Assembly (NCBI GenBank): GCA_030533135.1
Contig: JAUNJR010000006.1
Span: 1 to 35,388 of the forward strand
Source of the DNA: Coriobacteriales bacterium
Lineage (GTDB): Bacteria; Actinomycetota; Coriobacteriia; Coriobacteriales; Atopobiaceae
Direction: 5' to 3'
Length of the DNA: 35,388 nucleotides
Below, one piece after another: positions 1 to 35,388 of this stretch (position 1 is its first letter; every line of letters starts with the position of its first letter). The notes under the pieces are model-generated. The model was given only the letters and a program-made list of their open reading frames with translations. It had not been told where the DNA came from and did not search any database. The position numbers and the translations under genes are program-made.

Positions 1-55
1 AAAAGCGCCCCGTTGCAGGGGCGCCGTAAGGTTCTGGCGGAGAGCTGGGGATTCG
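1..55. repeat. 55-bp direct repeat, left copy (truncated tRNA-Ser 3' end plus terminator)
   Basis: This block is identical to 175-229. Read on the minus strand, it holds the 3' end of the tRNA-Ser(GCU) gene from inside the T-loop to CCA, followed by that gene's terminator (stem 5-11 with 18-24). The rest of the tRNA is missing here, so this copy is a non-functional fragment. Duplication of a tRNA 3' end starting in the T-loop is what site-specific integration at tRNA genes leaves behind; whether that happened here is inference. The repeat may extend left of the window. Confidence 0.9.
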
Positions 56-166
56 CCGCGTTGCCTGCGGCAACGCTCGACGGCCTCCGCGCCTGACGGC
101 GCTCCGGCCCGGCACATGCCGCTGGCATGTGCCGCCCTCGCGGGTTCGAATCCCCTGCGGCGGCCA
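54..166 (+). other. Structured tRNA-like insert between the two repeat copies
   Basis: The segment contains three consecutive hairpins: 58-76 (8-bp arms, loop TGC), 82-109 (GGCC and GCGCC arms, loop TGAC) and 111-133 (10-bp arms, loop GCT). These are followed by a T-loop-like GGG-TTCGAAT-CCC at 142-154. Bases 54-60 can pair with 156-162 (one G-U pair), leaving a G and CCA at 163-166. The order resembles acceptor, D, anticodon, long variable and T arms. However, the presumed anticodon loop has only four bases, the first hairpin overlaps the acceptor strand, and the T-stem has only three good pairs. It is best read as a tRNA-derived or tRNA-mimicking relic; a functional tRNA is not supported. 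Confidence 0.35.
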
Positions 167-174
167 CGTAAAAC

Positions 175-198
175 AAAAGCGCCCCGTTGCAGGGGCGC
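175..198 (-). terminator. Rho-independent terminator of tRNA-Ser
   Basis: GCGCCCC at 179-185 pairs with GGGGCGC at 192-198. On the minus strand the stem is followed directly by TTTT. An identical terminator sits at 1-24 in the left repeat copy. Confidence 0.8.
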
Positions 199-229
199 CG
201 TAAGGTTCTGGCGGAGAGCTGGGGATTCG
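175..229. repeat. 55-bp direct repeat, right copy (part of intact tRNA-Ser)
   Basis: This copy is identical to 1-55. It belongs to the complete tRNA-Ser gene and its terminator on the minus strand, so it is probably the original, with the left copy as the duplicate. The two copies enclose 119 bp of unrelated sequence. Confidence 0.9.
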
Positions 230-299
230 AACCCCAGATAGGATTGAGTCCTATACTCGCTTAGCAGGCGAGCACCTTCGGCCTCTCGGTCAGCTCTCC
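209..299 (-). tRNA. tRNA-Ser, anticodon GCU (reads AGC/AGU)
   Basis: On the minus strand the gene starts GGAGAGC and ends with the matching acceptor strand, discriminator G and encoded CCA. The anticodon loop carries GCT (plus strand 'ttagcag' at 261-267). A long variable arm (TAGGACT-CAA-TCCTA type) identifies a class II serine tRNA. The T-loop TTCGAAT is intact. Upstream on the minus strand a TATCAT hexamer (313-318) could be a -10 element, but no good -35 is seen. The terminator follows within a few bases. Confidence 0.95.
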
Positions 300-350
300 G
301 TAGGTGATTTGCAATGATACCGCACATCGACCGTTTCGCGGGGGACAATT

Positions 351-1349
351 TCAAACAAGCACGCCATCTGACACAACCACATCATCTCTGTGTGCTCGCA
401 GCGTCTCCCACGAGAAGCGCGAAACGAGATTGACGGCGCTGATCGGCTCTCCTACCTCGGCAAATCCAACTGCCGATGCAAGCATTCCCAACAACGGCTC
501 CGGCCGACCAAACCGTTCGCGTAATGCACCCATATCCAAATCACGTTCACGTTTGGAGAGCCGTCTGCCATCGGGGGCAATGAGCAGGGGCACGTGCCCA
601 AATTCTGGAGCCTTGCGGCCCAGCTCGTTTGCAAGCCAGATTTGGCGTGCGGCAGAGCCCAAGAGATCGCGACCACGAACGACCTGAGTCACGCCCATCT
701 CCGTGTCGTCCACCACCACCGCAAGTTGGTATGCAATGACGCCATCGCTACGACACAGCAAAAAGTCGCCGCAGTCACAGGCAAGAGTTTCCTGCTGCCA
801 GCCGTAACCGAGGTCAAAAAAGCGGATAGTACCGTCTTGGTCATCAGCGTCGGGCACTGCGATGCGCGTCGAGGGTGGCCGTCGCAGGCTTCTTTCGGCA
901 ATTTCCTCTGGCGTTAGCCCACGGCATGTGCCTTGGTAAATGTAGGTGCCGTCAGATGCATGCGGCGCTGTGGCAGCGTGTAGCTCGGCACGCGTGCAAA
1001 AACACGGGTAGGTAAGGCCACGGTCGTCCAGCACTGCAAGGGCTGCCGCATAGGCCTCACTGCGGTCACTCTGGTAGTATGGGCCCTCGTCCCAGTCAAG
1101 CCCAAGCCACTGCAGGTCTTCCATGAGGAGTGTCGCGGCAGCACGATTGTGAGCCCGTGGATCAAGGTCCTCTACGCGCATGATCATCCGGCCACCAGCC
1201 GACCGGGCGGACAACCAGGCCATGAGACACGAGAAAACGTTGCCGAGGTGCATGCGACCAGAAGGCGTTGGCGCAAAGCGGCCGACGACGGGGCGCGTGT
1301 CTTGGGCGTCCTGCAGGTGTTGGTTGGTTGTCTGTCTCGAGGTGTCCAT
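351..1349 (-). CDS. gluQ: Glutamyl-Q tRNA(Asp) synthetase (GluQRS)
   Basis: This shortened glutamyl-tRNA synthetase paralogue activates glutamate and attaches it to queuosine at position 34 of tRNA-Asp. With the chosen start it has 332 residues, as expected for a protein that lacks the anticodon-binding domain of GltX. Class I signatures are visible: PTPSGRMHLGN (about residues 28-37, HIGH-like) and RRLSKRERD (about 262-270, KMSKS-like). A zinc site typical of the family is formed by C116, C118, a Tyr near 136-138 and C142. The start is uncertain: an in-frame ATG at 1391 adds 14 residues, and neither start has a strong ribosome binding site. The gene stands alone, divergent from dnaX. Confidence 0.93.
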   Translation of the reverse strand: MDTSRQTTNQHLQDAQDTRPVVGRFAPTPSGRMHLGNVFSCLMAWLSARSAGGRMIMRVEDLDPRAHNRAAATLLMEDLQWLGLDWDEGPYYQSDRSEAYAAALAVLDDRGLTYPCFCTRAELHAATAPHASDGTYIYQGTCRGLTPEEIAERSLRRPPSTRIAVPDADDQDGTIRFFDLGYGWQQETLACDCGDFLLCRSDGVIAYQLAVVVDDTEMGVTQVVRGRDLLGSAARQIWLANELGRKAPEFGHVPLLIAPDGRRLSKRERDLDMGALRERFGRPEPLLGMLASAVGFAEVGEPISAVNLVSRFSWETLRAHRDDVVVSDGVLV

Positions 1350-1492
1350 AGGACGTATGGTAGCGCCAAACCATCGGCGCGCGATGCGCATTGCGTTGAT
1401 TTACCGACGGCCTGTGCTACCTGTAAAGGCCGTGCGATTACTTGCCAAAATGTCCAAAAGGACCCCCTCAGTCGCGCTGCTTTGAGCCTGTC

Positions 1493-1502
1493 GTATACTT
1501 GA
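1493..1502 (+). promoter_or_regulatory. Candidate promoter element upstream of dnaX
   Basis: GTATACTTGA includes a good -10 hexamer (TATACT) 45 bases before the dnaX start. No convincing -35 is seen. The same ten bases occur at 32981-32990, at nearly the same distance from another gene start. A small hairpin (GCGGG-ATGA-CCCGC, about 1517-1530) lies in the leader. Confidence 0.4.
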
Positions 1503-1544
1503 CTCCGTGACTGTGAGCGGGATGACCCGCTGGACGGAGGCTCC

Positions 1545-3827
1545 ATGGAATCGCTCTATAGAAAGTATCGCCCCCAGACGTTTGACGACGTTGTCGGCCA
1601 AAAACATGTGGTGGCTACGCTGCGTCGTGCCGTGCTTGAGGGGCGCACGAGCCATGCGTACCTGTTCTGCGGACCTCGCGGCACAGGCAAGACCACCATG
1701 GCGCGCCTGCTGGCAAAGGCGCTTTTGTGCGAGCAGGGTGCGGGCCATCTTCCTGATGGCACCTGCGAGGACTGCCGCCTCATTGCTTCGGGTGAGCATC
1801 CGGATGTCTATGAGCTGGACGCAGCAAGCAACACCGGCGTGGACAACGTCCGCGAGGAAATCATCAATCGCGTGAGCTATGCGCCAGTACGCGGCAGCTA
1901 CAAGATCTATATCATCGACGAGGTTCACATGCTGACCCCGGCGGCGTTCAATGCGCTGCTCAAGACGCTTGAAGAGCCCCCTGAGCACGTGGTCTTTGTC
2001 ATGTGCACTACCGACCCGCAGAAGGTTCTGGAGACGATCCTCTCGCGTGTTCAGCGCTTTGACTTCCGTCCCATCAGCAACGACGAGTTGCTGGGGCGCT
2101 TGATCTACGTATGCCAGCAGGAGGGCTTCACGTTTGATCGTGAGGCGCTGGACCTCGTGGTGCTGCACGCTCGTGGCGGCCTGCGTGACGCCCTGTCTGA
2201 CCTCGAGCGTCTTGCGACATACACCAGTGGCGCCATCACGCTCGATGCTGCGCAGGACCTACTGGGAGAAGTGCCCGCCTCAACCCTGTCGGAGGTGACG
2301 CAGGCGCTGGCAGCCCGTGACGTCCCGCGTCTGTTTGCCGAGGTAGCGGGCTTGGTTGAGTCTGGCCGTGATTTGCTGCAGTTCACCCGTGAGCTGTGTG
2401 CGCACCTGCGTGACGCCTATGTCGTGGCAGCGGTGGGGGAGCGCCCGGGTGTGGTGTCAGCTCAGGGAGACGCTCTGGCTCGCCTGGGGGCAGAGTCTCG
2501 GGCCTTTGGCTCACCTGAACGAATCTCCCGGGCAATGATGGTGCTGGGCGATGCCTCGAGCGAGATGCGCACGGCTCCCAACCAGCGGTTGGTGCTCGAG
2601 CTTGCCTTTACGCGCATCGCGCATCCCGAGAGCGAGCTCACCCTTGAGGCACTGGCTGAGCGCATTGCCGTGCTGGAAAGGCAGCTTGCTCGCCTGAAGG
2701 CTGGTGACATCCCGATTCCTGCGCCCCCAGCGCCACAGCAAGCTCCACAGGCAGCGCCTGCGGTAAAACCAACGCCCGCGCCAGTTCGCGAGAAACCTAA
2801 GCCAGCCGCGCCAGTACAAACACGACAGCAGCCCCAGGTGCAGCCTGCGCCACAGCCAACAGCGCAGCGGGCGCCTGAACCGAGGCACGACCCACAACCC
2901 GTCGCACCGCAGTCTACAAGGCCATCTGCCCCTGCGCCTGCAGCCTCGCAGGCTGGTGCTGCAGTCACTGACCCCGGTGATCTGCAGCGGCGTTGGCGCC
3001 AGGTGTGCGACGACTTGCTGACAAACATGCCTTCACGCGGGTCGCTTCTTATGAGCTCGAGCATTGTCTCGGATGATGGTCAGGCGCTTGTGATTGCGTT
3101 GCCCAAGGGTTCGACGTTTGCTGCCAGGATGCTCGAGCGCACGGACGTGCGCGAGGCTATCGCCCCTGTCGTGGCACGTGCCTTTGGCCGTCGAAAGCTT
3201 ATGTATACCGAGGGTGGCTCGAAACCGGCAGAGGCAAGGCGAGAGGCGCAGCCCACAGCGCCCGTAACCACTCCCGCTCCCATGCCAGCGCCAGCCCCAC
3301 AACCGAAGCCGGCTCCACAGCAGGTTCCGGTGCAGCGTCAGGCCCCAGCGCCGGCCCCTGCACCAAAGCCGACGCCGCAGCCAGCTCCGCAACCAGTTCC
3401 GCAGCCGATGCCAAGCTATCCCATGCCGTGGGACGAACCGCCTTATGAAGAGGTGCCCTACGGCGATGCCGACGCAGCACCCTACGAGGAAGACGAATAC
3501 TTTGCTCCGTCGCCGTTGCCTGAGCTGCCGACGCCCCAGCCGACATCGCGTATTGCTACGCCGGTACGACAGGAGGCACCGCAGGTTGTGCCCGCACCTG
3601 TGCCGGTACCAGCCCCCGCGCCAAAGCCCGCGCCAAAACCCCAGCCCCAGTCGGCGCCACAGCGCGCTCAAGTACCTCAGCCAGAGGAGCCGAGTCAACC
3701 CCCACAGAGTCCGTCCCAAACCCCGACCAGTGAGGAAGAGGCAAGGATTATGGACATGCTGAGCAGCGTCTTTGGGCCTGGGGTAACCTTCAGCAAGTTT
3801 TCTGCGCCTCCCGCAGGCACTGACTAA
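1545..3827 (+). CDS. dnaX: DNA polymerase III subunit gamma/tau
   Basis: This is the clamp-loader ATPase subunit that loads the beta clamp and, in its long tau form, couples polymerase and helicase at the fork. The AAA+ core is clear: Walker A GPRGTGKT (residues 43-50), a zinc module with C62, C74 and C77, and Walker B IIDEVHML near 130. The usual second zinc cysteine is Asp71, and the sensor motif reads SRV in place of SRC. The protein has 760 residues. Two long Pro/Ala/Gln-rich linkers (about 390-475 and 565-735) flank a folded tau-like segment near 485-560. A GGAGG ribosome binding site precedes the ATG. No A-rich slippery site was seen, so a programmed frameshift product is not supported. 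It heads the classic dnaX-ybaB-recR order. Confidence 0.98.
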   Translation: MESLYRKYRPQTFDDVVGQKHVVATLRRAVLEGRTSHAYLFCGPRGTGKTTMARLLAKALLCEQGAGHLPDGTCEDCRLIASGEHPDVYELDAASNTGVDNVREEIINRVSYAPVRGSYKIYIIDEVHMLTPAAFNALLKTLEEPPEHVVFVMCTTDPQKVLETILSRVQRFDFRPISNDELLGRLIYVCQQEGFTFDREALDLVVLHARGGLRDALSDLERLATYTSGAITLDAAQDLLGEVPASTLSEVTQALAARDVPRLFAEVAGLVESGRDLLQFTRELCAHLRDAYVVAAVGERPGVVSAQGDALARLGAESRAFGSPERISRAMMVLGDASSEMRTAPNQRLVLELAFTRIAHPESELTLEALAERIAVLERQLARLKAGDIPIPAPPAPQQAPQAAPAVKPTPAPVREKPKPAAPVQTRQQPQVQPAPQPTAQRAPEPRHDPQPVAPQSTRPSAPAPAASQAGAAVTDPGDLQRRWRQVCDDLLTNMPSRGSLLMSSSIVSDDGQALVIALPKGSTFAARMLERTDVREAIAPVVARAFGRRKLMYTEGGSKPAEARREAQPTAPVTTPAPMPAPAPQPKPAPQQVPVQRQAPAPAPAPKPTPQPAPQPVPQPMPSYPMPWDEPPYEEVPYGDADAAPYEEDEYFAPSPLPELPTPQPTSRIATPVRQEAPQVVPAPVPVPAPAPKPAPKPQPQSAPQRAQVPQPEEPSQPPQSPSQTPTSEEEARIMDMLSSVFGPGVTFSKFSAPPAGTD

Positions 3828-3857
3828 CAGATTCAATCCGATCAAAGGAGAGCACCC

Positions 3858-4184
3858 ATGGCTATGAACATGCAGCAACTGGCACGACAGGCACGCAAGA
3901 TGCAGGAACAGCTTGCCGAGGCCCAAGAGCATCTCAAGGAGCTTGAGGTAAGCGCCTCAGCAGGCGGCGGAATGGTGAAGGTCACCGCTTCGGGTGATGG
4001 CGTCATCACCTCCATCACCATCGATCCCGACGCACTCGATCCTGAGGACGTCGAGCTTATTCAGGACAGCATCCTTGCCGCTGTCAACGAGGCGCTCTCC
4101 TCTGCACAGGACCTCGCCAACCGCCAGGTCGGCGCCATTACCGGTGGTTTGGGCATGGGCATGGGTATCCCGGGGATGTTTTAA
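3858..4184 (+). CDS. ybaB: YbaB/EbfC family nucleoid-associated protein
   Basis: This small DNA-binding protein of 108 residues is of standard family length. An N-terminal basic and amphipathic helix (residues 5-35, rich in Gln, Lys and Glu) precedes the GGGMVKVTASGDG core and the segment ITIDPDAL, both typical of the family. The C-terminus is Gly/Met-rich. A good AAAGGAG ribosome binding site lies before the ATG. It sits between dnaX and recR, its conserved place in many bacteria, and its stop codon abuts the recR start, so the two are almost certainly cotranscribed. The family is linked to nucleoid organisation and recombination. Confidence 0.95.
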   Translation: MAMNMQQLARQARKMQEQLAEAQEHLKELEVSASAGGGMVKVTASGDGVITSITIDPDALDPEDVELIQDSILAAVNEALSSAQDLANRQVGAITGGLGMGMGIPGMF

Positions 4185-4790
4185 GTGGAAGCGCTTAACG
4201 ACGGCCGCGCCCTGCAGCGCCTACTTGATGAACTGGGCCGCTTACCAGGCATTGGCCCGAAGTCTGCTCAGCGCATTGCGTACTACCTTCTTGAGGCGGA
4301 TGCCGAGGAGGCGCGTCGGCTCTCCAATGCCATCCTTGAGGTAAAGCGGCAGGTGCACTTCTGTCCGGTCTGCTTTAGCTATGCCACTCGTGATACCTGT
4401 GACGTGTGCGCCGACGGGACGCGGGATCGTACGACCGTCTGTGTCGTGTCGGAGCCGCGCGACGTTTCGGCAATCGAGCGCACGGGCGCCTACCACGGCT
4501 TGTACCACGTCTTGGGTGGCGTCATAAGTCCCATGGACAAGATTGGCCCTGAGCAGCTGCACGTACGCGAGCTGCTCCAGCGACTGGCTTCGGGGGAGCT
4601 GCAGGAGGTCATCTTGGCAACCAACCCTGATGTGGAGGGAGAGACCACGGCGACGTATCTTGCGCGAACCATCCGTCCGCTCGGTGTGACGGTTACCCGT
4701 CTGGCAAGTGGCCTGCCCGTGGGTGGTGACCTCGAGTACGCTGACGAGGTGACGCTTGGCCGGGCCATCGAGGCGCGTCGCGAGCTGTAG
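4185..4790 (+). CDS. recR: Recombination mediator RecR
   Basis: RecR works with RecF and RecO to load RecA onto gaps in single-stranded DNA. At 201 residues it has the full family layout: an N-terminal helix-hairpin-helix ([14 protein letters not shown], 17-30), a C4 zinc finger (C60, C63, C72, C75) and a Toprim domain starting at [10 protein letters not shown] and containing ATNPDVEGE. The start is a GTG directly after the ybaB stop codon, which implies translational coupling. A C-terminal [12 protein letters not shown] motif is also typical. Confidence 0.97.
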
Positions 4791-4846
4791 ATGGCGGCGG
4801 GGCTTTGGCTGCGTGCAGACCGCCCCTAACTTCAGATGCTTTCTCT

Positions 4847-4875
4847 ACAACGCCGGGCACTAGGTCTGGCGTTGT
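4847..4875 (+). other. Stem-loop downstream of recR
   Basis: ACAACGCC pairs perfectly with GGCGTTGT across a 13-base loop. Only a short run of T follows, so it may be a weak terminator or a 3' stabilising hairpin of the dnaX-ybaB-recR message. Nothing else recognisable lies between recR and the tRNA-Asp promoter. Confidence 0.5.
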
Positions 4876-4922
4876 CCATTTGGTGGCCTACAACAACCCT
4901 TCAAAATTTCTCAAAATAGTAC

Positions 4923-4952
4923 TGGACAAAGCTACCCACACCTGTGTAGAAT
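4923..4952 (+). promoter_or_regulatory. Promoter of tRNA-Asp
   Basis: TGGACA (4923-4928) and TAGAAT (4947-4952) are separated by 18 bases and each differs from the sigma-70 consensus at one or two positions. The expected start site falls about 10 bases before the mature tRNA 5' end. This is the best promoter in the window. Confidence 0.75.
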
Positions 4953-4969
4953 AACTTTTGCACGAACAC

Positions 4970-5046
<77 letters not shown>

Positions 5047-5057
5047 TTGCACTCTTC

Positions 5058-5078
5058 GGCCCCGTCAGGGGCCTTTTT
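5058..5078 (+). terminator. Rho-independent terminator of tRNA-Asp
   Basis: GGCCCC-GTCA-GGGGCC is followed by five T residues, 11 bases after the tRNA. It shows that the next gene starts downstream of it. Confidence 0.9.
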
Positions 5079-5097
5079 CATATCTGGAGGTGCCCCC

Positions 5098-5781
5098 GTG
5101 AGTACCAAAGTCCCCCTTGCGGTCTTCGACCTGGACGGAACGCTGGTTGATGGTCAGTCGGGAGCGCTCATCTCGACGTATCTTCTCTCGCGGAATGTGG
5201 TCAATCCCATTGCGGCGACGCGTCTTGCGTGGTGGGGCGTACGCTACAAGCTGCATCTTCCCCAACGGCAGGAAGAGCCGCGCGAGGTCATCCTCACCGC
5301 GCTCAATCGCAAGCTTCCTGACGACATCCGCCAAACCATGCGCGACTTTCACGACGAGGTCATCGTTCCTCGCTATCGGCCCGAGGCAATCCCTGAGGTG
5401 CATCAGCGTAAGCAAGAAGGCTGCGTGACCCTGCTGGCATCAGCGACCTTTCATGAGGTGGCGGAACGCGCGTCGGAATACCTGGGCATGGATGGCTTCG
5501 TGGCTACCGAAATGGAGCAGGACGAAGAAGGCGTCTATACGGGGCTCGTCGAAGGGCCAGTTACCGAAGGGCGAGAAAAACTCAACGCAGTGGTCAAATG
5601 GGCTGATGAGCACCTTGGACGGGCTAATTGGTACATAGCCTACGCATATGGCGACCACGTGAGTGACATGTCACTGCTTGCCACTGCTCGACATGCCTTT
5701 GCCGTCAACCCAAGTTATTTAATGAAGTTGGCTGCACGGCATCGTAAATGGACGATACTGAAATGGAGAACTAGTTCATAG
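5098..5781 (+). CDS. HAD superfamily (subfamily IB, SerB-like) hydrolase
   Basis: This is a predicted magnesium-dependent phosphatase of 227 residues. HAD motif I is FDLDGT with nucleophile D11 and D13, motif II is S115 in LLASAT, motif III is probably K161, and motif IV is GDHVSD (D186, D190). The large insert between motifs I and II is the alpha-helical type I cap of the SerB/IB group. The substrate cannot be read from sequence; phosphoserine or a lipid-linked phosphate would be family possibilities. The GTG start follows a CTGGAGG ribosome binding site. A longer frame reaching back into the tRNA terminator is not plausible. Confidence 0.88.
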   Translation: MSTKVPLAVFDLDGTLVDGQSGALISTYLLSRNVVNPIAATRLAWWGVRYKLHLPQRQEEPREVILTALNRKLPDDIRQTMRDFHDEVIVPRYRPEAIPEVHQRKQEGCVTLLASATFHEVAERASEYLGMDGFVATEMEQDEEGVYTGLVEGPVTEGREKLNAVVKWADEHLGRANWYIAYAYGDHVSDMSLLATARHAFAVNPSYLMKLAARHRKWTILKWRTSS

Positions 5782-5793
5782 CAGTAGATTCTT

Positions 5794-5801
5794 GACGTTA
5801 T
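5794..5801. promoter_or_regulatory. ATAACGTC-type motif upstream of the Rrf2 gene
   Basis: GACGTTAT is the reverse complement of ATAACGTC, which also lies upstream of rubrerythrin at 7272-7279. It follows a TTGACG-like hexamer in the gap before the Rrf2 regulator. An operator role is only a guess. Confidence 0.2.
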
Positions 5802-5843
5802 GAGCTGGCTTCCTGCGCAATCGGCCTGGCGGAAGGGGACGCC

Positions 5844-6344
5844 ATGGAGATCTCAAGAAAGACCGACTACGCAATTCGCATGCTTGCAGAGCTCGTCCGA
5901 AGTAACGACGCTGTGATTTCTGTCCGTTACGCCGCCGAGAAGAACGGTGTGCCATACTCGTTTGCCCGTTCGATCCAGCATGATCTTGTGCAGGCGGGCA
6001 TAGTTGCAAGCGTTCGCGGTAGTCGTGGAGGCATGAAATTGGCAGTTGATCCTAGACGGACAACTGTGTGCCAAATTATCGAGGCAATACAGGGGCCAAT
6101 CTGTGTCGCGGAGTGCGATACTGGAGGGCCTGAAGAAGGCCCATGTCCCTTCCGGCAAAACTGCTCTTTCAGTGCGGTTTGGTGTGAAGCTGAACGTATG
6201 CTGCGGGATTACTTCGATGCGGTGACGCTGTACCAAATCGTCATCGAGGGACGTTGCCCTTATCCGAGGAATGGCCACGACTATGTGGTGCTGACTCCGG
6301 GAGAGCATGCCGCCCTTGCCGAAGGGACTCCAACAGAGGAGTAG
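5844..6344 (+). CDS. Rrf2 family transcriptional regulator with cysteine cluster
   Basis: This 166-residue regulator has an N-terminal winged helix (ISRKTDYAIRMLAELVRS..., then RSIQHDLVQAGIVASVRGSRGG as recognition helix and wing), typical of Rrf2/IscR/NsrR. The segment after residue 85 carries C87, C91, C101, C107 and C114. This resembles the loop that holds an iron-sulfur cluster in IscR and NsrR, although the spacing C91-C101-C107 matches neither exactly. It probably senses Fe-S status or redox/nitrosative stress. An AAGGGG ribosome binding site precedes the ATG. It is followed six bases later by the MutY-like gene, so the two are likely cotranscribed. Confidence 0.9.
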   Translation: MEISRKTDYAIRMLAELVRSNDAVISVRYAAEKNGVPYSFARSIQHDLVQAGIVASVRGSRGGMKLAVDPRRTTVCQIIEAIQGPICVAECDTGGPEEGPCPFRQNCSFSAVWCEAERMLRDYFDAVTLYQIVIEGRCPYPRNGHDYVVLTPGEHAALAEGTPTEE

Positions 6345-6350
6345 CTTCTG

Positions 6351-7268
6351 GTGGCACATCTTGATCATGTGGACAGCCCCCTGGGGACAGGGGTTGATGA
6401 CGTGCTGTCTTCACAGCTGGCGAGCTTTCGCGAACGCGTGCTTGAACGCGGGCGGGAGCTGTATCGCGATCTACCTTGGCGACGCTCGCGCGATCCCTAT
6501 GAGGTGTGGATCTCTGAGGTAATGCTCCAGCAGACGCAGGTAAGTCGCGTTGATGGTCGGTGGCAGCGTTGGATTGCGCGCTTTCCCTCAATTGATGCCC
6601 TTGCCGCGGCTTCGGCAGCTGAGGTACTGGAGGAATGGCAGGGGCTGGGGTACAACCGACGGGCGCTCTCGGTATGGAATGCGGCGCGGCAAGTCTCCGA
6701 GCAGGGTGGCGTCATGCCACGGGAGGTTACCGATTTGGTGGCGCTTCCAGGGATTGGGCCTGCAACGGCTGCGGGGATTAGAGCTTTTGCGTTCAATCTG
6801 CCCGGCGTGTACCTCGAGACCAACGTGCGTACGGTCTTCTTGCACGAGCTGTATCCCGAGGCACAAGGTGTGCCCGATCGTGAGCTGATTCCGCTTGTTG
6901 AGGCGTGCTGCCCCCAGGACGCACATGACCCGGATGATGATCCTCGCACGTGGTACTTCGCGCTGCTTGATTACGGCGCATGGCTCAAGCGGACCATTCC
7001 CAATCCGTCAAGACGTTCGGCTGGACATGTGCGGCAGACTCGCTTTGAGGGCTCCCATCGACAGAAGCGGGCCATGGTGGTTCGGGCGCTTCTTGCGCAT
7101 CAGGGAGAAGCGTCTGGCGTGAAGGCGGATGTGCTGGCGAAGGAGCTGACAGCACTCGAAAACACCGCAGGTAGAGCGGATATTTCTGAGCAGGATGTGA
7201 TTGCGCTGCTCGAAGAGCTGTCCAACGAAGGGTTTTGCTCCGTGAGCGACGGCGTTTGGTCAATCTAG
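6351..7268 (+). CDS. MutY-like HhH-GPD DNA glycosylase lacking the Fe-S cluster
   Basis: The N-terminal half matches adenine glycosylase MutY: PWR near 42-44, SEVMLQQTQVSRV with catalytic-type E56, GLGYNRRA near 98-105, and the helix-hairpin-helix LPGIGPATAAGI (132-143). Three features are atypical. The Asp expected after the hairpin is Glu156 (LETNVRTVF). The four-cysteine Fe-S loop that should follow is replaced by a basic stretch (about 213-240, NPSRRSAGHVRQ...). The MutT-like C-terminal 8-oxoG recognition domain is missing (305 residues against about 350). A base-excision role at mismatched adenines is the best guess. The GTG start has GAGGAG nine bases upstream. Confidence 0.85.
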   Translation: MAHLDHVDSPLGTGVDDVLSSQLASFRERVLERGRELYRDLPWRRSRDPYEVWISEVMLQQTQVSRVDGRWQRWIARFPSIDALAAASAAEVLEEWQGLGYNRRALSVWNAARQVSEQGGVMPREVTDLVALPGIGPATAAGIRAFAFNLPGVYLETNVRTVFLHELYPEAQGVPDRELIPLVEACCPQDAHDPDDDPRTWYFALLDYGAWLKRTIPNPSRRSAGHVRQTRFEGSHRQKRAMVVRALLAHQGEASGVKADVLAKELTALENTAGRADISEQDVIALLEELSNEGFCSVSDGVWSI

Positions 7269-7271
7269 GTA

Positions 7272-7279
7272 ATAACGTC
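7272..7279. promoter_or_regulatory. ATAACGTC motif upstream of rubrerythrin
   Basis: This eight-base motif is shared, inverted, with the Rrf2 upstream region (5794-5801), and its first seven bases with the PTS upstream region (10232). A TAAGAT hexamer at 7292-7297 may be the -10 of rubrerythrin. A small hairpin (CGCGCC-ATTCT-GGCGCG, 7323-7339) lies in the leader. Confidence 0.2.
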
Positions 7280-7364
7280 TTCGCTAGCGGGTAAGATGAT
7301 ACGAAGGCTGGGTGGTCCAGCGCGCGCCATTCTGGCGCGTTCAGCATAAGGGAGAGGAGAGCAC

Positions 7365-7910
7365 ATGGCAGTAGACTTTGAGAGCTCGCAGACTAAGAAG
7401 AATCTTGAAGCCGCATTCGCGGGCGAGTCCCAGGCAACCAACAAGTACGCATACTTCTCGAGCAAGGCCAAGAAGGACGGCTACGTCCAGATTTCCCAGA
7501 TTTTCGCTGAGACCTCGGGCAACGAGCGCGAGCATGCCAAGCTTTGGTTCAAGTACCTGCACGGTGGCGAGGTGCCGAGCACCTTGGACAACCTGAAGGC
7601 AGCAGCCGCTGGCGAGAACGACGAGTGGACGAGCATGTATCCCGAGTTCGCCAAGGTCGCCGAGGAAGAGGGCTTCGCCGAGATCGCAGCCAAGTTCAAG
7701 CTGGTTGCCGCCATCGAGAAGGCTCATGAAGAGCGCTATCTGCAGCTCGTTGAGCGTATCGAGAAGGGCGAGGTCTTTGAGCGCGAGGGCGTCAAGGTGT
7801 GGAAGTGCCTGAACTGCGGTCACCTGCACGTTGGCGCGAAGGCGCCGAAGGTGTGCCCCGCCTGCAACCATCCGCAGAGCTACTTCGAGGAGCAGTCGGT
7901 CAACTACTAG
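7365..7910 (+). CDS. Rubrerythrin
   Basis: Rubrerythrin is a non-haem di-iron peroxidase that detoxifies hydrogen peroxide in anaerobes using electrons from NAD(P)H via rubredoxin-type carriers. The 181 residues show the N-terminal four-helix ferritin-like domain with ligands in GESQA (E21), NEREHAK (E54, H57) and AHEERY (H121, E122/E123). A C-terminal rubredoxin domain has C148, C151, C164 and C167 binding one iron. The layout is the classical one. It has its own GGAGAGGAG ribosome binding site and a strong terminator, so it is probably a monocistronic unit. Its place behind an Rrf2-type regulator suggests redox control, which is inference. Confidence 0.97.
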
Positions 7911-7962
7911 ACTGACGTGCGATGGGGTTCGCCGCCCCATCAGCTTCTGGTTTGCGAGCAGT

Positions 7963-7995
7963 GCCCGCCCCGGATTGCCGGGGCGGGCTTTTTTT
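7963..7995 (+). terminator. Strong rho-independent terminator of rubrerythrin
   Basis: An 11-bp perfect GC stem (GCCCGCCCCGG with its complement) and an ATTG loop are followed by seven T residues. Confidence 0.95.
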
Positions 7996-8034
7996 GTGTC
8001 TGGACAGCTTTGTTTCGGCTAAGCAAACGATTCG

Positions 8035-8040
8035 TATAAA
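8035..8040 (+). promoter_or_regulatory. Candidate -10 element of the metY leader transcript
   Basis: TATAAA lies in an AT-rich patch about 29 bases before the leader peptide start. The -35 is weak (TTGTTT at 8010-8015, 19-base spacer). The message would carry a leader of about 170 bases before metY. Confidence 0.35.
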
Positions 8041-8068
8041 TAGAAGCATTTTGGTAGGATTCAAAACC

Positions 8069-8125
8069 ATGAAGAAGAAGCACACATATAACTGGCTCAT
8101 TTGCCTCGGGCTCTTCATGCCCTAG
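8069..8125 (+). CDS. Candidate regulatory leader peptide upstream of metY (18 aa)
   Basis: This small frame encodes MKKKHTYNWLICLGLFMP and then TAG. A GTAGGA ribosome binding site lies nine bases before the ATG. It begins with a positive cluster, has a hydrophobic middle and ends in Met-Pro-stop, a context in which termination is slow. The stop codon merges into the first arm of a stem-loop (8125-8157), the geometry of translation-controlled attenuators. It lacks runs of Met or Cys codons, so a nascent-chain arrest type is more likely than classical codon starvation. No homologue was recognised; the assignment rests on position and structure. Confidence 0.45.
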   Translation: MKKKHTYNWLICLGLFMP

Positions 8126-8163
8126 GGGCAGGACGGGAGGCTCCTCTCGACTGCCCCGCCTCC
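8125..8163 (+). promoter_or_regulatory. Alternative stem-loops in the metY leader
   Basis: GGGGCAG (8125-8131) pairs with CTGCCCC (8151-8157), enclosing a smaller GGGAG/CTCTC stem. GGAGGC (8136-8141) could instead pair with GCCTCC (8158-8163). The two folds exclude each other, as expected of a switch. No T run follows, so control of ribosome or Rho access is more likely than intrinsic termination. Confidence 0.4.
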
Positions 8164-8213
8164 TGACTTAACAAGGCAACATGCAGACGCATGCAAAACA
8201 GAGAGGAACCGCC

Positions 8214-9527
8214 ATGTCTTTCGAGCTTAATCCCAGCTTTGCTTCTGATCCCGAGGCCCATTTCAACACCCTGCAGGTCCATGCCGGCCTTACCCCCGAT
8301 CCGACGACGGGCTCTGCCGCACTCCCCATCTACGCCACTGCCGCTTGGCAGTTTGATGATGCCGAAGACGCCGCTGCCAAGTTTGCCCTGTCTCGTCCCG
8401 GTAACGTGTACAGCCGCCTGACCAATACCACCACTGACTCCATTGCCGCGCGTGTCGCCGCCATCGAGGGCGCTGCCGCTGCTGTTGCCGTTGCGTCGGG
8501 CCACTCTGCAGAGATCTTGGCTTTTACCAATATCGCAAAAGCAGGCGACCATATCGTCGCGTCTGACTCGCTTTATGGCGGTACGTGGAACATCTTGCTG
8601 CATACCCTCGATGACCTGGGCATCAAGACGACATTTGTGCCCAACAACGACATCGATGCCTTTGTTGCCGCCACGCAGCCCAACACGAAGTTCTGGTATG
8701 TGGAAACCATCGGCAACCCGCGCGTGGACGTCGCCAACGTGCCCGCACTGGTCGAGGCGGCGGCCTCCCTGAACCTGCCGGTGATTGTGGACAACACCTT
8801 TGCCACGCCTTACCTGTATCGTCCTGCAGACGATGGGGCAGCGGTGGTTATCGAGAGCTTGACCAAGTGGATTGGTGGACATGGCGCGACCATCGGTGGG
8901 GCCATCGTCGATTCTGGCAAGTTTGATTGGGCGGCTGTTCCGGGCAAGTTCCCCACGCTGACCGAACCCGACGGGTCCTACCACGGAGCCATCTGGACGC
9001 AGGCTGCTCCAGCAGCGCCATTTGGCACGCGCGTCTTGGCACAGCGCCTACGTGACCTCGGCCCGACCCTGAGCCCCTATGCCGCGCAGCTCATTGGCCT
9101 GGGGATTGAGACGCTCAGCCTTCGCGTGCAGCGTCACTGTGACAATGCGCTGGCCGTTGCACGCTTCCTCGAGAGCCATCCCAAGGTGGCTTGGGTGCGC
9201 TATTCCGGCCTTGAGAACGACCCGAGCCACGAACTCGCGAGCCGTATCCTACGCCACGGCTTTGGCGGCGTGGTGGTATTTGGCACCAAGGCTGGGCGTC
9301 AGGGAGGTCTCGAAGTCATCAACCACGTCAAGCTGCACACGCTGCTGGCCAACGTAGGCGATGCGAAGAGTCTCATCATCCACCCGGCATCGACGACGCA
9401 CAGCCAGTTGACGGCCGAGCAGCTTGAGGCGGCGCACCTCTCCGAGGATCTTATTCGCCTTTCCGTGGGCATCGAGGATGTGGACGATATCATTGCAGAC
9501 CTCGATCAGGCTCTAGCCGCCATCTAG
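8214..9527 (+). CDS. metY: O-acetylhomoserine sulfhydrylase (PLP-dependent)
   Basis: The enzyme makes homocysteine from O-acetylhomoserine and sulfide, the direct sulfhydrylation step of methionine synthesis; family members can also act as O-acetylserine sulfhydrylases. The 437 residues show Cys/Met-metabolism family signatures: SRLTNTTTDS near 67-75, the VDNTFATPYLYRP loop with D193 binding the PLP nitrogen, and the PLP lysine K218 in ESLTKWIGGHG. The C-terminal part holds the usual VKLHTLLANVGDAKSL motif. The start at the MSFELNP methionine is favoured by GAGAGGAA just upstream; an upstream in-frame ATG lacks such a site. It stands alone behind a structured leader with a candidate regulatory peptide. 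Confidence 0.95.
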   Translation: MSFELNPSFASDPEAHFNTLQVHAGLTPDPTTGSAALPIYATAAWQFDDAEDAAAKFALSRPGNVYSRLTNTTTDSIAARVAAIEGAAAAVAVASGHSAEILAFTNIAKAGDHIVASDSLYGGTWNILLHTLDDLGIKTTFVPNNDIDAFVAATQPNTKFWYVETIGNPRVDVANVPALVEAAASLNLPVIVDNTFATPYLYRPADDGAAVVIESLTKWIGGHGATIGGAIVDSGKFDWAAVPGKFPTLTEPDGSYHGAIWTQAAPAAPFGTRVLAQRLRDLGPTLSPYAAQLIGLGIETLSLRVQRHCDNALAVARFLESHPKVAWVRYSGLENDPSHELASRILRHGFGGVVVFGTKAGRQGGLEVINHVKLHTLLANVGDAKSLIIHPASTTHSQLTAEQLEAAHLSEDLIRLSVGIEDVDDIIADLDQALAAI

Positions 9528-9540
9528 CGGAGTGACTCGG

Positions 9541-9585
9541 ACGTAGCGGCCCTGCCGAGCCTTGGCGCCAGCAGGGTCGATACGT
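9541..9585 (+). other. Compound stem-loop downstream of metY
   Basis: Nested arms ACGTA/TACGT and CCCTGC/GCAGGG enclose the palindrome TGGCGCCA. There is no T run. It may protect the metY message 3' end. Confidence 0.35.
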
Positions 9586-9631
9586 ACTGTTTCTCGAAGT
9601 GTGCCCCACTTAGCCCTAAGGCGCACGCGAC

Positions 9632-9664
9632 GCCCGCTCCATGTTCATCTGGAGCGGGTGTTTT
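9632..9664 (+). terminator. Rho-independent terminator downstream of metY
   Basis: CCCGCTCC pairs with GGAGCGGG over a 10-base loop. The stem is followed by TGTTTT. Confidence 0.75.
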
Positions 9665-9716
9665 GTGTATCGTACAGGCGTGCCCACATCCACGACGAAC
9701 TGGATAGGGGATGGGC

Positions 9717-10235
9717 GTGACTGACGAAGAGAAGTTGTTGCAGACGCTTGAAAAGCGCGGGTTTGTGCGAGGGGGCCTCTCGAAGTGGGGACAGCCTGTG
9801 TCACGGCCCGTAGCTGTGGGGCATGAGCCGCAGATTCTTAAAGAGGCGAGTGCGCTTCAGCGGCGGTTTGTGGCGTGCGCACACGGGACACCCTCGCCTG
9901 GCGCCGACTTGTGCGCAAGTTGGGTCGAGCAGGCGTTCTCTCGCCTTGGCCTTGGCGTTGTGCTGGGGGATGCGAAATCCCTCTATGACGGGTATTGCCA
10001 CTACGAGGACACGCGTGACCTGAAGGTGGGCATGATTATCGCCGTGCCGCAACACCCCTTTTCTGCGCAGGGGCTTATCCATGGACATGTCTGCCTCTAT
10101 ATTGGCAACGAAATCGTGATGGACGCTGTCGGCCAGGAGGTGCGGAGAATGCCGCTCGCTCTGTGGCTCAGCGCTTACGGTTTGATGGCACAGCCTCGCT
10201 GGGGGTGGCTCGGCAGTATGGGGCTCAGTAAATAA
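9717..10235 (+). CDS. Small NlpC/P60- or CHAP-like cysteine hydrolase, apparently cytoplasmic
   Basis: The 172-residue product has the shape of a papain-like amidase: DLCASWVEQAF with candidate nucleophile C66 at a helix start, and GHVCLYIGNEIVMDA with candidate histidine H124. The central LKVGMIIAVP also fits the fold, where a strand precedes the histidine. No signal peptide, transmembrane helix or wall-binding domain is present, unlike the secreted peptidoglycan hydrolases of these families, so it may act inside the cell or on another substrate. The GTG is preferred because AGGGG lies six bases upstream; an ATG at 9711 is too close to that site. It is flanked by terminator and promoter regions, hence probably monocistronic. 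Function is not assigned. Confidence 0.6.
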   Translation: MTDEEKLLQTLEKRGFVRGGLSKWGQPVSRPVAVGHEPQILKEASALQRRFVACAHGTPSPGADLCASWVEQAFSRLGLGVVLGDAKSLYDGYCHYEDTRDLKVGMIIAVPQHPFSAQGLIHGHVCLYIGNEIVMDAVGQEVRRMPLALWLSAYGLMAQPRWGWLGSMGLSK

Positions 10236-10421
10236 CGTGATATAAAGTTATGAACAGTCATGCCTGATTGACGTTTTTGTACCTATTTATCTTGCATTTC
10301 TTGCAGATCAGTTTCCGCCTACCGTTGCCGCCCCATTTTCATCCGCTGCACAAGACAGCGTCCATAAAAGAGAAAAAAGTGTGGCTTTCAGACTGACGAA
10401 CACTAGAATCTATTACGTTAT
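10232..10421. promoter_or_regulatory. PTS upstream region with an inverted ATAACGT motif pair
   Basis: ATAACGTGAT (10232-10241) and ATTACGTTAT (10412-10421, inverted) match at nine of ten positions when one is reversed. The second lies just after a TAGAAT hexamer (10404-10409), a possible -10 for the PTS operon. ATAAC/GTTAT at 10232-10251 is also a short inverted repeat. No sigma-54 promoter of the -24/-12 type was found. Confidence 0.3.
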
Positions 10422-10456
10422 GTAGAAGCCGTGTGCAAAATGCGCAGGAGTTTTGT

Positions 10457-10488
10457 ACGTGGTCATTCTGCTGGCAGGCAATGCACGT
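10457..10488 (+). other. Stem-loop in the PTS operon leader
   Basis: ACGTG, a two-base bulge and CATT pair with AATGCACGT over a 12-base loop. The fold ends about 13 bases before the AAGGAGG ribosome binding site, so it could modulate translation of the first PTS gene. Confidence 0.3.
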
Positions 10489-10514
10489 CGATTGTACGAA
10501 AAGGAGGTAGGTAG

Positions 10515-11519
10515 ATGGTAGGTATCATCCTAGCCAGCCACGGTAAGTTCTCCGAGGGCATCAAGGAGTCGGGACAGATGATCTTCGGTCCCCAAGAGGA
10601 CGTTGCAGCAGTCGTCCTGACGCCAGAGATGGGTCCTGACGATTTCTATGCCAAGGTTAAGGCAGCCATCGACACGTTCAGCCAGAAGGAAGAGATTCTC
10701 TTCCTCGTGGACCTGTGGGGCGGCACCCCATTCAATCAGTGCAGCCGCCTGATTGAGGAGAACGGGACTGATGGTTGGGTTGCAGTCACAGGCCTGAACC
10801 TTCCCATGGTCATCGCTGCTTACGGTGAGCGTATGGGTTCGGACTCTGCAGCCGAAATCGCCAAGGCCATTTTCCCCGAGGCAGCGGCTGGCGTCCGCAT
10901 CAAACCCGAGTCCCTGCAAGAAGGGCTGGGCGCAGCTAGCGCTCCGGCTGCCGCCCCTGCAGCTGCACCGGTCGGCGCTATCCCGCCGGGCACGGTTCTT
11001 GGCAATGGCAAGATTGATATTGCCTTTGCCCGTATCGATACGCGCCTGCTGCACGGTCAGGTTGCGACCACCGTTACCAAGATGGTCAACCCCGATCGCA
11101 TCATCGTGTGCTCCGATGCCGTTGCTCACGATGAGCTCCGCAAGTCCATGATCGAGCAGGCTGCTCCTCCGGGAGTCAAGGCTCACGTCGTGCCTATTTG
11201 GAAGATCATCGAGGTCTCGAAGGACCCGCGCTTTGGCGACACCAGGGCCATGCTTCTGTTCGAGACGCCTCAGGATCTGCTGCGCGCCCTCGAGGGCGGC
11301 GTAGAGATCAAGGAAGTCAACCTTGGCTCCATGGCTCACTCGCTGGGCAAGGTCGTCGTCACCAACGCCGTCGCTATGGATCAGGACGACGTCGACACAC
11401 TCGAGAAGTGCGCTGCTATGGGCGTGAAGTTTGACGTCCGCAAGGTTCCTGCCGATTCACCCGAGCCGTTCGATGCCGTGATCGCTAAGGCGAAGGCCGA
11501 GCTCGCAGCTCAGAAGTAG
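10515..11519 (+). CDS. manX: Mannose-family PTS, EIIAB fusion
   Basis: This cytoplasmic phosphotransfer protein of the mannose/fructose/sorbose PTS family has 334 residues. The EIIA domain (about 1-135) has its phosphorylated histidine H9 in IILASHGKF, followed by LVDLWGGTPFN. An Ala/Pro hinge (139-158) leads to the EIIB domain, where H180 in RIDTRLLHGQV accepts the phosphate. The phosphate passes from HPr through H9 and H180 to the sugar. A full AAAGGAGG ribosome binding site precedes the ATG. It is the first gene of the manXYZ-type operon and its codon use suggests high expression. Sugar specificity (mannose, glucose, fructose or another hexose) cannot be read from sequence. Confidence 0.97.
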   Translation: MVGIILASHGKFSEGIKESGQMIFGPQEDVAAVVLTPEMGPDDFYAKVKAAIDTFSQKEEILFLVDLWGGTPFNQCSRLIEENGTDGWVAVTGLNLPMVIAAYGERMGSDSAAEIAKAIFPEAAAGVRIKPESLQEGLGAASAPAAAPAAAPVGAIPPGTVLGNGKIDIAFARIDTRLLHGQVATTVTKMVNPDRIIVCSDAVAHDELRKSMIEQAAPPGVKAHVVPIWKIIEVSKDPRFGDTRAMLLFETPQDLLRALEGGVEIKEVNLGSMAHSLGKVVVTNAVAMDQDDVDTLEKCAAMGVKFDVRKVPADSPEPFDAVIAKAKAELAAQK

Positions 11520-11537
11520 AAGTAGAAGGAGGGAAGC

Positions 11538-12347
11538 ATGAATCCCATTTCAGTTCTGTTGGTCATCCTCGTGGCCTTCTTTGCAGGCATGGAGGGCATT
11601 CTCGACGAGTTCCAGTTCCATCAGCCGCTGATCGCTTGTACGCTCATCGGCATCGTGACCGGGCATCCCACTGAGGGCATCATCCTCGGCGGCACCCTTC
11701 AGATGATGGCCCTTGGTTGGGCTAACATTGGTGCCGCGGTGGCTCCTGACGCGGCTCTCGCCTCTGTCGCCTCCGCCATCATCATGGTCAAGGGCCTTGG
11801 TGGCGCTGACACCACGACCGCTATCAACACCGCTATCGCACTGGCCGTGCCCCTGTCCGTCGCCGGCCTGTTCCTCACCATGCTTTGCCGTACCATCGCC
11901 ATCCCGATGGTCCACTTCATGGATGCCGCAGCCGAGAAGGCTGACTTCCGTGGCGTCGAGATCTGGCAGCTGCTTGCAATTGCCCTCCAGGGCGTCCGCA
12001 TTGCCATCCCCGCTGCCATGCTGTGCATGATTCCGGCTGAGGCCGTTACCGCTATGCTCCAGGCCATGCCGGCTTGGCTGGCTGGCGGCATGGCCGTCGG
12101 CGGCGGCATGGTTGCTGCCGTTGGTTACGCAATGGTCATCAACATGATGGCGACCCCCGAGGTTTGGCCGTTCTTCGCTCTCGGCTTCGTCGTCGCTTGC
12201 ATCCCCAGCATTACCCTCATCGGCCTCGGTGTCATCGGTATTGCTCTCGCCCTCATCTACCTGGGCCTCAAGGACCTTGCTAAGCAGGGTGGCGGCGCTG
12301 GTGGCGGCTCGGGCGACCCGCTGGGCGACATCCTCAACGACTACTGA
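11538..12347 (+). CDS. manY: Mannose-family PTS, EIIC membrane component
   Basis: This integral membrane sugar permease subunit has 269 residues. It shows the family pattern of long hydrophobic helices, with the conserved GILDEFQFHQPLIACTLIG and GGTLQMMALGWANIGAAVAPDAALASV segments near the N-terminus. The C-terminus ends in a short Gly/Ser-rich tail. It pairs with the EIID protein encoded next to form the membrane channel. AGGAGGG precedes the ATG, 18 bases after the EIIAB stop, consistent with one operon. Confidence 0.97.
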   Translation: MNPISVLLVILVAFFAGMEGILDEFQFHQPLIACTLIGIVTGHPTEGIILGGTLQMMALGWANIGAAVAPDAALASVASAIIMVKGLGGADTTTAINTAIALAVPLSVAGLFLTMLCRTIAIPMVHFMDAAAEKADFRGVEIWQLLAIALQGVRIAIPAAMLCMIPAEAVTAMLQAMPAWLAGGMAVGGGMVAAVGYAMVINMMATPEVWPFFALGFVVACIPSITLIGLGVIGIALALIYLGLKDLAKQGGGAGGGSGDPLGDILNDY

Positions 12348-12377
12348 TCCTCTAGAGCTCAAAGGAGTGTGATATAA

Positions 12378-13292
12378 ATGGCAGAAGTTAAGCTTTCCGT
12401 TGCTGATCGTCGTTCAGTGTGGTGGCGCCATCAGTTCCTGCAGGGCTCTTGGAACTACGAGCGTATGCAGAACGGCGGCTGGTGCTACGCAATGATCCCG
12501 GCCATCAAGGCTCTGTACAAGGACAAGGAAGAGCAGGCTGCGGCTCTTAAGCGTCATCTCGAGTTCTACAACACCCAGCCCTACGTCTCCGCCCCCATCA
12601 TCGGCGTTACCCTCGCTCTCGAGGAGGAGCGCGCCAACGGTGCCGCGGTCGAGGACCAGACTATCCAGGGCGTTAAGGTCGGTATGATGGGCCCGCTGGC
12701 TGGCGTTGGCGACCCCGTGTTCTGGTTCACCGTACGCCCGATTCTCGGTGCTCTCGGTGCTTCCATGGCTATGGGCGGCTCCATCGTCGGTCCGCTGCTG
12801 TTCTTCATCGCTTGGAACCTCATCCGTATGGCCTTCCTGTGGTACACGCAGGAGTTCGGCTACAAGGTGGGCACCACCATCGCTCAGGACCTCTCCGGTG
12901 GCCTGCTGGGTAAGGTGACCGAGGGTGCCTCCATTCTCGGTATGTTCATCATCGGCGCTCTGGTGCAGCGCTGGGTGTCCATCTCCTTCACCCCCGTCGT
13001 TTCTAGGATCGAGCAGGCTGCTGGCGCCTACATCGACTGGGCCAACCTTCCTGCTGGCGCTGAGGGCATTAAGGAAGCACTGTCGCAGTACAACTCCATT
13101 GGCGCTACCGCCCTTGATCCCATCAAGGTCACCACGCTTCAGGACAACCTGAACGCGCTGATTCCGGGCTTGGCTGCCGTCCTGCTGACGCTGCTCTGCT
13201 GCAGGCTCCTCAAGAAGGGCGTTTCCCCGATCACCATCATCCTCGCGCTCTTTGCCGTGGGTATCGTCGGCCGCCTCATTGGCTTTATGTAA
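12378..13292 (+). CDS. manZ: Mannose-family PTS, EIID membrane component
   Basis: This second membrane subunit, 304 residues, is unique to the mannose PTS family. Typical segments are QFLQGSWNYERMQNGGWCYA near the N-terminus, QTIQGVKVGMMGPLAGVGDPVFWFT in the middle and two or more hydrophobic C-terminal helices. In related bacteria the EIIC/EIID pair can serve as receptor for some bacteriocins and phages. AAAGGAG precedes the ATG. It is the last gene before the operon terminator. Confidence 0.97.
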   Translation: MAEVKLSVADRRSVWWRHQFLQGSWNYERMQNGGWCYAMIPAIKALYKDKEEQAAALKRHLEFYNTQPYVSAPIIGVTLALEEERANGAAVEDQTIQGVKVGMMGPLAGVGDPVFWFTVRPILGALGASMAMGGSIVGPLLFFIAWNLIRMAFLWYTQEFGYKVGTTIAQDLSGGLLGKVTEGASILGMFIIGALVQRWVSISFTPVVSRIEQAAGAYIDWANLPAGAEGIKEALSQYNSIGATALDPIKVTTLQDNLNALIPGLAAVLLTLLCCRLLKKGVSPITIILALFAVGIVGRLIGFM

Positions 13293-13302
13293 GATCTTCG
13301 GG

Positions 13303-13344
13303 CCGTGCGTTAGCGTGAATCGCTGACGCACGGTTCACTTTTTC
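13303..13344 (+). terminator. Terminator of the PTS operon
   Basis: A 13-bp stem (CCGTGCGTTAGCG with its complement, one G-U pair) and a TGAAT loop are followed by TTCACTTTTT. Confidence 0.85.
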
Positions 13345-13392
13345 GCGGCCGCTTGGTATGGTTGTGCTTTCGCATCCCGCCAGGCGGCCGCG
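13344..13392 (+). other. Strong stem-loop between manZ and manO
   Basis: Bases 13344-13356 pair with 13380-13392 over 13 bp with a single G-U pair; the core is CGCGGCCGC. The 23-base loop lies between the arms. It follows the manZ terminator directly and precedes the manO ribosome binding site by about 25 bases. It could insulate manO from read-through or control its translation. Confidence 0.5.
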
Positions 13393-13427
13393 AACATTGT
13401 CAAAGGTGCGTACGTCAGGAGGACGCC

Positions 13428-13814
13428 GTGGCACAGTCTATGAACAACTCTGTCGACCTGACCGTCAAGGCGACCTCGTTTCATGGCATGGGCGTCTACG
13501 GACACATACTGGTGGGCAACAACGCCCTCGAGTTCTATAACGAGAAGAACCCCGAGGACTACATTCAGATCCCGTGGACCGAAGTGGACTCCATTGCAGC
13601 TGAGGTGCTTCCGGGGAAGATCATCCCTCGGTTTGCTGTCATTACCAAGCAGAGCGGTCACTTTGCCTTCTCGACACGCGACAACAAGGCGACGCTGCGG
13701 GCTATCCAGAAGTACGTGCCGGCAGAGCGCATGGTGCGTTCGGCGTCGTTTATCGACGTCATCATCTTGGGAATCCGTCGCATATTCCGCACGTTGACGG
13801 GACACCGTGACTAG
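13428..13814 (+). CDS. manO: DUF956 family protein, ManO-like PTS partner
   Basis: The 128-residue product matches the DUF956 family, found in Firmicutes next to mannose PTS genes and named ManO. Recognisable segments are the N-terminal AQSMNNSVDLTVKATSFHGMG, YIQIPWTEVDSI in the middle and ATLRAIQKYVPAERMVRS near the end. The role is thought to be regulation of the mannose transporter, by recollection of the family context. The GTG start is chosen because AGGAGGA lies just upstream; a longer frame would run through the strong stem-loop. A weak hydrophobic C-terminal stretch (FIDVIILGIRRIF) may touch the membrane. Confidence 0.85.
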   Translation: MAQSMNNSVDLTVKATSFHGMGVYGHILVGNNALEFYNEKNPEDYIQIPWTEVDSIAAEVLPGKIIPRFAVITKQSGHFAFSTRDNKATLRAIQKYVPAERMVRSASFIDVIILGIRRIFRTLTGHRD

Positions 13815-13841
13815 CTAAGGCATCTTCAGCGATTTGGCAAG

Positions 13842-13878
13842 CGTGCCGAAAAGGGCTATCCCTTTCGGCACGTTTTTT
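13842..13878 (+). terminator. Terminator between manO and nth
   Basis: CGTGCCGAAA(A)GGG pairs with CCCTTTCGGCACG, with one bulged A and loop CTAT, followed by TTTTTT. It ends one base before the convergent nth stop codon. Confidence 0.9.
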
Positions 13879-13879
13879 G

Positions 13880-14584
13880 CTACGCCTTTGCCGTGGCCCG
13901 CCGACTCTTTGCCTTCTGGCGCGGGTTGCCGTTGGTCTTGAAGGCTGACGGGCAGAGATCCACGAGTGGACATCCATCGCATTTGGGTCGCTGCGCCGTG
14001 CAGGTGTCACGGCCAAAGTGAATCCACTGCTCATTGACGGTGCCCCAGAGTTCGCGGGGCAACAGTGCCAGTAGATCCTGCTCGCAGGCAAGTGGAGTCG
14101 GTGCTTTTGAGAAGCCCAAACGGGTTGAGATGCGGTACACATGCGTGTCGACGGCGATGCCCTCGACAACGTCGAACCCCTTGTTGAGCACGATGTTTGC
14201 GGTTTTGCGTCCCACGCCGGGAAGACGCGTAAGCTCCTCCATGGTACGCGGCACCTCACCACCAAACTCAGAGACGATCATCTGTGCCGCCTCGACGCAA
14301 TGCAGAGACTTGCTGCGCCAAAACCCGATGGAGCGAATGACCTCGGCGATATCCGCCGGGTCTGCCTCGGCCATGGCGGCTGCCGTGGGCCACCGTTCAA
14401 AGAGTTCTGGAGTCACCTTGTTGACCGCCACGTCGGTCGTCTGGGCGGAGAGCAGGACGCAGATGACAAGCGTGAACGGGTCGGTATAGTTAAGCGCGCT
14501 CTCAACATGGGGATACCGTTCGTCCATTCGATGGCACATCTCGATGGCACGCGCCTGTTTGGCTTTCTTGGATTCCCTGGGCAT
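13880..14584 (-). CDS. nth: Endonuclease III
   Basis: This bifunctional DNA glycosylase/AP lyase removes oxidised pyrimidines. The 234-residue protein carries every hallmark: LSAQTTD (46-51), the helix-hairpin-helix LPGVGRKTAN with catalytic lysine K127, D146 in VDTHV, and the [4Fe-4S] cysteines C195, C202, C205 and C211 with 6-2-5 spacing. A basic C-terminal tail (RQKAKSRRATAKA) extends past the cluster. It is convergent with manO and divergent from glgB. It contrasts with the MutY-like glycosylase elsewhere in the window, which has lost the same cluster. Confidence 0.97.
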   Translation of the reverse strand: MPRESKKAKQARAIEMCHRMDERYPHVESALNYTDPFTLVICVLLSAQTTDVAVNKVTPELFERWPTAAAMAEADPADIAEVIRSIGFWRSKSLHCVEAAQMIVSEFGGEVPRTMEELTRLPGVGRKTANIVLNKGFDVVEGIAVDTHVYRISTRLGFSKAPTPLACEQDLLALLPRELWGTVNEQWIHFGRDTCTAQRPKCDGCPLVDLCPSAFKTNGNPRQKAKSRRATAKA

Positions 14585-14886
14585 ATGGGCCTCCTACCTG
14601 CTGCTTATTGCTTATCTCTTGCAGTATGACAGTTTGTAATTGCTTTGTGTCGGTTGAGGTCGATGAGCACAGACTTGACGTTTCCTCAAAGATTACCTGC
14701 GCTTTTCTTAAAGATATCTATGAGCGGCTGTGGCACTTTCAGCGGATGCTGGATACCTATCACGGATGCCAAAGGTACAACACGAGTGGAGCTTCGTACA
14801 ATGTAGTTTGTATCATGCAAATGGCGCTGTCGCGCAACGATGCGCGGCGGGTGCGCCACGAGGCTCAGATGATGGGAGTAACCATT
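14585..14886. promoter_or_regulatory. Divergent intergenic region nth/glgB
   Basis: About 300 bases without a clear gene. The glgB frame stays open back to 14608, but the extra 93 codons are Cys/Met-rich, less GC-rich and unlike GlgB N-termini, so this is taken as leader. Possible -10 hexamers for glgB are TACAAT (14797-14802) and TATCAT (14811-14816); no convincing -35 was seen. A hairpin GCGCA-ACGA-TGCGC (about 14833-14846) lies in the leader. Confidence 0.4.
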
Positions 14887-16917
14887 ATGGCAACCCGTGA
14901 CAGCAACCTGTTTTTGACTAATGACGACCTGTTCATGATGGCAAAGGGTGTTTGGTACCGCAGCTACGAAAAGATGGGCGCTCACCCTGCAGTGCGCGGC
15001 ACCAAGCGTGGCTATCACTTTGCAATCTGGGCGCCGAAGGCCAAGAGCGTTCACGTCGTTGGTGAGTTCAACGGTTGGGACGAGATGGCCAACCCGCTCG
15101 AGTGCACCAAGACCGGCGGTGTCTGGGAGGGCTTCATCGAGGGTGTCGAGGAAGGCCAGCTCTACAAGTACGTAATCGAGACTCCGCAGGGTGACTTCCT
15201 ATACAAGGCCGACCCCTACGGCTTCTCCTCCGAGCTGATTCCTGGCACCGCATCGAAGACGGCCGATATCACGGGCTACCGCTGGAATGACGCCAAGTAT
15301 CTGAAGGAGCGCCAGAAGACTCCGCACATGAAGCGCCCGCTCAACATTTTCGAGGTGCATCTGGGAAGCTGGAAGCGCAATGACGATGGCCTGGCTGGCA
15401 ATGGTGACCCCGAGTCAGACGATCACGCCGGAACGTATCTGACCTACGATCAGCTGTCCGAGCAGCTGGTGGACTACGTCAAGAAGATGGGCTATAGCCA
15501 CATCGAGCTCCTGCCCGTCATGGAGCACCCGTTTGACGGCAGCTGGGGCTATCAGCTGACGGGCTACTATGCGCCTACCTCGCGCTTTGGTACCCCCAAG
15601 CAGTTCAAGCACTTTGTTGATGCCTGCCACCAGGCTGGCATCGGCGTCATCCTTGACTGGGTGCCTGGTGGCTTCTGCGCCGACGCGCACGGTCTGGCCA
15701 ACTTCGTGGGCGAGAAGCTCTACGAGAAGGAAATCCATCCCAATTGGGGTACCTACAAGTTTGACTTCTCGCGCGGCGAGGTCCACACGTTCCTGATCTC
15801 CAACCTGCTGTACTGGGTCGACGAGTATCATGCTGACGGCATCCGCGTGGACGGCGTCACCTCGATGCTCTACCTGAACTTCGGTATCGATGATCCTGCG
15901 CAGAAGAAGTTCAACGACAAGGGCGGCGAAGAGGACTTCGTCTCCATCGAGTTCATTCGCGAGTGCAACCAGACCGTCGGCAAGTACTATCCCGACGTCA
16001 TGATGATCGCCGAGGAGTCCACCGCGTGGCCGCTCGTCACCCGTCCGCCCGAGGTTGGTGGCCTGGGCTTCAACTACAAGTGGGACATGGGCTGGATGAA
16101 CGATACCCTGCACTACATGCAGGCAGACTTCCCGTTCCGTCCGGGCGCCCACAAGCTGCTGACGTTCTCCATCATGTACGCGTTCAACGAGAACTTCATC
16201 CTGCCGTTCAGCCACGACGAGGTCGTGCATGGCAAGTGCTCGCTGATCACCCGCATGCCGGGTGACACCTGGCGTCAGTTCGCCGGTATGCGTGCGCTGG
16301 CGTTCTACCAGATGACGCATCCGGGCGGCAAGCTCAACTTCATGGGCAACGAGATTGCGCAGTTCATCGAGTGGCGCTACTACGAGGGCATCGAGTACTT
16401 CCTGGCCGAGGAGTTCGAGAATCACCGTCACCAGCAGGAGTTCATCGCGGCTCTGAACAAGTTCTATAACGAGCATCCCGCCATGTGGCAGAAGGCGTAC
16501 GAGTCCGACGGCTTCGAGTGGATTGACGCCGACAACGCCGAGCAGTGCGTCATCAGCTACGTGCGTCACGGCGACAAGCCCGAGGACGACCTGGTCATCC
16601 TCATTAACTTCGAGGTCAACCCCTACGAGGAGTACCGAATTGGTGTTCCGACGCCGGGTTACTGGCAGGAGGTCTTTAACACCGACGAGCAGGAGTTTGG
16701 CGGCTCGGGCGTGGTTAACGGCAAGCACAAGTTCCGCAGCACCGCTAAGCCGTGGAACGGCAAAGACAATTCCATCGTGCTGCGTGTTCCGCCGCTGGGC
16801 GGCATGGTTCTGCGCTACGCCGGCCCGCTGCCCAAGCCGCGTACCAAGAAGGCGACAGCTACCAAGAAGACAACGGCAGCCAAGAAGGCACCCGCCAAGA
16901 AGGCCGACGCTCAGTAA
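14887..16917 (+). CDS. glgB: 1,4-alpha-glucan branching enzyme
   Basis: The enzyme introduces alpha-1,6 branches into glycogen. The 676-residue protein begins with a CBM48-type beta-sandwich (about 35-125, with WAPKAKSVHVVGEFNGW). The GH13 catalytic barrel has nucleophile D322 (DGIRVDGVTSMLY), acid E376 (MMIAEEST) and transition-state pair H443-D444 (FSHDEVVHGK). A C-terminal beta domain ends near 655. The last 20-odd residues are an unusual Lys/Ala/Thr tail (TKKTTAAKKAPAKK) resembling histone H1 tails. The ATG has GGGAG eight bases upstream. It has its own terminator, so it forms a separate transcript ahead of the glgP operon. Confidence 0.96.
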   Translation: MATRDSNLFLTNDDLFMMAKGVWYRSYEKMGAHPAVRGTKRGYHFAIWAPKAKSVHVVGEFNGWDEMANPLECTKTGGVWEGFIEGVEEGQLYKYVIETPQGDFLYKADPYGFSSELIPGTASKTADITGYRWNDAKYLKERQKTPHMKRPLNIFEVHLGSWKRNDDGLAGNGDPESDDHAGTYLTYDQLSEQLVDYVKKMGYSHIELLPVMEHPFDGSWGYQLTGYYAPTSRFGTPKQFKHFVDACHQAGIGVILDWVPGGFCADAHGLANFVGEKLYEKEIHPNWGTYKFDFSRGEVHTFLISNLLYWVDEYHADGIRVDGVTSMLYLNFGIDDPAQKKFNDKGGEEDFVSIEFIRECNQTVGKYYPDVMMIAEESTAWPLVTRPPEVGGLGFNYKWDMGWMNDTLHYMQADFPFRPGAHKLLTFSIMYAFNENFILPFSHDEVVHGKCSLITRMPGDTWRQFAGMRALAFYQMTHPGGKLNFMGNEIAQFIEWRYYEGIEYFLAEEFENHRHQQEFIAALNKFYNEHPAMWQKAYESDGFEWIDADNAEQCVISYVRHGDKPEDDLVILINFEVNPYEEYRIGVPTPGYWQEVFNTDEQEFGGSGVVNGKHKFRSTAKPWNGKDNSIVLRVPPLGGMVLRYAGPLPKPRTKKATATKKTTAAKKAPAKKADAQ

Positions 16918-16952
16918 GAGCGGCAAGCGCATCAACAATTGAGCCAATGAGC

Positions 16953-16997
16953 GGCGCTCCCCTTGAGTCAATACCGATTCAAGGGGAGCGCCCTTCT
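16953..16997 (+). terminator. Terminator of glgB
   Basis: A perfect 14-bp stem (GGCGCTCCCCTTGA with its complement at 16979-16992) spans a 12-base loop. The following tract CTTCTG is only moderately T-rich. Confidence 0.75.
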
Positions 16998-17166
16998 GTG
17001 CATACACAGGCCAAATTGCACCCGAACCGTGATCACAGTACCTGCAGATTTGTTTCGGAAGAAGCAATAATCACGAAGCCATCACAGGATACTGGTAGGC
17101 TTTTGTAACTTGACTGTCTTTTTAGGTGGTCCAAACAGGCCCCGTACCCTATGGAGAGGGATAGAT
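16996..17166 (+). promoter_or_regulatory. Leader/promoter region of the glgP operon
   Basis: Short palindromes are visible: CTGTG-CATA-CACAG (16996-17009) and GTGATCAC (17029-17036), the latter reminiscent of Crp-type half sites. TTGACT (17110-17115) could be a -35, but no good -10 follows at the right distance. GGAGAGGG precedes the glgP start. The promoter is not resolved. Confidence 0.3.
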
Positions 17167-19617
17167 ATGCAGCAAATTTTCGAGAACAAGAAGGACTTCA
17201 TCAAGCAGTACCGCGCTATGTGCCGCGCCAGGTATGGCAAGCACTACGAGGACTGCAAGGAGTACGAGCGTTACGCAGCGCTCGCGCAGCTCATTGCTAC
17301 CAAGGCAAACGCAGTGAAGTCCGACGGCCGCAAAAACATCAAGAAGGAAGTGTATTACTTCTCGCTGGAGTTTCTGATTGGTCCGCTGCTTGACAACTAT
17401 CTGCTGAACTTTGGCATCCGCGACATGGTCGAGGAGGCCTGCGACGAGCTGGGCACCCCGCTCGACACGCTCATTGCCAAGGAAGTTGACCCGGGCCTGG
17501 GCAACGGTGGCTTGGGCCGTCTGGCTGCGTGCTTCCTTGATTCCATGGCCGTCGAAGGCATGGCAGGCTACGGCAACGGCATGCGTTACCGCTACGGCCT
17601 CTTCCGCCAGGAGATTAAGAACGGCCGCCAGGTCGAGAAGACCGACAACTGGCTCGAGCGTGGCTTCCCGTGGGAGACCAGGCGTGATGCCTCTGCCGTC
17701 GTCGTCCAGTTCGGTGGCCAGGTCGTGCGCCACGAGGACTTCTCACGCTTCTGGTTTACCCAGGAGGGTGGCGAGAAGGTTCGCGCCGTCCCGTACGATG
17801 TGCCTATCGTTGGTTACGGCGGCAACACCGTCAACCACCTGCGCCTGTGGTCGGCCGAGCCCTATAACGAGGACTTTGACCTTGACGCCTTCAACAACGG
17901 TGACTACGCAAAGGCTTCCAAGTTCCGTACCGACGTCGAGGCCATCACGACCATTCTCTATCCTGCCGACGCAGGCGAGCATGGCCGCATCCTTCGTCTG
18001 AAGCAGGAGTACCTCTTCGTCTGCGCTGGCCTGCAGACCATTCTGCACACGTTTGAGCGCAAGATGCGCCATGACCCGACCATTTCTTGGGAGGACCTGC
18101 CCAAGTACGTCGCCATCCAGACCAACGACACGCACCCCGCGCTCTGCGGTCCGGAGCTGATGCGTCTGCTCGTTGACGAGCGCCATGTGGACTTTGACCT
18201 GGCCTTCAAGATCGCACGCGAGACCATTTCCTACACCAACCACACCATCCTGCCCGAGGCCCTGGAGAAGTGGCCCATCAACATGCTCCGTACGCTCATC
18301 CCGCGTACCTACATGTTCATCGACGAGGTTGACCGCCGCTACCGCGAGAGCTTCCCGCACGATCGTGCCAACTGGTATGACCTGCTGCAGGAGACCGCCA
18401 TCCTCTGGGACGGCGAGGCTCGCATGGCCAACCTGTCCGTCATCTTCTCGCACTCCGTCAATGGCGTTTCCGCACTGCACACGCAGATCATCAAGGACGC
18501 CACGCTGCGCGCCTTCTACACGCTGACGCCCGAGAAGTTCAACAACAAGACCAACGGTGTCAGCCATCGTCGCTTCCTGGCCAATGCCAACCCGCCGTAT
18601 GCCAAGCTCATCACGGGTGCCATCGGCGAAGGCTGGCTGCGCGATGCCTTCGAGCTCGAGAAGCTGACCGCCTTCGAGGACGACCCCGCGTTCCTCGAGG
18701 AATTCGGCAAGGCCAAGCAGTGGGACAAGGAGCGCCTGGCCAAGTACATCAAGGAGGTCACGGGTGTCTCGCTGGGCACCAACATGATCTTTGACGTGCA
18801 GGTGAAGCGCTTCCATGCCTATAAGCGTCAGCTGCTCAACTGCTTCAAGATTCTTGATCTGTACAACCGCATGCTGGCTGACCCCAACTTCAAGCCCGAG
18901 CCCACGGCCTTCATCATCGCTGGCAAGGCAGCTCAGAGCTACACCTTCGCCAAGGAGGTTATCCGCCTCATCAACGGCATGGCAGAGGTCATCAACAACG
19001 ACGCCCGCGTCAACGAGTACCTCAAGATCGCCTTCGTGCCCAACTTCGCCGTGTCCAACGCACAGCTCATCTACTCCGCAGCGGACATCTCTGAGCAGAT
19101 CAGCTGGGCTGGCTCTGAGGCATCTGGCACCTCCAACATGAAGCTCATGATGAACGGCGCCATCACGCTCGGCACCGACGACGGCGCCAACGTGGAGATC
19201 CGCGAGCTCGTGGGCGACGAGAACATCAAGATCTTTGGTCTCTCCCGTTCCGAGGTCGACGCCCTTCGCGCAAGCGGCCAGTACTGGGCATGGGATGTCT
19301 ACAACGCAGACCGCGGCCGTCTCGGACGCATCGTTGACATGCTGGTGGACGGCTCGATCTCGCGTCAGTCTGGCAACTATGAGAGCGTGCACGACGGTCT
19401 CATGCAGTCCAATGACCACGATCTGGTTCTCAAGGACTTCTACTCCTACGTGAAGGCTTGGGAAGAGCTCACCAGCAGCTACGCTGATGACCGACAGACA
19501 TGGAACCGTTCGGCGGTTCACAATACCGCTAAGTCGGGATATTTCTCTAGTGACCGAACCATTCGTGAATACGATGCAGATATTTGGCATAGTGGCGATA
19601 GTTCTGCAACAAGGTAG
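17167..19617 (+). CDS. glgP: Glycogen/maltodextrin phosphorylase (GT35)
   Basis: The enzyme releases glucose-1-phosphate from the non-reducing ends of glycogen or maltodextrin. The 816 residues match the usual length. Visible signatures are ELGLGNGGLGRLAACFLDS-like text (DPGLGNGGLGRLAACFLDSM near 115-134), the WGT-type active-site segment around GYGNGMRYRYGLF, and the PLP lysine K659 in EASGTSNMKLMMNGA followed by TDDGANVEI. The ATG is favoured by GGAGAGGG; the frame is open further upstream without support. glgC follows after 26 bases, so degradation and synthesis genes share a transcript. Confidence 0.97.
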   Translation: MQQIFENKKDFIKQYRAMCRARYGKHYEDCKEYERYAALAQLIATKANAVKSDGRKNIKKEVYYFSLEFLIGPLLDNYLLNFGIRDMVEEACDELGTPLDTLIAKEVDPGLGNGGLGRLAACFLDSMAVEGMAGYGNGMRYRYGLFRQEIKNGRQVEKTDNWLERGFPWETRRDASAVVVQFGGQVVRHEDFSRFWFTQEGGEKVRAVPYDVPIVGYGGNTVNHLRLWSAEPYNEDFDLDAFNNGDYAKASKFRTDVEAITTILYPADAGEHGRILRLKQEYLFVCAGLQTILHTFERKMRHDPTISWEDLPKYVAIQTNDTHPALCGPELMRLLVDERHVDFDLAFKIARETISYTNHTILPEALEKWPINMLRTLIPRTYMFIDEVDRRYRESFPHDRANWYDLLQETAILWDGEARMANLSVIFSHSVNGVSALHTQIIKDATLRAFYTLTPEKFNNKTNGVSHRRFLANANPPYAKLITGAIGEGWLRDAFELEKLTAFEDDPAFLEEFGKAKQWDKERLAKYIKEVTGVSLGTNMIFDVQVKRFHAYKRQLLNCFKILDLYNRMLADPNFKPEPTAFIIAGKAAQSYTFAKEVIRLINGMAEVINNDARVNEYLKIAFVPNFAVSNAQLIYSAADISEQISWAGSEASGTSNMKLMMNGAITLGTDDGANVEIRELVGDENIKIFGLSRSEVDALRASGQYWAWDVYNADRGRLGRIVDMLVDGSISRQSGNYESVHDGLMQSNDHDLVLKDFYSYVKAWEELTSSYADDRQTWNRSAVHNTAKSGYFSSDRTIREYDADIWHSGDSSATR

Positions 19618-19643
19618 GTCCCTAGACGAAAGGGGTAGAGCTA

Positions 19644-20786
19644 ATGGCAAAGAAGGAATGCGTTGCAATGCTTCTTGCCGGCGGACAGGGGTCTCGTCTT
19701 GGCGTACTGACCAGTAAGGTCGCCAAGCCGGCCGTTTCGTTCGGCGGCAAGTACAGGATCATCGACTTCGTGCTGTCAAACTGCGCGAATTCGGGGATCA
19801 GCTCGGTGGGCGTGCTGACTCAGTATCGTCCTTACCTGCTTCACGAGTACCTAGGAACGGGCGAGGCCTGGAACCTGGACGAGCGTGGCGGCGGCGTGGC
19901 CATTCTTCCGCCGTATGCTACCCAGACCGGTGGTTCTTGGTATGCCGGCACCGCCGACGCCATCACCCAGAACCTTGGTTATCTCGAGATGCAGGATCCC
20001 GAGTACGTTCTGATTCTCTCTGGCGACCAGCTGTATCGCATGGACTATGAGGACATGCTCGCCACCCACAAGGCCAACAACGCCGACCTCACCGTCGCCG
20101 TTATGCCTGTGCCTTGGGAGGACGCTTCCCGCTTCGGCATCATGAACTGCCGTGAGGACGGCTCCATTGCCGAGTTCGTCGAGAAGCCCAAGGAGCCCAA
20201 GAGCAACCTCGCTTCCATGGGTATCTACATCTTCACCGCTGATGTCCTGTTCAAGGCTCTGCGTGAGGATGCCGAGGATGCCGACTCCTCGCACGACTTT
20301 GGTGGCGACATCATTCCGAAGCTGCTGGCCGAGGGCAAGCGTCTGTACACCTATCAGTTCAAGGCCTATTGGCGCGACGTCGGCACCGTTGCCTCCTTCC
20401 ACGAGGCCAACATGGAGCTGCTCGGCAAGGAGCCCGCGTTCGATCTGTATGCGCAGGACGCCCCCATCATGAGCAACTCCTCCACCCGTCCTCCCGCGTT
20501 CATCGGCCCCAAGGGCGCCGTCGATGACTCCCTCGTTGACAACGGCTGCACCATCCTGGGTCGCGTCGAGCACTCCGTGATTTCGGCTGACGTCTATGTT
20601 GGCAAGAACGCCATCGTCAAGGACTCCATCCTGTTCCCCGGCGCTCGCGTCGAGGAGGGTGCTGTGGTCATCAACGCCATCATGGCCGAGCGTTCGGTCG
20701 TCGAGGCTGGTGCCACCTTCGGCTCCGCAGATGAGGATACCGTTACCCTCGGCGATGACGCCGTGGTTAAGAAGGGGGATGAATAA
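19644..20786 (+). CDS. glgC: Glucose-1-phosphate adenylyltransferase, catalytic subunit
   Basis: GlgC makes ADP-glucose from glucose-1-phosphate and ATP, the committed step of bacterial glycogen synthesis. The 380-residue protein has the nucleotidyltransferase signature [11 protein letters not shown] (residues 10-20), [21 protein letters not shown] and [15 protein letters not shown]-terminal left-handed beta-helix has hexapeptide-like repeats ([29 protein letters not shown]). The stop lies two bases before the glgD start. The pair suggests a GlgC/GlgD hetero-oligomer as in Firmicutes. Confidence 0.96.
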
Positions 20787-20788
20787 CG

Positions 20789-21880
20789 ATGCCCAAGGCC
20801 ATCGGTCTTATTACCTGCAACTACACGACGACATCGAAGGATGACGTCTTCCTGGGCCGCCCCGTTGCCTCCATGCCGTTCCTGGGCCGTTATCGCCTGG
20901 TCGACTTCGCGCTGTCCAACATGGTCAACGCTGGCATCCGCAACGTTGGCATGATTATGCCCAACAACTACCGTTCTCTGGTCGACCATGTCGGCTCGGG
21001 CAAGGACTGGAGCCTTGACCGCAAGAACGGCGGCCTGTTCATCATGCCTGGCACCGCATTCGGCACCAGCCGCACCGGCGCCCGCTTCCTCATCCGCGAT
21101 CTGGTTCAGAACAAGGAGTTCCTGAGGAAGAATCACGAGAAGTACGTCGTGCTCTCCACGGCCAACTTCATCGCCAACGTGGACATCAAGGACCTCATTG
21201 CCAAGCATGAGGCCTCTGGTGCCAACATCACCGTCCTCTGCAAGAAGGCCTCCTGCGACGGCAACATTGACGTCGTGACCTTCGAGTCCGAGAACGGCCG
21301 CGTCAAGAGCATGCGTCAGGGCGTCAAGTTTGGTGAGGAAGCCTTCCTTGACTACGCCGTCATCGAGCGCGATCTGCTCCTCGACCTGCTGGACGCTTTT
21401 GCAGCAGTCGACCACCTCGACCTCTTCGAGGCTCTGAACTCCGAGTATGGCCGCTTCCGTGTCATGATTGCGGAGTTCGATGGCTACATGAAGCCGATCT
21501 TCGACAAGCCGTCCTACTTCCAGGCCAACATCGACCTGCTCGACACCGACGTGCTCGAAGAGCTTGCACCCGCAGGCGTTGGCATCATGACCAGGGCTCA
21601 CGACAACCCGCCCGCAAAGTATGAGCCGGGCGCGAAGGTCAGCAACTCCCTCATCTCTGCTGGCGACCGTATCTTCGGCGCCGTCCAGGGTTCGGTGCTG
21701 GGCCGCAACGTTGTGGTCGAGGCCGGTGCTTCCGTGCGCAACTCCGTGATCATGCAGGGCGTTGTCGTCGAGACTGGCGCTCAGATTGAGAACGCCATCA
21801 TCGACAAGAACAACGTCGTTCCTGCTGGCACCGAGCTCCGTGGCACCGATGGCGACATTCTCTACCTGAAGAAGAACTAA
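20789..21880 (+). CDS. glgD: GlgD, regulatory subunit of ADP-glucose pyrophosphorylase
   Basis: This 363-residue paralogue of GlgC keeps the fold (PVASMPFLGRYRLVDFALSNM, then C-terminal hexapeptide repeats such as VVEAGASVRNSVIM). It lacks the GGxGxRL nucleotide-binding loop, having TCNYTTTSKDDVF in its place. It is therefore probably non-catalytic and modulates GlgC, as known for GlgD of Firmicutes. It is immediately adjacent to glgC and followed by glgA 25 bases on. Confidence 0.94.
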   Translation: MPKAIGLITCNYTTTSKDDVFLGRPVASMPFLGRYRLVDFALSNMVNAGIRNVGMIMPNNYRSLVDHVGSGKDWSLDRKNGGLFIMPGTAFGTSRTGARFLIRDLVQNKEFLRKNHEKYVVLSTANFIANVDIKDLIAKHEASGANITVLCKKASCDGNIDVVTFESENGRVKSMRQGVKFGEEAFLDYAVIERDLLLDLLDAFAAVDHLDLFEALNSEYGRFRVMIAEFDGYMKPIFDKPSYFQANIDLLDTDVLEELAPAGVGIMTRAHDNPPAKYEPGAKVSNSLISAGDRIFGAVQGSVLGRNVVVEAGASVRNSVIMQGVVVETGAQIENAIIDKNNVVPAGTELRGTDGDILYLKKN

Positions 21881-21905
21881 CCAAAGGACGAGACGGGATC
21901 ACATC

Positions 21906-23402
21906 ATGGCTGACAGGGTTAGAAGGAAGATCAGGGTCCTCTTTGCGGCGTCCGAGGCCGTGCCGTTCGTCAAGACCGGCGGTCTGGCTGACGTTGCCGG
22001 CTCCCTTCCGCGCGCACTCAAGCATGCCGGCGCAAAGGTCGCTGTCATCATGCCCAAGTACGGCAACATCCCTTGGGAGTATCAGGAGAAGATGGAGCAC
22101 ATCTCCGACTTCTATGTCCCCTTGGCCTGGCGCAATGTGTACTGCGGCATCGAGAAGCTGACCTTCAACGGCGTCGACTTCTACTTCGTGGACAACGAGG
22201 CATACTTTAAGCGTGACGGCAGCATCTATGGCTACTTTGACGATGGCGAGCGCTACGCGTTCTTCAGCAAGGCCATCTGCGAGGCCATCAGCCGCGTGCC
22301 CGAGCTTGCATGTGACGTCGTCCACTGCAACGACTGGCAGACCGCGTTGGTGCCCGTGTTCCTGCGCGAGTTCTATCGCGAGATTCCCGTGTGCCAGAAC
22401 GTGAAGGTCATGTTCACGGTTCATAACGTGAAGTTCCAGGGTCAGTACTCCGACAAGGTGCTGTCCGACGTGCTCGGCCTCGAGAACATCCCGGCTGCCG
22501 TCGACCAGCTGTACTGCGACCGCGACTCCATCAACTACATGAAGGGCGCGCTCTGCTACTCCGACATCATCACGACGGTCAGCCCGACCTATGCTGGCGA
22601 GTTGCAGATGCCGTTCTACGGCGAGGGCATGGACCCGATCTTCCGTCGTCGTGCCGACGCGCTGGTGGGCATCCTCAATGGTATTGACACCATCGACTGG
22701 AATCCCAAGACGGACAAGTTCATTGCCGCTAACTACGACGTTAAGGATCTGGCCGACAAGGCCGAGAACAAGCGCCTCCTGCAGGAGGAGTTTGGCCTCG
22801 CACAGGATCCTGACCGTCCGCTCGTGGTCATGATTGGCCGCCTGACCAACCAGAAGGGCCTGGGCCTGGTGCGCTATGCTATGGGCCAGCTCATGGAGCG
22901 TGGCGTTCAGGTTGCCATTCTGGGCACTGGTGACGCTGATCAGGAAGAGGCCTTCCGTTACTTCGACTCGGTTTACGGCGACAAGATGGCTGCACGCATC
23001 GCGTTTGACAACGCGCTGTCTCACCGCATGTATGCCGGTGGCGACCTGCTGCTTATGCCGTCCGAGTTCGAGCCCTGCGGCCTTTCCCAGATGATCGCCA
23101 TGCGTTATGGCACCCTGCCTGTCGTACGCGAGACTGGCGGCCTGAAGGACTCCGTCGCCCCGTACAACCAGTACACGGGTGAGGGCACGGGCTTCAGCTT
23201 TGCCAACATGAACGCTGACGAGATGGCTAACTGCCTGCTCAACGCCTGCGAGATCTTCTGGACGGACAAGGAAACTTGGGCCAAGCTGCAGAAGCAGGCC
23301 ATGGCGGCGGACTTCTCTTGGAAGCGTGCTGCGAACGATTACCTGGATTGCTATCACAGGCTGCATCCGGAAATCATCCGCTACAACAAGCGTCGCGATT
23401 AG
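21906..23402 (+). CDS. glgA: Glycogen synthase (GT5, ADP-glucose dependent)
   Basis: GlgA transfers glucose from ADP-glucose to growing alpha-1,4-glucan chains. The 498 residues show a GT-B fold enzyme: KTGGLADVAGSLPRAL (23-38) binding ADP-glucose, HCNDWQTALVPVFLRE, FTVHNVKFQGQY, the linker MIGRLTNQKG starting the second Rossmann domain, and PSEFEPCGLSQMIAMRYGTLPVVRETGGLKD with the catalytic-loop glutamate. It closes the glgP-glgC-glgD-glgA operon and is followed by a strong terminator. Confidence 0.97.
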   Translation: MADRVRRKIRVLFAASEAVPFVKTGGLADVAGSLPRALKHAGAKVAVIMPKYGNIPWEYQEKMEHISDFYVPLAWRNVYCGIEKLTFNGVDFYFVDNEAYFKRDGSIYGYFDDGERYAFFSKAICEAISRVPELACDVVHCNDWQTALVPVFLREFYREIPVCQNVKVMFTVHNVKFQGQYSDKVLSDVLGLENIPAAVDQLYCDRDSINYMKGALCYSDIITTVSPTYAGELQMPFYGEGMDPIFRRRADALVGILNGIDTIDWNPKTDKFIAANYDVKDLADKAENKRLLQEEFGLAQDPDRPLVVMIGRLTNQKGLGLVRYAMGQLMERGVQVAILGTGDADQEEAFRYFDSVYGDKMAARIAFDNALSHRMYAGGDLLLMPSEFEPCGLSQMIAMRYGTLPVVRETGGLKDSVAPYNQYTGEGTGFSFANMNADEMANCLLNACEIFWTDKETWAKLQKQAMAADFSWKRAANDYLDCYHRLHPEIIRYNKRRD

Positions 23403-23426
23403 GTACTAGCCACAAAGTAAGGCTGA

Positions 23427-23456
23427 GGGGCCGTCCCACGGGACGGCCCCTTTCTT
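23427..23456 (+). terminator. Terminator of the glycogen operon
   Basis: GGGGCCGTCC pairs with GGACGGCCCC over a CACG loop and is followed by TTTCTT. Confidence 0.9.
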
Positions 23457-23615
23457 GTTATGGCTTCAAATGTACGCAATGTGTCGTGGCTGGGTTATAG
23501 ATCAAAATGCGTGTCGAGCTAAGCTTGGTAACGTTCACGCGATATCGACCCGTGGAGCCTATCTCCCGCAAACGTCGTCACCCCGTGGTCAATGTGGCAG
23601 GTTCCTGTTGGTTGG

Positions 23616-23643
23616 CTACCAAAAAACGCGATGGTATGTACAG
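23616..23643 (+). repeat. 28-bp repeat, copy A
   Basis: The core is ACCAAAAAACGCGATGGT followed by ATGTACAG. It differs from copy B at four positions. Its centre lies 51 bp from that of copy B. Confidence 0.85.
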
Positions 23644-23666
23644 AAGAGGGCAAAAACGCTCCCTCT

Positions 23667-23694
23667 TGACCAAAAAACGCGATGGTGTGAACAG
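23667..23694 (+). repeat. 28-bp repeat, copy B
   Basis: TGACCAAAAAACGCGATGGT followed by GTGAACAG. It has the same orientation as copy A. A truncated CAAAAACGCT lies between A and B. Confidence 0.85.
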
Positions 23695-23718
23695 TTTTCG
23701 CCAGTTTTTGGGTGAATC

Positions 23719-23746
23719 GCGTTCATAGAATCGTGTTTTTTGGTCA
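23719..23746 (-). repeat. 28-bp repeat, copy C (inverted)
   Basis: On the minus strand it reads TGACCAAAAAACACGATTCT followed by ATGAAC. Its centre is 52 bp from copy B, with orientation reversed. Confidence 0.85.
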
Positions 23747-23769
23747 AGACGGGCCCCAGAAGGCCCCTT

Positions 23770-23797
23770 CCGTTCACAACATCGCGTATTTTGGTCA
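23770..23797 (-). repeat. 28-bp repeat, copy D (inverted)
   Basis: On the minus strand it reads TGACCAAAATACGCGATGTT followed by GTGAAC. Its centre is 51 bp from copy C, mirroring the A-B spacing. Confidence 0.85.
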
Positions 23798-23935
23798 GCC
23801 GTCAGATGTGGCTGTGTGCTTCTGCTCAGAAACGCCTGTCGCCCTCACCCTTTGACTGGAAAACCGCGTCCTGGAAGCCCCAAGCCCGCAGGGGTTTGGG
23901 GTAACACCACACGATATGAACAGTCGACGCGCGCA

Positions 23936-23952
23936 CAGTACGCGACGTACTG
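23936..23952. promoter_or_regulatory. Inverted repeat CAGTAC-N5-GTACTG
   Basis: A perfect 6-bp inverted repeat with a 5-base spacer lies directly upstream of a TATCAT hexamer (23954-23959). A further TACTG follows at 23971. It is a plausible repressor or activator site for the downstream gene. Confidence 0.35.
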
Positions 23953-23959
23953 CTATCAT

Positions 23960-23972
23960 TCATAGAATCGTA
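23960..23972 (-). repeat. Half copy of the 28-bp repeat at the GH13-GH77 promoter
   Basis: TTCATAGAATCGT is identical over 13 bases to part of copy C (23722-23734). It includes a TAGAAT hexamer and lies about 40 bases before the start codon of the next gene. Confidence 0.6.
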
Positions 23973-24007
23973 CTGTCCACCGACCCAATGCTGCGAGAAG
24001 GCTGGCG

Positions 24008-27000
24008 TTGGGCTTAACGAATCGAGACATCGTGAGAGCTAAGCACGTCACCTCGTCCCTTGAGTATCGTGACCCGTTTGGTGCGGCCCGCGTGGGCGTT
24101 ACCGTAACCCTGCGGATTGACGTGTGGGACGAACCCGAGGCAACCGCAAAGCTGCGCCTGTGGACTGATGAGGACGGCGAGGAGCTCATCGAGATGGAGA
24201 GCGCCCCGCTCGGTGACGCGATTCGCTTCTCAGCCTCTTTCACGCCTGAGATTGCGCAGATTGTTTGGTACAGCTTTGAGATTACCGCGGCAAACGGCGA
24301 CGTGTGGCGCTATGGCGCCCACCCCGAGCGCTCTACGGGCGAGGGGGCCTTTGCGTACGGCGAGCCGCCTTCGTTCCAGATCACCTGCTACGAGCTCCAG
24401 CGCTCGGTGTTTCCTGACTGGTACAAGAACGGCATCGTGTACCAGATCTTCCCGGACCGCTTCGCCCGTGGCAAGGACTGGGAGGAGCGCGCCGCGGCAG
24501 CTCTGAAGCTGCATCCGAATGGCCCCAAGCGCAAGCTGGTTGACGACTGGTACAAGACCCCCAGCTACAAGAAGGCTGAGGACGGCAGCATCGCCGAGTG
24601 GGAGTTCTACGGCGGCACGCTTGAGGGCATTCGCGAGCATCTTGACTACCTGCAGGGCTTGGGCGTCACGGTCCTCTATCTGAACCCCATCTTCGAGGCG
24701 CAGTCCAACCATCGCTACGACACCGGCAACTACATGCAGATTGATCCGATGCTGGGCGACGAGGAGAGCTTCACGCGTCTCTGCGAGGAAGCGCGCGACC
24801 GTGGCATCTCCATCATTCTTGATGGCGTGTTCAACCACACCGGCGCAGACTCGATGTATTTCAACCGCTTGGGCAACTATGACACCGTCGGCGCATACCA
24901 GAGCCCCGATTCGCCGTATCGCGACTGGTTCAAGCTCTGCGACGACGGCACCTACGAGTGCTGGTGGGGCGTCGACGCGCTTCCTGACCTGAATGAGGAC
25001 AATCCCGACTACCGCAAGCTGATCTGCGGCGAGGATGGCGTGGTGCGCAAGTGGCTGCGCGCTGGTGCGCGCGGTTGGCGCCTGGACGTTGCCGACGAGC
25101 TGCCCGATGACTTCATCGCCGAGATCAAGGCCGCTGAACTGGCCGAGAAGCCCCACGCGCTGCTCATAGGCGAGGTCTGGGAGGACGCCACCACCAAGGT
25201 TGCCTATGGCCAGCTGCGTAAGTACTTCCATGGCCACGAGCTGGACGGCGTCATGAACTATCCGCTGCGCCACGCCGTGCTTGACTTCCTCACCGACAAG
25301 ATTACGGCCGAGGACCTGGCCAATGCCACCGAGCAGCTCTGCGAGAACTACCCGGGAGAGGCCTTCCGCTCTACGCTCAACCTGCTGGGTAGCCATGACC
25401 GCATCCGCCTGATGAACGTGCTGGGCAACTCTCCGCATCGCAGCACGCTGGGCGAGGAGCAGAAGGCCAGCTTTAGGCTGGATAAGGACCACCACAGCCT
25501 CGGTGTGAGCCGTCTGTGGGTCGCCGCCCTTATGCAGATGACGCTCCCCGGCGTTCCCTGCATCTACTACGGTGACGAAGCGGGCATGGAGGGTTACACC
25601 GACCCATACAACCGTGGGCCGTATCCGTGGGGCAAGGAAGACACCAACTGCACCACCATCTATCGCAACGCCATTGCTATTCGTAAGGCTCTGCCGGTGT
25701 TTACACATGGCGTATTCCGTCCGTTCGCGCTGAACGATGACGTGTTTGGCTACTGGCGCCACGACGGCAAGACCTACGCTTGCGTGCTCATCAACCGCAG
25801 CCTCTCAAAGTCTCATACGGTGCGCGTTCCCATGCGTGACGAGGCCGTCTCGGACATCATCTCCGGCCGTCCCGTGAAGGTGGTGGAGGAGAACGGCGAG
25901 AAGAAGGCCGAGATCTTCATGTGGCCGCTCGGCACGTCGGTGCTGTACTTCCACAAGCAGGAGCGCCTGCAGGCTCCCATCGAGCGCGGCATGGGCGTGC
26001 TCGCCCATATCACGAGCGTGCCCAACGACGGCAAGCCAGGCGAGCTGTGCGATCCGTCAAAGCGCTTTGTCGACTGGCTGGCGGAGGCTGGCGTCAAGTA
26101 TTGGCAGATCTTGCCGGTCAATCCCTGCGACCGGTGGGGTTCCCCGTATGCGGGCCTCTCCGCCTTCGCAGGCAACCCCATGCTTGTGGACTGGCCTAAG
26201 GACCGCGAGGGCTACCTCGAGAATCTCGCCAAGGAACCTGAGTACAAGACGTTCTGCGAGAAGCATGACGAGTGGCTGACGCCGTACGCCACGTTCCGCG
26301 CCATCAAGGACCTGCTGGGCGAGGATGCATGGCAGGCTTGGCCCGAGCACTACTGGACGTTCAGCCCCAGTCTCGCGCGCGACAAGAAGCTCGCTGACGG
26401 CGTGGAGCGCAACAAGCGCATCCAGTATGCCTTCCAGGTTCAGTGGAACAGCCTGCGTGCCTATGCAAATCGCCGCGGCATCAAGATCATCGGCGACATG
26501 CCCATGTATGTGTCGAGCGACTCTGCCGACGTGTGGGCGCATCGCGACATCTTCGCGCTCGACAAGGATGGCGCCACCGTTTCTCAGGCCGGCGCTCCGC
26601 CTGATCCGCTGGGCCCCGAGGGCCAGCTGTGGGGTAACCCCACCTTCCGTTGGGACGTGCTCAAGGACCGTGGATACGATTGGTGGATGGCTCGCTTTGA
26701 GCGCATGTTCGAGCTGTACGACTACGTGCGCCTGGACCACTTCCTGGGCTTCTCGTCGTACTACTCCATCCCGCAGGGCAAGACGGCACTTGAGGGCTCC
26801 TGGCGCTTTGGCCCGGGCCTGGACCTGTTCCAGGTGGCGCATGACCGCTTCGGCCAGCTACCCATCATTGCCGAGGACCTCGGCACGGTGACCCCGGCTA
26901 TCCGTGCGCTGGTTGCCGCGACGGGTGCTCCGGGCATGAGCGTCGTCCAGTTTGTGGACGAGGATGTGCGCAACGGCTTCCATCCCGCGCCAGGCGCATG

Positions 27001-27295
27001 CGCCTTTACCGGCACCCATGACACGCAGACGGTCCTGGGTTGGGTCAAGAAGCACTTTGGGCTGCACGGTGCCCAGGCCATGGAGCTGGCAAAGAGGCTG
27101 AACGACTTCGTGCTTGGCTCCGAGAGTGATCTGGCAGTGCTGCCGCTGCAGGATGTACTGCTGCTTGGCGATGACTCTCGCATGAACGTGCCGGGCGTGG
27201 CTGAGGGCAACTGGAGCTGGAAGGCCGAGCGCGAGGACCTGAACGCTTCAAGCGAGTACCTGGCCCAGCTGGTCAAGAAGAGCAAGCGCGGCTAG
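24008..27295 (+). CDS. GH13 alpha-glucosidase/neopullulanase-type enzyme fused to GH77 4-alpha-glucanotransferase (MalQ)
   Basis: This 1095-residue cytoplasmic fusion is predicted to process maltodextrins. Residues 10-120 form a CBM34-like beta domain. The GH13 barrel (about 140-560) has nucleophile D360 (RGWRLDVADELP), acid E389 (LIGEVWED) and D464 (GSHDRIR), with a short beta domain to about 648. The GH77 module starts near 655 (GMGVLAHITSVPN) and has D910 (VRLDHFLGF), E956 (IIAEDLGTV) and D1005 (GTHDTQT). All six catalytic residues are present, so both halves should be active: one hydrolyses alpha-glucosidic bonds, the other transfers glucan chains. The TTG start is chosen because GAGAAGG lies six bases upstream. 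It has its own promoter region and terminator. Confidence 0.92.
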   Translation: MGLTNRDIVRAKHVTSSLEYRDPFGAARVGVTVTLRIDVWDEPEATAKLRLWTDEDGEELIEMESAPLGDAIRFSASFTPEIAQIVWYSFEITAANGDVWRYGAHPERSTGEGAFAYGEPPSFQITCYELQRSVFPDWYKNGIVYQIFPDRFARGKDWEERAAAALKLHPNGPKRKLVDDWYKTPSYKKAEDGSIAEWEFYGGTLEGIREHLDYLQGLGVTVLYLNPIFEAQSNHRYDTGNYMQIDPMLGDEESFTRLCEEARDRGISIILDGVFNHTGADSMYFNRLGNYDTVGAYQSPDSPYRDWFKLCDDGTYECWWGVDALPDLNEDNPDYRKLICGEDGVVRKWLRAGARGWRLDVADELPDDFIAEIKAAELAEKPHALLIGEVWEDATTKVAYGQLRKYFHGHELDGVMNYPLRHAVLDFLTDKITAEDLANATEQLCENYPGEAFRSTLNLLGSHDRIRLMNVLGNSPHRSTLGEEQKASFRLDKDHHSLGVSRLWVAALMQMTLPGVPCIYYGDEAGMEGYTDPYNRGPYPWGKEDTNCTTIYRNAIAIRKALPVFTHGVFRPFALNDDVFGYWRHDGKTYACVLINRSLSKSHTVRVPMRDEAVSDIISGRPVKVVEENGEKKAEIFMWPLGTSVLYFHKQERLQAPIERGMGVLAHITSVPNDGKPGELCDPSKRFVDWLAEAGVKYWQILPVNPCDRWGSPYAGLSAFAGNPMLVDWPKDREGYLENLAKEPEYKTFCEKHDEWLTPYATFRAIKDLLGEDAWQAWPEHYWTFSPSLARDKKLADGVERNKRIQYAFQVQWNSLRAYANRRGIKIIGDMPMYVSSDSADVWAHRDIFALDKDGATVSQAGAPPDPLGPEGQLWGNPTFRWDVLKDRGYDWWMARFERMFELYDYVRLDHFLGFSSYYSIPQGKTALEGSWRFGPGLDLFQVAHDRFGQLPIIAEDLGTVTPAIRALVAATGAPGMSVVQFVDEDVRNGFHPAPGACAFTGTHDTQTVLGWVKKHFGLHGAQAMELAKRLNDFVLGSESDLAVLPLQDVLLLGDDSRMNVPGVAEGNWSWKAEREDLNASSEYLAQLVKKSKRG

Positions 27296-27316
27296 TTACC
27301 GCCTTTAGTTTTGAAT

Positions 27317-27366
27317 AATGACCTGTCGCCTTGTCACAATTATGGCAAGGTGGCAGGTCATTTGTC
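27317..27366 (+). terminator. Terminator after the GH13-GH77 gene
   Basis: A 17-bp stem (27317-27333 with 27346-27362, two G-U pairs) and a 12-base loop are followed by TTTG. With AAT at the left foot it may also work on the other strand. Confidence 0.75.
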
Positions 27367-27428
27367 ATAAGCAGCGGGGCTCCTCGTGGGTCGGGTATCA
27401 TGGCTGTAGAGAACGACGAACCGCATTA

Positions 27429-27451
27429 CCCGCGAGCCTTGCGCTCGCGGG
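27429..27451 (+). other. Stem-loop in the mfd leader
   Basis: CCCGCGAG pairs with CTCGCGGG over a 7-base loop and is followed by TTTG, 27 bases before the mfd start. It may act as an attenuator or leader structure. A TATCAT hexamer (27396-27401) upstream could be the mfd -10. Confidence 0.45.
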
Positions 27452-27477
27452 TTTGCCTGCATAGAGAAGGAACGTGC

Positions 27478-30400
27478 ATGTTCATCGACCGCGTTGCTCA
27501 GCAGCTGTTGATGGCGCCAGAGCTGAGGGACATTCTTCGCGACCTGCGAGATGGCAAGGACGCTATGTTGGCGGTGGGCCAGAGCGGCCGTTCGCTGGTC
27601 ATGGCGTCGCTGTGGGCCAACGATCCGCGGCCGTGCCTGTTGGTGGTGCCTGGCGAGGAGACGGCAGACCGCATGGCTCGCGCACTGGCCGCGTGGCTCG
27701 GCATGGACCGCGTGGCCCGATATCCCGAGAGGCGGGACTGGCCTTGGTCGGACAAGCCCGCAGATGACGCGGTCGTCGGCGCGCGCTGCGCCGCGGTAGC
27801 CCGCCTTGCTGCGGGGGAACCGTGCGTGGTGGTTGCCAGTGGTCGCGCGCTGCTGCGTCGCGTCCCGCCAGTGGGGTCTGGCTACTATGCCTCGTGCACG
27901 TTTTCTGTTGGTGACGAAGTCGAGTTTGAGGACGTGCCGCGCCTTTTGGTCGGGATGGGCTACACCGACACGGGAGATGTTGACGGAGCTGGCACCTTTC
28001 ATGTGCACGGCGACACGGTGGACGTCTGGCCAGCACAGGCGACGTCTCCGGTACGCGTTGAGTTCTTCGGCGACGAGGTTGACCGCGTGCGGCGTATGGT
28101 GCCCTCAACGGGACAGACCATTGGTGAGCTTGAGTCGGTGACCATCTCACCGTGCCGCGAGCTCGCCCTGACGGATGAGACGGTTGCGCACGCCAAACGG
28201 GCGCTGTTCCGCGCGGCTCGTGACGACACCCGCGTGGCTGCCGACTTGGAGCTCATTGAGCAGCGGGCGGCGGACCCCTCGCTCGACCGCTATCTGGAGG
28301 AGCTATACGGCTCCACGGCGTCGCCCATTGACCACGTGTCAAAGAATGCACTGGTCGTGCTGGCCGAACCGCGCGCTCTCTTTGATGACTGCCAGCGTGC
28401 GTGGGACGAGATCTCTGCTGCTGCGGGAGCTGCACGCATTACCCCAGATGCTCTCTACACCAACCCACGGCAGCTAGACTTTGGCAAACAGCAACGGCTG
28501 AGCTTCTCGTCCATGCTGCGCGCGGGAACGTCCGTGACGGCGGAGCTTGTCGTGCGCCAGCCGGGTATTGCTGGCTCAGACTCGAAGCTTCTAGGCCGAG
28601 TGCGGCAGCTGACGCGCGACGGGTGCGTGGTGGTGTTCACCGTGCCCGATCGTGGCGCGCGCGAATCGCTGAAACTGCACTTCACCGACGAGGGCATTCC
28701 CATCGTCGAGTCCCTTGCCGCTGCGCCAGAAAACCGTGACAAGCCGGCGGGCCATAGCCTGCGTCATGGGATGGTGACGTTCACGGACTTGCCGGTGCCC
28801 GCGGGTATCGTCATCCCGTCTGCCAAGCTTGCGGTGCTGTCGGTGTCCGACCTGACGGCACGCATGGCAAAGAGCCGTCGCGCGCGTCGCCGTGTGGACC
28901 CGACGAGCATCACGTTCCCCTTCAAGCCAGGTGACTACGTGGTGCACGCCACGCACGGCATTGCGCTCTTCTCGGACATCGTCCGCCAAGAAGTCGCTGG
29001 TCGCGAGCGCGATTACTTTCTGCTGGAATACGCTGGCGGCGACAAGCTCTTTGTCCCGCTCGAGCAGGTTGACCGCATCACGCGCTACGTCGGTCCGGAT
29101 GGCAGCAGCCCTCGCCTCACTCGTCTGAACACGGCGGACTGGTCCCGTGCGACGGGCAAGGCGCGCAAGTCGGCCAAGAAGCTGGCATTTGACCTGGTAG
29201 ATCTTTATACAAGGCGCTCGTCGGTACAGGGGCTGGCCTTCTCACCCGACACTCCAGCGCAGGAGGAGATGGAAGCAAGCTTCCCGTACGAGACCACGCC
29301 TGACCAGGAAGCTGCCATCGCGGACATCAAGGCGGATATGGAAGCGCCCAAGCCCATGGATCGACTGCTTTGCGGCGACGTTGGCTTTGGCAAGACGGAG
29401 GTGGCTCTGCGCGCGGCGTTCAAGTGCTGCCAGGACCTCAAGCAGGTCATGGTGCTTTGTCCTACGACCATCTTGGCACAGCAGCACTTTGAGACGTTCT
29501 TCCAGCGCTTTACCCCCTTTGACCTGAGGGTAGAGGTGCTCAGCCGCTTTGTGACCCCAGCTCGGCAGCGAAAGGTGCTGGCGGGGTTTGCCGATGGCTC
29601 GGTCAACGTGCTTATCGGCACGCACCGACTGCTCTCTGCCGACATCAACCCCTATGACCTGGGCCTCGTCATCATCGACGAGGAGCAGCGCTTTGGCGTG
29701 CAGCACAAGGAGCAGCTCAAGAACATGCGTGAGCAGGTTGACGTCCTGACACTGTCAGCCACGCCGATTCCACGCACCATGCAGATGGCCATGAGCGGTG
29801 TGCGTGACATGAGCCTCATCATGACACCGCCGCCGGGACGCCTGCCAGTGAAGGTGGTGGTTGGGGAATACGACCCCGACCTGGTGAGTGCTGCCATCCG
29901 AGAGGAGATACAGCGCCATGGGCAGGTGTATTACGTCTCTAACCGTGTGACGACCATTGATGACGCGGTGGGACGCGTGATGGAAGCCGCGCCTGAGGCA
30001 CGCGTGCGGGTTGCGCACGGCCAAATGAGCGCGCGCGAGGTAGAGGACGTGATGCTGGAGTTCTCCGAGCACGAGTGCGACGTGCTTGTGGCAACCACCA
30101 TCATCGAGAGCGGCATCGACAATCCGCGTACGAACACGCTCATCATCGAGGACTCGCAGCGGCTTGGCCTTGCGCAGCTCTACCAGCTGAAGGGCCGCGT
30201 GGGACGCGGGCGCGTGCAGGCATATGCGTACTTCATGTTCCCGCCCGAGTTGCCGTTGACGCCAGAGGCGACCGATCGCCTGACCGCCATCAATGAGTAC
30301 CAGGACCTTGGCAGCGGCATGAAGATCGCCATGCGCGACCTGGAGATTAGGGGCGCGGGCTCGTTGATGGGCGCTGAGCAGCACGGAAACCTTTCGAGCG

Positions 30401-30915
30401 TGGGCTTCGACCTCTTCACCCAGATGCTGGGCCAAGCCGTGGCCGAGGCGCGCGGCGAGACGCCCGAGATGGAGATGGCCGAAATCACGCTTAACTTGCC
30501 GGCTGACTTCTATCTGGCTGACGAGTATCTGCCTGAGGTGGACAAACGTGTGCTTGCGTACCGCAAGGTGGCTGCAGCCGTAGATTTGGCTGAGATCGAC
30601 GCCCTTCAGCAGGAGCTCGAGAGCACGTGGGGCGCTCTGCCGCTGGCTGGCCGCAACCTGCTGGACCGCGCACGCATCCGCATACGTGCGCAGCGACTAG
30701 GCTGCACGTCAGTAGCTCTCACCAGCGGTCGCATCGTCTATCTGGGGGTGGACGTGCCGCGCGACGTGGCGTTTAAGTTCAAGCAGAAGCGCGCCATCAT
30801 CTATCCCAAGACCAAAAAGCTTGCCTATCCGTTCCACACTGGTAAGGAAGAGCTGCTTCCTGCGGCTTTGGGCGTTCTGGAGGAAATCGGCGGAGACGAC
30901 GAGACGGACGAGTAG
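27478..30915 (+). CDS. mfd: Transcription-repair coupling factor
   Basis: Mfd removes RNA polymerase stalled at DNA lesions and recruits UvrA. The 1145 residues show the full architecture: an N-terminal UvrB-like part without a Walker lysine, a polymerase-interacting domain around residue 480 ([16 protein letters not shown]), and the RecG-like motor with Walker [10 protein letters not shown] (633-641, K639), DEEQ (734-737), [19 protein letters not shown] and the QLKGRVGRG motif. A C-terminal TRCF domain follows. AGAAGGA precedes the chosen ATG; upstream in-frame ATGs would include a leader hairpin. It converges on the WYL regulator gene, with stop codons two bases apart. Confidence 0.97.
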
Positions 30916-30916
30916 C

Positions 30917-30949
30917 GTTATGGCAAGTCGCCTATCGACTTGCCATAAC
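30917..30949. terminator. Bidirectional hairpin shared by mfd and the WYL regulator
   Basis: A perfect 14-bp stem (GTTATGGCAAGTCG with its complement) has a CCTAT loop. It starts one base after the mfd stop and covers the last ten codons and the stop of the convergent gene. No T run is seen on either side, so its strength as a terminator is uncertain. Confidence 0.6.
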
Positions 30950-32852
30950 CGCGCGCAAGGGAGGCGAGCTCGTCATCCGAGGTTGTTGCCAGCGAACCGC
31001 AGGCGGCAAGATGGCGCGGCAGCCACATGCCACCGTAGAACGGCAGCTGCGTAACGATGGCCTTACCCCGCGTTCCCAGGACTTCCAAACGGGGCCATTC
31101 AAGCAGGTCAAGCATCGTATGGCCAGAGAACGTGATGCCCACCATGCGCTCCTGCCGTTGTGTCGGAGCGTCAGGCACGGGCTCATCTTCAAGCACCCGC
31201 GCAATGTGGACGTCGGCCATGCGGTCGATGCGGAACGTACGCTGTGCCCGTCGCCCATAGTCAAAGGTATCCAGATACCAGAACTCGTCCACATGGCGGA
31301 TTGCCTGAGGGGCCACGCGCCGCGGCGCAGGATGGGCCTGCCCCATGGCTTGGTACGAGAACGTGAGGGCTGCACCAGCAGAAATTGCGCGGGAGCATGC
31401 CTCCAGCGTCTCGTTCTGGTCCTGCGTGAGGGCTGCCTCGATATGCGCGGTTACGTCGGCCTCGCTGAGGCTGGTCGGCGCAAAGGCTTCGAGGACATCC
31501 ACGCGCAGGGGATCTTCGGGAGCAAAGCCTAGCTCATCAAGGGCGGCCACCAGCGCCTGTGCCTCCGCGGTCGTAAGACGGATGGGTCGTCCCGTCACGC
31601 CTTGGGACCGGCTGAGCACAACGCCGTTGTCATCGGCAAGCGCAAGGGGCAGCTGGTAGTCCGTATCGGTGCAAGCGGTCAGAATCAAATTGATGAGCAG
31701 CGTTGCCCGCTCCACAGATACGCCAAGGCGCGCTGCCACGCTGGCGGGAGTGAGGGTTGCTCCCTCGGTGCCCAAAGAGCTAACCAACACCATAAGCTCG
31801 CGCATCGTGTCCGACCCGCCCTTGCGGCCACGTTGGCCGGGCATGGTGCGTTGAGATAAGGGCTCGTAGTCTTTGGGCTGGGGTACTGCCTGTGCCACGG
31901 ACGCCTCCTGCAAGATGTGCTGCCAGGCGTCAGCCAGCTCGGCGGGGGCTATCGGCTTCATGTCTGCGGCGATGGCCCACCGTGCCGCGGCCACGACATC
32001 GCTCACGCCAACCGAACGAGCGCCATCGGCCAAGACATCGGCACGACGGTCGAGCTCGGCAAGCATGTCAGCATCAGCGCTCGGGCCTGGCATGAGCTGT
32101 GCCGTGCAGGTCGTGAGCCCAAGCTGGAAGGGAAGCAGCATGTGGTCATCTACGCAGAAGTCCTCAGGAATGGCAAAGCGACCCTTTTCCTGACGTGCCT
32201 TGGCAACGCGATCAATCCTGAACGTGCGCAGGGACTGGCTATCAACGCCCGTCTTGCCCGCTTGTGCGCATACAAAATAGAGGTTGCCGCGCAGCCCAAA
32301 GTGGCCATACGGCGCGACGGTGCGCTCCGTTGTGTTGCCGCGGGCGTCCACGTAGGTAATGGAGGCAAGATGGCCCTGCTCCATACACGCGAGCATGACC
32401 TGAAGGGGGCCGTGGCTGTGCTGGGCGGGGTCAAGTCGCGCCGCCGTGAGCGTGCCAAAGGCGTGATCAATCTTGGCGAGCGCCAGGCGCAGCTCGTTTC
32501 GGTAGGCAAAGGAGGGGTCGGCCACCAGTTGCGTACACAAAACGTCCAACATCAGGGCGTCATCGGCGGAGAGGGTCGAGCCGTCTGCAAACGAATGCTC
32601 GTCAGCCTGCCAAAGGGCATCGCGCTCCGTGATGCCAACCTGACGGATGACGAGCCCACACTCCACAAGCTTGATGCGGTCGCGCGAGAACTTGCGGCGA
32701 AACGAATCGTCGGAGAGGTCCTGATAGTGCGCGGCGTGAACCTCGTCCGAGGAAATGGGCGACTTTGCGTTTGAGAAGGCAATCGCCAATGCGCAGAGGC
32801 GTCGCGCCTGCTCGTCATCGCTGGTAAGTGACGGATATGGTGTGTCTGTCAC
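30918..32852 (-). CDS. PafBC-like fused double WYL-domain transcriptional regulator
   Basis: The 644-residue protein has two consecutive modules, each a helix-turn-helix followed by a WYL domain. The first has ARRLCALAIAFSNAKSPISS...DSFRRKFSRDRIKLVECG (16-66) and WYL1 at about 160-215. The second has TMRELMVLVSSLG...TPASVAARLGVSVERATLL (349-386) and WYL2 at about 493-545 (WYLDTFDYGRRAQRTFRIDRM). This is the order of the actinobacterial PafB and PafC proteins, which jointly activate a LexA-independent DNA damage response, here in one chain. Location opposite mfd fits that role. The GTG start follows GGAAGGG; a longer frame to 33050 overlaps the next gene's leader. The target genes are unknown. 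Confidence 0.85.
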   Translation of the reverse strand: MTDTPYPSLTSDDEQARRLCALAIAFSNAKSPISSDEVHAAHYQDLSDDSFRRKFSRDRIKLVECGLVIRQVGITERDALWQADEHSFADGSTLSADDALMLDVLCTQLVADPSFAYRNELRLALAKIDHAFGTLTAARLDPAQHSHGPLQVMLACMEQGHLASITYVDARGNTTERTVAPYGHFGLRGNLYFVCAQAGKTGVDSQSLRTFRIDRVAKARQEKGRFAIPEDFCVDDHMLLPFQLGLTTCTAQLMPGPSADADMLAELDRRADVLADGARSVGVSDVVAAARWAIAADMKPIAPAELADAWQHILQEASVAQAVPQPKDYEPLSQRTMPGQRGRKGGSDTMRELMVLVSSLGTEGATLTPASVAARLGVSVERATLLINLILTACTDTDYQLPLALADDNGVVLSRSQGVTGRPIRLTTAEAQALVAALDELGFAPEDPLRVDVLEAFAPTSLSEADVTAHIEAALTQDQNETLEACSRAISAGAALTFSYQAMGQAHPAPRRVAPQAIRHVDEFWYLDTFDYGRRAQRTFRIDRMADVHIARVLEDEPVPDAPTQRQERMVGITFSGHTMLDLLEWPRLEVLGTRGKAIVTQLPFYGGMWLPRHLAACGSLATTSDDELASLARGYGKSIGDLP

Positions 32853-32885
32853 GGTGTTTCCCTTCCGCCGTACGGTCTGGCAACC

Positions 32886-32891
32886 ATTGTA
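32886..32891 (-). promoter_or_regulatory. Candidate -10 of the WYL regulator gene
   Basis: TACAAT on the minus strand lies 34 bases before the GTG start. The -35 is poor, which suits an activator-dependent or autoregulated promoter. Confidence 0.35.
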
Positions 32892-32892
32892 G

Positions 32893-32906
32893 CGAACAGA
32901 AGTTTG
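32893..32906. promoter_or_regulatory. LexA/DinR-like SOS box
   Basis: CGAACAGAAGTTTG matches the Gram-positive box CGAAC-N4-GTTCG at all but one base. It sits directly next to the TACAAT hexamer, between the presumed -35 and -10 of the WYL regulator, where a repressor would block transcription. The M28-like gene diverges about 130 bases away. Confidence 0.4.
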
Positions 32907-32980
32907 GTTTGCTGGGGCAGCATATACCGAGGTGCTATGTTTCGTTAGCGACGCAAAGCCCATTTGTGGTGCCATAAGAC

Positions 32981-32990
32981 GTATACTTGA
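32981..32990 (+). promoter_or_regulatory. Candidate promoter element of the M28-like gene
   Basis: GTATACTTGA is identical to the element before dnaX (1493-1502). Its TATACT lies 50 bases before the ATG. No clear -35 is seen. Confidence 0.4.
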
Positions 32991-33037
32991 ACGACTAATG
33001 GCTCTGGACCGTACGCGTGCAGTGAAGGAAGAGTAGC

Positions 33038-35388
33038 ATGGCCACAACACGTGACTACATTGACTATCTGAACGATCAGATTGACATCGCTCCGACCAAC
33101 AGCCAAGAAGAGCTGCAGGCCGCTCAGCTGATTCAACAACTTATGGATCAGCATGGCGTCGAGACACGCCTACAGGAGTTTGGCACGCGTTCGGCAGGCA
33201 ACCTGCCGTATCGCATCGTCATGATTCTTCTGTTTATCGGGCTCGCGCTTTCGGGCTTCTATGGAACGCCCGTCGCAGCCGCTGGCGTGGTCATCGTGTT
33301 TATATGCGGCGCGCTGTTCCTGCTCAAGCGACTGGGATATGACTTCCTGTCTGGTCTTGGCGGCAAGGTCCGCAGCCAGAACGTGGTGGGCGTGCACCGC
33401 GCCGAGGGCCCGCTGGTGATGAAGGGCAACCGCCCCATCGTCATCGTTGCGCACTACGACACATCGCGCGAGAGCCTGCTCAGCAAGCCTTCAGTGGCCC
33501 GCTTCCAGCCGCTGGTGAAGACCATTGCTCCGTACTGCGTGGGCATTGCATGCATTCTGGGCATCTTCCAGCTGTTCGGCTTTGTGCCCGAGGTTGCGCG
33601 CCGCGTGCTCTGGGTTGTGGGCCTGATTGCTGCCCTGCCGCCCCTTGCGCTGGGCATTGATGCCATCTATCAGCGCTTCTCTGCATACACGGAGGGCGCC
33701 AACGACAACAAGGCCTCCGTTGCCGCTATGCTTGGCGTGCTTGACAAGGTCCGTCCTGCCAAGGATGCCGCCGAGGGTTATGCGCATACTGCCATCGATC
33801 GCCGCTCCAAGAAGCAGGAGCCCGTGGAGGAGGCTGAAGAGTTCGTAGAGGAAGACGCTGAGTTTGACGACCTTGACGAGCCGTTCGACTTCGACGATCT
33901 GGACGAGCCAGAAGATTATGCAGCGTTTGATGAGCTCGATATCGCCGCTGCGGACGAGGGCTACGACGACGAGCTTGAGGCTTTCGACGAGCTGCCTGGG
34001 ACCAATACGTATGCTGAGCCTGACGCTGCCGACTACGAGGGCCTTGACGCATTTGAGGAGTATGCCCTTGTGGAAGAGGCAGGCGAGGACTTCAGTGCAG
34101 AAGCCGACGCCGCTTACGAGGAATACGAGGCGGAGCGCACCGGCTCATTTGCTCCTGTTGTCGAGGATGAAGTTGCCGAGCCCGCTGCGCGTGTGACTCA
34201 GCAGCCGGCGGCTGCCGACTCCTTCGTTCCTTCCTTCGCACGCGTGCGCCAAGCAGAGCCGGAGCCCGAGGAGGAGCCCGGAATCAAGCCGCAGATCGTG
34301 ACTGAACGCTATGAGGAGATTGTTGGCGTGCGCCATGGCAAGGAGGTCATTGAGTCTCTGCACATGCTGCCGCACGGTTGCGAGATTGAGTACATTGAGC
34401 CTCAGCTGATTAGCCGCAGCGTTCGCCCCGAAGACAAGTTTGACAACGGAAGCTATGGTTTCGACAACGACCATGACGAGTGGGGCGATGAGCGTCACAG
34501 TCGAAGGAATCGGAAGCGCACTAATAAGAAGACCTCGTTCTTTGGCAAGATTGGTGGGTTCTTCAGCGGTTTGCGCACCTCACTCTTTGGTGGTGGGCGT
34601 GCGGATGACCAGATGCTGGATGCAGCATTTGACACGGAGTTTGAGGACGAGCCGCTCGACGGCTTTGGTCCCGTCGATTTCGAGGGTGCAGAGTTTGAGT
34701 CTGCGGAGTATGCGGCTGACGAGATTGTCGAGACTGTCGAGACGGGCTTTGAGCCTGTCGACGAGGGCGAAGCGGTTGATGAGGTGCCGGCAGCTGGGCT
34801 GGTGGATCTTGATGAACCCGTGTTTGATGAGCCTTCTGACGCGAATTCCGATGCCATCGAAGAGCCCGAGCAGCTCGACGAGGTTGACACGTACGATGAC
34901 GAGCTCGATGCTTACTCCGAGAGCGACTTTGATGAGCCCATTCCGCAGGACTGGGGTGTCATCGAGCCGGAGGAGATACCGACGGAGGAGCCGTTCTCGC
35001 TGTTTGGCGGCGACGACGATGACCTGATTCCCGACGCTGAGTACGAAGTCCTTTCTGATTGGGACGATGAGCCTGAGGATGCGTACGCGAGCGAGTTTGT
35101 GCCCGCGCCTGAGCCTGAGGCAGCACCTGAACCTGAGGTGGCACCTGAGTCCTTGACCGTACCCGAAGTGGAGCAATACGACGAGTTTGACCTCGAGCCC
35201 CTGCTCGTGACAGTGCCGGATCTTGAGCCTCTGCCAGTCGTGGAGGCTGAGCCGGAGCCCGAGCCCGTGGTTGAGGCCGAGCAGATTTTCGAGCCCGAAC
35301 CCGAGCCAGAGCTGGCAGTCGAGCCAGAACCCGAGTTTGTGCCCGAGCCGGAACCCGAGCCCGAGCCCGTCTTTGAGCCGGAGCCCGA
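33038..35388 (+). CDS. Membrane-associated M28-like peptidase with a long acidic insertion (incomplete at window end)
   Basis: At least 783 codons are open to the window edge. Two N-terminal hydrophobic segments (about 57-74 and 76-95) precede [13 protein letters not shown] (H139, D141) and [16 protein letters not shown] (D223), which resemble the first two zinc-ligand motifs of M28 aminopeptidases. Two more hydrophobic segments (about 165-183 and 190-206) lie between them. From about residue 255 the chain becomes very acidic and low in complexity (Asp/Glu/Ala/Pro), with a short folded-looking piece near 425-460 and a basic patch near 488-500 ([10 protein letters not shown]). The remaining M28 ligands (Glu-Glu, Asp, His) should come after the insertion, beyond the window. 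GAAGGAAGAG precedes the ATG. Enzymatic activity is not proven. Confidence 0.7.
35098..35388 (+). repeat. Glu-Pro (EPEP) low-complexity coding repeat
   Basis: Repeated GAGCCN/GAACCN codons encode tandem Glu-Pro and Pro-Glu-Pro units within the M28-like gene, continuing to the window edge. Such tracts form stiff extended chains and are prone to length change. Confidence 0.8.

Follow-up and report, generated by a model that had tools for sequence, protein, structure and literature searches.

A dispersed intergenic element of one Coriobacteriales genus with a candidate four-site protein-binding core

The usual fate of a dispersed bacterial repeat is to decay at its new site or to retain only its mobile tips. 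ERIC/IRU elements are intergenic, palindromic, dispersed, and restricted to particular lineages, and the multi-site recognition arrays of transposases or recombinases such as those of Mu, Tn7, and lambda consist of several non-palindromic sites of 20-26 bp, which are placed at fixed distances and inverted between halves. Our literature searches on such repeats in the bacterial group studied here found none. We analyzed a stretch of 35,388 nucleotides from a Coriobacteriales bacterium (the window), which contains a tetrad of 26-bp repeats (R) between glgA and a gene encoding a GH13-GH77 fusion protein.

The tetrad shares features with each of these systems. Like ERIC/IRU elements it is intergenic, palindromic, dispersed, and confined to a lineage, but it differs from them in length, sequence, and four-fold internal repeats, and the sites and distances are conserved rather than the fold. 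Like the arrays of Mu, Tn7, and lambda it has non-palindromic sites at fixed distances in inverted halves; however, it has no attached recombinase gene and no conserved terminal bases, and only 28 bp separate the halves. The resemblance to REPINs and BIMEs (PMC3116915) lies in a short intergenic inverted-repeat unit with conserved repeats, variable spacers, many dispersed copies, and a hairpin. In contrast to these, the tetrad has four copies in the orientation ++-- at a fixed spacing of 51/28/51 bp, with no singlets or doublets in the genome of the window, and inspection of the consensus showed that the 26-bp R is not itself a hairpin and has neither a short imperfect palindrome nor GTAG. There was no RAYT (Y1 transposase) among the neighbor proteins scanned.

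The array in the window and its insertion site

The window tetrad comprises four R copies in the orientation ++-- and spans 182 bp (23616-23797), with repeats and spacers alternating in the layout 26-25-26-28-26-25-26, between glgA (21906-23402) and the start of the GH13-GH77 gene at about 24008. On the forward strand, the outer left repeat R1 (23616-23641; CTACCAAAAAACGCGATGGTATGTAC) matches 20 of the 21 conserved R positions, and the inner left repeat R2 (23667-23692; TGACCAAAAAACGCGATGGTGTGAAC) is a perfect core match with 21 of 21; between them lies the 25-bp spacer S1 (23642-23666), which is fast-evolving and partly palindromic (GAGGG..CCCTC). The 28-bp central spacer (23693-23720) surrounds the dyad at 23706.5 and is followed by the two repeats inverted onto the reverse strand, the inner right R3 (23721-23746, 19 of 21) and the outer right R4 (23772-23797, 20 of 21), separated by the fast-evolving 25-bp spacer S3 (23747-23771). 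The next-best match to R anywhere in the 35-kb window scored 14 of 21. With up to three mismatches allowed, the 16-base R core occurs 4 times in the window compared with 0.25 times expected, and none of 100 shuffles reached 4.

A first-pass annotation of the window had described four repeats, two pointing right and then two pointing left, with mirror symmetry about 23706. Both points are borne out by the R scores of 19-21 of 21 and the symmetry center at 23706.5. The distances of 51, 52, and 51 bp given there between repeat centers are correct for the 28-bp unit used, but the value of 52 follows from the choice of frame for that unit; what is conserved is a distance of 51 bp from one direct copy to the next and a central gap of 28 bp. 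Additional degenerate or partial copies had been placed at 23853, 23911, and 23960, where the best scores are 11-12 of 21. This is the background level, reached or equaled at hundreds of positions in the window, and we rejected extra R copies downstream for this reason. The match near 23960 overlaps the promoter element TGCTATCAT, which is also present in relatives without the tetrad. We also rejected a CRISPR array, because the last two repeats are inverted and the spacers have a weak common consensus.

In five of five relatives (G005, G001, G024, G007, and G009), no tetrad separates glgA from the GH13-GH77 gene that follows it, and hence the tetrad at the window locus is an insertion. The extra DNA falls between an intrinsic terminator after glgA (23425-23452, forward strand), which is kept in four of the five relatives, and the probable extended -10 element of the GH13-GH77 gene (TGCTATCAT, 23951-23959, forward strand), which G005, G007, and G009 share and G001 and G024 nearly match. 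At a second locus, C148, the neighbor genes are 751 bp apart in the genome of the window (G000) compared with about 110-216 bp in relatives, among them the tetrad-bearing G010, and IS1249-type tips mark both ends of the insert. Orthologous sites in relatives were empty at these two loci, the two examined. We also observed that the GH13-GH77 fusion protein (window 24008-27295) is 98% identical to that of G005 over the 329 residues compared, with 91% identity for gltX. Very close kinship with G005 was rejected as the cause since gltX reaches only 91%, leaving this locus alone unusually similar, which suggests possible recombination or transfer there.

Copies in the genome and across the order

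The G000 assembly is a fragmented draft of 2.15 Mb in 251 contigs and is 87% complete. It contains 14 full tetrads, every one of them with the structure R-25-R-28-R'-25-R' (182 bp), and a nucleotide search found no partial copies of the tetrad in G000. The R consensus of this genome, TGACCAWAAAACGCGATGNTRTGAAC, contains the strongly conserved blocks CCA, AAAA, CGCGAT, and T.TGAAC. Pairwise identity between copies is 0.84-0.89 in R versus 0.46-0.54 in the spacers, and the outermost bases of R1 and R4 vary freely. The closest pair of tetrads, C8 and C139, shows about 6 base differences and no indel within the tetrad, and the length of one arm differs by 83 bp. All 14 tetrads are intergenic, and the adjoining genes have unrelated functions and no common orientation. 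These genes encode, among others, a surface LRR protein, a choline-binding protein, a PASTA protein, gltX, a NUDIX protein, an SNF2-type helicase similar to defence proteins, phosphosugar enzymes, and a lysylphosphatidylglycerol synthase-like protein. The fallback reading of the first-pass annotation, a family-specific dispersed repeat, thus agrees with 14 copies beside unrelated genes. Scatter at random without conserved spacing or neighbors had been named there as the mark of a neutral repeat, and only half of this picture applies: the neighbors are not conserved and the spacing is perfectly conserved. The original observation and the fallback reading are both correct, the local interpretation is incorrect, and the exact conservation of geometry is an addition that was not expected.

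Among 18 genomes of the genus, the tetrad is present only in G000, G010, and G006. In the sister species G010 we found two full copies and, at a contig end, one half; G006 has one half tetrad. One full copy in G010 (C187) has the exact 51/28/51 spacing despite its different spacers and an R consensus, CCATAAAACGCGTTGATGTGAAC, unlike that of G000; by our own count the other full copy has a spacing of 50/28/51 and is thus 1 bp off. When 397 genomes of the order were searched for the exact geometry, we obtained 14 tetrads from G000 and a single one from G010, and the remaining genomes had none. A profile search across the order agreed, with matches only in G000, G010, and G006 and no tetrad in the 394 other genomes. 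We rejected a phage or plasmid origin because no match was obtained in viral contigs, plasmids, or phages. Outside the order, four contig matches are single sites in unrelated phyla, approximately the number expected by chance for a short pattern.

Transposon ends and conserved sites

Six of the 14 tetrads (C8, C139, C3, C12, C148, and C160, the window copy) are enclosed by the remains of miniature transposons of the IS1249 type (IS256 group). The tip sequence GGGTTATAGGACAAAATGTGTGTCC is matched at 18-25 of 25 positions on these six copies, compared with a background of at most 14 of 25 at the other eight G000 copies and in G010 and G006. Both tips are present on C8 and C148 and clearly one on C139, C12, C160, and C3, the other end of C3 matching at only 15 of 25 positions. 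In the window, a terminal inverted repeat remnant (GGGTTATAGATCAAAATGCGTGTCG, 21 of 25; 23492-23516, forward strand) is the probable left end of the insertion, followed by a decayed left arm (23517-23615) that can be partly aligned with the arms of C8, C139, C3, and C148; the right end is not recognizable. A seventh tip, broken off by the assembly, is located at the very end of contig C238, and in G000 the tip sequence occurs almost only together with tetrads. The length from tip to tip is 397 bp in C8 and 670 bp in C148, and the distances from tip to tetrad are 80, 124, 135, 142, 148, 163, 192, 318, and 346 bp, with a constant 182 bp for the tetrad.

The six tip-bearing insertions are non-coding, and their tips (GGGTTATAGGACAAAAYGTG) are those of intact IS1249-family ISs in the genus. 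These intact 1.3-kb ISs, found in G007, G002, and G008, encode a transposase of the IS1249 family (NF033544, 459 bits), and two of them have 8-bp target duplications (CGGATGCA and CACTTCGT). On six copies the tetrad element therefore resembles an IS1249-type MITE, having terminal inverted repeats in common with autonomous ISs of the genus. It differs in that its conserved part is the internal four-site array and not the tips, and in that eight tetrads have no recognizable tips, no target-site duplication is visible at C8, C148, or C3, and there is no resident transposase, as NF033544 was not found in the assemblies of G000 (87% complete), G010, and G006. We infer that an IS1249 transposase moved the tip-bearing copies; this does not extend to the eight G000 copies and the G010 and G006 copies without such tips. 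A hairpin, GGGTGCTGACCTGCGCCAGCACCC, recurs beside the tips at C148 (L078), C3 (L073), C12 (L074), and the end of C238 and is perhaps another part of a longer miniature transposon. In G022, an identical IS1249-type tip follows roughly 80 bases after the start of contigs C4, C19, C39, C42, and C44 (within the first 100 bases), where the assembly is broken at a multicopy IS.

We compared sites and tips within the six tip-bearing copies. Mismatches amount to 13/504 (2.6%) in the R core and 24/144 (17%) in the 16-base tip core (Fisher P ~1e-8), or 46/225 over all 25 tip positions (P ~1e-14); both cores were chosen after seeing the data, and all 26 R positions still differ from all 25 tip positions with P ~2e-5.

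Explanations for the conserved array

The tetrad folds stably (z = -8.0 as DNA and, for copy C139, z = -16.8 as RNA), with the single strand forming a long hairpin. However, covariation and paired cells across the copies were equal to shuffled controls, and R1/R4 identity is 0.858 within an element versus 0.847 between elements. The lack of base-pair covariation means that the conserved property is not an RNA or cruciform fold, and the stability arises because the R copies are inverted. The earlier suggestion of an RNA with large inverted arms is not supported by this result. Its counterpart, a protein assembling on one face of the DNA, is in keeping with R conservation at the level of sequence between drifting spacers, as far as a protein on DNA is concerned. 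The stable folds and the intergenic position of the copies, several of them directly after terminators, would suit an ERIC-like RNA or terminator element, whose long hairpin in the transcript would stop transcription or be cut by RNase III; we consider this very improbable in view of pairing at shuffle level, of a stability explained by the inverted repeats, and of Rfam searches that gave no credible family and no match near a gathering score. Intrinsic terminators in the spacers were rejected because they are not conserved and because no terminator-like site was predicted within the tetrad of the window. An operator array for the GH13-GH77 or glycogen genes has scarcely any probability left. 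The position between glgA and the GH13-GH77 promoter is what speaks for it, and the first-pass annotation had proposed a role in front of the sugar-storage gene, but the 13 other copies adjoin unrelated genes and relatives keep the gene pair without the array, most of them with the same terminator and promoter element; we rejected it accordingly.

The main rival is a REPIN-like system, in which the 182-bp tetrad itself would replicate and R would be recognized by a transposase, such as a single-strand enzyme of the HUH/Y1 type that acts on the hairpin. R would then be kept since only copies with intact sites multiply, and IS1249-type miniature elements would have captured the tetrad secondarily. 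The inverted symmetric layout with conserved ends and variable middles is that of REPINs (PMC3116915), the single strand folds to a long hairpin, homology ends at the edges of R1 and R4 in the eight copies without IS1249-type tips, and there are no partial tetrads and, by eye, no consistent target duplication. We nevertheless find this system unlikely, as the outermost bases of R1 and R4 are free to vary, unlike typical transposon tips, no transposase was present among the neighbor genes tested, the hairpin is without covariation, and R is without the REP hairpin and GTAG. The tetrad alone as a DDE transposon was rejected, because its outer bases are not conserved. Fixed chromosome-organizing sites, at which a dedicated architectural protein would bridge half-arrays or distant tetrads in the manner of matS or parS, with mobility being incidental, would account for 14 intergenic sites of exact geometry in about 2.15 Mb without common neighbors and for a sequence-specific conservation of R above that of transposon tips. 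This is improbable given that most species of the genus lack the tetrad and that relatives are empty at both loci tested.

We favor, with a probability of about 0.58 based on sequence comparison, the reading that the window tetrad is one member of a dispersed family of small, non-autonomous intergenic elements with a four-site protein array as their core. The element is found in one Coriobacteriales genus and would offer four candidate sites to a sequence-specific DNA-binding protein, each half consisting of two direct sites 51 bp apart and the halves facing each other across the 28-bp dyad spacer. Miniature transposons with IS1249-type ends would have carried at least six copies, probably among them that of the window. 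After insertion the four sites and the distances between them would be kept and the arms and tips would decay. The putative protein presumably binds R, probably as two dimers able to bridge the halves, and would still do so after insertion. Contrary to the usual decay of dispersed repeats, the geometry is exact in 14/14 G000 copies and in one from a second species, even as spacers and tips drift. This points to a putative protein with a well-defined 26-bp site, and the tetrad could be used as bait to find it. If the protein bridges DNA, a mobile element would be distributing architectural or regulatory sites through the genome. A more far-reaching idea is that a dedicated DNA-bridging protein of the lineage uses the tetrads as its sites, and that these, spread by miniature transposons and with an exact geometry outlasting transposon decay, form a chromosome-wide binding network; this appears unlikely.

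Some copies have neighborhoods with features of their own. Two tetrads have tRNA genes within about 300 bp (L070:3547-3621 and L072:4527-4601), and apparent truncated tRNA genes are located at the ends of contigs C8 and C32, near two more tetrads; a preference for tRNA neighborhoods is possible. Defence-like genes (AbiH-like; DpdE/DrmD-like helicase) adjoin tetrads or halves (L082:1-1365 in G006 and L071:6003-8147). On contig C207 of G000, a single gene (364 aa, no family) lies between two tetrads that are 1.4 kb apart (L071:8195-8376 and 9767-9948). These tetrads are almost the same in their left halves, of about 103 bp, and differ in their right halves and flanks, which suggests that half an element has undergone conversion.
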